Shown: positions 1 through 52,826 of the stretch, piece by piece
How the letters are laid out: each line of letters begins with the position of its first letter
Position numbering within the stretch: the stretch's first letter is position 1
NCBI GenBank assembly: GCA_003562775.1
Contig: PWTU01000297.1
Coordinates: 1 to 52,826, forward strand
Reading direction: 5' to 3'
From: Ignavibacteriales bacterium
GTDB lineage: Bacteria > Bacteroidota > Ignavibacteria > T3Sed10-11
DNA length: 52,826 bases
Notes under the pieces: model-generated
Databases searched by the model: none
The model's input: the letters and a program-made list of their open reading frames with translations, nothing else
Told to the model about the DNA's origin: nothing
Made by a program: the position numbers and the translations under genes

Positions 1-37
1 CATACGATAAGGCGAGATATATTACACACACGTGAAA

Positions 38-100
38 CGTACCCCCCTAATTTCACTATAATTTTCATCAAATACGTGGAAGTGATCCCCCAAAATACGA
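38..100 (-). mobile_element. possible edge of an IS21-like element (terminal-repeat-like motifs)
   Basis: On the minus strand, two similar G-run motifs lie about 45 bp apart: GGGGGATCACTTCCACGTA, then GGGGGGTACGTTTCACGTG. Between them is GATGAAAATTATAG. Spaced GGGGG-TCACTT-type repeats with ATGAAAAT between them resemble the multiple terminal repeats at IS21-family ends. A minus-strand ATG at positions 3-1 could start a gene that continues outside the window. No transposase sequence is visible, so this is a weak, family-style resemblance only. The rest of 1-251 holds no convincing gene. Confidence 0.25.
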
Positions 101-251
101 GTTGGAAATGCCTATTCTGTGGAAGTAACATAATTACGGGAAATATTTTTCCAATCGCGCTTTCACATGATATGCAGGAAAAAAGTGTAACTCTAAAATC
201 GGTATATGAGATTATCATTTCATTCTTGTTTTAACCATGTAACGGTCACAC

Positions 252-1277
252 TTAAAAATGTAGTTTAGACACAGCTGAGTGCAACTCATCGCTTGCCAAG
301 TGCGAATATACCTGAGTAACCGTAACGTTGCTGTGTCCAAGAAGCTTTTGGACTTCGTAAATGCTCACACCGGCTTTTACCAACCATGTAGCAAATGTAT
401 GACGGAGGGAGTGAAAATGAATTGAACTGTCCAGTCCAACTTTTCGAACCAATTCTCTGAATCTCTTCGAAGCAAGATTCCCCTCGATAGGTTTATCGCT
501 ATTTGTTAAGGTAAATATATACCCACTACTATCAATATTCCCCTTCATTTTTTCAGATAAAAAACTCTGGAGCAACTCATTCATCGGCACAACGCGCCGC
601 TTCCCGTGTTTCGTTTGGAAACTTTGATTACTGACGACATAGATAAGTCGTTTTTCAAGATCAACATCAGGATATCGTAGATTCAGGATTTCACCTCGAC
701 GTAAGCCTGTTAATACGGCAAATATTATAACTTCCTTGAGCCATCCCTTCGAATTCCTGATCAATATTTCGAATTGCTCCTTCTTGATATAGCTAGGTAC
801 CTTTTCTGGAACGGGAAGCTTTTTCATGCCTGAAAACGGGTTTTCCGCAAGATACTTCCATCGAACTGCCGTGTTAAAGCATGCCGATAAAGCACGAAGT
901 TCAATATTTACTGAAGTGGGTGCAACTGATTCAGCCCGGGTTGCTTTGTATTTATCAAGGTGACGTATAGAATAGCTAGTGAGCATACGATCACCACATA
1001 TTTCCCGGAAGTCTTCGAGCATTCGACGGTATATGGCTATTGTTTTATCGGCGTAAATAGCCTTTGCGTAATCCAAGAACTCCTCTGTGAACTTAGAGAG
1101 TTTTATGTTCTGTGTTTGGGTCTTTATCTTGTCCTTGAATTCCGACAGAAATGCCAACGCTTTCCCCTTAGACCTCGTCCGTGTTGATTTCCATCGACGT
1201 ACTGAATCGAAGCAATAGCTCACATAGTATATACCATTATTTCGTTTGAAGAGAGAGAATTGAGTAGGAACTGCCAT
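252..1277 (-). CDS. tyrosine recombinase / phage-type integrase
   Basis: This 341-aa protein is a site-specific recombinase that would cut and rejoin DNA at an attachment site. The N-terminal part (about residues 1-50) is an arm-binding-like domain, a SAM-like core-binding domain follows (about 55-150), and the catalytic domain occupies about 160-335. The catalytic set is complete: Arg193 (TGLRRGE), His289/Arg292 (HSLRH), His315 (LLGHS) and nucleophile Tyr324. The ATG is preceded by a good GGAGG Shine-Dalgarno. It lies 70 bp from the 3' end of tRNA-Val on the same strand, the usual position of an island or prophage integrase that uses the tRNA 3' end as att. The other end of such an element is outside the window. 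Confidence 0.93.
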   Translation of the reverse strand: MAVPTQFSLFKRNNGIYYVSYCFDSVRRWKSTRTRSKGKALAFLSEFKDKIKTQTQNIKLSKFTEEFLDYAKAIYADKTIAIYRRMLEDFREICGDRMLTSYSIRHLDKYKATRAESVAPTSVNIELRALSACFNTAVRWKYLAENPFSGMKKLPVPEKVPSYIKKEQFEILIRNSKGWLKEVIIFAVLTGLRRGEILNLRYPDVDLEKRLIYVVSNQSFQTKHGKRRVVPMNELLQSFLSEKMKGNIDSSGYIFTLTNSDKPIEGNLASKRFRELVRKVGLDSSIHFHSLRHTFATWLVKAGVSIYEVQKLLGHSNVTVTQVYSHLASDELHSAVSKLHF

Positions 1278-1290
1278 TTTTGCCTCCGTC

Positions 1291-1311
1291 CTGTTAGCAG
1301 TTCTGTTAGCA
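1291..1311. repeat. direct repeat CTGTTAGCA x2 upstream of integrase
   Basis: CTGTTAGCA occurs at 1291-1299 and again at 1303-1311, a 12-bp period, between the integrase start and tRNA-Val. Short direct repeats next to an integrase can be arm-type integrase or excisionase binding sites. That role is inference; only the repeat itself is seen. Confidence 0.45.
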
Positions 1312-1347
1312 CAGGTGGACTGAGGAGGAAAAATTGGCGATTTTGAG

Positions 1348-1422
1348 TGGGCGCTACTAGATTTGAACTAGTGACCTCCTGCTTGTAAGGCAGGCGCTCT
1401 AAACCAACTGAGCTAAGCGCCC
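1348..1422 (-). tRNA. tRNA-Val (anticodon TAC)
   Basis: The minus strand folds as a full cloverleaf. The acceptor stem GGGCGCT/AGCGCCC is perfect, followed by a D arm with GCTC...GAGC, an anticodon stem CCTGC/GCAGG with loop CTTACAA (anticodon TAC, valine), and a T arm ACTAG-TTCAAAT-CTAGT. The discriminator is A, and the 3' CCA is not encoded. The gene has its own sigma-70 promoter upstream. An integrase gene follows directly 3', so the tRNA 3' half is a likely attachment site. Confidence 0.96.
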
Positions 1423-1441
1423 TTTGATTGTGGAAACTATT

Positions 1442-1470
1442 AATATACTAATTTACGGCAATATTGTCAA
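1442..1470 (-). promoter_or_regulatory. sigma-70 promoter of tRNA-Val
   Basis: On the minus strand, TTGACA (1470-1465) is followed by exactly 17 bp and then TATATT (1447-1442). The -35 box is perfect and the -10 box matches at 5 of 6 positions. It ends about 20 bp before the first base of tRNA-Val. It also separates the tRNA from the end of the flagellar cluster. Confidence 0.8.
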
Positions 1471-1488
1471 ATTTCGCTAATTACGAGA

Positions 1489-2745
1489 TCATTCTATGAT
1501 AGTTTGTGTTTTTATTTTCTCTTTATTTTTCGAAGCAGGTTTATTCTTATAAATATATATCGCATTCAATATCGGATCCACTCCATTATGCGATAACAAT
1601 CTCTCGATTATCGGCAGCGTTATTACCGAATCCTTATTTAAAAGTTTGACGCCGCTTCCGGTGCAAATTTCGTCTGCAATTACCATTCCTTCGCGTAGCT
1701 CAAACAGCCCGATCTGTTGTTTATCGTCGCTCCAGTACTCCGAATCCATTCTCCGGATATATTCAATAAGCAATTGCGCTACCCTCGGATCGAGTACAAT
1801 GGAGCGTTTTTTTTGTACTATATCGATCATCCGGTTCGTGGTCATTTCCGGTTGCGTAATGATTGCTTCTATAAAATTTACCCCTCGCATAATTCGCGAC
1901 GGCAGGGGTATCTCCTCCCTGAGCAACCGATCGGGATATCCCGTTCCGTCGAAATTTTCCATCTGATGACGAAGAATTGTTGCCACGGTCCGCAAACGGG
2001 GAATTGTCGATACAATAGAATGGCCGAACACCGGAAATTGATCGTATGCTTTTTTCTCTATATCATTCATCTCATCCGGTTCTTTCTGTAGAATTGTATC
2101 CGACAAATTTATTTTTCCTATTTCATGAAGCCGCGCTGCTATACCGGTATAATGTAATTGCGCATCCTTTATTTCGAGTTTTTTCCCCATCCACGTAGCA
2201 AGGTGCGCCGCTTTTCTTCCGCGCGCGACGGCATTCGGTACACGAATACCGATAAGTTGTGTCAATAAATCGATCGCACCGAAAAGCCCCTTCTCCAATT
2301 CCTCGTTTAATCGAGTTAATTCAAGTTTGTCCTCACGTAATTCATCCTGGAGCGCCTTCAAACGAAGATGTGATTTTACCCGCGCAACCAATTCTTCGAC
2401 GTGAAACGGTTTGGTAATATAATCGTCGACTCCGATAGAGAATCCATTTACCACATTACTTACTTCCGAAGCGCCCGTCAGCATGATAAACATGACATCA
2501 TTCAGAAATGGATGACTTCTGATTTTCTTACAAAACGCAAATCCGTCTTCGCCGGGCATATAGTAATCGCAAATAATGAGCGCCGGTTTTTCTTTTTCTG
2601 CAATTGCTATTCCATCCACCGCGCTTTCGGCGGCATATATTGTCGCATCAAATTCGCGCTGCAATATTGCTTTTAACGTTTTCAGAAAAGCAGCTTCGTC
2701 ATCTACAACGAGAATATTTTGTTTTTTATTCATATCCAGGTTCAT
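1489..2745 (-). CDS. response regulator with HD-GYP-type output domain (degenerate motif)
   Basis: This 418-aa protein has a receiver domain (residues about 8-125, phospho-acceptor Asp60, Lys112), a coiled linker, and an HD-GYP-like domain (about 150-330). A C-terminal extension of about 85 residues carries no recognised motif. HD-GYP proteins usually hydrolyse cyclic di-GMP. Here the HD pair is His207-Glu208 (LHEIGK). The second signature reads HQMENFDGTGYP (residues 260-271), so the usual HHE ligands are altered while GYP is kept. Activity is therefore uncertain. The gene overlaps the 3' end of motB by 20 bp, which suggests it acts on motor output. An internal Met5 is an alternative start. 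Confidence 0.88.
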   Translation of the reverse strand: MNLDMNKKQNILVVDDEAAFLKTLKAILQREFDATIYAAESAVDGIAIAEKEKPALIICDYYMPGEDGFAFCKKIRSHPFLNDVMFIMLTGASEVSNVVNGFSIGVDDYITKPFHVEELVARVKSHLRLKALQDELREDKLELTRLNEELEKGLFGAIDLLTQLIGIRVPNAVARGRKAAHLATWMGKKLEIKDAQLHYTGIAARLHEIGKINLSDTILQKEPDEMNDIEKKAYDQFPVFGHSIVSTIPRLRTVATILRHQMENFDGTGYPDRLLREEIPLPSRIMRGVNFIEAIITQPEMTTNRMIDIVQKKRSIVLDPRVAQLLIEYIRRMDSEYWSDDKQQIGLFELREGMVIADEICTGSGVKLLNKDSVITLPIIERLLSHNGVDPILNAIYIYKNKPASKNKEKIKTQTIIE

Positions 2746-3508
2746 CGAATTTTATGATAATGCTTATCCGTCTGTTCGATGCATCGTACGGATCTTCTTT
2801 ATTTCTCAGTTTTCGATCTGCATAGCCGCGTACTTCGACTATTTGATTTTCCCGTAAACCGTTTGTTGCTAAAACTCTCCGGGCGCTGTTTGCACGGTCG
2901 ACGCTTAATTCGAAATTTGTATAACCGACAATTGTTGAATACTGCCGTCTGTCGGTATGCCCTTCGATTATCACTTTATTCGGTAATTCTCCGATCTCTT
3001 TCGCAATGGTTCTTAATACACCGATTGCATCCGCCTGTAACTCTGCCGTACCTATATCGAAGAAAAATGATTCAGACGTTTCGAGAAGCTCAATCCGGAG
3101 TCCTTCGTCAACTATTTGAAAGGTAATCTGGTCGAGAAAAATCATACCGCGGGGACTTTTTTGCAACTCTTCGATGATACTTTCTCCCATTCGCATTAAT
3201 CTCTGTTCCTGTACCTGTCGTATGAGTTCCTCTATCGTTGGATCGCTGCCGGGCATACCTCTCGCCCCATCGAGAATGCCGCCGCTGCGGTAGGACTCAA
3301 GATAGCCGCTCGGATCCTGAAAATATCCCGCGACCGCTTGTTTTACATCATCCCCCGCATTTAATATCCACAACACGATAAAAAGCGCGAGCATTGCGGT
3401 AACAAAATCGGCATATGCTACCTTCCACGATCCGCCATGGTGACCTTTGTGATGATTCTTTTTCTTGACTATCCGGATCGGGAGTTCATTTTCATTTTTT
3501 TTCTTCAT
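2726..3508 (-). CDS. motB: flagellar stator protein MotB
   Basis: MotB anchors the stator to peptidoglycan and carries the ion-binding aspartate. The 260-aa protein has a basic N-terminus, then a single membrane helix starting at about residue 32 with the family motif YADFVTAM (essential Asp34). A plug/linker follows, then an OmpA-type peptidoglycan-binding domain (about 140-255, with IEGHTDRR and the SVDRANSARRVL helix). It lies 9 bp after motA, the usual order. His-rich HHKGHHGG precedes the helix. Ion specificity cannot be read securely from the sequence. Confidence 0.96.
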   Translation of the reverse strand: MKKKNENELPIRIVKKKNHHKGHHGGSWKVAYADFVTAMLALFIVLWILNAGDDVKQAVAGYFQDPSGYLESYRSGGILDGARGMPGSDPTIEELIRQVQEQRLMRMGESIIEELQKSPRGMIFLDQITFQIVDEGLRIELLETSESFFFDIGTAELQADAIGVLRTIAKEIGELPNKVIIEGHTDRRQYSTIVGYTNFELSVDRANSARRVLATNGLRENQIVEVRGYADRKLRNKEDPYDASNRRISIIIKFDEPGYE

Positions 3509-3517
3509 TTACATATC

Positions 3518-4375
3518 CTATGACTTTAACCCACGCACGGCTTTCTCCACTTCTTCGAACGACGGTCTCATATCATTGAAAATCACCCGCCGGGCAAATT
3601 CCACCACCATAATGGGGGCGTTTCCTTTTGCATAGGCGACAATTGCGGTTTTAATGCATTCGAGATATCGTGCTTCGGATTGTTTAAGTGTATCAAGGTT
3701 ATTGGCAAGCGGAAGAATAAAACCGTATGCAAATAAAACACCAAACATAGTTCCCACCAACGCCGCGCCGACATTTCTTCCCACGATTTCAACCGGTCCA
3801 TCGATTGCTTCCATAGCAAGAATAATACCCAGGACCGCAACGACAATTCCTATACCGGGCAACGAATCCCCTAATTTTTGCAATAATGTAGGCGCCGATG
3901 CCTCATCGACGTGATTCGTCTCAATATCCGATTCAAGAAGCATCTCAATTTCATAGGGCGGCACTCCACCTCCAATCATAAGTTTCATTGTGTCGCAAAG
4001 ATAATTCAACGCGTGCTTATTATTCAAAAGCGACGTATTTTTCTTAAATATGGAACTCTCCTCCGGGTGTTCCACATGTTGTTCCAAATTAATTAATCCT
4101 TCCCGCGTCGCGACGTGAAACAATTCAAACAACGTTTTAAGAAGATTTAAATACTCTGTCTGAGTATACCGTTCTCCCCTAAATATAGACTTCACTCCTT
4201 TAAAGAGTTGTTTCAGTAAACGAGGCGGCGCCGATGCACACAACGATCCGATCGCCGCTCCACCGATCATCATCAATTTCCCGGGATCAAGCAAAATACC
4301 TATTTTTCCTCCGAGCAACATGTATCCGCCGATGAGACCGACTATAACTATTATATATCCAATTATGACAAACAT
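3518..4375 (-). CDS. motA: flagellar stator protein MotA
   Basis: MotA forms the ion channel with MotB and contacts FliG through its cytoplasmic loop. The 285-aa protein has two N-terminal membrane helices (about residues 3-20 and 33-50), a long cytoplasmic segment, and two more helices at about 170-190 and 200-225. The conserved SLPGIGIVVAVLG stretch holds the channel proline. Length and topology match the family. It follows csrA by about 30 bp and precedes motB. Confidence 0.96.
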   Translation of the reverse strand: MFVIIGYIIVIVGLIGGYMLLGGKIGILLDPGKLMMIGGAAIGSLCASAPPRLLKQLFKGVKSIFRGERYTQTEYLNLLKTLFELFHVATREGLINLEQHVEHPEESSIFKKNTSLLNNKHALNYLCDTMKLMIGGGVPPYEIEMLLESDIETNHVDEASAPTLLQKLGDSLPGIGIVVAVLGIILAMEAIDGPVEIVGRNVGAALVGTMFGVLFAYGFILPLANNLDTLKQSEARYLECIKTAIVAYAKGNAPIMVVEFARRVIFNDMRPSFEEVEKAVRGLKS

Positions 4376-4407
4376 ATTGTCTTACCCACTTGATTAATTT
4401 GTCTTCC

Positions 4408-4638
4408 TTATTTTCGTAAAATATATTTTGCTGCTTTTACGACAGACTCTTTTCGAACCCTGGCTGCATGAGTGTTTTGCTGTTGTATTTGTTCATACAA
4501 CTCCGTACGGTAAATTTTCACATCCTTCGGAGCTTCTATTCCTAATTTGATCTGGCCGTGTTCAATAGATACCACTTTGACAATTATATTGTCTCCAATG
4601 GTAATACTTTCTCCGGGTTTTCGCGTTAAAATTAGCAT
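4408..4638 (-). CDS. csrA: carbon storage regulator / translational regulator CsrA
   Basis: CsrA is a small RNA-binding dimer that represses translation by covering GGA motifs near ribosome binding sites. The 76-aa protein begins [12 protein letters not shown] and contains [13 protein letters not shown] and YRTELYEQI, the classic CsrA sequence. It lies 3 bp after fliW, its known protein antagonist. The pair typically couples flagellin level to flagellin translation. The flagellin gene itself is not in the window. Confidence 0.97.
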
Positions 4639-4641
4639 ATT

Positions 4642-5058
4642 TTACTCGTGTACAAATTGTTGCGATGAAGGAATAAGAGGATACCGCATTGAAAGTGATT
4701 CATCCTCTACAATTATTTGTTCCCCCGTTTGTGTATTATTGTCAATAACAATCGGGCTCCGCAAGTTTACCGTCGAGTCCTCAACGTTCTCCCGCAGCGT
4801 TGCGATGAGAAGAATTGTCACATTGTCTCCCCGTTCGATTTTCTCAACATAAAACGGAAGCAGTTTCGACGGCTCCAAAAGCGGAAAGCTCACTGCTTCG
4901 TCATCAACGGAAACCAACCAGTGGAAAGGTTCGGATTCCTCATCGGATACCAGAATAAACTTTTTGCAGTATTCAAATCCGATTATTCCCTGAGGAAAAT
5001 GCAGAATATGTTTTTCCTCGAATTCAAGCTCTCCGAATTGTTGATTAGTAAACTTCAT
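4642..5058 (-). CDS. fliW: flagellar assembly factor FliW
   Basis: FliW binds CsrA and flagellin competitively, so it releases flagellin mRNA from repression when flagellin is exported. The 138-aa length is typical. Family motifs are FPQGIIGFEYCKKF near residue 22 and PFHWLVSVDD near residue 43. It is followed almost immediately by csrA and preceded by flgL, the common order flgK-flgL-fliW-csrA. Confidence 0.95.
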   Translation of the reverse strand: MKFTNQQFGELEFEEKHILHFPQGIIGFEYCKKFILVSDEESEPFHWLVSVDDEAVSFPLLEPSKLLPFYVEKIERGDNVTILLIATLRENVEDSTVNLRSPIVIDNNTQTGEQIIVEDESLSMRYPLIPSSQQFVHE

Positions 5059-5076
5059 ATCGCATACTCCATATTG

Positions 5077-5964
5077 TTATCGTAAAAAGTCGAGCAAAGA
5101 TTTCGGTAATATTCGTCCGCCTACGTTTAACGCAGCTTCGAGCATCATCTCCTCGTGCTTAAGTTTCATAATGCCTTCTGCAATATCGGTATCCCGTTGT
5201 ATCGATCGGAGTGTCTCCAGGTGAATTTTTTGTTCAAGAAGATGCAACTCCTGTGCCTCCAAACTCTGCGCAATCGCTGCGGCGCGGCTTGCAACACCGA
5301 GGACATGGTCCAACATACCGTTTATGTTCTCAAGATCCCCCTGCTGCGGCGGGTCACCGTCCGCTAACGAATCACGCAATTGAATCAGTGTATCAAACAA
5401 ATCCGTGCCCTGGAATATCTCGGCGCCGGTAATATTCGCAGTTTGTTTTACGCCCTCATTAATCGGATACTCGATTTTCCCGTCGATTCCGGCCGGATTC
5501 GCCGTTACTGCTGATCCGTCGGCGGCAAGTTCATACGGCCTGGTGAGCGTTTGGGTACCGCCGAATATAAACTTCCCGTTGAAGTTTGTATTCGCCATAT
5601 CCATAATTTCACGTAATAACTGATCGGTTCTTTCGGCGTAAACGTTTAACATCCCGTCTTTGGATTCATTGGTCGTTGACACAACGATTTCTTTAACCTC
5701 TATTAAACGATCAACAATCGAGTCGAGGATCGAGCCGGTTACCGTCATCATCGCCTTTGCATCTTCGATATTTTTCTGAAACCGCTCATTTCTTTCTATA
5801 GATGCATTCAGTCGTAAAATGATATCGGTCGCCTGCGGATCATCGGATGTTTTCAGCACTCTTCTGCCGGTCGCCAGCCGGTTTTGCAGATCGAGTATCC
5901 GTTCGCGGCCTTTATTTAAATTTGTCAAATAGTTTAATATATAGCTATTTTCAGTTACTCGCAT
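5077..5964 (-). CDS. flgL: flagellar hook-filament junction protein FlgL
   Basis: FlgL (HAP3) joins the hook to the filament. The 295-aa protein has a flagellin-like N-terminal helical region starting MRVTENSYILNYLTNLNKGRERILDLQNRLATGRR and a flagellin-like C-terminus rich in helices that ends LPKSLLDFLR. Residues about 130-190 form the central domain, with FIFGGTQT. It starts 3 bp after flgK ends. It is distinguished from flagellin by position and by FIFGGT. Confidence 0.95.
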   Translation of the reverse strand: MRVTENSYILNYLTNLNKGRERILDLQNRLATGRRVLKTSDDPQATDIILRLNASIERNERFQKNIEDAKAMMTVTGSILDSIVDRLIEVKEIVVSTTNESKDGMLNVYAERTDQLLREIMDMANTNFNGKFIFGGTQTLTRPYELAADGSAVTANPAGIDGKIEYPINEGVKQTANITGAEIFQGTDLFDTLIQLRDSLADGDPPQQGDLENINGMLDHVLGVASRAAAIAQSLEAQELHLLEQKIHLETLRSIQRDTDIAEGIMKLKHEEMMLEAALNVGGRILPKSLLDFLR

Positions 5965-5967
5965 AAT

Positions 5968-7335
5968 TTATACCATATTAATTATTGTTTGAAATAATTC
6001 ATCCACCGTACGAACAACCCTTGCCGCAGCATCGAACGCACGCTGATATTTTATTAAATTGGTCATTTCTTCATCGAGTGATACTCCTGAAACAGATGAT
6101 TTTTGCACCTCTAACTGAGCGAGAACCATCTCCTGCGAACGTACAATACCTTCCGCTGAATTTATATGTGAACCGACAGTACTCACAAGTCCGTTATAGG
6201 TCTGTGCTATTGACTGAGTATTGTTATTGAGCAGAGGTTCGTTCGGTATTGCCGCCAACATCAAGGCGATTTCGTTATTGCCGGGCGCACCGTCTGCCGA
6301 GGCCGCAATCAATGCGATGTTGTCTATAATGTTCTCATTAATTTGAATATCTCCCGCATTCGTTCCGGTAAAGAAATCCACACCGGTCGGGGGAGGATCA
6401 CCCAGTCCGTATCCGGTAGAATGAATATCATTTACCCGGTTGATAACAACCTCTGCAATTTGATTTAAGGAATCGAGATAGCCGGGCAGCCGTGCATTAT
6501 ACATCTGCATTACGCCGCCCAGTTCACCGCCGTTAATAGGGAGCTGTTTACCGGTGTTGCTGTATGTTATCACAATCTGATCATTGACAATTGATGCTTC
6601 CACGGGCACCGAACCCGCTTGAGATGCAATGACCGAACCGCTTAAAGCAACCGTTACCGAGCCGTTATTATTTTCCGATACGGTAATTTTTGCCATCCGG
6701 GAAAGTTCATCGAGAAGTAAGTCGCGTTTATCCATCGCATCACCCGGCTCAAATCCCGCTGCTTTTGAATTTATGATTTCAACATTTAACCGGGCAACCT
6801 CTTCGGTAATATCATTAATTCGATTAACTTTGATATTGACATCATTCATAAGATCGGCTCGAAGCTGTTTCATCGCTGTCTGTATCCGGTGAAACGACTG
6901 CGTCAGCAATGTACCCTGTTGTATTACCGCATTTCGCGAGGCGCTTTCCTCGGGATGCAACGCCAACTCATGAAACGTATTAAAAAACCGTTCTATAGCC
7001 GCACTTAACCCCGATTCGGAGGGTTCATTAATAATTGCTTCCACCTGCGAGAGAATTCTCTTTTGCTCGGTCGCTCCCCCGAACGATTCATTGGCAATTC
7101 GAATCTGTTGATCGATAAAGAGATCTCTCATCCTCGTTATCTGGGACGCCTTGACGCCCGTACCGAGCAGCCCCGCTGTAGTCGGGAGCGGAATATTCGG
7201 TTCTAACGATACACGCTGACGGGAAAAACCCGGAGTGCTGGCATTCGCAATATTATGACCGGTAACACCTATACCGAAACGCTGTGCCATAAGCGCCTGT
7301 TTTGCTGTCTCCAGTATGCTCGATAATCCGGACAT
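5968..7335 (-). CDS. flgK: flagellar hook-associated protein FlgK
   Basis: FlgK (HAP1) sits between the hook and FlgL. The 455-aa protein starts with the rod/hook-type motif ITGHNIANASTPGFSRQRV-like sequence (here VTGHNIANASTPGF, about residues 25-38). It ends with the matching C-terminal helix SLDEEMTNLIKYQRAFDAAARVVRTVDELF. The middle domain is shorter than in enteric FlgK. It is preceded by its likely chaperone gene flgN. Confidence 0.95.
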   Translation of the reverse strand: MSGLSSILETAKQALMAQRFGIGVTGHNIANASTPGFSRQRVSLEPNIPLPTTAGLLGTGVKASQITRMRDLFIDQQIRIANESFGGATEQKRILSQVEAIINEPSESGLSAAIERFFNTFHELALHPEESASRNAVIQQGTLLTQSFHRIQTAMKQLRADLMNDVNIKVNRINDITEEVARLNVEIINSKAAGFEPGDAMDKRDLLLDELSRMAKITVSENNNGSVTVALSGSVIASQAGSVPVEASIVNDQIVITYSNTGKQLPINGGELGGVMQMYNARLPGYLDSLNQIAEVVINRVNDIHSTGYGLGDPPPTGVDFFTGTNAGDIQINENIIDNIALIAASADGAPGNNEIALMLAAIPNEPLLNNNTQSIAQTYNGLVSTVGSHINSAEGIVRSQEMVLAQLEVQKSSVSGVSLDEEMTNLIKYQRAFDAAARVVRTVDELFQTIINMV

Positions 7336-7356
7336 TATTTTTAATCCCCTTTCTCC

Positions 7357-7818
7357 TTACAATTTTTGGTCAACAAACTGCTTAGAATAATTTCCGGTAA
7401 GAATCCGGATGTTTTCTCTTACAAACTTACGCGAGTGCTCGAGGAGACGCCTGTTCTCACGGGTAATCTGAACAATATTTTCTGTGCCTTTTCGTAAACG
7501 GTTTGCAAGGGCTTGAACATCATCAGCATCGTCGTTATTCAGATATGGCAGCAGGCGCTCGATGGTGAATGTCTCGCGTGCTTTTCTGTTATCCTCTATA
7601 TCCTCAACATTCATGATCCTCAGTCCCATTTTTACGCGTTCCTTCTCCAGCAACTCAATGGGAGAGAGAAGTTCCTGCTGCTTCTGTATTGCATCGTTTA
7701 ACTTATCCGACTCATAACGGATAATAGCATCCTGCTGCTCTTTCATGACCTCGTGCATAGCTTCGATCAGCTCTGCTTCAGTCTTCATTATTTCCTTCAG
7801 TTGTGAAATTGTCTCCAT
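7357..7818 (-). CDS. flgN: FlgN-type export chaperone for FlgK/FlgL
   Basis: This 153-aa, mostly helical, charged protein fits the FlgN family: heptad-like helices, RENRRLLEHSRKFVRENI near residues 118-135, and a C-terminal tail for cargo binding. FlgN binds the C-termini of FlgK and FlgL before export. It overlaps the 3' end of flgJ by 41 bp and directly precedes flgK, the standard place. The ATG at 7818 has a GAGGAG site 9 nt upstream. The assignment rests on position plus moderate motif similarity. Confidence 0.85.
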   Translation of the reverse strand: METISQLKEIMKTEAELIEAMHEVMKEQQDAIIRYESDKLNDAIQKQQELLSPIELLEKERVKMGLRIMNVEDIEDNRKARETFTIERLLPYLNNDDADDVQALANRLRKGTENIVQITRENRRLLEHSRKFVRENIRILTGNYSKQFVDQKL

Positions 7819-8650
7819 AGGACGTTATCTCCTCGTTTTGATAATGCTTATAGTATTGTTGGACTCGTTGAATATAATTCCGGGTTTCCTGAAACGGCGG
7901 CACTCCTCTGTGCCGATCGACCGCGCCCGGTCCTGCGTTGTAGGAAGCAAGTGCAAGGGCCACATCGCCGTTAAACCTGTTGAGCATTTGTTTCAGATAC
8001 CGTGTGCCGCCGAGAATATTCTCTCTCGGATTCCATATATTTTTTACTCCCATCTCGGCCGCGGTTGAATCAATAAGCTGCATAAGTCCCTTTGCCTGTT
8101 TTGGTGAAAGTGCATCCGGTTGAGCCGCCGACTCTGCAACAATCACCGCCTTTATAAGATTTGAATCCACATTATATTTGTGCGCCGCTTCAGCGATGTA
8201 CTTGTCATACTGCATCAACCGTTGTGACAGGGTCGATGTATTCCGGACGGGAGTTCCGGTTTTCACACCATACCCTACCGGATTTTTCTTTACCACGGAC
8301 GACAGCGGCATGGTGCGCGGAAGTTTTCGTGTATTTTTCGGAAGATCTTCACCTGTTAACTGCCGGTACATCATAGCGCCAATACCGAAATTACTGTTCT
8401 GCGACAGATGCTGTGAAAATTCAAGATCAAAAAGACCTTCCAGCACATCGCCGCCAAAATTATTCCCGAACAAATTCGATTCCGGTATGCTGCTCCGCAT
8501 GCTTTTAAGCATATACCCAATAAAGAGTGCTTCAAAGTCTTTGACGGCTTTTTGCAATCTCGCCTTTTCCTTATCATCTAAGCCGCTGCCCGCCCGGATG
8601 TCCGGAATATCGGATGTTATTTTTTCGATGCTCATGGTATTAGTGCTCAT
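7778..8650 (-). CDS. flgJ: rod assembly protein FlgJ fused to a lytic transglycosylase domain
   Basis: The N-terminal part (residues about 25-100) is the FlgJ rod-binding domain, with DFEALFIGYMLKSMR and the G-GIGAMMYRQL end. After a Pro/Thr/Ser linker, residues about 150-275 form an SLT (goose-lysozyme-like) transglycosylase domain. It has catalytic Glu173 (VAESAAQPDA), AKGLMQLIDSTA, and ALASYNAGPGAV. The protein would cap the growing rod and open peptidoglycan for it. Enteric FlgJ instead carries a glucosaminidase domain. The gene lies between flgI and flgN. Confidence 0.94.
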   Translation of the reverse strand: MSTNTMSIEKITSDIPDIRAGSGLDDKEKARLQKAVKDFEALFIGYMLKSMRSSIPESNLFGNNFGGDVLEGLFDLEFSQHLSQNSNFGIGAMMYRQLTGEDLPKNTRKLPRTMPLSSVVKKNPVGYGVKTGTPVRNTSTLSQRLMQYDKYIAEAAHKYNVDSNLIKAVIVAESAAQPDALSPKQAKGLMQLIDSTAAEMGVKNIWNPRENILGGTRYLKQMLNRFNGDVALALASYNAGPGAVDRHRGVPPFQETRNYIQRVQQYYKHYQNEEITSYGDNFTTEGNNED

Positions 8651-8651
8651 A

Positions 8652-9761
8652 TTACATTATAACAAGCTCCGCTTTAAGAGCGCCGGTTTCTTTGAGCGCC
8701 TGGAAAATGGCAATAATATCTCTCGGTGCAACATTTAGTTCATTGAGTGCTACCGCAATTTCCTGCACGGTTACCGCTCCATCGATTGCAACCACGGTTG
8801 CCGGTTCAGTTTCCATTGCAACTGTTGTAAGTTCGGTGACGACGGTCTCTCCGGGCGAAAATGCGCCGGGTTGTGAAATTACCGGCACCGTTTGAATTTC
8901 AATACTCACCCCTCCATGCGAAATAGCCACCGGTAAGATACTCACGTTGCCTCCCACGACCACAGTCCCCGTCCGTTCATTAACGACGACCCGTGCAACG
9001 ACATCGGGCATAATCTCGAGAGATTCTACCATCGAAACGAACGGCACAAGGCCGCCATTGTTTCTGAATTCTTCGGGAACGGCAATATTCACCGTCGAGG
9101 CATCTACCGCTTCGGCGAAGGTGTCTTCAAGCTGCATATTTATCGCATCGGCAATTCGCGACGAAGTAGTAAAATCCGCCTGCCGCAACACAACTGCAAC
9201 ATTCCACTCGTTATTGAATTGCGTATCGATCGAACGTTCCAATACCCCGCCGCCGGGAATTCGGCCGGCTGCCGTGTGATTGCGCCGCACCTCGGCGCCT
9301 CCCTCACGAACGCCAAAACCACCGACCGAAACAGGTCCTTGTGCAAGCGCGTACACATTTCCATCTGGGCCGGAAAGCGGTGTCATGAGTAACGTCCCCC
9401 CCTGTAATCCGGTGGCGTCACCGATAGAAGAAACCGTCACATCTATAACACCGCCCTCTTTAGCAAACGGGGGAGCTGTGGCAGTTACCATAACCGCTGC
9501 CGCGTTTCGCATTCTGACATCCGTCGGCGGTACGGTAATTCCGAAACGTCGCAGCATACTTGTAACGGATTGCTGTGTAAACACGGAGCGATGAGTATCG
9601 CCGGTTCTGTTTAATCCGACAACAAGCCCGTATCCGATAAGCTGCTGTCCCTTCACCCCTTGAACATACGCCACGTCCTTGATCCTTGTTTGGCCGTTCA
9701 TGGTGAAATTGACCAGAATACAAAACAGCAGCAATATGAGATATGTAGTCTTCTTATTCAT
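8652..9761 (-). CDS. flgI: flagellar P-ring protein FlgI
   Basis: FlgI forms the periplasmic P ring around the rod. From the ATG at 9761 it has 369 aa: a signal peptide (MNKKTTYLILLLFCILVNF...), then the family start RIKDVAYVQGVKGQQLIGYGLVVGLNRTGD. It ends LNVAPRDIIAIFQALKETGALKAELVIM. The 9761 start has GGGGA 8 nt upstream and lies 14 bp after flgH. The longer reading from 9809 would put 16 hydrophobic residues before a normal signal peptide and overlap flgH, so it is less likely. Confidence 0.95.
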   Translation of the reverse strand: MNKKTTYLILLLFCILVNFTMNGQTRIKDVAYVQGVKGQQLIGYGLVVGLNRTGDTHRSVFTQQSVTSMLRRFGITVPPTDVRMRNAAAVMVTATAPPFAKEGGVIDVTVSSIGDATGLQGGTLLMTPLSGPDGNVYALAQGPVSVGGFGVREGGAEVRRNHTAAGRIPGGGVLERSIDTQFNNEWNVAVVLRQADFTTSSRIADAINMQLEDTFAEAVDASTVNIAVPEEFRNNGGLVPFVSMVESLEIMPDVVARVVVNERTGTVVVGGNVSILPVAISHGGVSIEIQTVPVISQPGAFSPGETVVTELTTVAMETEPATVVAIDGAVTVQEIAVALNELNVAPRDIIAIFQALKETGALKAELVIM

Positions 9762-9775
9762 AGTTTTATTCCCCA

Positions 9776-10354
9776 TTAAAACAACCAGTGAAAGAATCGT
9801 GTTAACCAACCGGGTTTTCGCGACCGCGCGACCGCGCCGCTATCATCGAAAATTATGACTGCATCCGAAATTGCATAAGAAAACACACTGTTGTCCGACA
9901 AAATATCGGACGGTCTTACCACGCCCGATATCTTCATTTCCTGACGTTGATCGTTCACTATTATGGTTCTCCGTCCGCTAATTGCCAGATTGCCGTTGGA
10001 AAGAACGGAGTCAACATTCGCACTAATCTGGGCTTGCACCGAACCGCGACTCGATGTGGCGCCTTCACCTCTGAAGCTGCTTCCCGTCCCGAGATTAAAG
10101 TTAGCATCGGGAATTTCTTCGTCTCCAAACGTTACCGACCCGCCTCCCGAAATTTCGCTTCTGCGTGAAGTTGACGTTCTCGAATCCCTCGACGCACTCG
10201 ACGTTTCAACGACAAGAATAGTAAGGGCGTCTCCCTTTTTAAAAGCTTTTTGATCCGAAAATAGGGATCGGTTAATGTTCTCCCTCATATCCTGCGTAAG
10301 AGCTGATAGAGAAAAGAGTAACCCAACCCAAAGAATTATGCTTAATCTTCTCAT
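9776..10354 (-). CDS. flgH: flagellar L-ring protein FlgH
   Basis: FlgH forms the outer-membrane L ring, so the cell has an outer membrane. The 192-aa protein has a signal peptide (about residues 1-20), NRSLFSDQKAFKKGDALTILVVE, and the C-terminal GVVRPSDILSDNSVFSYAISDAVI, all typical. It lacks the usual lipobox cysteine: the signal peptide ends SALTQDM and no Cys is present. Enteric FlgH is a lipoprotein. An AGGAGG site lies 12 nt before the ATG, a somewhat long gap. Confidence 0.94.
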   Translation of the reverse strand: MRRLSIILWVGLLFSLSALTQDMRENINRSLFSDQKAFKKGDALTILVVETSSASRDSRTSTSRRSEISGGGSVTFGDEEIPDANFNLGTGSSFRGEGATSSRGSVQAQISANVDSVLSNGNLAISGRRTIIVNDQRQEMKISGVVRPSDILSDNSVFSYAISDAVIIFDDSGAVARSRKPGWLTRFFHWLF

Positions 10355-10380
10355 ATCGATCTTTTGCCTCCTGTGTTTAA

Positions 10381-10466
10381 TGTTAATGGGTTAATTGTTA
10401 ATAGTTAATCGGAGAACTGTTACGAAGTGTAATAACTGTTAACCATTAACAATTAACCAATAACCA
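10381..10466. repeat. long imperfect palindrome of TTAATTGTTAA type (copy A)
   Basis: This intergenic stretch between flgA and flgH reads GTTAATGGGTTAATTGTTAAT on the left and, after about 28 bp, ATTAACAATTAACC on the right. Together they form arms of about 28 bp with few mismatches. The same sequence family occurs at 43980-44042. It could form a hairpin in RNA or a cruciform in DNA, but no T-run follows to make it a classical terminator. Confidence 0.7.
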
Positions 10467-10467
10467 T

Positions 10468-11166
10468 TCAACGATACTCCGAAACTAATTCAACGGTATC
10501 TTCATTTATAACCCGTGCACGGAAACGATCGTGTGTACCGCTTCGCTGAACCGCTATTATATCACCTATCCTCCCGTCCTGACGGGCAATTGCCTGGGTT
10601 GACACAGTGACACTGCCGCCTGTAACAGTCAGTGTTACGGCATCTCCCCGTTCAATTACGGGCGCCTCTTCGAGCATACTTTTGCGCAGTATTGTCCCTT
10701 CGGTAACCACCCTGTTGACTCTCTTCCCTATTATAGAGTCGACAGTGGTGACGACATCGTTATGAAGCGTCGTTGTCTCTATGCGCTGCGGATTCAGGTT
10801 TTCTTGCTGTATCTCTTTGTTTCGATACAGATTCTCCGCGGCAACGAAAACCGTATCGAAAGTACGCACCCGCACCGATACTATATGCCGCCCCGGCATT
10901 TCATCATCACATGTGAGCTCAACGGGTATACTCACATTGCCCCGGAGCTTCAATCCTCTGTCCTGAACAATGGTAAATGAACAACGGTTGTTACGCATAA
11001 GTAACGATTCGGGTATATGGCGAAACTCTATTGCTATATCCTGAGCTTCGCTTCGCAGATTCCCGAAGATATAATCGCGGACTGCATCCTCAACATCCTC
11101 TTGAACACCGGATGAGAGAAATATACCGGATACCGTAAACAGACCTATGCATAATACAGACATCAT
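10468..11166 (-). CDS. flgA: P-ring assembly chaperone FlgA
   Basis: FlgA is the periplasmic chaperone for FlgI. The 232-aa protein has an N-terminal signal peptide (about residues 1-20) and a C-terminal SAF domain (about 105-230). The SAF domain has VFVAAENLYRNKEIQQENL, IGKRVNRVVTEGTILRKSMLE, and IGDIIAVQ near the end. It sits between flgG and flgH, a common order. The N-terminal domain is short, as in many FlgA proteins. Confidence 0.92.
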   Translation of the reverse strand: MMSVLCIGLFTVSGIFLSSGVQEDVEDAVRDYIFGNLRSEAQDIAIEFRHIPESLLMRNNRCSFTIVQDRGLKLRGNVSIPVELTCDDEMPGRHIVSVRVRTFDTVFVAAENLYRNKEIQQENLNPQRIETTTLHNDVVTTVDSIIGKRVNRVVTEGTILRKSMLEEAPVIERGDAVTLTVTGGSVTVSTQAIARQDGRIGDIIAVQRSGTHDRFRARVINEDTVELVSEYR

Positions 11167-11172
11167 ATCAAA

Positions 11173-11961
11173 TTACCTTTTTAAGTTATTTGCCATACCG
11201 AGCATTTCTTCGACTGTTTTGATGGTTTTCGAGTTAATCTCATATGCGCGCTGCGCAACGATCATACTGACCATTTCCTCAACGATATCTACATTTGACG
11301 CCTCAAAGTATCCTTGTAATACCTCCCCGAAGCCCTCGCTTGCAGGGGCGCCCCATAAAGGTGTTCCCGAAGCAACCGTTTCAATAAAAAGATTGTTTCC
11401 GATTGCTTTCATACCGGCGGGATTTATGAATTTTGCAAGCTCTAATTGTCCTACCTGAACGGGCACAACATCGCCAACGTGCAATGCTTCCACTAACCCG
11501 TCCCTGTTAATGGTAATTGATTTTACATCATCGGAGATGATAATCCCGGGTTCAACGACATATCCCTGCGACGTTACGAGCATACCCTCACCCGATATTT
11601 TTAAGGTTCCGTCCCTCGTATAGGCCAATGTTCCGTCCGGACGTCTCACTTGCAAAAACCCTTCACCCTGAATAGCGATATCGAGCGGATTGTTTGTCGG
11701 ATGAATATCACCCTGAGAAAATGTCTTGTTCGTTGCAACGGGAACCGCCCCATTCCCCACCTGTATCTCTCCTACCTGCTGAATATTGACATTCTCCGAA
11801 AATCCGTTGCCCTGTAGTGTCTGATACATCAAATCCTGAAATTCAATCCGGCTCTTCTTAAAACCGGTTGTATTTACATTGGCAAGATTATTGGAAATAA
11901 TGTCAATATTAAGCTGCTGCGCATACATTCCGGTTGCTGCACTTCGCAATGCCCTGATCAT
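11173..11961 (-). CDS. flgG: distal rod protein FlgG
   Basis: FlgG forms the distal rod. The 262-aa length and sequence are canonical: MIRALRSAATGMYAQQLNIDIISNNLANVNTTGFK at the N-terminus, QGDIHPTNNPLDIAIQGEGFLQV in the middle, and VEEMVSMIVAQRAYEINSKTI at the C-terminus. It follows flgF by about 20 bp, with a clear AGGAGG-like site before the ATG. Confidence 0.96.
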   Translation of the reverse strand: MIRALRSAATGMYAQQLNIDIISNNLANVNTTGFKKSRIEFQDLMYQTLQGNGFSENVNIQQVGEIQVGNGAVPVATNKTFSQGDIHPTNNPLDIAIQGEGFLQVRRPDGTLAYTRDGTLKISGEGMLVTSQGYVVEPGIIISDDVKSITINRDGLVEALHVGDVVPVQVGQLELAKFINPAGMKAIGNNLFIETVASGTPLWGAPASEGFGEVLQGYFEASNVDIVEEMVSMIVAQRAYEINSKTIKTVEEMLGMANNLKR

Positions 11962-11982
11962 AAGATTCCTCCTAAATTATTG

Positions 11983-12726
11983 TTAAATTCTTCCAACATC
12001 GATTGTTCTTTCTAATGTAGAATCTTGAATTTGAATCATACGTTGATACGCCTCAAAATTCCGGCTCAACTCAATAAGGGAAACCATCTCCGAGATAGGA
12101 TCAACATTCGATTCCTCAAGAAATCCCTGACGAATTATCGACTCCCTGCTATCGAGATCAATTTCTCTTTCCAATGCGCCGTTAGCACTGAAAAACTCAC
12201 CTTCCTTTTTTAGCCGGTTTAAATTGTCGAACGATACTACTCTCAGCTTTCCTATACTGTCATTATTGATCGTTACCATTCCGACTTCATTTATATTCAA
12301 CTGAGCTTGCTCCATTTTTTCAATGTTCGGGATTTGTATATATCCACGTTCCCCCACAACGGGAATTCCCGATGAGGTCACCAGGACACCGTCAATCGAA
12401 ATTTTAAAATTTCCGTTCCGTGTATAGGCGGGTCCCATTTCCGTATCGACAACGAAGAAACCGTTTCCCTGGATTGCCACATCGAAAGGATTACCGGTAT
12501 GGTGCAGTGCTCCTTCCCTGAAATCGGTAAATTGCTGTAAGTCTAATCCGGACAAGTCACCCACACCTTGTAATTGTTCGGCGCTGAGTTCATTAAGTTT
12601 TTTTAAAAACAAACTATCCCGCTTATACCCTGTCGTGTTGATATTGGCTATATTGTTCGCCACTACCTCCAACTGAGTATTTCGCGGATACATACCCGCA
12701 CGAGCTAAATATATTCCTTTAATCAT
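11983..12726 (-). CDS. flgF: proximal rod protein FlgF
   Basis: This is the 247-aa FlgF/FlgG family protein starting MIKGIYLARAGMYPRNTQLEVVANNIANINTTGYK and ending SEMVSLIELSRNFEAYQRMIQIQD. It forms the proximal rod. The ATG at 12726 has GAGAGG 6-7 nt upstream and overlaps the stop of the preceding gene as ATGA. A longer reading from 12831 would add 35 basic residues absent from the family. It is shorter and less FlgG-like than its neighbour, which supports FlgF. Confidence 0.94.
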   Translation of the reverse strand: MIKGIYLARAGMYPRNTQLEVVANNIANINTTGYKRDSLFLKKLNELSAEQLQGVGDLSGLDLQQFTDFREGALHHTGNPFDVAIQGNGFFVVDTEMGPAYTRNGNFKISIDGVLVTSSGIPVVGERGYIQIPNIEKMEQAQLNINEVGMVTINNDSIGKLRVVSFDNLNRLKKEGEFFSANGALEREIDLDSRESIIRQGFLEESNVDPISEMVSLIELSRNFEAYQRMIQIQDSTLERTIDVGRI

Positions 12727-13232
12727 AGGTACCTCTCGCTTCTGATATTTGCATTTTTGAATGCCTCCAGATGTTTTAACAGTTTTACCTCTCCCCTTCC
12801 GACGCCTAATTTCTTTGCTTTCCCGGTCCAATTTCCTTTGACTGCATTATCCGGATTTATTTTTTTAATTTTCTCTTTTACTATACTGTCATCTGATTGT
12901 GATTTAATTTTCATCATTAATTCCATTTCACCTTTTCCCCTGTCAAATCGATGTGCAAGTTCGAGAGCTTCGTCGGTCTCATTATCAATCTGGTCTTTCT
13001 GAGTTTCGGCTGCATTCCCCCCGAACCTGTCGCTGCCTCTTGTCTCCTCAATATTACCCGGATTAAATCCTGCATTACCGAGATTTTGTTTCTTTTTTAA
13101 CAATAAGGTGTTAAAATTATGCTCGGGTGGATTTGGCCGGACAAATTTTATGATAACAAATAGAATTATACCGGTTCCCGACAGAGCCGCAATAACAATG
13201 AATAGAGCTATGTATAAAACCGAAAACTCCAT
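12723..13232 (-). CDS. SwrB/DUF6115-like membrane protein
   Basis: This 169-aa protein has one N-terminal membrane helix (about residues 5-28), a charged, probably disordered middle, and a C-terminal segment KAKKLGVGRGEVKLLKHLEAF. That C-terminal pattern (A-x-K-L-G-x-G-x-G-E-V-x-L-L) is the signature seen at the C-terminus of SwrB/DUF6115-type proteins. In Bacillus these lie next to the flagellar sigma factor gene and promote activation of the export apparatus. Here it lies between a sensor kinase gene and flgF, three genes from fliA. The assignment rests on that motif and context. Confidence 0.6.
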   Translation of the reverse strand: MEFSVLYIALFIVIAALSGTGIILFVIIKFVRPNPPEHNFNTLLLKKKQNLGNAGFNPGNIEETRGSDRFGGNAAETQKDQIDNETDEALELAHRFDRGKGEMELMMKIKSQSDDSIVKEKIKKINPDNAVKGNWTGKAKKLGVGRGEVKLLKHLEAFKNANIRSERYL

Positions 13233-13235
13233 ATT

Positions 13236-14621
13236 TTATTCCTCTTTTTTAATTATTTTTTTTGACGCTACTCTAATCGGCAGCGTCACCGTAAAAACAC
13301 TCCCTTTCCCTATTTCACTTTGTACACTGATAACCCCGCCAAATCGTTTTACAATATTATCACTAATTGATAGTCCAAGCCCCGTACCCTCGCCTACCTT
13401 TTTCGTTGTAAAGAATGGTTTAAAGAGTTTTTTAATATTATTTTTATCGATCCCATGCCCCGTATCTTTTACGTGAATATTCACGCTCTGCCGGTCGCTT
13501 TCTGTTGAAATCGTCATCTCTCCTCCTCTTTCTCTCATTGCATCCCGCGCATTAATCATCAAATTCAAAATAACTTGCTGAAGAGCATTCTGGTTGGCTT
13601 CGACCTCCGGATTATGATCCGACAACAATTCTTTGATTGCTACTTTATCTTTACTAAAATCATACTTTACCAGTTCGATGATTTCTCTGATAGCCTCATT
13701 GACATCAACAATCTCTATATCTAAATCTACCGATACGCCTCTTGAGAAATCAGTGAGCCGTTTTGTAATTTCCTTTAATCGCTTGAGTTGATTCGTTACC
13801 AGATCATTCCAGTTCGGTTTTGCTCTCCCGCGCCTTACCAGATCGAGATGAATCATAATTATCTGAATAGGGTTTTTTATTTCGTGTAATATCCCGGAAG
13901 ACACTTCACCGATAGCAGCAAGTTTCGCGGATTGCAGCATCTGGGCCTGGAAAGTTTTCAATTCTTCGTTTGCTTTTTCGAGTTTCTCATAGTTTCTCCA
14001 GTTTTCCACACCGGCAGCCGCTTGATTTGCAAGCACCGAAAGCAATTGAATGTCCTGATTTGAAAATTCATTTTGCGCTTTCTCCGTGTGAATCATGAAC
14101 ATTCCTTTAAAGCGATTATGTATGATGAGCGGCACTATGACAAAATTTTGGGTTGTTTCATTTCCGACCATATATTCCAGATCGGGAATAATAATCGTTC
14201 TTTTTTCAGCAACTACCCAATCGATAATTCCCGCTTCAAGCTGCTGTTGGGCTTCCCGGTGGAGCCGGGGCGAACTCTTTGTCATCAACGGATGAAAGGT
14301 ATTTCTCTTATCATCGAGTAGAAATATATCAGCATCTTCGACCGGTATTACCTGTTTCGTTAAATCAATTAACGTGCTGATAATTTGATCCGGACTAACG
14401 GCAATACTAATGATATTGGAAAGACGCTGCATTGCAACCAGCTCGTCAAGCGAATTCCGGATGGCAAGGTTGTTTCGATTATATTGGTTATTTTCAACTC
14501 GTAAAATCTCTACCGTCTTTTCCAATGCTTTAATATAGTTTTCACGGGTTTCCACAAACGTTTCGAAATGTGGCAGCATCTCGTGCAGCAATGCCTGTTT
14601 ATTGATATTTTCCGATGCCAT
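13236..14621 (-). CDS. cytoplasmic GAF-domain sensor histidine kinase
   Basis: This 461-aa kinase has no membrane segment. Order: N-terminal coiled coil (about 20-60), GAF domain (about 70-205), a second coiled coil (about 208-230), HisKA with phospho-acceptor His246 (ILHEIKNPIQI), and an HATPase_c domain with N box (NLMINARDAM), G1 (DTGHGI) and G2 (GTGLGLSI). The layout resembles NtrB/FlgS-type kinases that drive sigma-54 flagellar regulators. No such regulator gene is in the window. Cofactor and signal are unknown. Confidence 0.9.
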   Translation of the reverse strand: MASENINKQALLHEMLPHFETFVETRENYIKALEKTVEILRVENNQYNRNNLAIRNSLDELVAMQRLSNIISIAVSPDQIISTLIDLTKQVIPVEDADIFLLDDKRNTFHPLMTKSSPRLHREAQQQLEAGIIDWVVAEKRTIIIPDLEYMVGNETTQNFVIVPLIIHNRFKGMFMIHTEKAQNEFSNQDIQLLSVLANQAAAGVENWRNYEKLEKANEELKTFQAQMLQSAKLAAIGEVSSGILHEIKNPIQIIMIHLDLVRRGRAKPNWNDLVTNQLKRLKEITKRLTDFSRGVSVDLDIEIVDVNEAIREIIELVKYDFSKDKVAIKELLSDHNPEVEANQNALQQVILNLMINARDAMRERGGEMTISTESDRQSVNIHVKDTGHGIDKNNIKKLFKPFFTTKKVGEGTGLGLSISDNIVKRFGGVISVQSEIGKGSVFTVTLPIRVASKKIIKKEE

Positions 14622-14633
14622 AATTTTCCCTGT

Positions 14634-15515
14634 TTAATTCTTTTTATGCTGATAGCTTTGCTGCTCTATATCCTTATCGATTACGTTATGGTTCTTTTCG
14701 TAGTATTGCTCAAGTACGCTTCGATCGGAGATTGTGAGTATATTCAGGGCAGCTTCACTAAAGTCGATATCTTTATCATATTCAAGGGCTATTCCGTTCA
14801 GCCGATTTGCTATAATATCTGCACAGTGAATGAGCGCGACAAGTTCAGGATTCTTTTCAGCTTTTTCAGGGACGTGATGATGGAATAGCACATCGATCAG
14901 GTGATCGGGCAAATTCCACCTTTCTGCAAGCCATCCTCCCACCTCAGCGTGTGTCACGCCCAACACTTGTTCTTCTGCTTGTATATATGAACAATTCGTT
15001 GACCGGGCTTCTTCTACAATTTGTTTAAACTCGCTGTTAAAGTAGCGGTGCAAAATAGATATTCCCATATCGTGCAACAGGCCGCCGACAAAAGCTTCGC
15101 CGCTTACACGATAATCTAAATCTCTGGCCAATCGCCGTGCAACCGTTGCCGTCGTAATTGCGTGATCCCAAAAATCTTTTTCTTGAAAATAATCATCCGA
15201 TTTCTTTTGGAGTGCGCTGACCAGAGAAATACTTATGACAATCTCTTTGAGCGCATCGAAGCCGAGAACAATAATGGCAAATTCAACAGTCGAAATCCTT
15301 CTGGGAAAACCGTAAAAAGGTGAATTAGCAATTTTCAATACTTTGGCGGTTAATCCCTGATCGGACAATATCACCCTGCCAAGTTTCATTGCATTCGTTT
15401 TCGGATTATCAACAAGATCGACCACTTCAGTAGCAATCTTCGGCAAAGTAGGCAACTGAAGAATTGTCTTGATTTTGTCTTTAATATTCTCGGCTGATTT
15501 TTTACGTTTATTCAT
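14634..15515 (-). CDS. HDOD-domain signalling protein
   Basis: This 293-aa protein carries an HDOD domain (about residues 15-215), a non-catalytic relative of HD phosphohydrolases. It has LPTLPKIATEVVDLVDNPKT at the start and GGLLHDMGISIL and HHHVPEKAE further on. HDOD proteins act as scaffolds in signalling and motility control. The gene lies 17 bp after fliA and just before the GAF kinase. HDOD genes are often found in flagellar clusters beside fliA. Confidence 0.9.
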   Translation of the reverse strand: MNKRKKSAENIKDKIKTILQLPTLPKIATEVVDLVDNPKTNAMKLGRVILSDQGLTAKVLKIANSPFYGFPRRISTVEFAIIVLGFDALKEIVISISLVSALQKKSDDYFQEKDFWDHAITTATVARRLARDLDYRVSGEAFVGGLLHDMGISILHRYFNSEFKQIVEEARSTNCSYIQAEEQVLGVTHAEVGGWLAERWNLPDHLIDVLFHHHVPEKAEKNPELVALIHCADIIANRLNGIALEYDKDIDFSEAALNILTISDRSVLEQYYEKNHNVIDKDIEQQSYQHKKN

Positions 15516-15531
15516 GGCAGTTTTTTTTTAT

Positions 15532-16179
15532 TTAATCATAAAGCCTGAGGATTTTCAACTCGCTCCTGATTTTTCTCAACACTTCTGCGTGAATTTGAGA
15601 TACCCGGGATTCGGATAGCGATAATATAGCGCCGATTTCCTTCATCGTTAATTCTTCATAATAATACAGCGATATCACAAGTCTATCCCGTTCGTCCAGG
15701 TCCCGAATAATATTAATAAGAGCGTTTTTTAATTCCTCATGGGATAAATCTTTACTAAAATCAGAGGATTCATCGACAAGAAGCTCATCGATAAAATGGT
15801 GATTGTTATTTCCGTATACCTCACCGCCGTCATTGATCTTCATCCTTTCCCGGTGTTGCTTTCGGGATGAGCGCGGCATCCAATCTATTTTTCTCAACTC
15901 ATCCTGGATGGCGCCCTGAATTCTCGACGATGCATACGTTTCGAATTTAAATCCCCGGCTCGGATCGAAACGATCGATCGCCTCAAGCAAACCCACCATA
16001 GCAATCTGCTCCAGATCATCTTCGGTCAAAATAGTATCGCCTTTCCGGAATGGAACACCGTATCTGACCACCACCGATTTCACCAGTCCTCTGTACCTTT
16101 CCACTATCTGTCTGCGTATTTCAGGAGACCTGTTTTCGATATATGTCTGCCAGATTTTATGTTGTTCAGTTAGTTCCAT
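15532..16179 (-). CDS. fliA: flagellar sigma factor FliA (sigma-28)
   Basis: FliA directs late flagellar genes. The 215-aa length is slightly below the usual 235-250. Region 2 includes IAMVGLLEAIDRFDPSRGFKFETYASSRIQGAIQDELRKIDWMPRSSR. Region 4 includes LDERDRLVISLYYYEELTMKEIGAILSLSESRVSQIHAE. These are characteristic of FliA rather than RpoD. It follows a small membrane protein and the flhF-flhG pair. The anti-sigma gene flgM is not visible in the window. Confidence 0.95.
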   Translation of the reverse strand: MELTEQHKIWQTYIENRSPEIRRQIVERYRGLVKSVVVRYGVPFRKGDTILTEDDLEQIAMVGLLEAIDRFDPSRGFKFETYASSRIQGAIQDELRKIDWMPRSSRKQHRERMKINDGGEVYGNNNHHFIDELLVDESSDFSKDLSHEELKNALINIIRDLDERDRLVISLYYYEELTMKEIGAILSLSESRVSQIHAEVLRKIRSELKILRLYD

Positions 16180-16199
16180 AGATTATATAGTCAATATCT

Positions 16200-16475
16200 C
16201 TATGACTGCGCCGTTTGTGTCGAAGTCGTCTCACGCATCGAATCACTCTTTATATTGTCATTCTTCACCGATTTGTTAGTGCCGGAAATTCTTTTCCCCG
16301 GTTTTTTAATAACCGTTTGTATAACATTTACAAAAACCAATGCTATAAGTATCACTCCGATGAAAATAACGAACGATCTGATAATCCCCTCAAACAATGA
16401 AATGTTCTGCAGGTTGAAAAAAATCAGGGACAGAAAAAATCCAAGAAGTCCAATCTGAAAAATTAATTTATTCAT
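16200..16475 (-). CDS. small membrane protein of unknown function
   Basis: This 91-aa protein has two hydrophobic helices (about residues 5-20 and 30-52) followed by a charged Lys/Asn/Ser/Thr-rich tail of about 35 residues. It overlaps the end of flhG by 4 bp (ATGA) and lies just before fliA. Close coupling supports a real gene and a flagellar role, but no family is recognised. Confidence 0.75.
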   Translation of the reverse strand: MNKLIFQIGLLGFFLSLIFFNLQNISLFEGIIRSFVIFIGVILIALVFVNVIQTVIKKPGKRISGTNKSVKNDNIKSDSMRETTSTQTAQS

Positions 16476-17323
16476 ACGGTTACCACTCTCCTTTCAACAT
16501 ACTGTTCTGTCTGTATTACACCATTTCGTGCAATTGTTTTTAACGATTCTGTAAATCCGGATTTCGGAAACATTCGAACGACAGGATTTTGCCGCATAAC
16601 CGACTCTTTAACCCGTTTATCATATGGAAGATGACCTATATATTGCAATGTAATTTTCAAAAAATGTTCCGCCGCCATTTTTAATTTCGTTGCTGCATCT
16701 TCTGCCTCCGATGCATTGCGGGCTTGATTTATGACTAATTTGAATATGTGCCGCTTTTTTTTCAGCCAGATCATTTTAATAACTGCATACGCATCTAAAA
16801 TAGCGGTCGGTTCGGGATTTGCTATCACAATAGTTTCGTCGGATAAAATCGAATAATGGATGACTTCCGGTGAAATACCCGCCGCAGTATCGACGATGAA
16901 CAGGTCATACGAATTATCCGACATTACAATCGATTCGATTATATGATCCTGGACCCGCGAATCATATTTAGGATAATAATAATCTCCCGAATCACCGGGT
17001 AATACATGCAAATGCGGGCACGGATTCAGTAAAACCTCTGATATATCTTTTTCACCCCGCAACACGTCGCCCAATCTGTATTTGGGAGATACTCCCAGCA
17101 GCGAATCCAGATTTGCTAAATTTGTATCCGCATCGAACAGCAGAACACGTCTGTTCAGATCTGCTAAAATCATTGCAAGATTAACCGTAAAAATGCTTTT
17201 CCCCACGCCGCCTTTTCCACTCGTTACGGTCACGATACGCGGTCCGTTGCTTTGCAGCAATTGCTTTCCGGCTACCATCCTTAACGATGCTGCCTGATCG
17301 GTATTTTTTTTCTTTTCATGCAT
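16472..17323 (-). CDS. flhG: flagellar number regulator FlhG (MinD-like ATPase)
   Basis: FlhG is a MinD/ParA ATPase that limits flagellar number and works against FlhF. From the ATG at 17323 it has 283 aa. The deviant Walker A is SGKGGVGKSIFTVNLA (about residues 33-48), LLFDADTNLANLDSLLG follows, and LFIVDTAAG is the Walker B region. An N-terminal stretch rich in Lys and Gln is typical of the FlhF-stimulating segment. AGGAG lies 9 nt before this ATG, which overlaps the flhF stop. The longer reading from 17377 overlaps flhF much more. Confidence 0.94.
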   Translation of the reverse strand: MHEKKKNTDQAASLRMVAGKQLLQSNGPRIVTVTSGKGGVGKSIFTVNLAMILADLNRRVLLFDADTNLANLDSLLGVSPKYRLGDVLRGEKDISEVLLNPCPHLHVLPGDSGDYYYPKYDSRVQDHIIESIVMSDNSYDLFIVDTAAGISPEVIHYSILSDETIVIANPEPTAILDAYAVIKMIWLKKKRHIFKLVINQARNASEAEDAATKLKMAAEHFLKITLQYIGHLPYDKRVKESVMRQNPVVRMFPKSGFTESLKTIARNGVIQTEQYVERRVVTV

Positions 17324-18593
17324 CCGGCAATACTCCTGAATAGACCATTGCGGCAAATTCATTCGAATCGGCGGCATTTATATCTTCCGGCACATTCTGT
17401 CCGGTCGTTATGTACGATATGGGGACTCTCTGTTTATGAGCAACGCTTACCATCGAACCGAACGAGACTGCTTCATCGAGTTTTGAAAAAATTATTCTGT
17501 TCGGCTGCAATACTTTAAATTTTTCGGCAATATCCATCATCGTTCTGAAACCGGTCGATGCGCTGATTACGAGATGTATCTCATCGGGTTTCGCCGTATC
17601 CACAAATCTTTTCAATTCATTAAGCTCTTTTTTTACCCGTTGGCTCCGTCCCACCGTATCAATAAAGATTAAATCTTTATCCCGGAATTTTCTTAATGCA
17701 AGCGCTATCTCCGACGATTTATAAACGACTTCCATCGGTATATCGGCTATAGCTGCAAACGTTCGTAATTGTTCTATTGCACCGATTCGATAGGTATCTA
17801 CGGATATAAGCCCTACCTCTTTCTTGTTGAGAAGCTTGTTGATGGCGGCAAGTTTAGCTATTGTTGTCGTTTTCCCCACTCCTGTCGGGCCAACGAGGGC
17901 GACGACTTTCGCTTTCCTCCTGCCTTTTTTGGGCGCGGATACGGTATTAATAAGATTCGCCATCTCCGATATGACTTCATTTTCCGTTATTTTCTTATCG
18001 AACACCTGCTGTTCGTCAAGTTTCATATAGACCGATTGTACTATATCCGCCGCGATTTTCTCGCTCACATCTTTATCAATAAGAGATATATATGCTCGTT
18101 TAAGATTATCGGGCAACGACGGCATTTTATCATACTTCATCCGGTCTGCGATTTCCATCAACGTGTTTTTGATATCGCCCATTTCTTTTTGTAATTGATA
18201 TTGAGAAATGTCGGCTTTTGATTTGATCCCGGCTTCAGGACCGCGCACGGGCTCTGCATCCCGGTTCTGGAATCGCTCAGCCACTTTCCGTAAATTTTCG
18301 ATGGTATTCTCAATCTCGCTTTCGGATGATTTCGGTTTTTCATTTCCCAGGGTACGATCAACATACCGCGCCGGAGAGGAAGGTATATTTCTTCTCTCTT
18401 TCGATCCGGCTGTAACCACCGGGGCATCATCTATCGCGGCAGTTATTTCGACCATTTCTTTACCCAGGAAACTGAAGATACCTCCCTGAGAAACCTTTCT
18501 CGATCCAAGTACTATTGCATCCGGGCCGAGATCCCGTTTCATCTTTGTTGTTGCTTCTTTCACCGTTGCACCGGTAAATTTTTTAATTCGCAT
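17316..18593 (-). CDS. flhF: flagellar placement GTPase FlhF
   Basis: FlhF is an SRP-type GTPase that sets the site of flagellar assembly. The 425-aa protein has a B domain (about 1-140), a linker/N domain, and a G domain from about 225, with LVGPTGVGKTTTIAKLA, LISVDTYRIGAIEQLRTFA and FIDTVGRS. It ends with MVYSGVLPDA. It overlaps flhA by 11 bp and flhG by 8 bp. Together with flhG this suggests polar or tightly numbered flagella. Confidence 0.96.
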   Translation of the reverse strand: MRIKKFTGATVKEATTKMKRDLGPDAIVLGSRKVSQGGIFSFLGKEMVEITAAIDDAPVVTAGSKERRNIPSSPARYVDRTLGNEKPKSSESEIENTIENLRKVAERFQNRDAEPVRGPEAGIKSKADISQYQLQKEMGDIKNTLMEIADRMKYDKMPSLPDNLKRAYISLIDKDVSEKIAADIVQSVYMKLDEQQVFDKKITENEVISEMANLINTVSAPKKGRRKAKVVALVGPTGVGKTTTIAKLAAINKLLNKKEVGLISVDTYRIGAIEQLRTFAAIADIPMEVVYKSSEIALALRKFRDKDLIFIDTVGRSQRVKKELNELKRFVDTAKPDEIHLVISASTGFRTMMDIAEKFKVLQPNRIIFSKLDEAVSFGSMVSVAHKQRVPISYITTGQNVPEDINAADSNEFAAMVYSGVLPDA

Positions 18594-20682
18594 TTTTTAT
18601 CTCCACTTGTCCTATTAATTCTATTTCCGTTTCAGGCGGTAATTCGGTATACGAGAGAACAGCTATATTGGGGAATGATGTATGAATCAACCGGTAAAAA
18701 TACGGCCGGACTGTTGCAGCAGTCAAAACAACCGGTTGGACACCCTCAACAACAGCTTTTTCAACACAGTGTGTTAAGCTTTGGTTAATTTCTTTCAAAA
18801 TTTCCGGTGATAATCCGAGACTCGGTGTACTCTCCTTTTGATTCTGCAATGCACCGGTCATTATCTCCTCTACCTGCGGAGTAATTGCTGCGGCGCGTAT
18901 GACGCCACGTTCGTTCATAAACAGACTCGCAATAGTCTCCGAAAGTGCATGGCGTACATACTCGGTCAATACATCGACGTTTTTCGTTACCTTTGCATAA
19001 TCGATAAGGGCTTCGAGTATGGTTACCAGATCCCGAATCGGTATCCCCTCTTTCAGGAGGTTTTGCAACACTTTTTGTACCGTACCGAAGGGGAGATGAT
19101 CGGGTGTTAATTCATCCACGATTGCAGAGTAATCTTTCTTTAAGTTATCTATAAGTTTTTTCGTGTCCTGTCTTCCCAGTATTTTATCTGCGTTCCTTCG
19201 CAATATTTCCTGCAAGTGAGTCGATAATACCGCCGAGGGTTCTACAACAGTGTAACCGGCGAGCTCCGCTTGTTCCCGGAGGTGCGGATGAATCCACAAC
19301 GCGGGAAGTCCGAATGCCGGTTCATCGGTTTTTACTCCTTCAATTTTTTCGTCAACCCCGGTTGATTCCATTGCCAACAAGCGATCCGGGACTATGCTGT
19401 GCCGGGCGACGACGTTACCCTTGATCTTGATCACATATTGCGACGGTTCGAGCTGCAAGTTGTCTCTCACCCGGATTTGGGGAATAATAATGCCAAGATC
19501 GATGGCAAGCTGTTTTCGTAAATTTGTTATTCGCTGGAACAAATCTCCGTTTTGTTCTTCATCGACCAGCGGAATTAATCCATATCCTATTTCGAGTTCA
19601 AGGGGATCGACCTGCAGGTAATCTTCGATTTTCTCCTCTTGTACCGGCTGCGGTGTTTCTGCTTCGTCGTCCTGCATTGCCTGTATATGTTGATTCTTAT
19701 TTGTTACATATCCCGATACACCCGCTACCGACGCGAGAACGAGAAAAGGTATTGTCGGCATACCGGGAATAATTGCAAACATGAACAATGCACCTGCTGC
19801 CAGCAATAATGCCTTCGGTTTTTCAAACACCTGTCTTCTGATTTCAATGTCAAGCTGATTCCCTGCAGAACTCCGGGTTACCACCAACCCGGCCGATGTT
19901 GCAACAATAAGCGCCGGTATCTGGGTCACGATCCCGTCGCCGACAGTGAGCAAAGTGTACGCTCGCAATGCTTCGGGGAAAGTGAAGCCCCGTTGGGCCA
20001 TTCCTATTATAAAACCACCGAGAATATTCACTACGTTTATCAGCAACCCTGCAATAGCATCTCCTTTCACGAATTTGCTTGCACCGTCCATTGCTCCGTA
20101 AAATTCCGCTTCACGGGCAATTTGTGCGCGGCGATCCCGGGCTTCATGCTCATCGATTAATCCCGCATTTAAATCCGCATCGATTGCCATTTGCTTACCG
20201 GGCATTGCATCGAGGGTAAACCGCGCCGACACTTCGGCAATTCGACCCGCCCCCTTTACTATCACGATGAATTGAATCATGATGAGGATGAGAAAAAGTA
20301 TAAATCCAACGACGTAATTCCCCTGTACAACGAACGAGCCAAACGCATTGATCACTTCACCTGCATATCCTTCACCCAATATCAGCCGTGTTGATGCAAT
20401 GTTAAGCGACAACCGAAAGATAGTGATGATTAACAGAAGCCCGGGAAATACCGACAGTTCGAGAGGACTGTTTATATACATCGAAACCATCAGTATGAGA
20501 ATAGCGAGCGTTATATTAGCAACCAACAACAGATCCAAAAATGCCGGCGGCATAGGTATAATCATAAGCGCAAGAATAAGTATAACCCCGACGGCGAGAA
20601 ATACTTCCGTATTCTGGGCGATCATTTTCAACGCCGGATTTTGTATCATTCCCGGTTCCCTATTTTGTAATGCGGACGGCAT
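18583..20682 (-). CDS. flhA: flagellar export gate protein FlhA
   Basis: FlhA is the main export gate. The 699-aa length is typical. About eight membrane helices lie in residues 20-310, with the FHIPEP-type loop region (VSARFTLDAMPGKQMAIDADLNAGLI). A large cytoplasmic domain follows (about 360-699). It lies 6 bp after flhB. The start at 20682 has a weak ribosome site. An ATG at 20649 with GGGAA upstream is an alternative that drops 11 residues. Confidence 0.97.
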   Translation of the reverse strand: MPSALQNREPGMIQNPALKMIAQNTEVFLAVGVILILALMIIPMPPAFLDLLLVANITLAILILMVSMYINSPLELSVFPGLLLIITIFRLSLNIASTRLILGEGYAGEVINAFGSFVVQGNYVVGFILFLILIMIQFIVIVKGAGRIAEVSARFTLDAMPGKQMAIDADLNAGLIDEHEARDRRAQIAREAEFYGAMDGASKFVKGDAIAGLLINVVNILGGFIIGMAQRGFTFPEALRAYTLLTVGDGIVTQIPALIVATSAGLVVTRSSAGNQLDIEIRRQVFEKPKALLLAAGALFMFAIIPGMPTIPFLVLASVAGVSGYVTNKNQHIQAMQDDEAETPQPVQEEKIEDYLQVDPLELEIGYGLIPLVDEEQNGDLFQRITNLRKQLAIDLGIIIPQIRVRDNLQLEPSQYVIKIKGNVVARHSIVPDRLLAMESTGVDEKIEGVKTDEPAFGLPALWIHPHLREQAELAGYTVVEPSAVLSTHLQEILRRNADKILGRQDTKKLIDNLKKDYSAIVDELTPDHLPFGTVQKVLQNLLKEGIPIRDLVTILEALIDYAKVTKNVDVLTEYVRHALSETIASLFMNERGVIRAAAITPQVEEIMTGALQNQKESTPSLGLSPEILKEINQSLTHCVEKAVVEGVQPVVLTAATVRPYFYRLIHTSFPNIAVLSYTELPPETEIELIGQVEIKNAN

Positions 20683-20688
20683 TTTCCG

Positions 20689-21780
20689 TTATCCGATTGT
20701 CTCTTTAATTGTTTTATTTTTTATTCTGTAAATGTACGCCAGTACCTGGGCGACTGCCTGGAAGAGTTTCTCGGGAATTTCTTCACCGACTTCGACAGTC
20801 TTATAAAGCGTTCTTGCAAGAAATTTATCCTCAACTATCGGAATATTGTGTTCCGAAGCAATTTCTTTTATCCTCTGTGCAATACGTTCCGCCCCTTTCG
20901 CGATCACCTTTGGCGCACCCATCTTTTCCGGTTTGTATTTTAATGCAACCGCAATATGCTTCGGGTTGGTAACGACAACATCAGCCTCCGGAACATCCTG
21001 CATCATTCTCTTATAGGCGATTTGCTTCTGTATCGATCTAATCCTGCTCTTTATGAGAGGATCGCCTTCTGTAATTTTGTTTTCGTCTTTCACCTCTTGC
21101 TTGGTCATTCGTAAATCACGCTCATACTCAAATCTTTGATAGACATAATCAAAAATAGCCAGCACCAGGAACGCCAAGCCGACTTTGAGTGCGACCGAGA
21201 ACGATGCCTGCAGCATATAGACGATAATCTGGCCTACATCGCTATCCATAAGATGAAGCGAACCTTCCAGAACATTCTTTATTGAAAAATACGCTACAAG
21301 AGCAATTATACCGACTTTAAATAGATTCTTTACCAATTCCGCCAGAGCACGCCGCGAGAAGATTATTTTTTTCACTCCGGTTAGCGGATTAAGTTTCGAA
21401 AATTTCGGTTTCATCGGTTCGAGTGTAAACAAGAAGCCGACCTGTGTATAGCTGGCAACCAATCCCACGAACATAAGCCCGATTGCTACGGGCAACACAA
21501 CCACTCCTACGACGGTAACCGATTCAATGAAAATATGATGTACATTAGTCTGCGTCACTTCGAACGTCGGCGATACAATAAACATACGCCGTGCAAAATT
21601 CGACAACTGCGAAGCAATGGTCGCTCCGGCAAAGTATAATATGAGGATACCGAACATAAGGAGAAACGCCGAGTTAATTTCGATGCTCTTCGCCGTCTTT
21701 CCCTTATTTCTCGACTCCTGCTTCTTCTTAGGAGTTGCCGGTTCGGTTTTTTCCTGAAATGTTTCTTTATGCTCAGCCAT
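20689..21780 (-). CDS. flhB: flagellar export specificity switch protein FlhB
   Basis: FlhB cooperates with FliK to switch export from hook to filament subunits. The 363-aa protein has four membrane helices (about residues 35-60, 85-110, 145-170, 190-215) and a cytoplasmic domain. The autocleavage site reads N272-P273-K274-H275, where most family members have NPTH. Asn and Pro, the scissile pair, are kept. Length is normal. It lies between fliR and flhA. Confidence 0.96.
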   Translation of the reverse strand: MAEHKETFQEKTEPATPKKKQESRNKGKTAKSIEINSAFLLMFGILILYFAGATIASQLSNFARRMFIVSPTFEVTQTNVHHIFIESVTVVGVVVLPVAIGLMFVGLVASYTQVGFLFTLEPMKPKFSKLNPLTGVKKIIFSRRALAELVKNLFKVGIIALVAYFSIKNVLEGSLHLMDSDVGQIIVYMLQASFSVALKVGLAFLVLAIFDYVYQRFEYERDLRMTKQEVKDENKITEGDPLIKSRIRSIQKQIAYKRMMQDVPEADVVVTNPKHIAVALKYKPEKMGAPKVIAKGAERIAQRIKEIASEHNIPIVEDKFLARTLYKTVEVGEEIPEKLFQAVAQVLAYIYRIKNKTIKETIG

Positions 21781-21789
21781 TTTCTCTCG

Positions 21790-22560
21790 TTACATTAAAT
21801 GTACTATCTCGAGAATATTTCTTTCGAAGTTCGACAACAATTTTTTAAATACATATACCATCATCGGCGTCGTTGTCATTAACACAAAAATTCCCATTCC
21901 GATTTTCATGGGAAAACTTACTATAAATACATTCATACGGGGTACAACACGGGATAAAATTCCGAATGCCACATTAACCAAAAACAGCGTGACAATAATC
22001 GGGGCGGCAAGCATGATCGCCACAATGAACATCTGGCCTCCCATAGCAATAAATTTCTCGGCAAGCAGATCGCTGAACGTTAACCCGCCGATAGGCACCG
22101 CTTCATAACTAATATGAATTGCCTGCAGTGCAAAGTGATGTCCGTCAATAGCCAGAAAAATCAGCAGCGTAAAGAGATACAGAAAACTTGACAGAATGGG
22201 TATCTGCTGACTACTTTCAGGATCGAACATATTTGCGAAATACAACCCCATATTAAAGGCCATCATATTACCCGCATATTGTACCCCGGCAAATATCAAT
22301 GCAATTAGAAATCCGATCAATAAACCGAAAATCACTTCCTGAATGACCAAAATGAAAAACGACAGCAGGGTTACATCAACCTGCGGCGCCTGTTTTGCGA
22401 CGAACGGAAAAATTACCAGCGATATAAACAGACTGATACCGACTTTGACCTGCACGGGTACGCTATGATGTCCCGTAATCGGTGCGACCACTATAAGCGC
22501 CGTTATCCGGGTCAACAACAAAATAAAAATCAAAAATTGTGAGACATATACCTCGACCAT
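21790..22560 (-). CDS. fliR: flagellar export protein FliR
   Basis: FliR is an export-gate membrane protein of 256 aa with about six hydrophobic helices. Family sequences include LLLTRITALIVVAPITGHHSVPVQVKVGISL near the start and FNMGLYFANMFDPESSQQIPILSSFLYL in the middle. It begins one base after the fliQ end in the order fliP-fliQ-fliR-flhB-flhA, the standard export-gate block. Confidence 0.95.
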   Translation of the reverse strand: MVEVYVSQFLIFILLLTRITALIVVAPITGHHSVPVQVKVGISLFISLVIFPFVAKQAPQVDVTLLSFFILVIQEVIFGLLIGFLIALIFAGVQYAGNMMAFNMGLYFANMFDPESSQQIPILSSFLYLFTLLIFLAIDGHHFALQAIHISYEAVPIGGLTFSDLLAEKFIAMGGQMFIVAIMLAAPIIVTLFLVNVAFGILSRVVPRMNVFIVSFPMKIGMGIFVLMTTTPMMVYVFKKLLSNFERNILEIVHLM

Positions 22561-22830
22561 TTATCGTCCTATATTCGGAATATGGTTAAACACGTTTTCC
22601 GTAAACGTCACGAGTAAATTAATAATCCAGGGTGTTGTTACTACAAGCACTAAAAATACGGCGATAATTTTCGGTACGAATGTAAGTGTAAATTCCTGTA
22701 CCGATGTTGCCGCCTGAAATATGGATACGAGCAGCCCCACCAGGAGGGCCACTGCAAGAACCGGTCCTGCAACCATTAATATCGTTAAGAATGCTTCGCG
22801 CGCAATATGTATGACAAACTGTTCACTCAT
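22561..22830 (-). CDS. fliQ: flagellar export protein FliQ
   Basis: This 89-aa export-gate protein has two membrane helices (about residues 15-38 and 52-75), with LLVGLLVSIFQAATSVQEFTLTFVPKI as the family core. Length is exactly typical. It is in tight order between fliP and fliR. Confidence 0.96.
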   Translation of the reverse strand: MSEQFVIHIAREAFLTILMVAGPVLAVALLVGLLVSIFQAATSVQEFTLTFVPKIIAVFLVLVVTTPWIINLLVTFTENVFNHIPNIGR

Positions 22831-22839
22831 TTATTTCTC

Positions 22840-23601
22840 CTATCCATAACTTGCAATAAGCGATCCTACAATCAAATGCCATCCATCGATAAGGACGAAT
22901 AACAGTATTTTAAATGGCAGCGAGATTATTATCGGCGGCAGCATCATCATACCCATCGACATTAGAATGCTTGCGACGACCATATCGATTATGAGGAACG
23001 GAATGAACAAAACGAACCCGATTTGAAATCCCACGCGCAGCTCGCTCAGGGCGAATGCGGCAATCAAAGCATAGGTCGAAACTTCTTCCCTTGTTTCGGG
23101 CTTCTCTTCGCTGTACATACTGACAAAAAGAGCCAGGTCTTCCTCACGGGTATGCCTGAACATAAATTCGCGCAACGGTTCCACACCGTTCTCATATGCT
23201 TCCTGGAACGTTATCTCATCTTCCATATACGGTTTTATTCCTACTTCGTGAATTTCATTCCAAACCGGCGCCATAATAAAGAAAGTAAGAAACAACGCCA
23301 AACCGATAATAACCTGACCGGGCGGCATTTGGGGGGTACCCATCGCCTGTCTAATGAAATGAAAAACAATAATAAATCGCGTAAACGATGTCGTCAGTAT
23401 CAACAAAGCGGGCGCCAACGATAAGATCGTCATCAGGAATAATATTTGAATCGTCATTGCAACGTCTTCAGATGATGTTGCTTCCTCAACCCCTACCGAA
23501 ATTTTCGGGAGCGGCAACGGTTGTTCCTGAGCACTTGCAGAACCCGCAAGCAAAATAATGATACCATACGCTAACACTATGTTTCGCACAATTTGAATCA
23601 T
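22840..23601 (-). CDS. fliP: flagellar export protein FliP
   Basis: FliP is a core export-gate protein with a cleaved signal peptide. From the ATG at 23601 it has 253 aa: signal peptide MIQIVRNIVLAYGIIILLAGSASAQ, then LFLMTILSLAPALLILTTSFTRFIIVF and MGMMMLPPIIISLPFKILLFVLIDGW. An upstream reading from 23796 adds 65 residues that overlap fliO and lack similarity to the family. The chosen start lies 7 bp after the fliO stop. Confidence 0.95.
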   Translation of the reverse strand: MIQIVRNIVLAYGIIILLAGSASAQEQPLPLPKISVGVEEATSSEDVAMTIQILFLMTILSLAPALLILTTSFTRFIIVFHFIRQAMGTPQMPPGQVIIGLALFLTFFIMAPVWNEIHEVGIKPYMEDEITFQEAYENGVEPLREFMFRHTREEDLALFVSMYSEEKPETREEVSTYALIAAFALSELRVGFQIGFVLFIPFLIIDMVVASILMSMGMMMLPPIIISLPFKILLFVLIDGWHLIVGSLIASYG

Positions 23602-23608
23602 CTTGTAC

Positions 23609-24070
23609 CTATAGAGTTTTTTGAGCCGGATTATAGTTCGATAATTTATCGGCTTCGATATCCTTCGACTGCTTACTTTTACTGATATTGACGTACTTTG
23701 AAAGCATCGATGTAAACGATTGACTTTGATATGTATCCTCTTTTCGTTTGCGGGAAAACCAACCCGAAATGATTTCGTTTGCAGGTGCTTTAACATCGAG
23801 TTCTTTTAAACTCTGCTCGTCGTCGATTTCAGAAAGCGTGTGCATGGCGCCGTCAGTCACGCCCACCACAAGAATTTTATTAAGTACCCGGAGTACATAT
23901 ATCGACCGGCGCGGGTGAAATGTCCGGGCGCCGAGCACATCGATGGATACAACCGAAGTACCTTCGCGCCGGCCAAATCCCATGTACCTTCTCAGGATAA
24001 ACACAATGACGAACATCAGCCCGAGCACGGCGGCTAACGACAAAAACGATTTAATGGCTATCGATTCCAT
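23609..24070 (-). CDS. fliO: flagellar assembly protein FliO
   Basis: FliO helps assemble FliP. This 153-aa protein has one N-terminal membrane helix (about residues 7-25, LAAVLGLMFVIVFILRRYMG). An SH3-like cytoplasmic part follows with VSIDVLGARTFHPRRSIYVLRVLNKILVVGVTDG, the usual FliO sequence. The C-terminal 50 residues are variable. It shares its start with the end of fliN and precedes fliP. Confidence 0.92.
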   Translation of the reverse strand: MESIAIKSFLSLAAVLGLMFVIVFILRRYMGFGRREGTSVVSIDVLGARTFHPRRSIYVLRVLNKILVVGVTDGAMHTLSEIDDEQSLKELDVKAPANEIISGWFSRKRKEDTYQSQSFTSMLSKYVNISKSKQSKDIEADKLSNYNPAQKTL

Positions 24071-24390
24071 TACTCTTTCCCCAATCCTTTAATCCGCTCG
24101 GCAGCATTAACAAGATTCGTAATCCGAATCCCGAAGTGTTTTTCAATAACGACGACTTCACCTTCGGCCATTTTTTTTCCGTTGATTAAAATATCGACCG
24201 GTTCGCTGGCAAGTTTTTCAAACTCAACTATTGAACCCCGCTGCAAATTGAGTATATCACGAATATATAAATTCGTCCTGCCGAGTTCTATGGAAACGGG
24301 AAGTGAAAGATCCATTAATAAATCGAGCTTTAATTCTTTTTCACCGTTGCCCGGCGATGCATTCAGATCCTGAAATTCAGCTTTCTCCAC
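24070..24390 (-). CDS. fliN: flagellar motor switch protein FliN (SpoA domain; 5' part interrupted)
   Basis: The 106-aa reading from a GTG at 24390 contains the whole C-terminal SpoA/FliN domain: LLMDLSLPVSIELGRTNLYIRDILNLQRGSIVEFEKLASEPVDILINGKKMAEGEVVVIEKHFGIRI. FliN is part of the C ring. The natural start is probably the ATG at 24576, in the same frame, 62 codons upstream. That reading is broken by a TAA at 24489-24487. Whether the domain is made depends on internal initiation here, and the GTG has only a weak ribosome site. Confidence 0.9.
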   Translation of the reverse strand: MEKAEFQDLNASPGNGEKELKLDLLMDLSLPVSIELGRTNLYIRDILNLQRGSIVEFEKLASEPVDILINGKKMAEGEVVVIEKHFGIRITNLVNAAERIKGLGKE

Positions 24391-24576
24391 TTCCGTTGTT
24401 TGCTTATCAGTCTCTGTTTGTTCCTGCGATTCGGACTGACCACTCTCTTTTTGTGACTCCTGTGTCTGCTCTTCCTGAGCGCCGGCTTACAGGTGATCGG
24501 CTTTTTCTTCCCGTACATTCTCTTCCATGGCTTCTTTCCGGGGCTGTTGCTGTTCCATTCCTTCAGTTGAAGTCAT
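24391..24576 (-). pseudogene. 5' segment of fliN with in-frame stop codon
   Basis: From the ATG at 24576, which has a GGAG site and abuts the fliM stop, 29 codons encode an E/Q-rich segment (MTSTEGMEQQQPRKEAMEEN...). A TAA follows (24489-24487), then 32 further codons in the same frame rich in Gln, Glu, Ser and Thr lead into the FliN domain. The composition is continuous on both sides of the stop, so one nonsense base change or a sequence error explains it best. Confidence 0.75.
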
Positions 24577-25584
24577 TTATTTCTGCGCTCCATTGTCATT
24601 ATTTAAATGCATACGAGTTATTTTAATTGAATATCTATTGTTCGAAACTCCCGGTTTCCCTAATAATTTATTTTTCTCTCCAATAACTAATTCAACTTCT
24701 CCGGTAACCGGCACCTGTGTAGTTATTACATCTCCTTCGGAAAGTTCTATAAGATCTTTAAGTGAAATAGAGGTTAAACCAAGCACGCCCTGCACAGGTA
24801 TTTTTGTTTGTTCCAGATTGGTAAGGATATATTTCGATGCGTTACTTGACTTTGATAAGGATTCCACACCGCTGAAGTGCTGGGTATGAATTTTGGCAAG
24901 TACATCGTCAAGCGCAAAGGTCGGGAAACAAAGATTCATCAAATATGTATTGTCGCCTATGAGAACTTCAAAAGAAACGACCAGCACTATTTCGCTTGCA
25001 GGTGCAATTTGAGCGAATTCTCCCTCACTTTCATATCTTGTAAATTCGAAAGTCAACGGAGAAATCGTTTTCCATGCTTTTTGTAGAGTCACAAGGGCTT
25101 TTTCGATTACACCCTGCACTATGCTTTGCTCGATCTTCGTTATCGTACGTGATTTCTTTTCGGGTTCCGCAGTCCCGCCGAGCAGACGTGCAACCATTGC
25201 CAGAACCAACTCCGGGCTTATCTCGAGTATGGCAAGGGCGTCCGATTCCTTTATCCGGAACACGTACAATGAACTGGGACTTGCAATCGATAACACATAT
25301 TCAGAATAAAATAGCTGATCAACCGACGTAACCTGTACACTGACCGTTGATTGGAGCCGGCCGACAAGATACGATCCAAAAGTCTCTCCAAAACTTTCAT
25401 GCACTGTGTGCAACGTGCGAAGCTGGTTTTTCGACAACCGGTGAGGCAGCCGGAAATCAAATACGGAGATATCTCTGTTATCTTTTTTTTGCGGGCTGCT
25501 TCGTTCGGATTCCGATGCACCGCTCTCCTGAGAGACGCCGGCAAGCAAACTATCGATTTCTTTTTGTGAAAGTATTTCTGCCAT
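24577..25584 (-). CDS. fliM: flagellar motor switch protein FliM
   Basis: FliM binds phospho-CheY and forms the C ring. The 335-aa protein starts MAEILSQKEIDSLLAG, the CheY-binding peptide. A middle domain follows (about 45-230, with FDFRLPHRLSKNQLRTLHTVHESF), then a C-terminal SpoA domain (about 245-320). Length is normal. It lies between fliL and fliN. Confidence 0.96.
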   Translation of the reverse strand: MAEILSQKEIDSLLAGVSQESGASESERSSPQKKDNRDISVFDFRLPHRLSKNQLRTLHTVHESFGETFGSYLVGRLQSTVSVQVTSVDQLFYSEYVLSIASPSSLYVFRIKESDALAILEISPELVLAMVARLLGGTAEPEKKSRTITKIEQSIVQGVIEKALVTLQKAWKTISPLTFEFTRYESEGEFAQIAPASEIVLVVSFEVLIGDNTYLMNLCFPTFALDDVLAKIHTQHFSGVESLSKSSNASKYILTNLEQTKIPVQGVLGLTSISLKDLIELSEGDVITTQVPVTGEVELVIGEKNKLLGKPGVSNNRYSIKITRMHLNNDNGAQK

Positions 25585-25597
25585 CTCTTTAGTCTAT

Positions 25598-26128
25598 CTA
25601 TTGAATTATAAATTTGCTAAAATACACTTTGTCCAGTTCACCGTTACGAAGAATTCTATTCACTTCGACAGCTATCTCTTCCCTGAGTACATCCCGTTTC
25701 GACGCATTTACCAACTCATCCAATGCTTTACCGGTTAGCACTGTGTTCAAAGCATCGCGCACCTGTATTTCCTTCCGCTCAAGTTCGTTTAACAATTCGG
25801 GCGACCGGACTTCAAATCCAATTGTGGTAAGTAAGAAACGTGTACCATTTGTTCCTGCGGGATTAACGATGATATCTCGCGCAACATAAATTTTCTTTTC
25901 CTCTTCGTGATCGTTATCTTCTTCCGCAATGTATTGTTGCTCAGATTCCGGTTGGTTCGTAGCAACAGGTACGATAAAAGTTGCCATTAAAAAATATATT
26001 ACAACAACCTGAAGGATGAAGATTGGTACACCGATAATGAGGATTTTTTTTAGTGAAAATCCATCGCTTGATTCCGCAGTTTTCGTTTCACTGCCTTCTT
26101 GTTCTTGTGGTTTCTTTTCCTTTTCCAT
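25598..26128 (-). CDS. fliL: flagellar basal-body-associated protein FliL
   Basis: FliL supports the stators. The 176-aa protein has a charged N-terminus, one membrane helix (about residues 29-52), and a periplasmic domain with YVARDIIVNPAGTNGTRFLLTTIGFEV and ending ELDKVYFSKFIIQ. That C-terminus matches the family. AGGAGT lies 6 nt before the ATG, and a sigma-54-like promoter lies about 40 bp upstream. It opens the fliL-to-fliA gene set. Confidence 0.94.
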   Translation of the reverse strand: MEKEKKPQEQEGSETKTAESSDGFSLKKILIIGVPIFILQVVVIYFLMATFIVPVATNQPESEQQYIAEEDNDHEEEKKIYVARDIIVNPAGTNGTRFLLTTIGFEVRSPELLNELERKEIQVRDALNTVLTGKALDELVNASKRDVLREEIAVEVNRILRNGELDKVYFSKFIIQ

Positions 26129-26168
26129 ACTGACTCCTGTTTACGGATATGTTTCGTTCAAATATAAG

Positions 26169-26184
26169 AACAAACCCTATGCCA
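26169..26184 (-). promoter_or_regulatory. sigma-54-like promoter before fliL
   Basis: On the minus strand, TGGCATAGGGTTTGTT fits the sigma-54 spacing: -24 element TGGCA and -12 element TTG, with a 16-bp total. The canonical C after TTG is a T. It ends about 40 bp before the fliL ATG, which leaves a short leader. A similar site (TGGCATA-N4-TTG) precedes flgB. It is plausible but not proven. Confidence 0.4.
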
Positions 26185-26313
26185 GTTTGAAATCTGGAAA
26201 ATTTACCTATTTTGACGCAATAATGGGTGATAGAGGAAGGTTTTCAATCACCACGTGTGAGATATTTTTTTTTGGTGGTTAATATCGGTCAGATGGAGAA
26301 TAATCAAAAAAAA

Positions 26314-26568
26314 CTTATCCGTCACCATAGCATGCCCGGCACGTACCGTAAGAGTTGAAATGAACACGTTTACATTATTATGAACAAACCGTAAAGAATC
26401 GTGCCGGGCATGTTTACCATCTCATGATGGACGCCACCTGCCCGGCACACATGCCGGCGCGCAGGTGGTGTCCATCGAACTGCCCCTACTTGCCCGTCAC
26501 CATTTCATACAACGAAATCATTTAACGAAACACTTGCATTCCAACTCTTACTGCAGGTGACGGGCAAG
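26314..26568. repeat. palindrome-rich block between flgE and fliL
   Basis: Four inverted-repeat elements stand in a row. CATGCCCGGCACG (26331-26343) pairs with CGTGCCGGGCATG (26400-26412). GATGGACGCCACCTGC (26426-26441) pairs with GCAGGTGGTGTCCATC (26461-26476), with an inner CCGGCA/TGCCGG hairpin. CTTGCCCGTCACC (26489-26501) pairs with GGTGACGGGCAAG (26556-26568). A related CTTATCCGTCACC lies at 26314-26326. The first two perfect 13-bp pairs have loops of about 55 nt. No gene is evident in the 450-bp space. The block could be a structured RNA, a set of terminators without clear T-runs, or a palindromic repeat element. Confidence 0.75.
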
Positions 26569-26578
26569 ACTAATGCTG

Positions 26579-27871
26579 CTACCTCTTCAGATTTACTACC
26601 TCATTCAGTATTTCATCGCTCACCGTGATCACTCTCGCACCCGATTGGAATCCCCGCTGTGCGATTATCATACGGGTGAATTCTTCGGTTAAGTCGATAT
26701 TCGATTGCTCGAGTGCTCTTGCAATAATCTGTGAGTTGGATTGCGACTCATCGCCGGGTGAAATTATCGAGGGTGCACCTGAATTACCGGAGATATCGTA
26801 CAAATTATTCCCCGTTCTTATCAACCCGCCGGGATTATTAAATTCAGCAAGCATTATCTGTCCCAGAGTCATAATCGTGCCGTTGGAAAATGTTCCCTGT
26901 ATACGACCGCTCAGGTCGATATTCACATCGGTTAAGATGCCGGAGCTATAACCATCCTGTTCCCGGGGAGAGACGTTCGAAGCACCTTCACTCTGAGTCA
27001 TACCGGCGAATACTCCGGATTGACCGAGATTTATGTCAATTTGTTGATTTTGATCTGCACCATTTCCCGGGTCCCAATTGTTTAATGCCAATACTACGTC
27101 AGCTCCCGCTGGGATCGCCACCCCATTAACCGCTTCTAGTGTTCCATCATCACCAAATTCAACGGTATCACCAACTCCTCCTCCTCCGACTGTTACTCCA
27201 GCAATTTCAGCTTCCCAATTCCATGTATTATTCCCGGTTTTTTCAAATGTTACCGTCAAGGTATGTCTGTTGCCGAGCGAATCAAATATAGTTACTGAGG
27301 AGTTGATAGTTTCACCTACATCTGCAGCCGCATTCAGATTCCCGGCTAATTTCACCAATTCAGTTGCATTAGCCGGAGCTTTTCTATCAAGGGCAATCCG
27401 TATGTCCTCGAGAGCAGTGCCTTCAGGAATATTGCCGTTTGCATCTGCCAACTTACCTTGCAATATCGAGCCGCTGCCAGGATGAACAAGCATACCATTT
27501 GAATCCAGTGTAAATGCCCCGTTTCTTGTATATAATAAGTGCCCCTCTTTTTTAACAATAAACAACCCGTCTCCCTGGATGGCCAGATCGGTCGACTGTC
27601 CGGTTGTTTCTATATTCCCCTGCGAGAACAAGGTATCGATAGAACTTGCCGACATACCAAGCCCAACCTGCATTGGATTTACACCGCCGGTGCCGCCGTA
27701 TGGGAGCGTCGCATTGCGAAGCATCTGGGAAAACGATTCGCTGAAGGAAATACGACTCCCCTTATATCCCACGGTGTTTATATTTGCGATGTTGTTTCCG
27801 ATTACGTCCATCATCAACTGATGGTTACGCAAACCGGTAACACCCGATGAAAGAGATCGAATGAATGACAT
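26579..27871 (-). CDS. flgE: flagellar hook protein FlgE
   Basis: FlgE is the hook subunit. The 430-aa protein has the rod/hook N-terminus MSFIRSLSSGVTGLRNHQLMMDVIGNNIANINTVGYK, a middle domain with the FlgE D2-type stretch (about 150-330), and the C-terminus LTEEFTRMIIAQRGFQSGARVI. AAAAGGAGGG lies 4-5 nt before the ATG. Its leader carries a structured RNA motif shared only with fliK. Confidence 0.96.
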   Translation of the reverse strand: MSFIRSLSSGVTGLRNHQLMMDVIGNNIANINTVGYKGSRISFSESFSQMLRNATLPYGGTGGVNPMQVGLGMSASSIDTLFSQGNIETTGQSTDLAIQGDGLFIVKKEGHLLYTRNGAFTLDSNGMLVHPGSGSILQGKLADANGNIPEGTALEDIRIALDRKAPANATELVKLAGNLNAAADVGETINSSVTIFDSLGNRHTLTVTFEKTGNNTWNWEAEIAGVTVGGGGVGDTVEFGDDGTLEAVNGVAIPAGADVVLALNNWDPGNGADQNQQIDINLGQSGVFAGMTQSEGASNVSPREQDGYSSGILTDVNIDLSGRIQGTFSNGTIMTLGQIMLAEFNNPGGLIRTGNNLYDISGNSGAPSIISPGDESQSNSQIIARALEQSNIDLTEEFTRMIIAQRGFQSGARVITVSDEILNEVVNLKR

Positions 27872-27875
27872 AATA

Positions 27876-27885
27876 CCCTCCTTTT
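27876..27885 (-). promoter_or_regulatory. Shine-Dalgarno of flgE, complementary to its own leader
   Basis: AAAAGGAGGG on the minus strand lies just before the flgE ATG. Its GGAGGG core is a perfect complement of CCCTCC at 27937-27932, which overlaps the 3' arm of the leader motif helix P1. Pairing of the two would hide the ribosome site. Confidence 0.65.
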
Positions 27886-27903
27886 ATATGAATGATTTAC
27901 AAT

Positions 27904-27990
27904 GATCGAGCTTCATTCGTTCGGCTCGACCGGAGGGCTTCCGTTTCAGGTTTTTACTAATAATTATACCTGAATGAACGGGCCAGCCCC
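27904..27990 (-). promoter_or_regulatory. structured RNA motif in flgE leader (copy 1)
   Basis: Minus strand, 5' to 3'. GGGGCT (27990-27985) pairs with AGCCC (27939-27935) as P1. Inside P1, GGC is followed by a stem (CCGTT/AACGG, then TCAGGT/ACCTGA) and a single A. After a 3-nt linker, an 8-bp stem GGTCGAGC/GCTCGATC encloses a 12-nt loop that begins CGAACGA. The motif starts 9 nt after the previous gene and ends 33 nt before the flgE ATG. The fliK leader repeats the same layout. Confidence 0.7.
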
Positions 27991-27998
27991 TGTGTTTA

Positions 27999-28397
27999 TT
28001 ATTGTTTTTTATCTACTATTACTGCACTATCAATATTGGTAAAAACATTTTCATTCAGTTGTTCACCGCCTATTGCCGTTACCACTGTTTTATTTTTTAT
28101 ATTCACGATAAATGCAAGGTCTCGCAAAAGTATGAGCGAATCCCGCGCACCTTTTGTCTCTGCTTTTTCGACGGCGCTTCTTAGTTGTACCTTCTCCGTT
28201 TCACTTAATTTGATGCTTCGCTCGTCAAGGCGTTGCTGTGCATGTTTGGAGAACTTAATCTGCTCCAGTTCCTTGCGAAATACCGCTTCAAAAGAACGGT
28301 CGTGAGGCAGCTTTACGGAGGTTCGCTCCTTTAACGAGTCAACCCCGTGCACCGGTACAAACGGTATCTTTACTCCATTGACAATGTTTTCAGCCAT
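27999..28397 (-). CDS. flagellar operon protein (TIGR02530 type)
   Basis: This 132-aa protein contains KFSKHAQQRLDERSIKLSE and KGARDSLILLRDLAFIVNIKNKTVVTAI, which match the conserved flagellar operon protein family TIGR02530. Members lie between flgD and flgE in many non-enteric bacteria, exactly as here. The function is unknown. It starts 3 bp after flgD ends. Confidence 0.9.
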   Translation of the reverse strand: MAENIVNGVKIPFVPVHGVDSLKERTSVKLPHDRSFEAVFRKELEQIKFSKHAQQRLDERSIKLSETEKVQLRSAVEKAETKGARDSLILLRDLAFIVNIKNKTVVTAIGGEQLNENVFTNIDSAVIVDKKQ

Positions 28398-28400
28398 GAT

Positions 28401-29069
28401 CTATCCCTCCAGAATTTCCCGAATATTCGACAACGCTATCTCGACGCCGCCAATGATAAAGAATGTTCCGTTGTCCTTGAACCGCACTCCTTCAACCTTA
28501 CCGAGAATGTATTGTTCAACCGAAATTTCGGCGCCGCCTTTATCTTTGGCTTCAACCGTGAATGAATATTTCCCTTTGTCCAATTTATGATTATTTTCAT
28601 TCGTCCCGTCCCACGTTATAGCATTCTCACCTTTACTCCCATCTCCGTTCAATGTTTTTACAAGGTTTCCCATTTCATCATACACTTTGACGACTACTGT
28701 ATCCGCCGAGTTCGCCAGGTTATACCCTAACGTGACGTCGCCTTCACCGGTATAGAAAAACCTATCGGCGCTTGCGCGGACTTCTTTGCCGATAAATGTC
28801 GTTGCAAGAGCGTTGTTGATGGATTGAGTCAAAAGGTAATTCGCATCCAAACTGAACATAAGGTTCGAGTTGATATTCGACAACTGCTCAACCGAACTGA
28901 AATGAGCAAGTTGAGCGGCAAACTCCGTTCCCTCAAGCGGGCTTAACGGATCCTGATGACGCAATTGCATGACAAGCAGCTTTAAAAAGTCATCTTTATC
29001 CAGTATGCCGCCGGGTTTTCCCGCATCGGGAAGTGAGAATTCATCTGATTGTACTCCTGGTATCATCAT
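28401..29069 (-). CDS. flgD: hook cap / hook assembly protein FlgD
   Basis: FlgD caps the growing hook. The 222-aa protein has the N-terminal signature LDKDDFLKLLVMQLRHQDPLSPLEGTEFAAQLAHFSSVEQL, a central FlgD-Ig-like and Tudor-like part, and the C-terminus GVRFKDNGTFFIIGGVEIALSNIREI. It lies between fliK and the TIGR02530 gene. Confidence 0.95.
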   Translation of the reverse strand: MMIPGVQSDEFSLPDAGKPGGILDKDDFLKLLVMQLRHQDPLSPLEGTEFAAQLAHFSSVEQLSNINSNLMFSLDANYLLTQSINNALATTFIGKEVRASADRFFYTGEGDVTLGYNLANSADTVVVKVYDEMGNLVKTLNGDGSKGENAITWDGTNENNHKLDKGKYSFTVEAKDKGGAEISVEQYILGKVEGVRFKDNGTFFIIGGVEIALSNIREILEG

Positions 29070-29083
29070 AGTAGTACCCTTTA

Positions 29084-32000
29084 CTATAGGATTAAATCGA
29101 TTGTATTGTACTCAAAAAATCTTTGCGTCCGTTTTGCTGTTTCAGGTTCGTTTTCCTCTCTTTTTCTTCCCTGATATCTTGAATGCCAGCCGGGTTGTTC
29201 ACCTCTTTCCTCTGCCTGATTCGATTGGCCCCCCGTTAAAATATCAAAGCGCTGCACTTCTATTCCGCGCGCAATAAGCGCTTCCCGTAATTGCGGGAGC
29301 TGTCCCTCAATCATCGCTTTAACAGCTGCATTAGTGACATCGACCTTCGCGGTCATTTTTCCGTTTTCCATCCTCATTTTAATAAAAAGTTCGCCCAGAT
29401 ATTCGGGCTTTAACCGGAACCGGATTTCCGATATATCATTCTGCATTCGCAGGGATACTGCTTTTGCAATATCCTCGATTGCCTGCTTTGGAAATTCGGT
29501 AAATGATGTCGTTTGTCCGGTCCCCTGCTTCGCCGGCGTTCCGCTCATCGTCGTCGTTGTTATATTTTGATGCGACGCCTCGGCTAATTTAAACTGAAAT
29601 TCCTTTGAATTTCCTTCCTGCTTTGTGAGATAATTAGTGTTCGGAGCTAAATCCGGCTGCATATTTCTTCCATCACCGGTGTGGCGCCCTTGTCCTTCGT
29701 TGTTCATATCGGACCGGGCAGACCGGAGAGGTGTTCCATCGATAGTATATGTTCTCCCGGTCATCTCCTGCCGTAAATCGGATCCCTGTCGTTCAATGTT
29801 TGGCTTCGGATTTATATGGTGTGAATTTAAATTGTTGTCGTTTTGCCGTATTGCTTGTTGAGTATCACTGTTCCTGATTTGCGTTGAAAAATTCCGCTCG
29901 GGTATTATGTTTTCCACATGATTTTTTTGAAGGGATACCGGTCTCGTGACGGTCTTCTCACTATCTATGACAGGTTCGAGAGACGGTCTTGCTGCATTCA
30001 CTGCTCCCTTTTCTACCTGAACAGGTTGTTCTCTTGCTATGATCGGATTATTTTCCTGCAATACGCGTATTTTATCGGGACCCGGCTTTTGGCTTGTTAT
30101 GTTTTCCATGCTCCTTGTAATTTGCAAACCTTGTAAATCCCGTGAAAGTGTTTGCAACTTCACATCAACCTGCGTCTTCCCCTGGCCGGAATTTTGATTT
30201 GAACCGGTTGTTGAAAAAGGATTTGCCGGTTCACTTCTTAGGGTTTGCACCATTCCCGGGCGGGTACTTTTTCCGATCGGCGGATGCACATTGTTCACAG
30301 CACGTTCACTGCCTGTTTGATTATTAAATTGTTGTCCGATGGTTCGTATTTCCGTCATTACACCTGTATACCCGTTATTACTCTGCACCCGGCTTGAATT
30401 AACTTCCGGATTTGGGGTTCCTTGCACTCCAAACAAATTCCGGGTGATATTCGGTATCGGTCTGTTCATCCTATTAAAAACTTCATTGCGATGCAACGTT
30501 GAATCGTTTACCGGTACACGGGCAGGTGTATCATTCACCCTTTCATTACCTTGGATGGCTTTTGCAGTAAATATACGCGGTACCTGTTCATTCTTTACCG
30601 ATTGATGTTCAAGTACATTCGATTGATGTAATCCTCGGAAAGCAGGCGCCTGTTCCGCTTGACCGGTTTCTGTCTGTCCGATAACTTGTGTACCTGTTAT
30701 TACTCTGGAATCGTTTGAAGAAATATAAGATTGATTAGTATTCATTTCCCTATTCGGAGTAATTTGTATTCCGAGTAAGTTCCGGGAAAGATTGGCTATT
30801 TGTCTATATACCAGGGCATTATTCTCCCTGTGGTTTAAGAATAAATCGATTGCCGGCATACGAACGGGTGTTTCATGTACACTATTACTGCTGCGGGTCG
30901 TTTTGGCAACCGGTATATACGGTACCGGATTACCCTTTTCGGACGACACTATTCCGCGGCCCGGCTCCTGTACTTTTGGAGGATACATTCCGACGAGATT
31001 CGATGGCGGATTCACCTCAGTATTGAATCTCATCCCAATGGATCGTAATTCTGCGGTTAATCCTGCATTGATTTTATTATTTGTAGATTGGACAATATGA
31101 TTATCCGTGCTTTTATACGAAAGGGTTGATGCGTGCGTATTTACCCGAACATTACTTTCACTCCGGTTCTGTATGAGGTCTGCTACAAGTATACGAGCGG
31201 GAGTATCACTCACTTTTTTATTGCTATCCTTTGTTTTACCAAGCAGCATATCCGGCGCCTGGTCGTTCTTTACCGCCGCCGGCATTACACCGGGTAGTTT
31301 CTGATGTACTTTCGGTGAATGCTCCCCTGCAGGAACCGACGTATGATTAGATTGACTATTTGATGCCTGTACGATAGAATGTTGACTTGCTCCGGAATTC
31401 AATATACGGCCGGGGACTTGACTCATTTTATTATCACTTTGAGCTGTCTGTGAACCTAACGGATTGGTCGCCGGTTCATTTTGTCTATGCTTTAGTCCGG
31501 CATCTAATATTAGATCGGCGGCCAATCTATGGTTTTTACTATCCGTACTCCGACTATCGACTTGTATTCCTTCACCTCTGATCGCAGAATTCTTATCTCC
31601 GACCTCTGACCTCTGACCTCCGATCTCCGACCTCTGAACTCCAACCTCTGACCTCTGCCCTCCGACCTCCGACCTCTGACCTCCGACCTCTGACCTCTGA
31701 CCTCTGACATCTGACATCTGACCTCCGACCTCCGACCTCTGAACTCCGACCTCCGACCTCTGATCTCTGACCTCTGACCTCTGACCTCCGACCTCTGACC
31801 TCTGACCTCCGACCTCTAACCTTTGACCTTCAACCCCCGACTTTTGTTCTCCACTCTCCGCACGATTACTCATTTGTTCTTTCAGAGTCCCACCATCCCA
31901 TATCATACCATTATTATAAAACATAGAACTACGCGGTGACACAACGCCTATGTGTGATATCTGAGACGCATTATTTTCTCCTTCACTGATTTCGACTCCC

Positions 32001-32161
32001 TCCGGACGCACCAGATCAGTTTTGCCGGCAGCTTTCAGGAGACTTAACAAATTGTTGAAAAATGAACCTGATCGCCCGGCATCTGCTCCAATACCAACCT
32101 GTCTGGATGAAATCGTTCCACTTTGTATATTTTCAATTGCTGCAATAATGCGATGCATCAT
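29084..32161 (-). CDS. fliK: flagellar hook-length control protein FliK (very long, repeat-rich)
   Basis: FliK measures hook length and triggers the FlhB switch. From the ATG at 32161 it has about 1025 aa, more than twice the enteric protein (about 405). The C-terminal Flg_hook domain (about the last 140 residues) has FRLKPEYLGELFIKMRMENGKMTAKVDV and LPQLREALIARGIEVQRFDILTGG. Residues about 106-187 come from a heptanucleotide array (QRSEVGG-type repeats). A low-complexity middle follows, with three similar blocks about 110 residues apart (DTPARILVADL, ETPVRMPAIDL, DTPARVPVND). AAAGGA lies 8 nt before this ATG. The longer reading begins with TTG and overlaps the leader. Confidence 0.9.
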   Translation of the reverse strand: MMHRIIAAIENIQSGTISSRQVGIGADAGRSGSFFNNLLSLLKAAGKTDLVRPEGVEISEGENNASQISHIGVVSPRSSMFYNNGMIWDGGTLKEQMSNRAESGEQKSGVEGQRLEVGGQRSEVGGQRSEVRDQRSEVGVQRSEVGGQMSDVRGQRSEVGGQRSEVGGQRSEVGVQRSEIGGQRSEVGDKNSAIRGEGIQVDSRSTDSKNHRLAADLILDAGLKHRQNEPATNPLGSQTAQSDNKMSQVPGRILNSGASQHSIVQASNSQSNHTSVPAGEHSPKVHQKLPGVMPAAVKNDQAPDMLLGKTKDSNKKVSDTPARILVADLIQNRSESNVRVNTHASTLSYKSTDNHIVQSTNNKINAGLTAELRSIGMRFNTEVNPPSNLVGMYPPKVQEPGRGIVSSEKGNPVPYIPVAKTTRSSNSVHETPVRMPAIDLFLNHRENNALVYRQIANLSRNLLGIQITPNREMNTNQSYISSNDSRVITGTQVIGQTETGQAEQAPAFRGLHQSNVLEHQSVKNEQVPRIFTAKAIQGNERVNDTPARVPVNDSTLHRNEVFNRMNRPIPNITRNLFGVQGTPNPEVNSSRVQSNNGYTGVMTEIRTIGQQFNNQTGSERAVNNVHPPIGKSTRPGMVQTLRSEPANPFSTTGSNQNSGQGKTQVDVKLQTLSRDLQGLQITRSMENITSQKPGPDKIRVLQENNPIIAREQPVQVEKGAVNAARPSLEPVIDSEKTVTRPVSLQKNHVENIIPERNFSTQIRNSDTQQAIRQNDNNLNSHHINPKPNIERQGSDLRQEMTGRTYTIDGTPLRSARSDMNNEGQGRHTGDGRNMQPDLAPNTNYLTKQEGNSKEFQFKLAEASHQNITTTTMSGTPAKQGTGQTTSFTEFPKQAIEDIAKAVSLRMQNDISEIRFRLKPEYLGELFIKMRMENGKMTAKVDVTNAAVKAMIEGQLPQLREALIARGIEVQRFDILTGGQSNQAEERGEQPGWHSRYQGRKREENEPETAKRTQRFFEYNTIDLIL
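30500..31230 (-). repeat. imperfect ~330-bp tandem repeats within fliK
   Basis: Three related protein blocks occur at about 112-residue spacing: KVSDTPARILVADL, SVHETPVRMPAIDL and RVNDTPARVPVND. They have similar flanks such as VKNDQAP/VKNEQVP and ELRSIGMRFN/EIRTIGQQFN. They mark an old internal duplication that lengthened the FliK ruler. Confidence 0.6.
31601..31845 (-). repeat. (GACCTCY)n heptanucleotide tandem repeat inside fliK
   Basis: Counting from 31601 on the plus strand gives 31 consecutive 7-bp units close to GACCTCT or GACCTCC up to 31817. Four decayed units extend to 31845. Because 7 is not a multiple of 3, gain or loss of one unit changes the reading frame of fliK. The array itself stays open in all three frames and always encodes the same QRSEVGG-like cycle. 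An alternative minus-strand frame leaves the array and reaches a stop at 31510. Confidence 0.92.
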
Positions 32162-32169
32162 ATTGACGT

Positions 32170-32175
32170 TCCTTT
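32170..32175 (-). promoter_or_regulatory. Shine-Dalgarno of fliK, complementary to the leader
   Basis: AAAGGA lies 8 nt before the fliK ATG at 32161. Its complement TCCTTT lies at 32237-32232, directly 3' of the leader motif's last stem. The stretch GGACAAAGGAACGTC also puts the GGA in a small GAC/GTC hairpin loop, which resembles a CsrA target. The CsrA idea is inference. Confidence 0.5.
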
Positions 32176-32238
32176 GTCCAGAATTCAATCGTCCAATGTG
32201 ACGTTGCTTTATTTTAATAATACATCTGATGAAAGGAC

Positions 32239-32306
32239 GGTAAGCGTCTGTCGTTCAGCTTACCAAAGCGGGCTTCCTCTGAATGTTTTCGGAGAGGGCC
32301 AGCCCC
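32239..32306 (-). promoter_or_regulatory. structured RNA motif in fliK leader (copy 2)
   Basis: Minus strand, 5' to 3'. GGGGCT (32306-32301) pairs with AGCCC (32274-32270) as P1. Inside it are GGC, a stem CCTCT/AGAGG, and one A. After a 5-nt linker, a 7-bp stem GGTAAGC/GCTTACC encloses a 12-nt loop beginning TGAACGA. The conserved parts are identical to the flgE copy, while the stems differ in sequence but keep pairing. It starts 15 nt after the motE-like gene and ends 77 nt before the fliK ATG. Confidence 0.7.
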
Positions 32307-32320
32307 ATCATTATTCCGTT

Positions 32321-32884
32321 TTAATCACTTCCATCAGTTGAATAACTCATAATTCTTGCCGCTCTATCGGGTTCAATGTTACTCATTATCCGCGCGGCCT
32401 GTCTTCGATTGACAGTTAACAGTACGCTCCGCACCTTACCGTCATCCAATGTCGACAACACCCGTACTGCATCCTCTGCATCCATCGATTCGATTATCTT
32501 TGCAAAATTTTGATCTGCTTCTACCTTTTTATTTTCTAACTTAACATTCAAATTACGTATATCAACACGTAATGCCGCTGCTTTTTCACTCTCATCTTCC
32601 AGCAACGACGAAAGGTTTCTAATACTATCTTCTAAAACATGTATCGTACTATCTTTTTGAGAAATAACAGTTTGTATGGCCATTTTTTCATTTTCGATCG
32701 CCAAAGTATCTCCGTTCAAATGCTCGGTGTTTTCGGTGTTTTGGATTCCCGTCTGATCAGCCAAAGGAACATCGGCAGAAAAGCCGAATATCTCCGGTTT
32801 AACTATGAAGATGAGTACTGCTATTTGAAACAGCAGCACAAATGAAACAGTACTCACAACCAAATATGTTGCCGTCGATTTCAT
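32321..32884 (-). CDS. MotE-like flagellar protein (MgtE N-terminal-like domain)
   Basis: This 187-aa protein has one N-terminal membrane helix (about residues 7-28), a coiled coil (about 65-125), and a C-terminal domain with AKIIESMDAEDAVRVLSTLDDGKVRSVLLTVNRRQAARIMSNI. The C-terminus matches the MgtE-N-like domain of MotE, a periplasmic stator chaperone. The position between fliJ and fliK is typical of such genes in several phyla. The exact role is inferred. Confidence 0.8.
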   Translation of the reverse strand: MKSTATYLVVSTVSFVLLFQIAVLIFIVKPEIFGFSADVPLADQTGIQNTENTEHLNGDTLAIENEKMAIQTVISQKDSTIHVLEDSIRNLSSLLEDESEKAAALRVDIRNLNVKLENKKVEADQNFAKIIESMDAEDAVRVLSTLDDGKVRSVLLTVNRRQAARIMSNIEPDRAARIMSYSTDGSD

Positions 32885-32887
32885 CGA

Positions 32888-33322
32888 TTACATGCTCCAA
32901 CGTATCCTGTTGGCCAATATATCCATCAGCCGTTGATCTTTCCGGACCTTTTCTTTTAATAATTCAGCTTCACGTTTTTCACTCAATATTTCTATTTGCT
33001 TTTTAGATTTCTCCTTTTCCAGTAACTCGCCGCGCTTTCCCTCTTCCAGCGATTGTATTTCACCCAATTTATTTACTTGCGTCGTAAGTTTATCACTGAG
33101 ATTATCGATATACGCTTTACTCGATTGAATTTCAGTTGCACGTAATTTTAAATTACTCGCGAAATCGCTTGTTGCACCTTCTTTCAACTCTCTCAATTCT
33201 TCAAAATTCTTTTCTTCAATTTCCTTCTCCCCCAGTAATTTTGCCAGTTCCTGCTGCACTTTTTTCTGTTGGTGTACCTTAACTTTAAGAATTGTATCTA
33301 AGCGTTGTTCTGTTATTTTCAT
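32888..33322 (-). CDS. fliJ: flagellar export protein FliJ
   Basis: FliJ is a coiled-coil protein that links the ATPase ring to the FlhA gate. The 144-aa protein is almost all helical and rich in Lys and Glu, with LDTILKVKVHQQKKVQQELAKL at the start. It overlaps fliI by 4 bp (ATGA). FliJ sequences diverge, so the call relies on length, coiled coil and position after fliI. Confidence 0.88.
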   Translation of the reverse strand: MKITEQRLDTILKVKVHQQKKVQQELAKLLGEKEIEEKNFEELRELKEGATSDFASNLKLRATEIQSSKAYIDNLSDKLTTQVNKLGEIQSLEEGKRGELLEKEKSKKQIEILSEKREAELLKEKVRKDQRLMDILANRIRWSM

Positions 33323-34677
33323 ATAATCGACGTTAATTGGTTAATACTGTGTTGAAATTCATTTTTTTCATCTGCTGACTGCCGGAGGAACTCCTTAAAC
33401 GAATTGATTTTAAGCAATGATTCATCAATTTTCGGATTACTTCCTTTCACATAAGCACCGATGTTAATGAGATCCTCCGCTTCCCGGTACGTTGCAAGAA
33501 TATCAAGAAATCTATGTACTGCGTTTCTATGTTTTTCAGTCGTAATAACCGGCATCACTCTGCTCACACTATCGAGAACATCAACAGCCGGATACTGTCC
33601 TGCCGACGCGAGGCGGCGTGAAAGTACTATATGACCATCAAGAATCGAGCGAACCGAATCGGCAATGGGATCGTTCATATCGTCTCCCTCGACAAGCACC
33701 GTATACAAACCCGTAATGCTTCCGACCTTGGCATTACCGGTTCGTTCAAGCAATTTAGGCAGCATTGCAAAAACTGAGGGAGTGTATCCCTTCGTAGTCG
33801 GTGGTTCACCGATTGCAAGTCCTACCTCCCGCTGTGACATAGCAACCCGTGTTACCGAATCCATAAGCAGCATCACATCAAGTCCTTTATCCCGGTAATA
33901 CTCGGCGATCGTCGTTGCCATAAATGCCGCCTTTAGACGGATGAGCGCCGCCTGATCACTTGTTGCAACGACAACGACGGATTTTTTCAATCCTTCTTCT
34001 CCCAATTCACGGTCAATAAACTCACCCACTTCCCGTCCTCGTTCCCCGACAAGGGCGATCACGTTGACATCGGCATTGGTATTCCGGGCAATCATTCCCA
34101 GCATAACACTTTTTCCCACACCGCTGCCGGCAAAAATTCCCACCCGCTGCCCCTTTCCACAGGTTAACAACGTATCAATCGACCGAATGCCGGTCATAAC
34201 CGGTTCGGTAATACGCCGCCGTTCGAGGGGATTCGGCGGAGCATTATAAATCGACCGTGTGTCCTCGGTAAAAATACTCCCTTTATTATCGATTGCATTT
34301 CCCAAACCATCTATTACTCTCCCGAGCAGTGCATCACCGACGCTTACCGACAGGGACCGGCCGGTTGCAATAATTTCACTCCCCTGACTTACCCGCGATG
34401 CATCCCCGAGCACCATCGATAGTACGCGGTTATCTCTGAATCCAACCACCTCCGAATAACACACCGCATCTCCGGTTTTTGATTTTATAATGCAGACTTC
34501 TCCGAGCGAAGAGTTCGGTCCTATGGATTCGATCACCAGACCGATAACCTGGGTCACGCGACCGTTCACTTCGTGAAGTTCCACGTTTTCAAGGCGTGAA
34601 AAATACGAATCATAACTTTCGTCAATATGATTCCAATCAATCCCGGGAGCTTCTATATTTTCAATCGTTTCTCTCAT
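33319..34677 (-). CDS. fliI: flagellum-specific ATPase FliI
   Basis: FliI powers and directs export. The 452-aa protein has the Walker A sequence GIFAGSGVGKSVMLG and Walker B region LDVMLLMDSVTRVAMSQREVG, plus YPAVDVLDSVSRVM. Length and motifs are those of the FliI/SctN family. It overlaps fliH by 4 bp and fliJ by 4 bp. Confidence 0.97.
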   Translation of the reverse strand: MRETIENIEAPGIDWNHIDESYDSYFSRLENVELHEVNGRVTQVIGLVIESIGPNSSLGEVCIIKSKTGDAVCYSEVVGFRDNRVLSMVLGDASRVSQGSEIIATGRSLSVSVGDALLGRVIDGLGNAIDNKGSIFTEDTRSIYNAPPNPLERRRITEPVMTGIRSIDTLLTCGKGQRVGIFAGSGVGKSVMLGMIARNTNADVNVIALVGERGREVGEFIDRELGEEGLKKSVVVVATSDQAALIRLKAAFMATTIAEYYRDKGLDVMLLMDSVTRVAMSQREVGLAIGEPPTTKGYTPSVFAMLPKLLERTGNAKVGSITGLYTVLVEGDDMNDPIADSVRSILDGHIVLSRRLASAGQYPAVDVLDSVSRVMPVITTEKHRNAVHRFLDILATYREAEDLINIGAYVKGSNPKIDESLLKINSFKEFLRQSADEKNEFQHSINQLTSII

Positions 34678-35378
34678 ACCTTGGCTAAAAATTCCGATTC
34701 TAATTTTCTTATCTGTTCGGAAATGCGTGCATCAACGTTTCCCTGATTACTTTCTATCACACACCCGCCTCTTTCGATTTTCTCATCCGGTTCAATTAAT
34801 ATCTCCCGGACCGAATCCCGGCCCAGCCGTGATAACAACTCTCCACGATGGTGCTGAACTATTTCCTCATCATCGGGATTGAGATGAATAGTTATCCGTT
34901 CAACGCCCATTACCTTATGTATTGCTTCGCGAATAAGCCGGAGGATCACCTCTCGATCGGTTTGTACCTCCCGCTTGATAATTCGTTCTGCGATTGCAAT
35001 TGCGAATTTGACAACAAATTGTTCTGATTTTTGATGGAAGTACCGGAATTGTTCCGCTATACTTTCCGTCAATTTACGTATCACCTGGTGTTCCTGTTTT
35101 AATTGTAGTTGAAAGTCTTTCTTTAATTCTTCAATCGTTTCCGTCCGGCCTTCCTCATAACCGCGCCGGTATGCTGCATCCAAATCTTCTTTACTTGACT
35201 TATATTCTGCACGGTCGGCTATGTCCTCAAGGGGAATCAAACCGGCGGCATTCCCCGGTTCCTTACCGCCGTTACCATTATTATTTTTTGCCGAATCAAA
35301 GTAATTATCGACGAGTGCATCGTTATGTGTTACCTTAATTTGGCCTGCGGGTTTATGTAATTTTATTACCTTAGACAA
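34674..35378 (-). CDS. fliH: flagellar assembly protein FliH
   Basis: FliH regulates FliI. The likely start is a TTG at 35378, with GGAGG 5-6 nt upstream inside the end of fliG, giving about 234 aa. A charged N-terminal part and a coiled coil (RGYEEGRTETIEELKKDFQLQLKQEHQVIRKL) precede the C-terminal V-type-ATPase-E-like domain, with FVVKFAIAIAERIIKREVQTD and LIEPDEKIERGGCVIESNQGNVDARI. A longer reading to 35432 overlaps fliG by 62 bp. Confidence 0.92.
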   Translation of the reverse strand: MSKVIKLHKPAGQIKVTHNDALVDNYFDSAKNNNGNGGKEPGNAAGLIPLEDIADRAEYKSSKEDLDAAYRRGYEEGRTETIEELKKDFQLQLKQEHQVIRKLTESIAEQFRYFHQKSEQFVVKFAIAIAERIIKREVQTDREVILRLIREAIHKVMGVERITIHLNPDDEEIVQHHRGELLSRLGRDSVREILIEPDEKIERGGCVIESNQGNVDARISEQIRKLESEFLAKV

Positions 35379-36396
35379 ATACTTCCTCCGTTCCGCCCCG
35401 TCCTGCAATGACGATTTCATCCTGATCCTCAAGTTGTTTTACGACCTCAACGACTCTCGTTTGAGCAGCTTCGACTTCCTTCAAACGCACAGGACCGAGA
35501 TATTCCAATTCTTCTTTCAATATCTCACGGGCTCTTTCCGACATATTTTCAAATATTTTATTTTTAAGTTTGTCGTCTGCTACTTTTAGCGACAGGGCGA
35601 GGTCGTTTTTATCAACTTCGCGCAATATTCGTTGAATGCCTCTATCATCCACATAGAGCAAATCGTCGAACAGAAACATTAATCGTTTGATTTCACCGGC
35701 AAGCTGCGGATCTTTTTGTTCAACACTTTCCAGAATAGATTTAGCGGTTGCCGTATTACACCGGTTCAATATACCTGCCATAGATTTCGCTCCGCCCATA
35801 GAGCTTATACTCTGTGTTAGCTCGGCCTCAGCAATGGATTCAAGGACGCCCTCCATTTGAGATACGAGATTCGGCGCAACCTTCCCGAGTGTTGCCATTC
35901 TGAAACTTACTTCGTTTCTTAAATCTTCGCTGAATTCATCCAGCACTGCTGCCGTTTGATCGGGGTTTAAATTTGATAAAATAAAAGCTATTGTTTGTGG
36001 ATGTTCTTTTTGTAAAAAATTAGCGAGTTGTTCCCCGTCTGCCTTTTTGAGCATTGCAAAACCTTTGACCTGCGTCAGGGATTTCACCTTCTCCATAATA
36101 TCGGTTGCTTTAGTAAAACCGAGCGATTTTTCCAAAAGCTTATGAGCGTAATCAATTCCCCCCTGAACAACATACTCCTGTGCCTGCATCATTTGATAAT
36201 ATTCATCTATCACCGGTGAAATTGTATCCGACGTTACCCCTTTTAAATTAGTTACTTCTATCATTAAATTTTCGATTTCATCCTGTGACAAATGTTGCAT
36301 AACTCTTGTCGCCGTCTCCACGTTGAATGACAACAATAAGAGAGCCGCCTTTTGTTTACTTGATAAATTACTAATGGTTTTTGTTTGTGTTTCCAT
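35371..36396 (-). CDS. fliG: flagellar motor switch protein FliG
   Basis: FliG contacts the stators and forms the upper C ring. The 341-aa protein has KQKAALLLLSF at the start, KEHPQTIAFILSNLNPDQTAAVLDEF (about residues 128-155), the EHPQ motif, and a C-terminal domain with ILREVDKNDLALSLKVADDKLKNKIFENMSERAREILKEELEYLGPVRLKEVEAAQ. Charged torque helix residues are present. It ends by overlapping fliH. Confidence 0.97.
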   Translation of the reverse strand: METQTKTISNLSSKQKAALLLLSFNVETATRVMQHLSQDEIENLMIEVTNLKGVTSDTISPVIDEYYQMMQAQEYVVQGGIDYAHKLLEKSLGFTKATDIMEKVKSLTQVKGFAMLKKADGEQLANFLQKEHPQTIAFILSNLNPDQTAAVLDEFSEDLRNEVSFRMATLGKVAPNLVSQMEGVLESIAEAELTQSISSMGGAKSMAGILNRCNTATAKSILESVEQKDPQLAGEIKRLMFLFDDLLYVDDRGIQRILREVDKNDLALSLKVADDKLKNKIFENMSERAREILKEELEYLGPVRLKEVEAAQTRVVEVVKQLEDQDEIVIAGRGGTEEVFV

Positions 36397-36406
36397 AATT
36401 GCTCAA

Positions 36407-37951
36407 TTAATCGTCAGACAACCATGCTTTTAATAATCGTGCTGCTTCATCGGGTTTTTGTTTCAAATATTCATCGATTTTTTTCTTTTTCTCTCCCCGC
36501 ATTAACACCTCTTCCGAGAGCTCTTCCTCCGGTTGCGGGAGTTTGATGCGTTTTTTCTTTTCGACTAATTCCTGAATTGCTTCGTCATCGACTACATAAT
36601 CCTGTTCATGAATGGCAGGGGTTGTAAATTTATTTAAAAGTGAACGGACGACAATGATAGCTCCGACCATTGCAAGTACAATCAAAACTATTTCTAATAT
36701 TTTATCCCAGTTGCCGAATGGTGTGTCGGGATAAATCAAATCGTGTTCCTGTCCGTCAGTTCCGAACGGTAAATTGACCACGGAGATCTCATCGTTTCTC
36801 TCGGTGTTATATCCCACCGCTCGTGCGACGATATCGGTTAAATGCTGCATTTCTTCGTCGGTTCTCGGAACATATTCTGCAATTTGCTCGCCATCCTGTT
36901 CTATTGTTCTTCGTGTACCGTTGACAATAGCTGCAACGGAAAGCCGCTGAATATGCCCGACATTTTCAACTATATGCTCTATCGTCCGGTTTAGCTCGTA
37001 ATTAGTGATATTATTTGACAGCGTCGACGGCGGCACATTTCCATTGACCACATTCCGTTCCTCGGAAATTTGTTCGCTGCGAATCGATGGGTTATCGGCA
37101 TCGAACATCTCGAGTGTTCGCTCGACCTGCCTGAAGTCAAGATCGGCGTTAACCTGTACCATCGCATTTCCTCTGCCGACAACTCCCTCAAGTATCGATT
37201 GGGCTTTCTTCGAAAGATAACTTTCTATACTTTGCTGCATCTCATACTGTGATGAAGTCATCTCGGCTAAGGTGTTTTTCTTCTCGGTACTCGATAAGAG
37301 ATTTCCTCTCGAATCCACAATGGTTACTTTTTCCGCATCCAATCCGGATATACTGCTTGCTACTAAATGGGTTATCGCTTTCGATGTTCCTTGATCCAGC
37401 GGATGATTACGGCTGAGCTTCAATACCACCGATGCGGTGGCCGGTTTTTCATCTTCGCGAAACAGAGCCCGCTCCGGTACGACGATATGCACCCGTGCGG
37501 CTTCAACTTCTTCCAGTTGAATGATCGTACGCGATAATTCTCCCTCGAGAGCCCGGCGATAATGAACCTTTTGGACAAAATCTGAGACACCGAGATTTGT
37601 ACGATCAAATATTTCGTACCCGATAATGCTTGATTGCGGGAGGCCTTCACCTGCAAATGTCAATCTTAAATCGTATATATGATTTTCCGGAACGAGAATA
37701 GTTCTCCCGTTCCCGTCAAGGTTATATGGTATACCCTGATCCCGCAATCGTTCGACTACACGAGAAGCATCCTGCGGATCCAGATTGCTGTAAAGGACTC
37801 CGTAGGTGGATTTATTCAGCATCGTGACGAGCATAATTACACCCGCTAAAGCGAGTACAGTTATGCCGACAATAGTTGCCTTCTGCTGAAAAGTCAGTTT
37901 GCTCACAAAATCGTTGGTTTGGCGTTGTAGTTGCTTATAGGATTCGGCCAT
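36407..37951 (-). CDS. fliF: MS-ring protein FliF
   Basis: FliF forms the MS ring. The 514-aa protein has two membrane helices (about residues 25-45 and 425-445), ring-building motifs between them (YGVLYSNLDPQDASRVVERLRDQGIPY near residue 50, and the RBM3 region), and a short C-terminal FliG-binding tail. It starts 3 bp after fliE. Confidence 0.96.
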   Translation of the reverse strand: MAESYKQLQRQTNDFVSKLTFQQKATIVGITVLALAGVIMLVTMLNKSTYGVLYSNLDPQDASRVVERLRDQGIPYNLDGNGRTILVPENHIYDLRLTFAGEGLPQSSIIGYEIFDRTNLGVSDFVQKVHYRRALEGELSRTIIQLEEVEAARVHIVVPERALFREDEKPATASVVLKLSRNHPLDQGTSKAITHLVASSISGLDAEKVTIVDSRGNLLSSTEKKNTLAEMTSSQYEMQQSIESYLSKKAQSILEGVVGRGNAMVQVNADLDFRQVERTLEMFDADNPSIRSEQISEERNVVNGNVPPSTLSNNITNYELNRTIEHIVENVGHIQRLSVAAIVNGTRRTIEQDGEQIAEYVPRTDEEMQHLTDIVARAVGYNTERNDEISVVNLPFGTDGQEHDLIYPDTPFGNWDKILEIVLIVLAMVGAIIVVRSLLNKFTTPAIHEQDYVVDDEAIQELVEKKKRIKLPQPEEELSEEVLMRGEKKKKIDEYLKQKPDEAARLLKAWLSDD

Positions 37952-37954
37952 CGT

Positions 37955-38272
37955 TTATATCTGCATTCTCATTAATTCCCGATACGTTTCGACTGCTTTA
38001 TTTCTCACTTCCATTAAGAGATCGAAACTGGTGCGTGCTTTCTCGACAGCAATCATTACCTCATGTAAATCGATATTTTCACCGGCGACCATTTTCTGGA
38101 CGGCTTTCCCCGCTTCATTTTGAAGATTATTCACATCATTAATCGTTTGACGCAATGTAACCCCGAACGACGAGTTACTTTCCTTTAAATTTCTTTCCAT
38201 TTCATCGGCGGATGAAATGTTTTCAAGGCGTGTAAGGAGGTTGAATCCATTATCGATTTTCATTTCACTCAT
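37955..38272 (-). CDS. fliE: rod/MS-ring junction protein FliE
   Basis: FliE joins the rod to the MS ring. The 105-aa protein ends with the family signature DLHEVMIAVEKARTSFDLLMEVRNKAVETYRELMRMQI. Length is typical. It overlaps the small gene before it by 4 bp. Confidence 0.95.
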   Translation of the reverse strand: MSEMKIDNGFNLLTRLENISSADEMERNLKESNSSFGVTLRQTINDVNNLQNEAGKAVQKMVAGENIDLHEVMIAVEKARTSFDLLMEVRNKAVETYRELMRMQI

Positions 38273-38520
38273 CCTTTCTTATCAAAAACAAACCCAATCT
38301 TCGCGTTTGATTGTACCGCCCCCTGCGCTGTATATGTTTTGTGAGAACGAATTTCTTCGACGGCTTGTGGGAACAGTTGTTCAAAATATTCTTTTTCAGT
38401 CTTTGTAATAATTTGTTTATTCTCCCCGGTTTTTACTTCCGGAAGAGTTTTCTGCTTGTCCTTTAAAGCCGAAATTTGAGCGCTACCGGTATATAATGCC
38501 TGTACTTTGTTAATATTCAT
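38269..38520 (-). CDS. small conserved-context protein, function unknown
   Basis: This 83-aa hydrophilic protein (MNINKVQALYTGSAQISALKDKQ...) has no membrane segment and no recognised domain. It contains TKTEKEYFEQLFPQAVEEI. It overlaps fliE by 4 bp and lies 2 bp after flgC, so it is translated with the rod genes. A role in rod assembly is only suggested by position. Confidence 0.7.
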   Translation of the reverse strand: MNINKVQALYTGSAQISALKDKQKTLPEVKTGENKQIITKTEKEYFEQLFPQAVEEIRSHKTYTAQGAVQSNAKIGFVFDKKG

Positions 38521-38522
38521 TT

Positions 38523-39020
38523 TTAAATCTCCAGGGCATCTTTTGCCATGTTTTTTAAAGCGTTGAGAACTGCAGAATTTGCTTCATACGCCCGGGACGC
38601 CGAAATCATATCCACCATTTCACTCACTACATTCACATTGGGCATTTTCACATAACCATTTTCATCTGCATCAGGATGTCCCGGCTCATAAATCAATTTA
38701 AACGCTGCATCATCATATTCCTGTGTTGCCTTCACGCCTCCTTCAACCTGATCTGTCCTTCGAGCTTGAATATCTGCCTGCTGAAAATGACCTCTTCTGG
38801 TCGCGATGAGGGGAGTGCCATTAGTTCGCAGCCCTCTTGAAAACACTTGTTGTTGCACGGTTTGAAACTGCACATACTTTCTTCTGTACGGTTCCCCGTT
38901 TTCTGTCCGTGTCGTTTCCGCGTTCGCCATATTCTCGGCAATGATATTCATTCGCTTCCTTTGGGCGCTCAAACCGCTTGCACTGATATTCATGGTGTTA
39001 AAGATATTGCGAATATTCAT
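38523..39020 (-). CDS. flgC: proximal rod protein FlgC
   Basis: This 165-aa rod protein contains MNISASGLSAQRKRMNIIAENMANAETTRTENGEPYRRKYVQF and ends with VSEMVDMISASRAYEANSAVLNALKNMAKDAL, the FlgC pattern. It overlaps flgB by 4 bp. Confidence 0.96.
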   Translation of the reverse strand: MNIRNIFNTMNISASGLSAQRKRMNIIAENMANAETTRTENGEPYRRKYVQFQTVQQQVFSRGLRTNGTPLIATRRGHFQQADIQARRTDQVEGGVKATQEYDDAAFKLIYEPGHPDADENGYVKMPNVNVVSEMVDMISASRAYEANSAVLNALKNMAKDALEI

Positions 39021-39442
39021 GATTGTCCTCTGATACTTTTTTGCAATCCCTTAAATGCGCCGGAAATCATGCGCGCCGCAAACCGGTACCGAATTTGATT
39101 CTCAGCCATATCCGCCATTTCCCGATCGATATCCACATTATTTACCCCGCTTGCCAGGGGATCATTTCCCTCACTGTTTCCATCCCGGTTTTCTACGATA
39201 CGGGGTTGTACCCCTGTCGTCATACCGGCATTGATGGGAATATGGCGCTGATGCGTTGTCCCGGTATTCCCTTTATCTCCCTGCACTGCTGTCCGTAATT
39301 CTTCTTCAAATTTAACCTGTTTTGCCTGATAACCGATTGTGTTAATATTCGCTATATTGGAAGATGTTACCCGTTGCCTCAACGAATAGGTATCAAGCGC
39401 CTTGCTTAATAACGGTATGTTTGTATTTTTAAAAATTTTCAC
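39017..39442 (-). CDS. flgB: proximal rod protein FlgB
   Basis: This 141-aa FlgB protein has LSKALDTYSLRQRVTSSNIANINTIGYQAKQVKFEEEL and ends NQIRYRFAARMISGAFKGLQKSI. The start is a GTG, with no strong Shine-Dalgarno. It begins the flgB-to-flgE block. A 200-bp space with a sigma-54-like promoter precedes it. Confidence 0.94.
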   Translation of the reverse strand: MKIFKNTNIPLLSKALDTYSLRQRVTSSNIANINTIGYQAKQVKFEEELRTAVQGDKGNTGTTHQRHIPINAGMTTGVQPRIVENRDGNSEGNDPLASGVNNVDIDREMADMAENQIRYRFAARMISGAFKGLQKSIRGQS

Positions 39443-39554
39443 TATATCAATGCGATATTAATATTGCTCTTAGTTCACAATTGAGGATTGACCAATTGTG
39501 TGATTGACTGATCGGTTAAACGAACGATCGATCATTCAAGCACTCCATATATAC

Positions 39555-39570
39555 TTCAATTTATATGCCA
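39555..39570 (-). promoter_or_regulatory. sigma-54-like promoter before flgB
   Basis: The minus strand reads TGGCATATAAATTGAA: -24 TGGCA and -12 TTG at the right spacing, with A instead of C after TTG. It lies 113 bp upstream of the flgB start, in the 200-bp intergenic space. The near palindrome GAATGATCGATCGTTC (39538-39523 region) lies downstream of it. It shares TGGCATA-N4-TTG with the site before fliL. Confidence 0.4.
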
Positions 39571-39644
39571 ATCTAAAAATGTCGTTTTTGAGCATATTTT
39601 AGAAATAATTAGGAGATGGGTGTATAATAACCTCCACCTGTCGG

Positions 39645-39893
39645 TTATTCACCTTCATAATCAAAGGTGACTTTCGACGATTTTCCGCAGGTGCATATGA
39701 ATTCGACCCCATCAATCGCATTATTGTTTCGATGAACAATGATTGACGGCTGATTTACATCACCCTCATCGCTGTACACTTTATGCATTCCTCTGCACGT
39801 TACAGTTTCTCTTTTTACGACGTTACCCTTCAGTTTTTTAGGCTGCATGCGTTCACGCTCGAACGATGCCAAATTGACAAATGTATCATTCAT
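39645..39893 (-). CDS. small cysteine-containing protein of unknown function
   Basis: From the ATG at 39893 this is 82 aa. AAGGTG precedes the ATG by 6 nt within the end of cheB. It ends with GVEFICTCGKSSKVTFDYEGE, and a further Cys lies in TVTCRGMHK. A CxC pair plus one more Cys hints at metal binding. No known family is recognised. It lies after cheB and before the flgB promoter region. A GTG at 39902 would add three residues. Confidence 0.7.
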   Translation of the reverse strand: MNDTFVNLASFERERMQPKKLKGNVVKRETVTCRGMHKVYSDEGDVNQPSIIVHRNNNAIDGVEFICTCGKSSKVTFDYEGE

Positions 39894-39898
39894 AGATT

Positions 39899-40978
39899 TC
39901 ACCTTATGTTGTTTGTTAATCTGATAAGCGCCGGTGATATATCTTCCAGTGAAAGAACGGCATCCGCTATTCCTTCATCGACCACCGCTTTCGGCATTCC
40001 ATACACTATACAGGACTCCTCATCCTGTGCTATAATATATCCTCTTCTTTTTTTCACGGACCTTAATCCTTCCAGGCCATCCTTTCCCATTCCCGTAAGA
40101 ATGACTCCGAGAAGCGGTCTGTTATAAACACTGGTAGCAGAAGTAATCATAATGTCTACCGATGGTTTATACAGAGTATTCTTCGGTTCTTCATTTATAT
40201 TTACCGTCATCTTCACGCCGTTTTTTTTAAAAGTCATATGTTGTCCGCCCGGTGCAATGAGTACCACTCCCCGCTCTACCGGATCCCCTTCTTCCGCTTC
40301 CTTGACCTGAAGTTCACTTATCGAGTTTAACCGTTCAGCCATTGACTTCGTAAAGTTGGGCGGCATATGCTGAACAACCGCTATACCGAGAGGAAACGAT
40401 GCAGGCAATCGGGGTATAATCTTTAATAATGCATTTGGCCCCCCGGTGGATACCCCGACAACCATAGCCGCCATATCCTCAACGGGACGTTTTAAGTTGT
40501 TGAGATTAGTACTCTTTCTAACAGGTGCGGTCTGAACCCCTCCTGATTTAATTCGTTCGAGTCTCTGTCGCAACGAACGATTCCGAACTATATGCTTTAC
40601 CTTCTGTACAAGTTCATCTTTGATTTTGACAATGTCCAGTGAAACATATGAGAGTTGTTTCGGTATAAAATCCACCGCACCGAGATTCAATGCATCGAGC
40701 GTAGCACTTGCCCCTTCTGTCGTAAGTGAGCTTACCATGAGAACGGGCAAGGGCATTTCTTTCATTATATGTCTCAATGCCGTTAACCCATCCATTACCG
40801 GCATCTCGATATCGAGTGTAATAATATCAGGTTTGAGCTCGCGTATCTTCTCCAACGCCTCGTTCCCATTTCGTGCCGTTGCAACAACACGTATTTCTGC
40901 ATCAGATTCAAGCATCATTGACAGCGACTTTCGCATAAACGCGGAATCATCGACAATTATGACCTTAATCGTCCTCAT
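39899..40978 (-). CDS. cheB: chemotaxis response regulator protein-glutamate methylesterase CheB
   Basis: CheB removes methyl groups from chemoreceptors. The 359-aa protein has a receiver domain (1-120, Asp56) and a methylesterase domain (about 170-355) with the catalytic set Ser177 (GVSTGGP), His204 (VQHMPP) and Asp300 (GMGKDG). It overlaps cheA by 4 bp. Confidence 0.97.
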   Translation of the reverse strand: MRTIKVIIVDDSAFMRKSLSMMLESDAEIRVVATARNGNEALEKIRELKPDIITLDIEMPVMDGLTALRHIMKEMPLPVLMVSSLTTEGASATLDALNLGAVDFIPKQLSYVSLDIVKIKDELVQKVKHIVRNRSLRQRLERIKSGGVQTAPVRKSTNLNNLKRPVEDMAAMVVGVSTGGPNALLKIIPRLPASFPLGIAVVQHMPPNFTKSMAERLNSISELQVKEAEEGDPVERGVVLIAPGGQHMTFKKNGVKMTVNINEEPKNTLYKPSVDIMITSATSVYNRPLLGVILTGMGKDGLEGLRSVKKRRGYIIAQDEESCIVYGMPKAVVDEGIADAVLSLEDISPALIRLTNNIR

Positions 40979-42705
40979 ACCGCTTTACTCCGCTTCAGTT
41001 CGATTTTCTGCCCGGATACACACATTTCAATTAATTGCCCTACATCAATAATCATGATTACACTGCCGTCACCTAAAATAGTGGATCCCGCTAATCCCGG
41101 AATGTTTCCCAGGTATTCACCGAACGATTTAATAACAACCTCTCTTTGTCCGAGTAACGAATCCACCACAATACCGATTCTCATCTCAGCAAGCCCGATT
41201 ACCACCACATATAGCCAGTCCATCCGACTGCCGTTTGATATTACACCGAAGGTTTTAGATAAATGAACCAGCGAGAGAACGGTATCACGCAGACGGATCA
41301 CTGCATGTCCATCAATTGTCTGAATATCGGATTTTCGAACTCTTAAAACTTCCACAATAGACGAGATGGGAATTGCAAACACTTCATCACCCGCCTTCGT
41401 GAGAAGCCCCTGAATAATTGCGAGTGTTATCGGTAGTTTTATTATAAATGTACTTCCATTCCCGGGGGAAGATTCAATATCGATCATTCCTTTTAATTTC
41501 TGTATATTAGTCCGGACAACATCCATTCCGACCCCTCTTCCGGAGACACTTGTTACCTTTTTGGCCGTGCTTAAACCCGGCGCAAAAATAAGCTGAAATG
41601 TTTCTTTATCGGTCATATTCTGCGCCTGCTCTGCGGTAATCAATTTTTTCTCGATGGCTTTTCGTTTAAGTTTATCAGCGTCTAAACCCCTGCCATCGTC
41701 TTTAATTGTGATCACCGTATTATTTCCTTGCTGCTCCGCTTTTACGATAACGGCGCCGGTTTCGCGTTTCCCCACCGCCTTCCTCTCTTCAGGAAGTTCG
41801 ATACCGTGATCTAACGCATTACGCAATATGTGCACGAGCGGATCATTTAATTCTTCAACTATTGTTTTATCGAGCTCATTATCGGCGCCAATAAGTGATA
41901 GTTCTACCATTTTCCCGGTTTCCCTTTCAAGATCTCTCACCAGCCGGGGTAACTTGTTAAATACTTTTGTCAAAGGCACCATGCGTGCCTTCATCACTGC
42001 CATCTGTAATTCAGTTGTAATAAAATCTATTTGCGAGTAACTCTCCGACAAATCTTTCTCTACCTGATCTCCTTCGAGCTTTTCATTGAGATACTCTGTA
42101 ACGAGAGAAAGCCGATTTCTCCCAAGCACAAGTTCACCGACCAGATCCATAATCGCATCAAGACGGGTAACATTTACCCGAATAGTAGTTTCACCGGATA
42201 ATTTTTGTGTAACGGTATCGGCCGGCGATTCTTTTATCTCGCCGGTTTCAAATTGCGGCGGTTTCGATGATTGCACACATTCCCCGACATGCTCCGACTC
42301 CCCGCCGCTTCCTGAGATTGTCTTGAGCTTTTCCGTTATTCCGTCAAGTTCTATCGGTGAATCATCCTTATTTTTTATTTTCTCAATAAGCGTTTTGAGG
42401 TAATCATAAGCTTCAAACATGACATCCATTATGGAAGCAGTCACACTTAGATCGCCTTTTCGAATTTTATTAAGAACTTCTTCATATTCGTGGGCAAGTG
42501 TCATGATGTCTTCGAAACCAAGAAATGAAGACGTCCCTTTTATGGTGTGTACAGCCCGGAATATTGTATTTTGCAGTTCGTTATCAGTGGGATTTTTTTC
42601 CAGTGCCAGAAGATCCGGACCTAGCTGTTCAATAATCTCGCTCGATTCTACAATAAAACTTTCCACAATTTCCTGCATTTCATTATCAAACGTTGTCATA
42701 ATCAT
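40975..42705 (-). CDS. cheA: chemotaxis histidine kinase CheA (no P2 domain)
   Basis: This 576-aa CheA has a P1 HPt domain with His53 (RAVHTIKGTSSFLGF). A short linker of about 60 residues replaces P2. Then come P3 (RLDAIMDLVGELVLGRNRL), P4 (HILRNALDHGIELPEER, DDGRGLD, GRGVGMDVV), and a P5 CheW-like domain. Without P2, CheY would be phosphorylated directly from P1. CheW is not encoded in the window. Confidence 0.96.
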   Translation of the reverse strand: MIMTTFDNEMQEIVESFIVESSEIIEQLGPDLLALEKNPTDNELQNTIFRAVHTIKGTSSFLGFEDIMTLAHEYEEVLNKIRKGDLSVTASIMDVMFEAYDYLKTLIEKIKNKDDSPIELDGITEKLKTISGSGGESEHVGECVQSSKPPQFETGEIKESPADTVTQKLSGETTIRVNVTRLDAIMDLVGELVLGRNRLSLVTEYLNEKLEGDQVEKDLSESYSQIDFITTELQMAVMKARMVPLTKVFNKLPRLVRDLERETGKMVELSLIGADNELDKTIVEELNDPLVHILRNALDHGIELPEERKAVGKRETGAVIVKAEQQGNNTVITIKDDGRGLDADKLKRKAIEKKLITAEQAQNMTDKETFQLIFAPGLSTAKKVTSVSGRGVGMDVVRTNIQKLKGMIDIESSPGNGSTFIIKLPITLAIIQGLLTKAGDEVFAIPISSIVEVLRVRKSDIQTIDGHAVIRLRDTVLSLVHLSKTFGVISNGSRMDWLYVVVIGLAEMRIGIVVDSLLGQREVVIKSFGEYLGNIPGLAGSTILGDGSVIMIIDVGQLIEMCVSGQKIELKRSKAV

Positions 42706-43529
42706 TATCCATTGGTTTTAAAGATACGATCTATCTCATCTTGAGATGCTTTGTTATTGATTTCTTTTTGATTCTCACCGGCTTGCGATTCCCTTTGATA
42801 AGAATTCTGAACGGAATCGGCAAATTTTTGCCTGTTTTTTGAATCGAAATATGTGGCATCGGGATCAAATGATTTCTCTTTCGCGGAAAATAATTCCGGC
42901 GGAGCCATAACATTGTTTTCATCAAGAGATTGTAAAAGATTGTGAAGCCGGTTGTGAACCGATTCTACCAGTTGATTGACTGCTGCGAGCTGCTGTGCGG
43001 TAATATCCTGCACCTGCAGGGAAATAGTAATATCGTTCGCATATGCGGATAATTTTTCAACATTTCCTGTAATATTATCGACTAAACTCTCATCGGATTC
43101 ATCTGCAATAATTTGTCTAACAAAGGATTCGATTTTCTCGCCAGATTTGTCCTGATTGTTTTTGTTCAATAAATCACACAATTTCAATATTTCATCGAGC
43201 CGTTCCCGTTTGCTCTCCTTTTTTTCACTTATTTTCGTTAACAATTGAGAAAACTCACTGATAATACCGTTCATCTCTTCAATGGTGTTTAATATCTCTA
43301 TAGTCGCCACTTCCGTCGCCTCTGTTACTTTTGATAATTCGGTCGATGCGCGAGGCAAACTCGCCGAACTCTCTTCAATCGATTGATTTATTTTATCCAG
43401 CAGCGGAACAATATCCTGATAGATGTGAAATAACTCATCGAAAAAGTTGAGTATCTTCTTTCCGTACTGAAAGGTATCTCTCATTTGATCGACACGCTGT
43501 GCAATACCGTTCATAGTTTTTTCCGCCAT
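42705..43529 (-). CDS. cheZ: CheZ-like CheY-P phosphatase
   Basis: This 274-aa helical protein contains LQVQDITAQQL (residues 171-181). Asp175 and Gln179 match the catalytic D-x-x-x-Q of CheZ. It ends SQDEIDRIFKTNG, similar to the CheY-binding C-terminal peptide of CheZ. It would speed loss of phosphate from CheY. It lies between cheA and cheY. Overall similarity is otherwise low, so this is a divergent CheZ. Confidence 0.85.
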   Translation of the reverse strand: MAEKTMNGIAQRVDQMRDTFQYGKKILNFFDELFHIYQDIVPLLDKINQSIEESSASLPRASTELSKVTEATEVATIEILNTIEEMNGIISEFSQLLTKISEKKESKRERLDEILKLCDLLNKNNQDKSGEKIESFVRQIIADESDESLVDNITGNVEKLSAYANDITISLQVQDITAQQLAAVNQLVESVHNRLHNLLQSLDENNVMAPPELFSAKEKSFDPDATYFDSKNRQKFADSVQNSYQRESQAGENQKEINNKASQDEIDRIFKTNG

Positions 43530-43549
43530 GATTTCCCCGGTTTTTATGG

Positions 43550-43927
43550 TTAACTATTGTTCGTAATTTGTTCGAGTTTTTCCTTCAGTACCTGAGGAGT
43601 AAACGGTTTAACTATATAACCGTTTACTTTTGCCTGAAGCGCTTCCACTATATCCTCCTTTACACCCCGCGTTGTAACGAGGAGGATGGGAATATTTTTA
43701 TAATTATCATCAGCCCGAACGGTTTTCGTTAATTCAAGACCGTTCATATTCGGCATATTCCAATCGGTTATAATCAATTGTATATTATCCGCATAAATAT
43801 GGGCAAGAGCTTCTTTACCGTCGGCTGCTTCAAGAATGTTCGTATACCCAATAGTTTTTAATGTGTTGATGACAATTCTCCGCATCGTCGCAGAGTCATC
43901 CACGACTAATACTTTCATGTTGCTCAT
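43550..43927 (-). CDS. cheY: chemotaxis response regulator CheY (first copy)
   Basis: This single-domain 125-aa receiver has Asp55 (IITDWNMPNMNG) and LVVDDSATMRRIV, as in CheY. It is followed by cheZ and cheA. A second CheY-like gene lies just upstream, separated by a palindromic spacer. Confidence 0.93.
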   Translation of the reverse strand: MSNMKVLVVDDSATMRRIVINTLKTIGYTNILEAADGKEALAHIYADNIQLIITDWNMPNMNGLELTKTVRADDNYKNIPILLVTTRGVKEDIVEALQAKVNGYIVKPFTPQVLKEKLEQITNNS

Positions 43928-43979
43928 ATTTTCTAACCTCTTCGGTGTTTATTTTAACGCTTTCTTATTTATTTAGTTA

Positions 43980-44042
43980 GTTAATGGTTATCGGTTAATT
44001 GTAAAGTATTAGGGATCCGACAATTAACGATTAACAATTAAC
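43980..44042. repeat. palindrome of TTAATTGTTAA type (copy B)
   Basis: GTTAATGGTTATCGGTTAATTGT (43980-44002) pairs with ACAATTAACGATTAACAATTAAC (44020-44042), 20 of 23 positions, with a 17-nt loop. It shares the GGTTAATTGT core with the repeat between flgA and flgH. It fills the spacer between the two cheY genes. Confidence 0.7.
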
Positions 44043-44051
44043 TGCTTTCAC

Positions 44052-44426
44052 CTAATCTGCCCAGCTTATGTACTTTGACACTTCATATTGAATTTTTTCG
44101 AGACTAAACGGTTTTACAATATACGAGTGCACACCCAGACTTTTTCCACGCTCCTTATTTATGCTGTCCGACAACGATGTCAATATTATTATCGGCAAAT
44201 CTTTATATTCATTATTTTCCCTCAAGGATCGTATTAGTTCAAACCCGTCCATATGAGGCATATTCAAATCGGTGATCACCAGATCGACTATCTGACCGGG
44301 TAATTTTTCAAGGGCATCCATACCATCCTGTGCGGTAATAACCGTAAACCCCTGCATTGATAACGATATTGATGCGAATTTTCTGACCGTTGCCGAATCA
44401 TCTACGACAAGTATAGTTTTCCCCAT
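44052..44426 (-). CDS. CheY-like response regulator (second copy)
   Basis: This single-domain receiver of 124 aa begins MGKTILVVDDSATVRKFASI at an ATG (44426) with AAGGAG 7-8 nt upstream. Phospho-acceptor Asp53 (VITDLNMPHMDG). It lies after cheR. Its sequence differs clearly from the other CheY, so it is a paralogue with its own role, perhaps as a phosphate sink. Confidence 0.92.
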   Translation of the reverse strand: MGKTILVVDDSATVRKFASISLSMQGFTVITAQDGMDALEKLPGQIVDLVITDLNMPHMDGFELIRSLRENNEYKDLPIIILTSLSDSINKERGKSLGVHSYIVKPFSLEKIQYEVSKYISWAD

Positions 44427-44430
44427 AATG

Positions 44431-45330
44431 TTACTCCTTTTTATATGCAACAGTTTTCGGGAAATTTACCAATTTAAACGCATTCGATATGCCATGGAGC
44501 GATTCTGCATATCCGATAAATAAATATCCTCCGAAATTAAGACTATTATATAAGTCGGATATAACCTGAATTTTTGATTTCATATCGAAGTATATCAACA
44601 CATTGCAGCAGAATATGACATCGAAATTTCTCATTAATCTCAGTTTCGATTGATCGTAGAGATTGAGAATATCAAACCGGACCAGTTTTTTTACGTCGGG
44701 CTTCAAAAAAAACCGGGATTCATCCTTAATGAAATACTTCCGAAAATAATCTTGCGGCATATTCCTCACAGAATATTCCCTATAGACACCATTTTTCGCG
44801 GTCTCAATGACAGATGAACTTATATCGGTTCCGACAATATCAATTTCCAAATTCGGAAACTGCGGTTTCAATCTCTCGAGATAAATCATCGCAATAGTAT
44901 ACGCCTCTTCTCCCGATGAGCTGGCGGCGCTCCAGATTCTCAATTTACCCCGCTGATTATCCCGGCGACTTTTAACGATTTCCGGAATAATAGCTTTCTC
45001 CAGTGCCTGGAATTGAAAATTATTCCGAAAAAAGAATGTTTCATTGATCGTAATTGCATCGTATAAATATTTTATTTCCCCGTTCATTAATTCGTTTGTA
45101 TTGAGTAAACGCAAGTACGAATTATAATCGGGAATTTTTAATACCTGTAATCGTTTCCCTATCCTCCCTTCCAGCAAATATTTTTTATTATCCTGAAAAT
45201 AAATACCGGTACGCTTATAAATGAAATCCCGTAATTCCCGGAACGTTTCGTCTGATAATATTAACTGATTACTAGCTTGAAACATTGTATCCAACTTGAA
45301 AATATTAATTTCCTTCCGCCATCGATTCAT
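44431..45330 (-). CDS. cheR: chemotaxis protein methyltransferase CheR
   Basis: CheR methylates chemoreceptors. The protein has an N-terminal helical domain (FRELRDFIYKRTGIYF) and a SAM-binding domain with LRIWSAASSSGEEAYTIAM, IVGTDISSSVIETAKNGVYREYSV and VIFCCNVLIYFD. An ATG at 45285 is an alternative start that would remove the 26-bp overlap with the HEAT gene. Confidence 0.95.
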   Translation of the reverse strand: MNRWRKEINIFKLDTMFQASNQLILSDETFRELRDFIYKRTGIYFQDNKKYLLEGRIGKRLQVLKIPDYNSYLRLLNTNELMNGEIKYLYDAITINETFFFRNNFQFQALEKAIIPEIVKSRRDNQRGKLRIWSAASSSGEEAYTIAMIYLERLKPQFPNLEIDIVGTDISSSVIETAKNGVYREYSVRNMPQDYFRKYFIKDESRFFLKPDVKKLVRFDILNLYDQSKLRLMRNFDVIFCCNVLIYFDMKSKIQVISDLYNSLNFGGYLFIGYAESLHGISNAFKLVNFPKTVAYKKE

Positions 45331-46729
45331 CTACTGTCATTCCTTTTGAACGCAGTGCTGCAGCGGCCACTTCTCTCACCATTTCATCGTCATCACTTAA
45401 AAAGCGAGAAATAAATTCCGGCGTTCTTCGATCCTCTATGGCGGTCAGTAATTCGATCACATGCATTCGCAGCCATGGGTCTTGATCCTCGACTATTTTA
45501 TCGAGGAATAATACTGCTCTGTCACCGTCAAGAGTAAATAATGCGTCAACGATGGCGGCGCGGGTCGTTTCATCTGCAGTTTCCCAACACCCGGCAACGA
45601 TGGTAAAAGCTCTATTAATCAAATTTGGATCAATATCTATCGTATCACCGGAATATATTCTTTTCAAATCTCTCTGCGCCAACTTTTTCAATAATAGAAT
45701 TGCGGCGCTATTCTCAACGTGATCATCCTCCAATAACTCTATTGATAAGAGAAATGCCTGCTGACGATCCATAATAACCTGATACAGGTGATCATTTACC
45801 TTATCGGAACTACCAAGTTTTTTAATTAATGCTTTTGTAATATCATCACCTGTAAGACCTGAAAGTGCCTTTATTGCACTATGCAGCATCTCACCCGACG
45901 CCCCCTCAAGGATGGGCAATAGTGTGGCAACATCTTTATTGGTAAATTGTAAATCGTATTGTAATCTCCCGGATATCTGGATAATTGCATGTAGAATTAC
46001 CTGTTGTACATGACCGGAAGAGTCCGGTAAAAGCTTGTATAAATAATTCAGTGCGCTCTTGTTTCCAATTTTTCCAAGCGCCTCGATGATAGTATACTCA
46101 AGGATACTATCGCCGGGCGGCCGGGATAATTGCTTTTTTAACTGTCCGAGGCAAAAGCGTGCTGCACTGCAGTCGCCAATTTTTCCTATTGCTTCAGTAA
46201 CCGCGGGTCGAACGAGTTCATCGTGTTCGTATATAGAAATGAGTTCCTTGAGAGGATATGGATCGCCGATATTTCCTAATGCCTCTATGACTGATAAACG
46301 AACATTCATATCGGAATCGCGCAACAGATGAGTAAGAGATTCTACAGCATATGTCGAGCCGATTTCACCCAGAATATCAATTGCGAATTTCCTGACGTCC
46401 GGGCTTATGTCTTGCGAAAATGGAAGCAAAGCGGAGACCGCATCGTCGCCTATATTCATCAATAATTCGGCAACGAGATTGCGTGTGGTAATATTTTCAT
46501 CTCCGATATATTCCACAACGGCGCGGGCTACTTTTTCTCCGCCTATGGTACATAATGAACGAAACGCAGCATCGCGCACACCTTTCTTTTCGTCCTGCAA
46601 ACCAATCGCAAGCGCTGCAATTACCGTGAGCGTATCATACCCGGAAAGGTCTTCTGCTGCCAGTCTTCTTACGTCCGGATCATCATCGATCAATAACGCG
46701 TTCACTAATTTTTTCAACTCTATATTCAT
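45305..46729 (-). CDS. HEAT-repeat protein of chemotaxis cluster
   Basis: This 474-aa protein consists of HEAT/PBS-lyase-type repeats of about 30 residues, with units such as VRKFAIDILGEIGS, VRLSVIEALGNIGD and VRPAVTEAIGKIGD. Such solenoids are protein-binding scaffolds. It lies between fapA and cheR, so it may be part of motor or chemotaxis signalling. A specific role cannot be read. Confidence 0.85.
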   Translation of the reverse strand: MNIELKKLVNALLIDDDPDVRRLAAEDLSGYDTLTVIAALAIGLQDEKKGVRDAAFRSLCTIGGEKVARAVVEYIGDENITTRNLVAELLMNIGDDAVSALLPFSQDISPDVRKFAIDILGEIGSTYAVESLTHLLRDSDMNVRLSVIEALGNIGDPYPLKELISIYEHDELVRPAVTEAIGKIGDCSAARFCLGQLKKQLSRPPGDSILEYTIIEALGKIGNKSALNYLYKLLPDSSGHVQQVILHAIIQISGRLQYDLQFTNKDVATLLPILEGASGEMLHSAIKALSGLTGDDITKALIKKLGSSDKVNDHLYQVIMDRQQAFLLSIELLEDDHVENSAAILLLKKLAQRDLKRIYSGDTIDIDPNLINRAFTIVAGCWETADETTRAAIVDALFTLDGDRAVLFLDKIVEDQDPWLRMHVIELLTAIEDRRTPEFISRFLSDDDEMVREVAAAALRSKGMTVDESMAEGN

Positions 46730-46760
46730 TTAAAAACTATCTGTCATTTGCGATTACATT

Positions 46761-48155
46761 CTATTCAAGCGCCCGTATTTCGATACAGCCGTTTCTTTCA
46801 AGAAACTCAGCCCCTTCAATCTCAGTTTGAACAATTTTTGCAACACCATTTATATTGACAACGACATTTTCATGCACACGCTCCTTAACCTTTACCCGTA
46901 CATCACGTCTATGTTCTAATCGATTCTGCAACGATTTTTTCTCTTCATTTAGTGCTTCGATATTTTGAGGCAACAAATTTTTTACTGATCTCAACTTTCT
47001 CAATCTCTCTTCCTGATCGTCGGGTAATGATCCGGCTTCAATTTTCCTGTTTACCAATTGATACACGACTTTGTCTATTTCTTCAATTTGCTTATGTAAT
47101 AGTTTTATTTCGCCGTTAACTTTTTCAAGACTTTCGAGAATTCCACTGTGAATTCCTGCCCGTACCTTTCCCTGCGAGGCTTCTCCACATCCTAAATTCT
47201 TTATTACAATATCTCGTTCAGCTTCGAGCAGCCCGCCCGTCAACGTAGCATCCGGGGCGATAATATTACCGCTGGTTCTTAATCGACCGCCGACAATCTC
47301 TCTTTTAACTTCTATATCTCCTTTTGCAATTATTTGTTGATGCCATACATGCGTGAGTTTCACCGTTCCCTCCGATTGTATTCTGCCTTCCCCTTTACCG
47401 ATAAATCCGCCTTCTACAATAACCGCTTCGCCGACATCAATATAAGCATCACGTATGGAGCCCTTGACGACAAGCATTTTTCCTATCCTCATTCTTACAC
47501 CCGGATTAATGTCACCATTGATAACCACCGAACCGACAAAATCGAGCATGCCCATTTGTGAATCGTAGTTTCCCTGAACAACCAATTCCGGTTGTACTTC
47601 GACATATCCGCCTTTATGTATTATCAAATTACCGTCTTCGGCTGCAACAATGCGATCGTTTGATTCATCTGCGTATGTCGTGTTCTTTCCGGTATGGATG
47701 ACTGCGGGTTTACCCCGCCCGGGAACAATTGTTTCTCCCCGAACCGTCGTTCCGGATTGTCCCTCTTCAGGCGGATAAATAACGGCGATTGTTTCTCCCT
47801 TGCGGACATTTCTAACGGGATATCTTTTCTCTTCTTTTTCATCGCTTTGTTTTTGTTTTTCATAGAAGTATTCTACGCGACCATTTTTCCCATCGACCGC
47901 GGGATTACCTTCTGCAATTAATATTTTATCACCAGGCGATATTGAAGACAATTCCTTTTGCAACACATCCTCTTTTATGCCGAAAATAATTCCTTGATTT
48001 TTTAACATCTGCAAAATGGAATCCGAATTCATATCAAATTGGGTAATGTCTTCATTAAAGACTATATATGCCTGAAGGTTTTCATTGGCGTAAGTAATAC
48101 TTACTAATTCCTCTACAGATTTTTCAATAATGCTCATGATATACTCGTTTCTCAT
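46761..48155 (-). CDS. fapA: FapA / DUF342 family protein
   Basis: This 464-aa protein has the DUF342/FapA core: VVINGDINPGVRMRIGKMLVVKGSIRDAYIDVGEAVIVEGGFIGKGEGRI, a beta-helix-like repeat, followed by a coiled coil (about 340-410) and a small C-terminal domain. FapA-type proteins occur in flagellar and chemotaxis clusters of several phyla. It overlaps the gene before it as ATGA. An ATG at 48137 is an alternative start. Confidence 0.88.
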   Translation of the reverse strand: MRNEYIMSIIEKSVEELVSITYANENLQAYIVFNEDITQFDMNSDSILQMLKNQGIIFGIKEDVLQKELSSISPGDKILIAEGNPAVDGKNGRVEYFYEKQKQSDEKEEKRYPVRNVRKGETIAVIYPPEEGQSGTTVRGETIVPGRGKPAVIHTGKNTTYADESNDRIVAAEDGNLIIHKGGYVEVQPELVVQGNYDSQMGMLDFVGSVVINGDINPGVRMRIGKMLVVKGSIRDAYIDVGEAVIVEGGFIGKGEGRIQSEGTVKLTHVWHQQIIAKGDIEVKREIVGGRLRTSGNIIAPDATLTGGLLEAERDIVIKNLGCGEASQGKVRAGIHSGILESLEKVNGEIKLLHKQIEEIDKVVYQLVNRKIEAGSLPDDQEERLRKLRSVKNLLPQNIEALNEEKKSLQNRLEHRRDVRVKVKERVHENVVVNINGVAKIVQTEIEGAEFLERNGCIEIRALE

Positions 48156-49420
48156 TCAGTCTTTCTTTTCACAACCACTCCCACTCCGATTAACTCTTTT
48201 TTGTTAAACTGAATGGGGACCATTATATTCCATTTTAATTCTTCATTTTCATATGGATTTATTCGTACACGTATTTCTGAGTCATCAAAGGCAACATCAT
48301 ACCGTTCAAGTAGATTTTTTATACCTCCACCGATAGCATGCAAACCATCTCCGAATGCTTCCAGAGCATCCTGATCAATTGTACATGCTCGCTTGAGAAT
48401 TTTCTCGGCCACAGCCAGCATATTTTTGCTCGATCCGAATAACGCTACTGCAATTGCATTATTCCCGTCATTCTCATACATCTCCCCGACAACGTACACA
48501 TCGCAGGGGAACAAACTATCCTGGCAATCCTCGATAGCCAATAACTCTTCCTCACTAAATACATCCATAGTCTGTGTTAACAAATTAACAAGAGTCTCTC
48601 TTATTTGCTCCGATGCTATACTAAACACAGTTGTTATGACGTTATCCTCTTTTAATACGGTTTTTGAAAATGTTGATAAAAAATCGCCGATATTATATGA
48701 TTGCTTTAATATACCGTTATAATATTCTTTTTCAGGCACATCTGAACCCGCGTTTTCTTCTGATATAAGATAAATTCCGGTTTCATTATCTTTATTAAGA
48801 TCGCGAATTTTCCGGGCAAGTAATTGTTCATTTAATAATGGTAATCCTTCACCGACACAAATTATAGAAGGTTTATTTTCCAGATATTTTCCCATGCCAT
48901 CGGCGCCGTTTTTTCCTTCTATAATATCATAACGTTTTGAAAACAGCGCCCTGAACCATTCTCTAAATTTTTCCTCTTTATGAATGAGCAAAAGCTTTTC
49001 ATTCACGTTTTGAGAATTCTCCTTGCTGTGATCCTCGAAATGTCGGCCATGTGACAGATTGGTCACTATTCTCTCCAATCTATCACAAGCCAATTCAGCA
49101 GATATGGGTTTCACAAGATAATCGGTCACCCCGAGCTTGATTAATTCAACAACCGATTCTTTTTCATTCGTAGCAGATAACATAATCACAGGTATTGAAA
49201 CATAATTTTGATCCTTGCGAATTATTTCAAGAAATTCCTTCCCGTCCATCACCGGCATCATCACATCGAGCATAATCAAATCGGGTTTTTCTTCTTGTAA
49301 AACGGATAAACCTTCCAGTCCGTTTTTTGCCTCAAAAACGGTACAATTGAATTGTTTCCGTAGTAAACGATTCAAAAATAATCTCTGCGTTTTATCATCA
49401 TCTATTATGAGCACTTTCAT
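48152..49420 (-). CDS. REC protein with degenerate second REC and CheX/CheC-like C-terminus
   Basis: This 422-aa protein has an intact receiver domain (1-125, Asp52, LIMLDVMMPVMDG), a middle region (about 138-235) that looks like a receiver without acceptor Asp, and a C-terminal region (about 255-420). ALEAFGDGLHAIGGGIKNLLERYDVAF there resembles the CheC/CheX helix, but the catalytic E-x-x-N is not kept. It overlaps the hybrid kinase gene by 23 bp, which suggests it is its partner. Confidence 0.75.
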   Translation of the reverse strand: MKVLIIDDDKTQRLFLNRLLRKQFNCTVFEAKNGLEGLSVLQEEKPDLIMLDVMMPVMDGKEFLEIIRKDQNYVSIPVIMLSATNEKESVVELIKLGVTDYLVKPISAELACDRLERIVTNLSHGRHFEDHSKENSQNVNEKLLLIHKEEKFREWFRALFSKRYDIIEGKNGADGMGKYLENKPSIICVGEGLPLLNEQLLARKIRDLNKDNETGIYLISEENAGSDVPEKEYYNGILKQSYNIGDFLSTFSKTVLKEDNVITTVFSIASEQIRETLVNLLTQTMDVFSEEELLAIEDCQDSLFPCDVYVVGEMYENDGNNAIAVALFGSSKNMLAVAEKILKRACTIDQDALEAFGDGLHAIGGGIKNLLERYDVAFDDSEIRVRINPYENEELKWNIMVPIQFNKKELIGVGVVVKRKTE

Positions 49421-52400
49421 CGATTACTATTCCTTTAGTCATATACTTCGATTCAAGTATATTCCGGACTTTTTTAAATTCACGCTCCAACATTTGAAAT
49501 AATTCTACAGCACCCGCTATCTTCCCGGCCTTTCCAAGATTTTCGATATCCGAACATATATTTGCCATAGTAATTATACCGAGGTTGGAACAGCTTCCCT
49601 TGAGGAAATGACCTATTTCGCGCAATTTTTTGGAATCCCCGGATTTGATACTCTCCTTCAATTCATTCATTTTCCGGTGTGAATCCTTAATAAATGTTTG
49701 GATCATCTCACCAAAGAGATCATGATCATCATCCTCACTCAACTCGCGTATTTCTTCCAATCGCCTTCTATCAATAACAAGGTTGTCATTATTTCTATCT
49801 TTCCCGATTTGTTTACGCCCCTCACCGCTCTGCTTCCACTTTTCAATAATATTCTCAAGAACATCGATTCGTACGGGTTTGGCAATATAATCATTCATAC
49901 CGGTCGCAATGCATTTTTCTCTGTCACCTTGCAGGGCATTTGCCGTCATTGCAACGATCAACGCTCTGTCGTACTTTTTCTCTTTTTCTCTTTGCCTTAT
50001 TTCGGAAGTTGCCTCAAACCCATCCATTTCCGGCATGTGACAATCCATTAGTATCATATCGTATTTAATGTATTTTAAAATATCGATGGCTTCCTTTCCG
50101 TTGCATGCAATATCCGGCCGGTGCCCGAGTTTTCGAATCATGAGCGCCGCGACTTTTTGGTTGTTGGGATTATCTTCGACAACAAGAATACGCATTCTGT
50201 CCTTTTTCAACTTTCGTTTGTTTGCAAAGGTCTGAATGGTTTTACTTCCCTGAAATTCTTTTAACTGCAGTGATTTCCCCAACACTACCGTAATGCAATT
50301 ATACAACTCCGACTGACGGACCGGCTTTGTGAGGGATTTTTCGATACCCGCTTGCTTTATATTCTCTATCATTTGATGGCCGATAGACGTAAGCATAATA
50401 ATTCGTACATCGGGGAACTCCCCATTCGCTTTAATCAGTCTGGCAAGCTGTATTCCATCCATTTCCGGCATTTGCATATCAAGAATTATTAAATCATAGG
50501 GATCGTTCTCCTCAACTGCTTGCCGTAAAAATTGCAGTGCTTCAGTAGCATTCTTTGCCTTCGTATTGCGCATACCCCATGAAGTAACCTGATAATGAAT
50601 TATTTCGCGATTTGTTTCATTGTCGTCGACAGTAAGTACACGTAGTCCATCAAGTTCTTCGAGAGGGATTAGCTCCGGTTCCGGTTTTTTCCTCTGTATT
50701 TCGAACTCTGCACTAAACCAAAATGTGCTTCCCTTTCCGGGTTCACTCTCTACTCCAATTTTTCCATTCATCATTTCGACCAACTGTTTTGCAATCACAA
50801 GACCAAGCCCTGTTCCCCCGTATTTTCGGGTTGAAGATCCATCTGCCTGAGTGAACGGTTGGAATAATTTTTGCCGGTTCTCTTCGGAGATACCGATACC
50901 GGTATCGTTGACCGTGAATAACAACCTCACTTTTGAATCGGTCTCTCTTTCAACGCTTACCCGTACAATTACTTCTCCTTCTTCGGTAAATTTGACGGCA
51001 TTTCCCACGAGATTCGTTAATATTTGATGCAACCGGCCCACATCACCTTTTACCCTTGTCGGCACCTCTGCATAAACAAGGCATCCGACTTCTATACCTT
51101 TCTCAAATGCTTTATGTGCAAGCAATTCCAATGCTTCTTCAACAACTAACCGGACATCGAATTCTTCGCACTCGAGTGATAACTTCCCGGCTTCGATTTT
51201 TGAAAAATCAAGAATATTATTCACGATAGTCAGAAGCGATTCACTCGATTTATGAATAATATCTATATATTCATTTTGCTCAGGTGTACATTGGGTATCG
51301 TTGAGCATTCCTGTCATACCGATGATACCGTTGAGCGGCGTTCTGATCTCGTGACTCATATTTGCAACGAATTCCGATTTCAACCGGGATGCTTCCAGCG
51401 CCGATTCGCGTGCCTGGACGAGTTCTATTGTTTGGGCATTAAGTTTTTTTGCCTGTTTCTCTGCTTTATTTTTTGCACTCTTCAGTTCTCTCATATATTC
51501 TTTTAACCGCTTCTCCGATTCCTTTTTATCCGTCACATTTCTCAGAATTCCCCGATACGAAATAATAGTACCGTCATCATCCCGCTCCACGGTCGCAGTT
51601 ATCTGCACGATGATTTTATTTCCATCCTTCATTTTTAATGCGACTTCTAAATCTTTAACATACCCGGCGCTTTCAAGCTGCTGTTTTAACTTTTTCCGCT
51701 CTTCGGGATTCACATACAGATCTTTTACAATATCGCTCTTGAGCAGCTCTTTTTTTGAATCATAACCGAAAAGCTCAACTCCCGCTTGATTAATATCCAC
51801 CATTTTCCCATCAGGCGTACTGATATAGATTGCATCTTTGGAATCTTCAAATAACGACCTGAACTTCTCCTCACTTTTCCTCAGTTGCGCTTCAGCTCGT
51901 TTACTATTTGTAATATCCCGAAAACTCCATACCCTTCCGACGATTTCATCACCAAGCCGTTGAGGTTTTGAAAATCGTTCAAATACTCTACCGTCTTTGA
52001 ACTCAATAAGATCAAAGCTCTCTGATTCACCATTTTTGTATAATTCCTCTATTTTTTCCAGGAATTGATCCGGGTTTTGAAGCTGCGATATCACATAACC
52101 GAGTAACTTTCTATCATCTCTCGTTTCAACCACTTCATCGGGGATATTCCATAACTCCCTAAATTTCTTATTATAACTTACCACTTTCCCTTCGACGTCA
52201 ACAACAAGAATTCCGTCAGCGGTCGATTCAAGAATAGTCCGGTACAATGACAGGGAGCGCTCACGTTCTTTCTCAGATTGATACCGTGCAAGTTCAATGG
52301 TCGTAAATAGTTCTTTTTCATCATAAGGATTCTTAATGAATCTCCACACATCGTTCACTTCTCCTGATTGAAAATTATCATATCCTTCTTCGCCCTGAAT

Positions 52401-52643
52401 ATATATTACGGGAATCCCATAGTTATCTTCTATCTGCTTACCCATCAACCGGAGAGAGCCATTCAGTGTCAGATCGGGCGCCACCAGCACCGCATCCGGA
52501 CGGCGATTGCGTATCAACTCCAATATCTCTCGTTCATCATCCGAAGTACCGGCGAAGGTATATCCGAGTTCCATAAGAATGGGTTTTATGCTATCTGAGG
52601 CATCTTCTTTGTGACCGATAATAAATATTTTTGCACGGGACAT
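49398..52643 (-). CDS. hybrid histidine kinase (PAS-PAS-HK-REC-REC-HPT)
   Basis: This 1081-aa protein has, in order: an N-terminal receiver-like domain (1-120) lacking the phospho-acceptor Asp (VLVAPDL), PAS (about 130-245), PAS (about 255-375), coiled coil, HisKA with His431 (SHEIRTPLNG), HATPase_c, two receiver domains (LIILDMQMPEMDG and MILMDCHMPEMDG) and an HPT domain with His1012 (GHFLKGSCSNLG). This is a complete phosphorelay in one chain. No membrane helix is visible. A paralogue begins upstream. Confidence 0.93.
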   Translation of the reverse strand: MSRAKIFIIGHKEDASDSIKPILMELGYTFAGTSDDEREILELIRNRRPDAVLVAPDLTLNGSLRLMGKQIEDNYGIPVIYIQGEEGYDNFQSGEVNDVWRFIKNPYDEKELFTTIELARYQSEKERERSLSLYRTILESTADGILVVDVEGKVVSYNKKFRELWNIPDEVVETRDDRKLLGYVISQLQNPDQFLEKIEELYKNGESESFDLIEFKDGRVFERFSKPQRLGDEIVGRVWSFRDITNSKRAEAQLRKSEEKFRSLFEDSKDAIYISTPDGKMVDINQAGVELFGYDSKKELLKSDIVKDLYVNPEERKKLKQQLESAGYVKDLEVALKMKDGNKIIVQITATVERDDDGTIISYRGILRNVTDKKESEKRLKEYMRELKSAKNKAEKQAKKLNAQTIELVQARESALEASRLKSEFVANMSHEIRTPLNGIIGMTGMLNDTQCTPEQNEYIDIIHKSSESLLTIVNNILDFSKIEAGKLSLECEEFDVRLVVEEALELLAHKAFEKGIEVGCLVYAEVPTRVKGDVGRLHQILTNLVGNAVKFTEEGEVIVRVSVERETDSKVRLLFTVNDTGIGISEENRQKLFQPFTQADGSSTRKYGGTGLGLVIAKQLVEMMNGKIGVESEPGKGSTFWFSAEFEIQRKKPEPELIPLEELDGLRVLTVDDNETNREIIHYQVTSWGMRNTKAKNATEALQFLRQAVEENDPYDLIILDMQMPEMDGIQLARLIKANGEFPDVRIIMLTSIGHQMIENIKQAGIEKSLTKPVRQSELYNCITVVLGKSLQLKEFQGSKTIQTFANKRKLKKDRMRILVVEDNPNNQKVAALMIRKLGHRPDIACNGKEAIDILKYIKYDMILMDCHMPEMDGFEATSEIRQREKEKKYDRALIVAMTANALQGDREKCIATGMNDYIAKPVRIDVLENIIEKWKQSGEGRKQIGKDRNNDNLVIDRRRLEEIRELSEDDDHDLFGEMIQTFIKDSHRKMNELKESIKSGDSKKLREIGHFLKGSCSNLGIITMANICSDIENLGKAGKIAGAVELFQMLEREFKKVRNILESKYMTKGIVIDESAHNR

Positions 52644-52671
52644 AATATTTCCGGAATTATATCACTTGTAT

Positions 52672-52826
52672 TTACTTCAATTCGAGTATTGAACGGACTT
52701 TTTTGAATTCATTTTCCAACATATACATTAATTTATCTGCACCTGCTAACGAGCCGGCTTTCCCGAGGTATTCGATCTTTGAACAGATTTGTGACATCCT
52801 GATTATACCGAGATTAAGGCAGCTTC
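52672..52826 (-). CDS. partial HPT-domain C-terminus of a paralogous kinase
   Basis: The last 50 residues of a gene cut by the window edge read SCLNLGIIRMSQICSKIEYL...MLENEFKKVRSILELK. They align with the C-terminus of the neighbouring kinase (SCSNLGIITMANICSDIENL...MLEREFKKVRNILESK). A tandem duplication of kinases is likely. It ends 28 bp before the next kinase start. Confidence 0.85.
   Translation of the reverse strand, partial: SCLNLGIIRMSQICSKIEYLGKAGSLAGADKLMYMLENEFKKVRSILELK

Follow-up and report, generated by a model that had tools for sequence, protein, structure and literature searches.

A conserved two-hairpin leader RNA of flgE and other flagellar axial-protein genes, and TIGR02530 as its candidate partner

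How bacteria keep the synthesis of hook and rod proteins in step with assembly is understood in only a few model species. Among described systems, FliW-CsrA-hag in Bacillus and CsrA-FliW-flaA in Campylobacter regulate an exported flagellar protein after transcription; among structured RNAs, the Termite-flg RNA (RF01729) is presumably linked, as its name implies, to flagellar genes. The latter has been reported from termite hind gut only, in a paper whose main text makes no mention of flagella (Weinberg 2010, PMC2864571), and at relaxed thresholds it matches neither the window (here, the whole stretch of 52,826 nucleotides analysed) nor its relatives. The present analysis describes an uncatalogued RNA mark that messages for exported flagellar proteins carry in several phyla. 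It also points to a specific partner candidate, the small conserved protein TIGR02530, known by name only as a flagellar biosynthesis family; the RNA and the protein are both amenable to study in common laboratory hosts. The reading favoured here, to which we give a probability of about 0.5, is that of a protein-responsive translational leader of flagellar axial-protein genes, having TIGR02530 as its likely partner.

The P1-P2 RNA and its distribution

The flgE leader of the window, bounded on the minus strand by the TIGR02530 stop codon (27999-28001) and the flgE ATG (27871), contains two hairpins (Table 1) which recur in those genomes of the same class whose flgE leaders were read out. In P1, a GG(A/C/U) bulge facing a single purine interrupts a GC-rich helix, which is capped by the variable hairpin P1b; P2, usually placed a few nucleotides 3' of P1, carries a 12-nt loop of the form n-GA-nn-GA-nn-GA-n, and both elements are found in the window. 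Among 113 leaders, the bulge reads GGA in 90, GGC in 17 and GGU in 6, while each of the six G/A positions of the P2 loop is retained in 106-111.

Table 1. Features of the flgE leader and of neighbouring and related genes in the window
Feature	Position	Strand	Remarks
flgE leader RNA core (P1 + P2 motif)	27903..27993	-	model R1 match, 41.4 bits
P1 5' arm GGGGCU	27985..27990	-	pairs with 27939-27934; homologous pairs co-vary, 101 sequences
Conserved GGC bulge in P1	27982..27984	-	GGA/GGC/GGU in relatives
P1b hairpin	27941..27981	-	CCGUU/AACGG = 27981-27977 with 27945-27941; apical part variable
P1 3' arm AGCCCU	27934..27939	-	pairs with P1 5' arm
Anti-Shine-Dalgarno CCCUCC	27932..27937	-	overlaps P1 3' arm
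P2 hairpin	27904..27931	-	stem 27931-27924 with 27911-27904; stem covariation
P2 12-nt loop CGAACGAAUGAA	27923-27912	-	GA..GA..GA near-invariant in 113 leaders
flgE Shine-Dalgarno GGAGGG	27876..27881	-	complement of CCCUCC
flgE (hook protein)	26579..27871	-	gene 3' of the leader
TIGR02530 (flg_new) gene, candidate RNA-binding partner	27999..28397	-	110.2 bits, above 83.2 cut-off
Second motif copy, before fliK	32237..32309	-	R1 36.5 bits, E 1.2e-6
fliK (PF02120)	29084..32188	-	likelier start ATG 32161 after AAAGGAACG
flgD (hook cap)	28401..29069	-	flagellar gene of the window
csrA	4480-4638	-	encoded in the window

Aligning all leaders directly with MAFFT put the P1 3' arm out of register, so a covariance model (R1) was built starting from 12 well-aligned leaders; in the window it picks up the flgE leader and, before fliK, a further copy of the motif. 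When 101 matches are aligned, pairs are formed in 94% of cells against 70% after shuffling (0/500 shuffles), both sides change in 17 of the 18 pairs, and the covariation score is 0.61 versus 0.18; this alignment was itself fitted to R1, and the same helices are obtained from two MAFFT alignments not fitted to the model (A2 and A6, the latter with an RNAalifold prediction). That the P1-P2 family is real can be regarded as virtually certain. Searched against Rfam 15, no copy of the motif reaches the gathering score of any family, and relaxed thresholds (up to E 5-10) return only chance hits elsewhere; the RNA is thus uncatalogued in this collection. A flagellar motif is likewise absent from the main texts of three papers reporting newly discovered structured RNAs of bacteria, with the proviso that the 2017 paper on 224 motifs lay outside that comparison, so that a prior description there is possible.

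R1 finds matches in 95 of 391 genomes from the window's class, in two genomes of another class of the same phylum (Bacteroidota), in 130 of 199 genomes of a Bacillota phylum (that of a Thermosediminibacteraceae MAG) and in 25 of 39 genomes of a third phylum; judged from these matches, the motif spans at least three bacterial phyla. Record titles include Ignavibacteriae, Chlorobi, Kryptonia and Melioribacteraceae, finer taxonomy not being claimed. A flagellar axial or hook-length gene lies directly downstream in 125 of 128 distinct instances (flgE in 112, flgG in 10, flagellin in 2 and fliK in 1; flgE and fliK in the window), the remaining three representing other genes or chance; flgE and flgG were told apart by an automatic and approximate rule; in L110, for instance, the motif precedes a FlgG-type ORF 276 nt downstream. 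The alignment and the gene context together show a covarying P1-P2 core, conserved in several phyla, before flgE and sometimes before flgG, fliK or flagellin.

Some individual loci deserve mention. The flagellin copies (L163, 302-361; L165, 294-350) stand directly before the gene in two Ignavibacteria-class genomes which also have a flgE copy. In L167 (1262-1319) the motif precedes an ORF that is not recognisably flagellar (MLLGLLEKVTKNHMD...), possibly a decayed or replaced gene, and the R1 matches in L048 and in L105 (341-409) were taken as chance, with E about 0.5-1. Flagella are patchy within the window's genus; in four of its genomes (G001, G002, G003 and G005) flgE, TIGR02530 and csrA were not found, some of these genomes being incomplete. 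The fliK frame of the window harbours at 31597-31829 a 21-bp tandem repeat (11 copies, each unit made of three 7-bp units), which encodes RSEVGGQ-like repeats in the middle region of FliK.

Pairing between the leader and the ribosome-binding site

A preliminary description of this locus had pointed out that CCCUCC is a perfect complement of the flgE Shine-Dalgarno (SD) sequence GGAGGG and that it shares bases with the P1 3' arm. Both observations hold: six Watson-Crick pairs can be formed, to which G27938-U27875 may add a seventh, GGAGGG ends 4 nt upstream of the flgE ATG, and the pairing is mutually exclusive with P1. By itself the complementarity is only mildly unusual, as 2.4% of the sequences obtained by dinucleotide shuffling of the 117-nt leader contain CCCUCC; P1, on the other hand, is beyond chance because it is conserved in other phyla with compensatory changes. 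The two folds computed for the window leader with ViennaRNA are nearly equal in energy (-35.4 kcal/mol for the anti-SD fold, -35.3 with P1 forced, -34.5 with P1, P1b and P2 all forced), the pairing probability between the SD and CCCUCC being 0.59. In other leaders the computed folds usually prefer P1, by about 3-4 kcal/mol.

Among the flgE leaders of Ignavibacteria, 18 have both CCCUC(C/U) within the P1 3' arm and GGAGGG as SD, 22 have neither and 7 are discordant (Fisher p 6e-7, phylogeny ignored), and the pairing of each P1 3' arm with its own SD amounts to 13.6 versus 12.5 +- 0.24 when permuted (0/5000, phylogeny again ignored). The site is the P1 3' arm in many Ignavibacteria and the P1b 5' arm in Bacillota, where it reads GACCUC and faces a GAGGUC SD: both elements occur in 30 leaders, neither in 18, and 6 are discordant (p 6e-9, phylogeny ignored); own-SD pairing in Bacillota flgE leaders is 14.9 versus 14.3 +- 0.18 permuted (p 0.0008, with the same disregard of phylogeny), and GAGGUC is found in 25 of 48 flgE SDs against 3 of 78 SDs of other ORFs at the same loci. 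Unusual SDs are accompanied by matching arms, namely GAAGGGG/CCCCUUC in L173, GGGGGU/GCCCCC in L004 and L169, and UUGGAGG with a CCUCCAA arm in L008, and likewise in L141, L149 and L096. In the window's clade, an exclusive alternative pairing that covers the SD is therefore kept with compensatory change, and anti-SD control of flgE translation initiation is there the probable interpretation.

This pairing is not general. In the third phylum it is weak in most of 12 leaders, the GACCUC/GAGGUC pair appearing in L217 only; in the window's own fliK copy at most five pairs connect the P1 region with the SD, a six-pair match lying further downstream. This distribution makes it plausible that the switch is a clade-specific output of a more conserved core. 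The simple on/off model advanced in the preliminary description, in which the SD is free when P1 forms and covered when P1 opens, consequently survives only in part: it agrees with the co-variation found within clades and fails to accommodate the loci where the pairing is weak, and the most widely conserved features, the P1 bulge and the P2 loop, play no role in it.

A switch of this kind acting alone, with no dedicated trans factor and coupled either to temperature or to the ribosomes that finish translating TIGR02530, would account for the near-equal energies in the window, for the anti-SD co-variation and for a TIGR02530 stop codon that overlaps or abuts P1; it is nonetheless unlikely, since it leaves the near-invariant loop and bulge unexplained, the anti-SD is weak in whole clades, and no TIGR02530 gene was found just upstream of the flgG, fliK and flagellin copies. 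Equally unlikely is a role of the motif beyond initiation, whether in inter-cistron stability or processing or in targeting of the mRNA to the flagellar export apparatus. The products of the motif-bearing genes are exported via the flagellar type III apparatus, as such targeting would lead one to expect, but the co-variation with the SD in two clades indicates translation initiation.

TIGR02530 as candidate partner

The distribution of the motif follows that of TIGR02530. In the sample of 199 Bacillota genomes, FlgE/F/G are present in 172, TIGR02530 in 147 and the motif in 130; all 130 motif-positive genomes contain TIGR02530, and none of the 25 flagellated TIGR02530-negative genomes has the motif (Fisher p 3e-19, phylogeny ignored). 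Where TIGR02530-positive genomes were missed by R1, the readable leaders carry, as judged by eye, degenerate copies of P1 and P2; the readable leaders of TIGR02530-negative genomes (nine of the ten fetched, also judged by eye) contain no motif. Of 99 relatives in the window's class, 32 have TIGR02530, these being in essence the relatives with flagella; in the third phylum it lies upstream of flgE in 12 of 12 loci examined, and it is absent from 14 well-known control genomes, E. coli and B. subtilis among them. Since TIGR02530 adjoins flgE, shared inheritance of one locus could explain part of this co-occurrence. Taken together, the phyletic pattern and the gene order make TIGR02530 a serious candidate for the RNA's partner, with chances slightly short of even.

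The median gap between the TIGR02530 stop codon and the motif is -3 nt in Bacillota and +13 in Ignavibacteria; in Bacillota loci such as L092 and L121 the stop codon falls inside or at the P1 5' arm, so that a terminating ribosome would cover P1.

As for the protein itself, a literature search found no paper dealing with TIGR02530. In its AlphaFold model (pLDDT 78) the ordered part spans residues 36-128, and a structural comparison with VIA-align is mostly topped by RelE/ParE-type chains, at Z values of 4.5-5.9 that are compatible with chance (secure from 8). Foldseek returned nothing significant for the model (E 0.4 or worse), and a profile search against the sequences of solved structures gave nothing meaningful. 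PF14076 (DUF4258), a family which belongs to the RelE/ParE superfamily (PMC11980606), matches TIGR02530 weakly and below its cut-off (E 0.008). A RelE-like alpha-alpha-beta fold is thus weakly suggested by these predictions.

The tie with TIGR02530 bears also on two further readings. A small-molecule riboswitch class, with c-di-GMP as the obvious candidate in view of its control of flagella, would fit a compact conserved core with two conserved unpaired elements placed before genes of one process; it is quite unlikely, given that no match to c-di-GMP or other riboswitch families exists in Rfam 15, that the motif sits before individual genes inside operons, and that a metabolite sensor would not be expected to be so strictly tied to TIGR02530. 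Very unlikely is also a site of the CsrA type, known from the hag/FliW/CsrA system; both the phyletic pattern and the sequences led to the rejection of CsrA as partner. The window and the flagellated relatives do encode CsrA and most P1 bulges read GGA, but 23 of 113 leaders have GGC or GGU as the bulge (in the window GGC, rather than the unpaired or hairpin-loop GGA of a CsrA leader), three motifs (L005, L033 and L034) have no GGA at all, and 18 of the 25 flagellated TIGR02530-negative Bacillota genomes have CsrA yet no motif. Within the window's class, CsrA is restricted to about the same genomes as flagella.

Proposed mechanism and comparison with known systems

In the protein-responsive leader favoured here, a cis-acting RNA would head the genes of flagellar axial proteins, its P1-P2 core serving as the receptor of a factor acting in trans; the likeliest such factor is the TIGR02530 protein, whose gene immediately precedes flgE. 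In the window and its clade, formation of P1, for example upon binding, would leave the SD free; opening of P1 would allow CCCUCC of the 3' arm to mask the SD, and flgE translation would drop. The masking role would be taken in Bacillota by the P1b 5' arm. The expected outcome is that synthesis of the exported rod, hook and filament proteins is matched to the assembly stage. A more ambitious version, in which a RelE-fold TIGR02530, a toxin turned regulator, reads the two-hairpin mark on rod, hook, ruler and filament mRNAs and thereby couples synthesis to export as a multi-phylum translational checkpoint, is somewhat unlikely.

The likeness of TIGR02530 to the RelE/ParE (BECR) toxin superfamily and to DUF4258 is weak in both sequence and predicted fold; TIGR02530 differs in being a flagellar-operon gene, for which the present analysis saw no sign of RNase activity or of a partner antitoxin. 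With the FliW-CsrA systems the proposed leader would share the post-transcriptional control of exported flagellar proteins; unlike them, the present motif has no strict GGA requirement and tracks TIGR02530 instead of CsrA. The ribosomal-protein autoregulatory leaders offer a further analogy, that of a structured leader lying by the gene of a candidate RNA-binding protein and, if the proposed function holds, controlling initiation; here, by contrast, the targets are flagellar and the candidate protein is non-ribosomal.

Follow-up and report, generated by a model that had tools for sequence, protein, structure and literature searches.

A structured RNA motif, present in the leaders of the hook gene flgE and the hook-length control gene fliK of an Ignavibacteriales bacterium, defines a new family of cis-acting mRNA leader, which belongs to the broad kind of cis-regulatory leaders, is absent from Rfam 15 and spans at least three phyla. 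Because the motif precedes the hook gene and, in the phylum tested, is confined to genomes with the TIGR02530 protein, the leader probably signals to the cell when the outer flagellar parts are to be made. With copies in over half of the Bacillota genomes sampled, and a spread across three phyla or more, it would rank among the more widespread cis-regulatory RNAs missing from Rfam. It also offers a testable function for TIGR02530, a conserved flagellar protein without one, and provides a handle on the old question of how rod, hook and filament synthesis is timed in bacteria without the enteric flagellar hierarchy. Nothing like the motif is described in the open-licence literature that we searched; subscription papers and preprints were mostly outside this search, and an earlier description is not excluded.

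Two copies of the motif and their fold

The window, by which we mean the whole stretch of 52,826 nucleotides analysed, contains the following elements, all on the minus strand.

27904–27990: motif copy 1, flgE leader (49.4 bits, E 3.5e-9, family covariance model)
27990–27980 and 27942–27935: copy 1, P1 strands GGGGCUGGCCC and GGAAGCCC, enclosing the inner stem
27988–27985 with 27939–27936: copy 1, P1a; outermost pair G27989–C27935
27984–27982 (GGC) and 27940 (A): copy 1, internal loop
27981–27977 with 27945–27941: copy 1, P1b
27931–27924 with 27911–27904: copy 1, P2, 8 bp
27923–27912: copy 1, P2 loop of 12 nt, CGAACGAAUGAA
32238–32306: motif copy 2, fliK leader (56.0 bits, E 1.3e-10, family covariance model)
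32300–32298 (GGC) and 32275 (A): copy 2, internal loop
32297–32293 with 32280–32276: copy 2, P1b
32264–32258 with 32245–32239: copy 2, P2, 7 bp
32257–32246: copy 2, P2 loop of 12 nt, UGAACGACAGAC
27999–28397: TIGR02530 gene (flg_new; C-terminal PF12611), next to copy 1 on its upstream side; candidate partner acting in trans
26579–27871: flgE, hook protein, led by copy 1
27876–27882: Shine-Dalgarno (SD) sequence of flgE, AGGAGGG
29084–32188: fliK, hook-length control protein, led by copy 2; start TTG 32188, or ATG 32161 behind AAAGGA

The first-pass annotation of this DNA had proposed a P1 helix around an inner stem, followed by a stem with a 12-nt loop, in the flgE leader, and both direct reading and folding bear this out. 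The two copies have in common the layout GGGGCU-GGC-(inner hairpin)-A-AGCCC, a short linker and then the stem that closes the 12-nt loop. Compared with dinucleotide shuffles, folding gave z = −3.8 for the flgE copy and z = −1.9 for the fliK copy. The same layout had been placed before fliK and nowhere else in the window; the family model returns exactly these two matches, with no third copy at E up to 5. Within fliK, an in-frame tandem repeat (31597–31829; 11 copies of a 21-nt unit, or about 33 copies of a 7-mer) codes for GQRSEV-type repeats and may give the hook-length ruler protein a stretch of variable length.

Distribution, covariation and relation to known RNAs

A FlgE search of 99 relatives led to about 30 additional loci whose flgE leaders were read by eye; nearly all share the layout, with stems that differ in sequence. 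For the seed, 19 sequences were aligned with MAFFT (alignment A3), the variable inner hairpin having been shortened by hand to match columns, and covariance model R1 was built from them. In the window's class, R1 found 88 matches in 84 of 294 genomes, and 83 of these lie 17–72 nt before flgE, behind the TIGR02530 gene. Since so many matches sit directly before flgE, the motif is not a chance occurrence; a lack of copies before flagellar genes in relatives, or of covariation in the stems, had been set beforehand as what would refute the motif, and both turned out the other way. The other five matches comprise one cut by a contig end behind TIGR02530, the fliK copy of the window, two directly upstream of flagellin genes in separate genomes (L250, 2005–2060; L264, 2047–2099) and one weak copy. 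The weak copy (L269, 2413–2466, minus strand, 28 bits) has no clear target; the short open frame downstream of it contains a signal-peptide-like segment, and the copy may be due to chance or have a non-flagellar target.

Sequence alone is not diagnostic, as a bare GGGCTGGCCC search over 61 relatives returned mostly chance sites. Chance matches were likewise abundant in a loose pattern scan of genome contigs (at least 119 loci), and two true Bacillota copies were found among the loci that it listed, one in a Bacillota metagenome-assembled genome (MAG) and one in a Peptococcaceae genome, both exactly between TIGR02530 and flgE. Across Bacillota, R1 matched 205 of 349 genomes at E up to 0.05, and a broader model, R2, matched 143 of 250 at E up to 0.01; the 250-genome Clostridia sample is also Bacillota, consists mostly of the same genomes as the set of 349, and is not independent of it. 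The best Bacillota matches precede flgE, and about half of the second copies (n = 20) precede the distal rod gene flgG, the others flgE. A T-box leader (RF00230; L308, 3221–3439) lies near the flgG locus of one Bacillota genome. In a third phylum, sampled around a Deltaproteobacteria MAG, there are matches in four of 161 genomes, each lying between TIGR02530 and flgE.

In the family fold, helix P1 is interrupted by an internal loop, GGH/R, and encloses an inner hairpin that varies between members; helix P2 is capped by a loop of 12 nt, Y-GANN-GANN-GA-N. Over 101 sequences, the consensus reads N-G-R-G-C-Y / GG-H / C-Y-Y...R-R-G / R / N-GCY, followed by linker, P2 (6–8 bp) and a loop Y-GA-MY-GA-CN-GA-N with three GA steps. 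No sequence departs from the bulge GG or from five of the six GA letters in the loop (101/101), and the sixth letter is kept in 100 of 101. Position 9 against position 56 is A/A, A/G, C/A or U/A, never C/G. In two diverged flgE leaders, L333 and L335, the P1 core GGACC/GGA is kept and the P2 loops lack the three GA steps (GAGACTG and AAACGCTTGC), a pattern that suggests either a greater need for P1 than for P2 or a drift in recognition.

The stems covary, and the earlier reading of a conserved structured leader with a conserved loop and variable, pairing stems is upheld. Among the aligned class matches (n = 88, 87 distinct), two-sided changes are seen in 14 of 15 pairs; paired cells amount to 97.4% in the 87 distinct class sequences and to 95.8% in the 101 sequences from two phyla. 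Neither the covariation score nor the share of paired cells was reached by any of 500 shuffles or by any slid register. As the 88-sequence alignment was fitted to the model, a MAFFT-only seed alignment and a fresh RNAalifold fold served as controls: in the former, 12 of 15 pairs covary with 95.4% of cells paired, and the latter, run afresh on the Bacillota alignment, recovers the same three helices, with 12 of 15 predicted pairs covarying. The motif thus has a conserved structure with compensatory changes and a consistent same-strand position before related genes, the general criteria for a cis-regulatory leader, and that it is a real functional RNA is beyond reasonable doubt.

The motif has no counterpart in Rfam. 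At gathering thresholds, the whole library found only a tRNA in the window (1348–1422, minus strand), which is not at the motif; between 27500 and 32500, nothing was found at E up to 5, and no Rfam 15 family matches the motif at E up to 1 in relatives' motif loci sampled from all three phyla. An integrase-like open frame, judged by eye only (252–1277, minus strand), adjoins this tRNA gene, as is usual where an integrated element has its attachment site. The c-di-GMP-I and c-di-GMP-II riboswitches (RF01051, RF01786) are leaders of motility genes in many bacteria. Signatures of the former had been judged absent at first reading, and neither model is matched in the window region (E up to 5) or in relatives' loci (E up to 1). 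The family put forward for comparison was the Termite-flg RNA (RF01729), a candidate structured RNA known only from termite hindgut metagenomes (PMC2864571). It is named for its position at flagellar genes, where our motif also lies, a likeness insufficient for membership; with the RF01729 model (106 positions), both window copies go undetected at E up to 5, and above its 40-bit gathering cut-off there was no match in the organism's own genome or in any of 248 genomes of the window's phylum. Termite-flg, like every other Rfam family, is therefore rejected as the identity of the motif for want of a match.

Association with TIGR02530

In the sample of 250 Bacillota genomes, 181 encode TIGR02530 and 212 encode FlgE/F/G proteins; all 143 motif genomes have TIGR02530. 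Within the 212 flagellated genomes, the motif is present in 142 of 180 with TIGR02530 and in none of 32 without it, counts that are not corrected for phylogeny. Inspection of 15 TIGR02530-positive genomes without a match revealed a diverged copy in every one, placed between TIGR02530 and flgE and scoring 19.8–39.6 bits with filters off; in some of these copies the P2 loop is shortened or altered. No diverged copy was found in the flgE leaders of five flagellated genomes that lack TIGR02530. The pairing of motif and protein therefore looks close to obligate. The flgE copy adjoins the TIGR02530 gene, and part of this link could be co-inherited conserved gene order; a function in trans is argued from the copies before flgG, fliC and fliK, which are not adjacent to TIGR02530.

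The protein is named nowhere in the open-licence literature searched. What is seen of it counts against a role in RNA binding: two AlphaFold models (mean pLDDT 68) gave no significant PDB match, no RNA-binding fold is recognised, and the core is mildly acidic (median pI 5.6). A RelE-like RNA-binding fold was considered and rejected, there being only a weak match to DUF4258 (E 0.008) and no structural match.

A role without any dedicated regulator has to be weighed against this association. The motif could be a passive element, such as an mRNA processing site or a 5′-stabilising double hairpin, that raises the output of bulk axial proteins relative to the rest of a long operon. Its strong hairpins, its place between operon genes and before high-copy products (FlgE, FlgG, FliC), and its distance of 0–30 nt behind the TIGR02530 stop codon in most genomes would all fit; however, a plain hairpin needs neither an invariant GG bulge nor a GA loop, its presence should not depend on TIGR02530 in the genome, and FliK is not a high-copy product. 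We regard such a passive role as unlikely.

The same near-invariant unpaired purines, the GG in P1 and the loop GA letters, could in a fold this compact make up the binding pocket of a metabolite or second messenger by which flagellar expression is set, and several independent target genes with one common function are what a small-molecule riboswitch might serve. Yet the motif is confined to genomes bearing TIGR02530, which need not hold for a ligand sensor; it matches no Rfam riboswitch and has no clear expression platform, and some diverged copies change the loop while the GGACC/GGA core stays. The near-obligate link to TIGR02530 favours a protein-binding leader over a riboswitch without proving it, and a riboswitch remains doubtful.

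Possible modes of action

The reading that we prefer, and to which we give even chances, is that of a protein-binding leader which controls the synthesis of axial flagellar proteins post-transcriptionally, with TIGR02530 as the likeliest partner; the motif's structure, position and association are demonstrated by the present data, and binding and the direction of control are both inferred. A dedicated regulator, for which the TIGR02530 protein is the best candidate, would bind the folded leader and thereby change the translation (or stability) of the downstream mRNA, such that the bulk axial proteins (distal rod, hook and filament) and the length-control protein might be made at the right stage of assembly. 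At flgE, the copy would act beside the TIGR02530 gene; at flgG, fliC and fliK, this protein would exert its control in trans. There are no expression data. Action in cis on the downstream gene is nonetheless very likely, and action after transcription rather than by termination is likely. Whether TIGR02530 is itself the direct partner is an evenly balanced question, in the absence of binding data.

As to the regulatory step, the motif usually lies 20–50 nt before the start of its target, with the SD sequence in between. In copy 1, CCCUCC (27937–27932), located on the 3′ strand of P1 and the linker, is complementary to the flgE SD, AGGAGGG; over the family, SD complementarity to this region amounts to 3.9 bases vs 3.0 in shuffles. 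Simple SD sequestration is not supported as the general mechanism: of 96 predicted folds, only 16 show pairing between SD and motif. Transcription attenuation was rejected for the window, where neither copy has a U-tract or intrinsic terminator on the mRNA strand and there is no excess over shuffles.

An arrangement of this kind resembles the autoregulatory leaders of ribosomal proteins, in that a protein gene adjoins the RNA which its product possibly binds, and the leader stands before genes for structural parts of that machine; it is an analogy only, without binding data for TIGR02530 on the motif. TIGR02530, a flagellar protein of unknown function in several phyla, could go further back still as one half of an ancient RNA–protein pair, a dedicated RNA-binding regulator with the leader as its only ligand. 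If true, rod, hook and filament synthesis would pass a post-transcriptional RNA–protein checkpoint distinct from both CsrA–FliW and FlgM. We hold this fuller version tentatively, at somewhat less than even chances.

In the CsrA–FliW–flagellin system, an axial flagellar protein is controlled post-transcriptionally through the hag/fliC leader, tied to hook completion (PMC11898703; PMC4894983). Control of axial proteins through their mRNA leaders is inferred for our motif too, and it might simply be a CsrA site that extends the flagellin checkpoint to hook, rod and filament mRNAs: CsrA and FliW are encoded in the window itself, flagellin mRNA is a known CsrA target (PMC11898703, PMC4894983), and a GGA flanks the internal loop on the 5′ side, the 3′ side or both in all 101 sequences (Fisher p 0.02). 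However, neither GGA is invariant (the 5′ side is GGC or GGU in 21 of 101 sequences, and the 3′ side has G for A in 18 of 101). CsrA reads GGA sites in hairpin loops and at the SD, whereas our motif is a two-helix RNA with its GG in an internal GGH/R loop, and its most conserved loop, the GA loop, is GANNGANNGA, not GGA. It is moreover found mainly on flgE and flgG, and its presence tracks TIGR02530. We consider a CsrA target very unlikely. Equally improbable is that the leader brings axial-protein mRNAs to the flagellar export gate for local translation, an idea supported by the export of every identified target (FlgE, FlgG, FliC, FliK) through the flagellar type III apparatus and opposed by the lack of a copy before most other exported proteins of the window (e.g. 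FlgK, FlgL, FlgD, FlgG), with no localisation data to draw on.

The csrA and fliW genes of the window lie side by side (4408–5058, minus strand) and adjoin flgL and flgK; the CsrA–FliW system of this organism may act alongside the new leader.

Follow-up and report, generated by a model that had tools for sequence, protein, structure and literature searches.

The heptanucleotide array in the fliK gene of this Ignavibacteriales bacterium is probably a copy of a dispersed heptamer family, (TCYGAYN)n, that came to lie in the ruler region of FliK, a region tolerant of length changes, where it would be kept in frame and change the length of the protein without forming an evolved switch. The observed parts of this explanation are the array, the family, the absence of the array from FliK relatives, the differences in unit number at related family sites, the simulated effects on the reading frame, and a 21-bp pattern in phase with the codons.

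The array and its host gene

The window, meaning the whole 52,826-nucleotide stretch of DNA that was analysed, contains the following features around the array.

26579..27871, minus strand: flgE-type hook protein gene
28401..29069, minus strand: flgD, directly downstream of fliK
29084..32188, minus strand: fliK, hook-length control protein, 1034 aa from the TTG at 32188 taken by the ORF finder
29216..29458 (from residue numbers), minus strand: Flg_hook domain (PF02120), located downstream of the array at FliK residues 911-991 and scoring 70.2 bits (cut-off 29.8)
30230..31280 (approximate), minus strand: section of the FliK linker containing degenerate repeats at a spacing of about 112 aa (motifs at residues 328, 439 and 553)
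31574..31600, minus strand: decayed units flanking the array on its 3' side in the gene
31601..31845, minus strand: heptamer array of 35 units, 31 of them near-perfect, reading GAGGTCR on the coding strand of fliK; FliK residues 115-196
32321..32884, minus strand: gene for a MotE-like or MgtE_N-type protein, upstream of fliK, just under the Pfam cut-off
32888..33322, minus strand: fliJ

FliK is the ruler of hook length. The gene assigned to it here lies in a flagellar neighbourhood of fliF, fliG, fliH, fliI, fliJ, the MotE-like gene, fliK, flgD, a small flagellar protein gene, flgE, fliL and fliM, and its product carries the C-terminal Flg_hook domain. The placement of the array within the fliK coding region, as given in the preliminary description, was confirmed by a 1034-aa open reading frame with an intact Flg_hook domain. 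Judged from the sequence, the ATG at 32161, nine codons downstream of the TTG and preceded by AAAGGA, is the likelier start. Segments A and C of the linker align directly with a score of 141, whereas 1000 shuffles never exceeded 71; for A-B and B-C the scores are trivial, since those segments overlap, and a BLASTP self-comparison of FliK revealed no internal repeat. Because its degenerate repeats are spaced about 112 aa apart, the linker can be taken to have grown by duplication before. Elsewhere in the window, a weak heptamer repeat, ACAATTA, is present in 3.3 copies at 44020-44042.

Counted unit by unit in register with position 31601, 35 heptamers extend to 31845. The first 31 (31601 to 31817) differ from GACCTCY at no more than one position, and the final four (starting at 31818, 31825, 31832 and 31839) have 2, 1, 2 and 2 mismatches and are decayed, in agreement with the earlier tally of about 31 near-perfect and four decayed units. 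Tandem Repeats Finder (TRF) reported a single array at 31597-31829, with 33.3 copies at period 7 (score 305) and, more strongly, 11.1 copies at period 21 (score 354). The array is heavily interrupted: its longest perfect 7-bp tract is 24 bp, about 3.4 units, and 9 of 32 core units contain mismatches beyond the C/T variation, which is not the long pure tract with a high slip rate of a contingency locus. The longest exact repeat within it is 34 bp. The coding-strand unit GAGGTCR is open in all three frames and encodes hydrophilic SEV[G/R]GQR repeats, while the opposite strand repeatedly meets stop codons. As the GACCTCY pattern matches 13 times in the genome and the reversed pattern 0 times, a chance origin of the array is excluded. 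Among the window and 18 loci of the bin, the fliK array is the longest by far (268 bp, compared with at most 74 bp), though assembly may have failed at longer pure arrays elsewhere.

The consequences of unit changes were simulated by a script that removed or repeated units at each array position and then translated FliK. Removal of one unit left a product of 223 aa at 32 of 35 positions and of 121 aa at the other 3, and addition of one unit yielded one of 200 aa at 33 of 35 positions and of 121 aa at the remaining 2. With two units removed, the product was 193 aa at all 34 positions; with two added, it was 230 aa at 30 of 35 positions and either 128 or 184 aa at the other 5. Every one of these changes removed Flg_hook, with translation stopping at 121-230 aa, so the earlier statement that a one-unit change shifts the frame and removes this domain is correct. 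The companion statement, that a change of three units alters length only, is nearly always true in the simulation, Flg_hook being kept at 33 of 33 positions after removal of three units and at 33 of 35 after addition. In these respects, a 7-bp unit (a non-multiple of three) inside an open reading frame and the abolition of the full product by unit loss or gain, fliK resembles a contingency locus.

A dispersed heptamer family

When the wider consensus TCYGAYN was searched as a repeat with at most one mismatch, 109 matches were obtained in this bin (G000) and none for the reversed control, the profile of a dispersed family with many arrays of one unit in a single genome. These matches include at least 30 separate sites on 22 contigs, counted by eye among the matches listed. 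The GACCTCY pattern is present on two further contigs of the bin, and on many more with one mismatch. All 6 genomes of the genus contain the TCYGAYN family, with a reversed control of 0 in each. Under the stricter GACCTCY pattern, 5 of 61 relatives were positive (reversed control 0 of 61), as were 7 of 395 genomes of the phylum (reversed control 1 of 395). Among named genomes, a longer GACCTCY pattern was found in at least 120 stretches from many phyla; taxa among the matches listed are Verrucomicrobia, Lentisphaerae, Kiritimatiellae, Planctomycetes, Chloroflexi, several Proteobacteria, Bacteroidetes, Streptomyces and others. One of these arrays, in Thalassolituus marinus IMCC1826 (L066 4553-4670), is 118 bp long with an 87-bp perfect tract, and its overlying ORF looks spurious. 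Additionally, GACCTCY arrays occur in 44 stretches of IMG/VR viral contigs (L255-L298), which were counted only; viral contigs are a possible route of spread.

Of the 135 arrays in the 120 named loci, 82 had no ORF with at least 80 aa outside the array, the ORFs being called mechanically. The remaining 53 lie in such ORFs, 36 in the GAGGTCR sense and 17 in the opposite sense, an excess that is expected because only the GAGGTCR strand is free of stops. A Pfam search of 24 ORFs with or adjoining arrays, from the named loci and this bin, found no flagellar gene; the array-associated ORFs matched asparagine synthase, fumarase, RibD, PKS, serine/threonine kinases, SpoU methylase, MoeA and others, or had no match. 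A flagellar preference of the family was therefore rejected, the host genes among these 24 ORFs having no common theme.

A general heptamer bias in unselected DNA was also considered and rejected. Across 424 kb (the window plus 40 stretches of the bin), period 7 was the commonest among arrays of at least 2.9 copies (9 of 29, with mixed units), and no GACCTCY array was seen there outside the window. A stricter count of perfect runs gave almost none at any period. In the 120 named loci (L055-L174), which were chosen for a heptamer, 42 of 76 other perfect short arrays had period 7, with many different units. Neither GACCTCY unit strings nor the peptide repeats were found in the literature searched, the sole match being a fish microsatellite paper; this does not prove that no bacterial report exists.

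Where sites of the family are related to each other, their arrays do not always have the same number of units, as is typical of a dispersed heptameric repeat family. Two copies in the bin, L010 and L018, both apparently noncoding, have flanks that are 91-94.5% alike and arrays that differ by exactly 21 bp; near these arrays, at about 530-640, both copies also have a heptamer-like CACCTNN repeat. Three related pairs across bins (L013/L201, L011/L208 and L014/L211) differ variably in array length, one of them with about 3 and about 20 units. Arrays were also found in frame within the Pfam kinase match of L012, L015 and L205, a relative from G005, and a 60-nt difference between the kinase arrays of L012 and L205 keeps the frame. 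The kinase arrays (L012 3541-3574 and L015 3461-3534 in G000, L205 at about 620-660 in G005) are situated between TLRQ and AIDYA. The Ser/Thr kinases of L012 and L015 also carry TPR repeats, and a second heptamer repeat, AACCTGG, adjoins the array in L012 and L205.

History of the array and competing readings

Seven FliK relatives were recovered across 41 genomes by match to the C-terminal region, and none of the 7 has a heptamer array. The open frame of the present FliK is 1056 aa, compared with 278-763 aa in these relatives. The nearest relative, from congener G004, is syntenic (MotE-like gene, fliK, flgD), 483 aa long, 44% identical over the C-terminus, and without the array. When the genus was searched for a second flagellar locus, G004 was the only one of the 5 congeners to yield FliJ.

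The array also has a higher-order pattern. The Y base is C or T in ratios of 8 to 2, 0 to 11 and 4 to 7 at codon positions 1, 2 and 3, respectively. Identity between units at lags of 3, 6, 9, 12 and 15 exceeds that at other lags (unit permutation, P = 0.0009), and a wider cut of the array also has a three-unit lag excess (P = 0.005). This is the pattern expected if retained changes came in threes, and it suggests an in-frame history. It is not proof of one, because noncoding arrays form blocks too and there is no third-position excess of mismatches. Among 22 other long heterogeneous arrays, from which perfectly uniform arrays, arrays of fewer than 14 units and near-duplicates had been dropped, 1 (L103) has a 21-bp pattern and 4 have a 14-bp pattern; together with the three-unit difference between the noncoding L010 and L018, this indicates that coding constraint is not needed for such blocks to form. 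A test for purifying selection on the peptide, as an excess of third-position changes, gave no support, mismatches at sites other than Y numbering 1, 5 and 4 at codon positions 1, 2 and 3.

The favoured history, a tolerated dispersed repeat kept in frame, can be outlined as follows. A GACCTCY-form copy of (TCYGAYN)n would have settled and grown between the N-terminus and the C-terminal switch domain of FliK. Its tolerance there would be explained by a GAGGTCR strand that lacks stops in all three frames and by the hydrophilic character of the added SEVGGQR repeat. Units would then be gained and lost through slippage or unequal recombination, and frame-breaking variants would mostly be removed by selection. 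The retained changes would be three-unit steps that alter FliK by 7 aa each and do not constitute an evolved ON/OFF switch. At the Salmonella rate of 0.2 nm per residue, if it applies here, each such step may correspond to about 1.4 nm of hook, and the whole array of 82 residues would add about 16 nm.

The preliminary description had proposed that the array could act as a phase switch, and noted that loss of FliK usually gives long hooks without filaments. As a contingency locus, fliK would be switched off and on by slips of one or two units, and the population would reversibly mix filamentous cells with non-motile polyhook cells. The unit length, the loss of Flg_hook in all simulated one- and two-unit changes with stops at residues 121-230, and the precedent of E. 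coli neuO, a coding heptanucleotide with a frame-dependent ON state (PMC13001214), are all consistent with a contingency locus, and this reading keeps a small but real chance of being right. The inference is nevertheless not supported, given a longest perfect tract of only 24 bp, the absence of the array from all 7 FliK relatives, the membership in a dispersed family (at least 30 sites in the bin) without a gene theme, and the 21-bp pattern. Classical phase switches depend on long pure tracts, and interrupted arrays are expected to slip less. Switching at fliK is possible; a tolerated dispersed repeat that stays in frame is more likely, and the array is at present weak evidence for motility phase variation. 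It is likewise unlikely that three-unit steps were selected for fine-tuning of hook length. The unusual length of this FliK, its spaced linker repeats and the period-21 pattern argue for such adaptive tuning, as do Salmonella FliK variants in which length changes hook length by 0.2 nm per inserted residue (PMC6126814); however, the period-21 pattern is equally expected from the mere purging of frame-breaking changes, and Salmonella FliK of 520 aa or more impairs motility (PMC6126814). Quite improbable is the broader proposal that the family, spreading between sites and phyla by a heptamer-specific process, built an evolvable tape measure, in which FliK lengths filtered in steps of three would set the hook in small quanta and rare one-unit slips would produce non-motile polyhooks as a by-product.

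The remaining readings concern the assembly and the nucleic acid itself. The bin comprises 588 contigs and is 85% complete with 6.98% contamination, and stretches of it are 100% identical to the congener bins G004 and G003 (2977 bp between L020 and L214, 595 bp between L018 and L195). These identical stretches suggest contigs shared or misbinned across the bins of the genus; the bin may therefore be composite, and some arrays may belong to other species. That such an assembly gives a wrong length for the array, or a wrong position in fliK, is very improbable even so, since a longest exact repeat of 34 bp allows moderate k-mers to resolve the array and the sequence on either side of it belongs to a single long ORF with Flg_hook at its end. 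Hardly credible is a role of the array as nucleic acid, for example through GGAGG motifs that, like Shine-Dalgarno sequences, pause or restart ribosomes. The coding strand of the array has 9 GGAGG and 17 AGAGG motifs, and the other strand has no GGAGG, but these motifs follow directly from the sequence of the unit.

The fliK array is ordinary in kind and a possible hook-length tuner. If the array truly changes FliK length in nature, it offers a natural experiment on the ruler model of hook-length control. The family also presents one heptamer across many phyla without a known means of spreading, and its arrays inside folded domains such as kinases show repeats becoming protein sequence.

Comparison with known systems

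The ruler function that the array would affect has been explored in Salmonella, where hook length ranges over 42-135 nm with FliK variants of 363-785 aa (PMC6126814). Deletions in the flexible linker of FliK lead to a shorter hook and looser length control (PMC6972891). Among repeat systems, neuO has the array (AAGACTC)n, is carried by the CUS-3 prophage of E. coli K1, and is ON if the unit number is divisible by three; across 64 genomes it has 3-53 units, and 42 of the 64 are OFF, out of frame (PMC13001214). As in fliK, a heptanucleotide array lies in a coding region and the full-length product requires a unit number that keeps the frame. In contrast, unit variation has been measured in neuO, where the array occupies the 5' end of the gene, whereas the fliK array is interrupted, comes from a dispersed family, and is known here from one genome.

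Dispersed heptamers provide further parallels. TAACTGA arrays in Beggiatoaceae, Cyanobacteria and some Bacteroidetes are, like the present family, dispersed and patchy over distant lineages, with indels mostly in 7-nt steps; one of their strands also has a stop in every frame, hence copies deep in genes are reverse-oriented (PMC4679880). The unit is a different one, however, and in the best-studied genome the copies are mostly intergenic, just before start codons; fliK is not mentioned in the available portion of that report (PMC4679880). Heptanucleotide elements of Geobacter metallireducens, including class 3 with the consensus MTYCTGA and a GGACCGG type, are present as numerous copies of 4-5 tandem heptamers each, and those of the GGACCGG type occur inside genes as well (PMC2700814). 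The CTTCTGA unit, which is present in the genus studied here, fits MTYCTGA, but GACCTCT fits it at only 6 of 7 positions, the comparison being by consensus. GGGNATC repeats of Xanthomonas and Nostoc likewise form a degenerate heptamer family, mainly intergenic, in which unit number varies between related genomes; they differ in having a G-tract unit with proposed G-quadruplexes and in being under-represented in coding regions (PMC4692102). Heptamers are over-represented among bacterial repeats, for which the idea of polymerase slippage has been cited (PMC4692102). Dispersed heptamer families are thus already known, and the GACCTCY array in fliK joins them as a further case.

Follow-up and report, generated by a model that had tools for sequence, protein, structure and literature searches.

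A covarying RNA element in the leaders of flagellar hook-stage genes and its association with protein family TIGR02530

Introduction

In flagellar assembly, timing and amount of the hook protein are mostly explained by transcription and the export switch. A case is known in which a small protein encoded near the flagellar genes acts on a flagellar structural gene at the RNA level: flagellin mRNA is controlled by CsrA and FliW (PMC4894983). The element described here would share these general traits with the CsrA/FliW leaders but differs from them in architecture and target: there the GGA lies in an apical loop, whereas here an internal loop and a 12-nt GA-repeat loop are found, and the genes concerned are hook and rod genes instead of flagellin, without a CsrA that tracks the RNA. 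Termite-flg, a structured RNA motif likewise named for flagellar genes, is placed before flagellar genes. It is listed in PMC2864571 and has the Rfam accession RF01729, but in contrast to the present element it is reported from the termite hindgut only, and the RF01729 model finds no match to the element, either in the window (the whole analysed stretch of 52,826 nt from an Ignavibacteriales contig) up to E = 10 or in relatives up to E = 1. Autoregulatory leaders of the ribosomal-protein type resemble the locus in that a conserved fold lies within a polycistronic operon and the likely reader, a small basic protein, is encoded adjacent to it. Here, however, the candidate reader gene lies upstream, the genes targeted are those of hook, rod and ruler, and no ribosomal protein is involved.

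A search with Rfam 15 matched nothing in the window except a tRNA; the element reaches no family's gathering cut-off and is unmatched up to E = 10. In 12 and in 8 loci of relatives, no family matches the element either. The main texts of bacterial RNA surveys from 2010, 2019, 2021 and 2024 contain no hook-gene motif beyond the name Termite-flg. The RNA family is thus apparently undescribed; the literature compared lay mostly outside subscription journals, and a prior description is possible.

Results and Discussion

Two copies of the element in the window

The flagellar genes follow the order FliI, FliJ, a MotE-like protein, fliK, flgD, TIGR02530, flgE and fliL on the minus strand, and a profile search also identifies flgC, flgD, flgF and flgG in the window. 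The genes and RNA features concerned are:

4480..4638, minus strand: CsrA (coordinates of the profile match), disfavoured as reader
26579..27871, minus strand: flgE, hook protein, target of one copy (Pfam FlgE_D2, LlgE_F_G_D1, Flg_bb_rod)
27876..27881, minus strand: flgE Shine-Dalgarno sequence GGAGGG, complementary to CCCTCC at 27937-27932 (P1 3' strand and linker)
27904..27991, minus strand: flgE leader copy, model match (R1, 59.3 bits; R3, 49.3 bits, E = 4.8e-8)
27999..28397, minus strand: TIGR02530 (flg_new) gene, candidate reader, immediately preceding the flgE copy (NCBIfam TIGR02530, E = 6e-32; co-occurrence)
29084..32161, minus strand: fliK, hook-length control protein, target of the other copy (Pfam Flg_hook, E = 1.3e-19)
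32238..32307, minus strand: fliK leader copy, model match (R1, 77.8 bits; R3, 55.2 bits, E = 3.5e-9)
32301..32305, minus strand: P1 5' strand GGGCT of the fliK copy, partner AGCCC at 32274-32270 (fold; P1 covariation in alignment A7)
32298..32300, minus strand: internal loop GGC of the fliK copy (consensus GGA), facing a single A at 32275
32276..32297, minus strand: P2 hairpin CCTCT...AGAGG of the fliK copy, loop variable (sequence and fold)
32239..32264, minus strand: P3 hairpin GGTAAGC-TGAACGACAGAC-GCTTACC of the fliK copy, 12-nt loop (sequence, fold, 98% P3 pairing in 101 sequences)

The likely start of fliK is the ATG at 32161, within a reading frame that opens at a TTG at 32188. An internal array at 31597-31829 comprises 33 heptamer (11 21-mer) repeats, which encode FliK repeats of the GGQRSEV type. 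The genes for CsrA and FliW are adjacent (4480-5058, minus strand) within the flagellar cluster of this Bacteroidota-related genome.

The fliK copy, read on the minus strand from 32306 to 32239, has the sequence GGGGCT-GGC-CCTCT..AGAGG-A-AGCCC-GCTTT-GGTAAGC-TGAACGACAGAC-GCTTACC, and the flgE copy (27990-27904, minus strand) the sequence GGGGCT-GGC-CCGTT..AACGG-A-AGCCC-TCC-GGTCGAGC-CGAACGAATGAA-GCTCGATC, in which the final base of the TCC linker region may also belong to P3. An earlier sequence-only reading had described in the fliK leader a GGGGCT-GGC-stem-A-AGCCC arrangement followed by a stem with a 12-nt loop; the sequence is as claimed and the fold agrees. Its proposal that the two copies match apart from compensating stem changes is likewise borne out, since P2 and P3 differ between the copies through paired changes, with P1 and the single-stranded parts unchanged. 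Taken alone, both leaders fold as a two-hairpin element (z-scores of −1.9 and −3.7), and none of 200 shuffles of the flgE leader is equally stable. A GATG/CATC helix that closes the fliK copy in the minimum-energy fold was rejected as part of the element, because it is missing from the fliK leader of a same-genus genome (G015).

A pattern search of the 4.9-Mb assembly returned only the fliK and flgE leader sites, with no hit in the reversed control, and covariance model R1 found the same two sites only. With model R3, run unfiltered over the whole window, the two copies reach 55.2 and 49.3 bits (values somewhat flattered by training on 101 sequences that include both copies), and the next best match reaches 6.9 bits.

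Architecture and covariation of the family

Across the family, the consensus consists of P1 (5 bp), the internal-loop strand GGA, a P2 hairpin opening with CC..GG, a single A or G, the P1 3' strand, a short linker, and P3 closed by the loop nGANYGANNGAn. Within the internal loop GG is invariant (for most rows GG was part of the search pattern) and the third base is A in 80 of 101 sequences. Alignment A3 is 94% paired, double changes occur in 16 of 19 pairs, and none of 500 shuffles scores as high. Alignment A4, with 101 sequences, yields a covariation score of 0.468 compared with 0.130 when shuffled and at most 0.130 when slid. Here the invariance of P1, P2 and the loops partly reflects the search pattern from which rows were derived, whereas P3 was unconstrained by the pattern and is nevertheless 98% paired, with double changes at all seven inner pairs. 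In alignment A7, composed of model-found copies mostly unlike the pattern, the score is 0.685 versus 0.254, and P1 covaries as well (GGGC, GAGGC, GTGGC, CGGC, GTGAT and others). The alignments describe an RNA whose three stems covary and whose internal loop and 12-nt loop are conserved. Frequent G-U pairs and the constant sense orientation favour a function as RNA rather than DNA.

At four TIGR02530 loci (L194, L198, L208, L212), the motif has P1 and P2 but the GANYGANNGA loop is lost in the aligned match; these loop-less motifs are taken as a natural variant.

Distribution and target genes

Of five same-genus genomes, only G015 has FlgE, and here the element is found in both the flgE and the fliK leader, with stems that differ from the window copies. 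The fliK leader of G015 reads GACCGGACCTC..GAGGAAGTC, followed by GGAATTAC-CGATTGACAGAC-GTGATTCC. A covariance model built from four sequences scores both G015 copies and detects the element in a further 13 genomes of the class, each time before flgE. The exact pattern proved too strict, as among 391 genomes of the class it matched the window genome only. An Ignavibacterium contig also has the element. Since G015 has both copies and independent alignments covary strongly, the two window copies go beyond chance.

A degenerate pattern applied to 84,980 GTDB genomes retrieved at least 120 stretches. Among the matches listed, about 21 lie beside unrelated genes, where about 20 are expected by chance (an estimate), and nearly all others lie directly before flgE or its FlgEFG relatives. 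The listed Bacillota carriers are Sporomusa, Paenibacillus, Cohnella, Brevibacillus, Moorella, Syntrophomonas and Clostridium; other listed carriers belong to the Desulfuromonadia (Geobacter), Bdellovibrionales, Calditrichota, Hydrogenedentota, Planctomycetes and Bacteroidota. The element is situated on the sense strand before flgE, flgG and fliK, and one copy precedes a flgK-like gene (L125).

Forty named genomes contain one to three copies each (model, E ≤ 0.1). Every second or third copy retrieved precedes flgE, one of its paralogs or flgG, and one genome (G697) combines a fliK with a flgE copy. In an unbiased sample of one phylum, the readable second copies sit between flgF and flgG. Neither the copies from the 40 named genomes nor the further copies inspected precede a metabolic gene; only rod, hook and ruler genes are found. 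Copies before fliK are known from three genomes of two lineages, and none was found in the scanned fliK-flgE regions of other families of the class. Likewise, 13-kb stretches from the window's class, which include fliK in most genomes, carry the flgE copy only, which indicates that the window's genus acquired its fliK copy as a lineage-specific addition, G697 being a parallel case. As a target, flgE is ancestral and almost universal.

Regarding the suggestion of the sequence-only reading that flgE and fliK share one RNA that other genes of the window lack, the pairing holds in this genome, in G015 and in the unrelated lineage of G697. As a general rule, the view of hook builder and hook ruler as joint targets does not stand, for the usual second target elsewhere is flgG. 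The RNA control it invoked would be a role suggested by conservation and position.

Some carriers deserve individual mention. In Sporomusa malonica (L181:792-849) and S. ovata (L182:810-867), an extra copy precedes a second flgE-like gene, which follows flgD and not TIGR02530. The two loci of G697 (L084, L188), titled Dependentiae, contain flagellar genes with copies before fliK and flgE, and the bin is probably misassigned. A locus titled as a Streptomyces griseus MAG (L122) holds a Bdellovibrionia-like flgE with the motif, and contamination is likely.

Association of the element with TIGR02530

In 90 of 101 loci the gene upstream of the element encodes TIGR02530 and ends a few to about 90 bases before it; the remaining upstream genes are mostly flgF (flgG copies) or MotE-like (fliK copies). 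Conversely, in loci picked by TIGR02530 alone, the RNA is located directly downstream in 30 out of 30. Of 150 genomes sampled from the phylum to which a Brevibacillus belongs, 114 encode TIGR02530 and 112 have the RNA, all of these among the 114; none of the 36 genomes lacking TIGR02530 has the RNA. The two TIGR02530-positive genomes missed by the scan hold a covaried divergent copy (G871) and a degenerate copy (G773). When the sample is restricted to the 88 genomes with a FlgE_D2 match, the scan detects the RNA in 78 of the 79 that encode TIGR02530 and in none of the nine that lack it (Fisher's p = 1.8e-11; owing to relatedness among the 150 genomes, and as the nine may reflect few independent events, this value overstates independence and does not count independent gains and losses). 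In seven of these nine flagellated genomes, the regions upstream of flgE gave no match up to E = 5.

Copies before flgG and fliK lie away from the TIGR02530 gene and yet occur in genomes that have it, which favours a factor acting in trans. In one MAG (G695) with a flgG copy, TIGR02530 is undetected; a flgE copy is missing as well, and the genome may be incomplete. Joint inheritance of a single operon segment could by itself account for the link between the element and TIGR02530. This link to the gene lying between flgD and flgE, which the sequence-only reading could not see, is the strongest clue to mechanism. In an Oscillospiraceae locus (L086:5387-5809), a highly divergent TIGR02530-like protein (HMM E = 4.8e-5) is encoded beside a normal-looking motif.

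The TIGR02530 protein

TIGR02530 is a flagellar family of 130 residues with a basic character (median pI 9.3). In the papers searched, the phrase 'flagellar operon protein' occurs without TIGR02530 or PF12611 being named. His52, Arg56 and Lys82 are invariant and Arg60 nearly so; the family is characterized by an invariant SxHAxxR helix motif, the pair Lys82-Gly83 and a conserved NRT strand. The AlphaFold model is confident in the core (block means above 90 for residues 51–110), which is predicted to comprise two helices, three strands, a helix and a strand. A Foldseek comparison of this predicted fold with the PDB gave no significant match (best E = 0.28); tRNase toxin domains and SmpB are among the weak, non-significant top matches and serve as a lead only. 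Over the SxHAxxRLxxR helix, four of five members show a match to DUF4258 (PF14076; E = 0.008–0.07); this match, however, is below the curated cut-off and the fold comparison is non-significant. Judged from sequence and predicted structure, RNA binding by TIGR02530 is plausible.

Possible mode of action

With a probability of roughly 0.6, the element would be a protein-read cis-acting leader of hook-stage genes, with TIGR02530 as its cognate reader. As a structured mRNA leader, it would act in cis at the RNA level on hook-stage genes within a large polycistronic operon. The small basic TIGR02530 protein may bind to both the internal and the GANYGANNGA loop and alter ribosome access to the start site. 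By stabilizing or masking the fold, TIGR02530 could set translation; in flgE leaders, the P1/P2 strands may alternate between their own fold and a duplex with the Shine-Dalgarno sequence. In this way, the cell might adjust synthesis of hook and distal-rod proteins independently of the other operon products, perhaps according to the stage of export. Somewhat more tentative, and held at a little below even odds, is the proposal that TIGR02530 would be a sequence-specific RNA-binding regulator, which reads the leaders of distal-rod, hook and hook-ruler genes and tunes their translation to the assembly stage.

In the window, the minimum-energy fold of the longer flgE leader uses the CCCTCC/GGAGGG pairing. 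Over 83 leaders, grouped by the first FlgE residues as a rough proxy, the complementarity of each Shine-Dalgarno sequence to its own P1/P2 strands exceeds that to swapped partners in the Bacillota-like (p = 0.0025) and Ignavibacteria-like (p = 0.04) groups and does not in the Geobacter-like group (p = 0.83), and the pairing averages 0.19 in the ensemble. A general switch based on Shine-Dalgarno sequestration has modest support in two groups and none in the third. The spacing between P3 and the start codon ranges from about 12 to over 100 nt and is longer in flgG and fliK leaders (about 77 nt to the likely ATG at 32161 in the fliK leader of the window). Due to this variability, a simple steric block cannot be general.

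Other readers or roles of the leader have to be considered. By analogy to the flagellin mRNAs of Bacillus and Campylobacter, CsrA might read the leader with FliW as antagonist, leaving TIGR02530 a mere neighbour. Both proteins are encoded in the window and the leader has GGA at the P1/P2 junction as well as at the Shine-Dalgarno sequence. However, the conserved GGA is paired or in an internal loop instead of apical, the 5' GGA is GGC in both window copies, and the apical P3 loop reads nGANYGANNGAn in place of the ANGGA that CsrA-type sites display in hairpin loops. Moreover, CsrA was undetected in 22 of the 112 RNA-positive genomes, its association with the RNA among FlgE_D2-positive genomes is non-significant (59/78 versus 6/10, p = 0.28), and five flagellated genomes with CsrA and without TIGR02530 lack the RNA. 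The co-occurrence test thereby disfavours CsrA as a necessary partner, and reading by CsrA appears highly improbable. Even less credible is a targeting tag through which TIGR02530 would guide the mRNAs for exported axial proteins towards the flagellar export gate. FlgE, FlgG and FliK are export substrates of the rod-hook stage, and loose spacing to the start codon would suit such a tag, but the window contains no other copy despite the presence of flgC, flgD, flgF and flgG.

The compact conserved fold with its two conserved loops, together with the possible alternative Shine-Dalgarno pairing in part of the leaders, would also be compatible with a riboswitch, in which the RNA senses a putative small signal and the Shine-Dalgarno sequence alternates between free and paired, TIGR02530 having another hook function. 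Such a switch is unlikely, as the copies read from the 40 named genomes and the further copies inspected all precede genes for the flagellar rod, hook or ruler, none of the riboswitch families in Rfam matches, and the tight tie to one protein family would be unexpected. Alternatively, the element could act in mRNA processing or stability, protecting or cleaving the transcript of the operon upstream of flgE and so raising hook protein output, TIGR02530 being perhaps part of this or unrelated. The cell needs many more copies of FlgE than of the neighbouring proteins, and the element sits between co-oriented operon genes, at or just past the upstream stop codon. FliK, on the other hand, is needed in few copies and its gene is preceded by a copy too, and the internal and apical loops are conserved far beyond the needs of a stabilizing stem, which makes this role quite unlikely. 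Should the reading of the leader by TIGR02530 be correct, it would add a new control layer and a widespread post-transcriptional checkpoint to flagellar assembly, assign a function to the orphan family TIGR02530 and establish a new Rfam RNA family.
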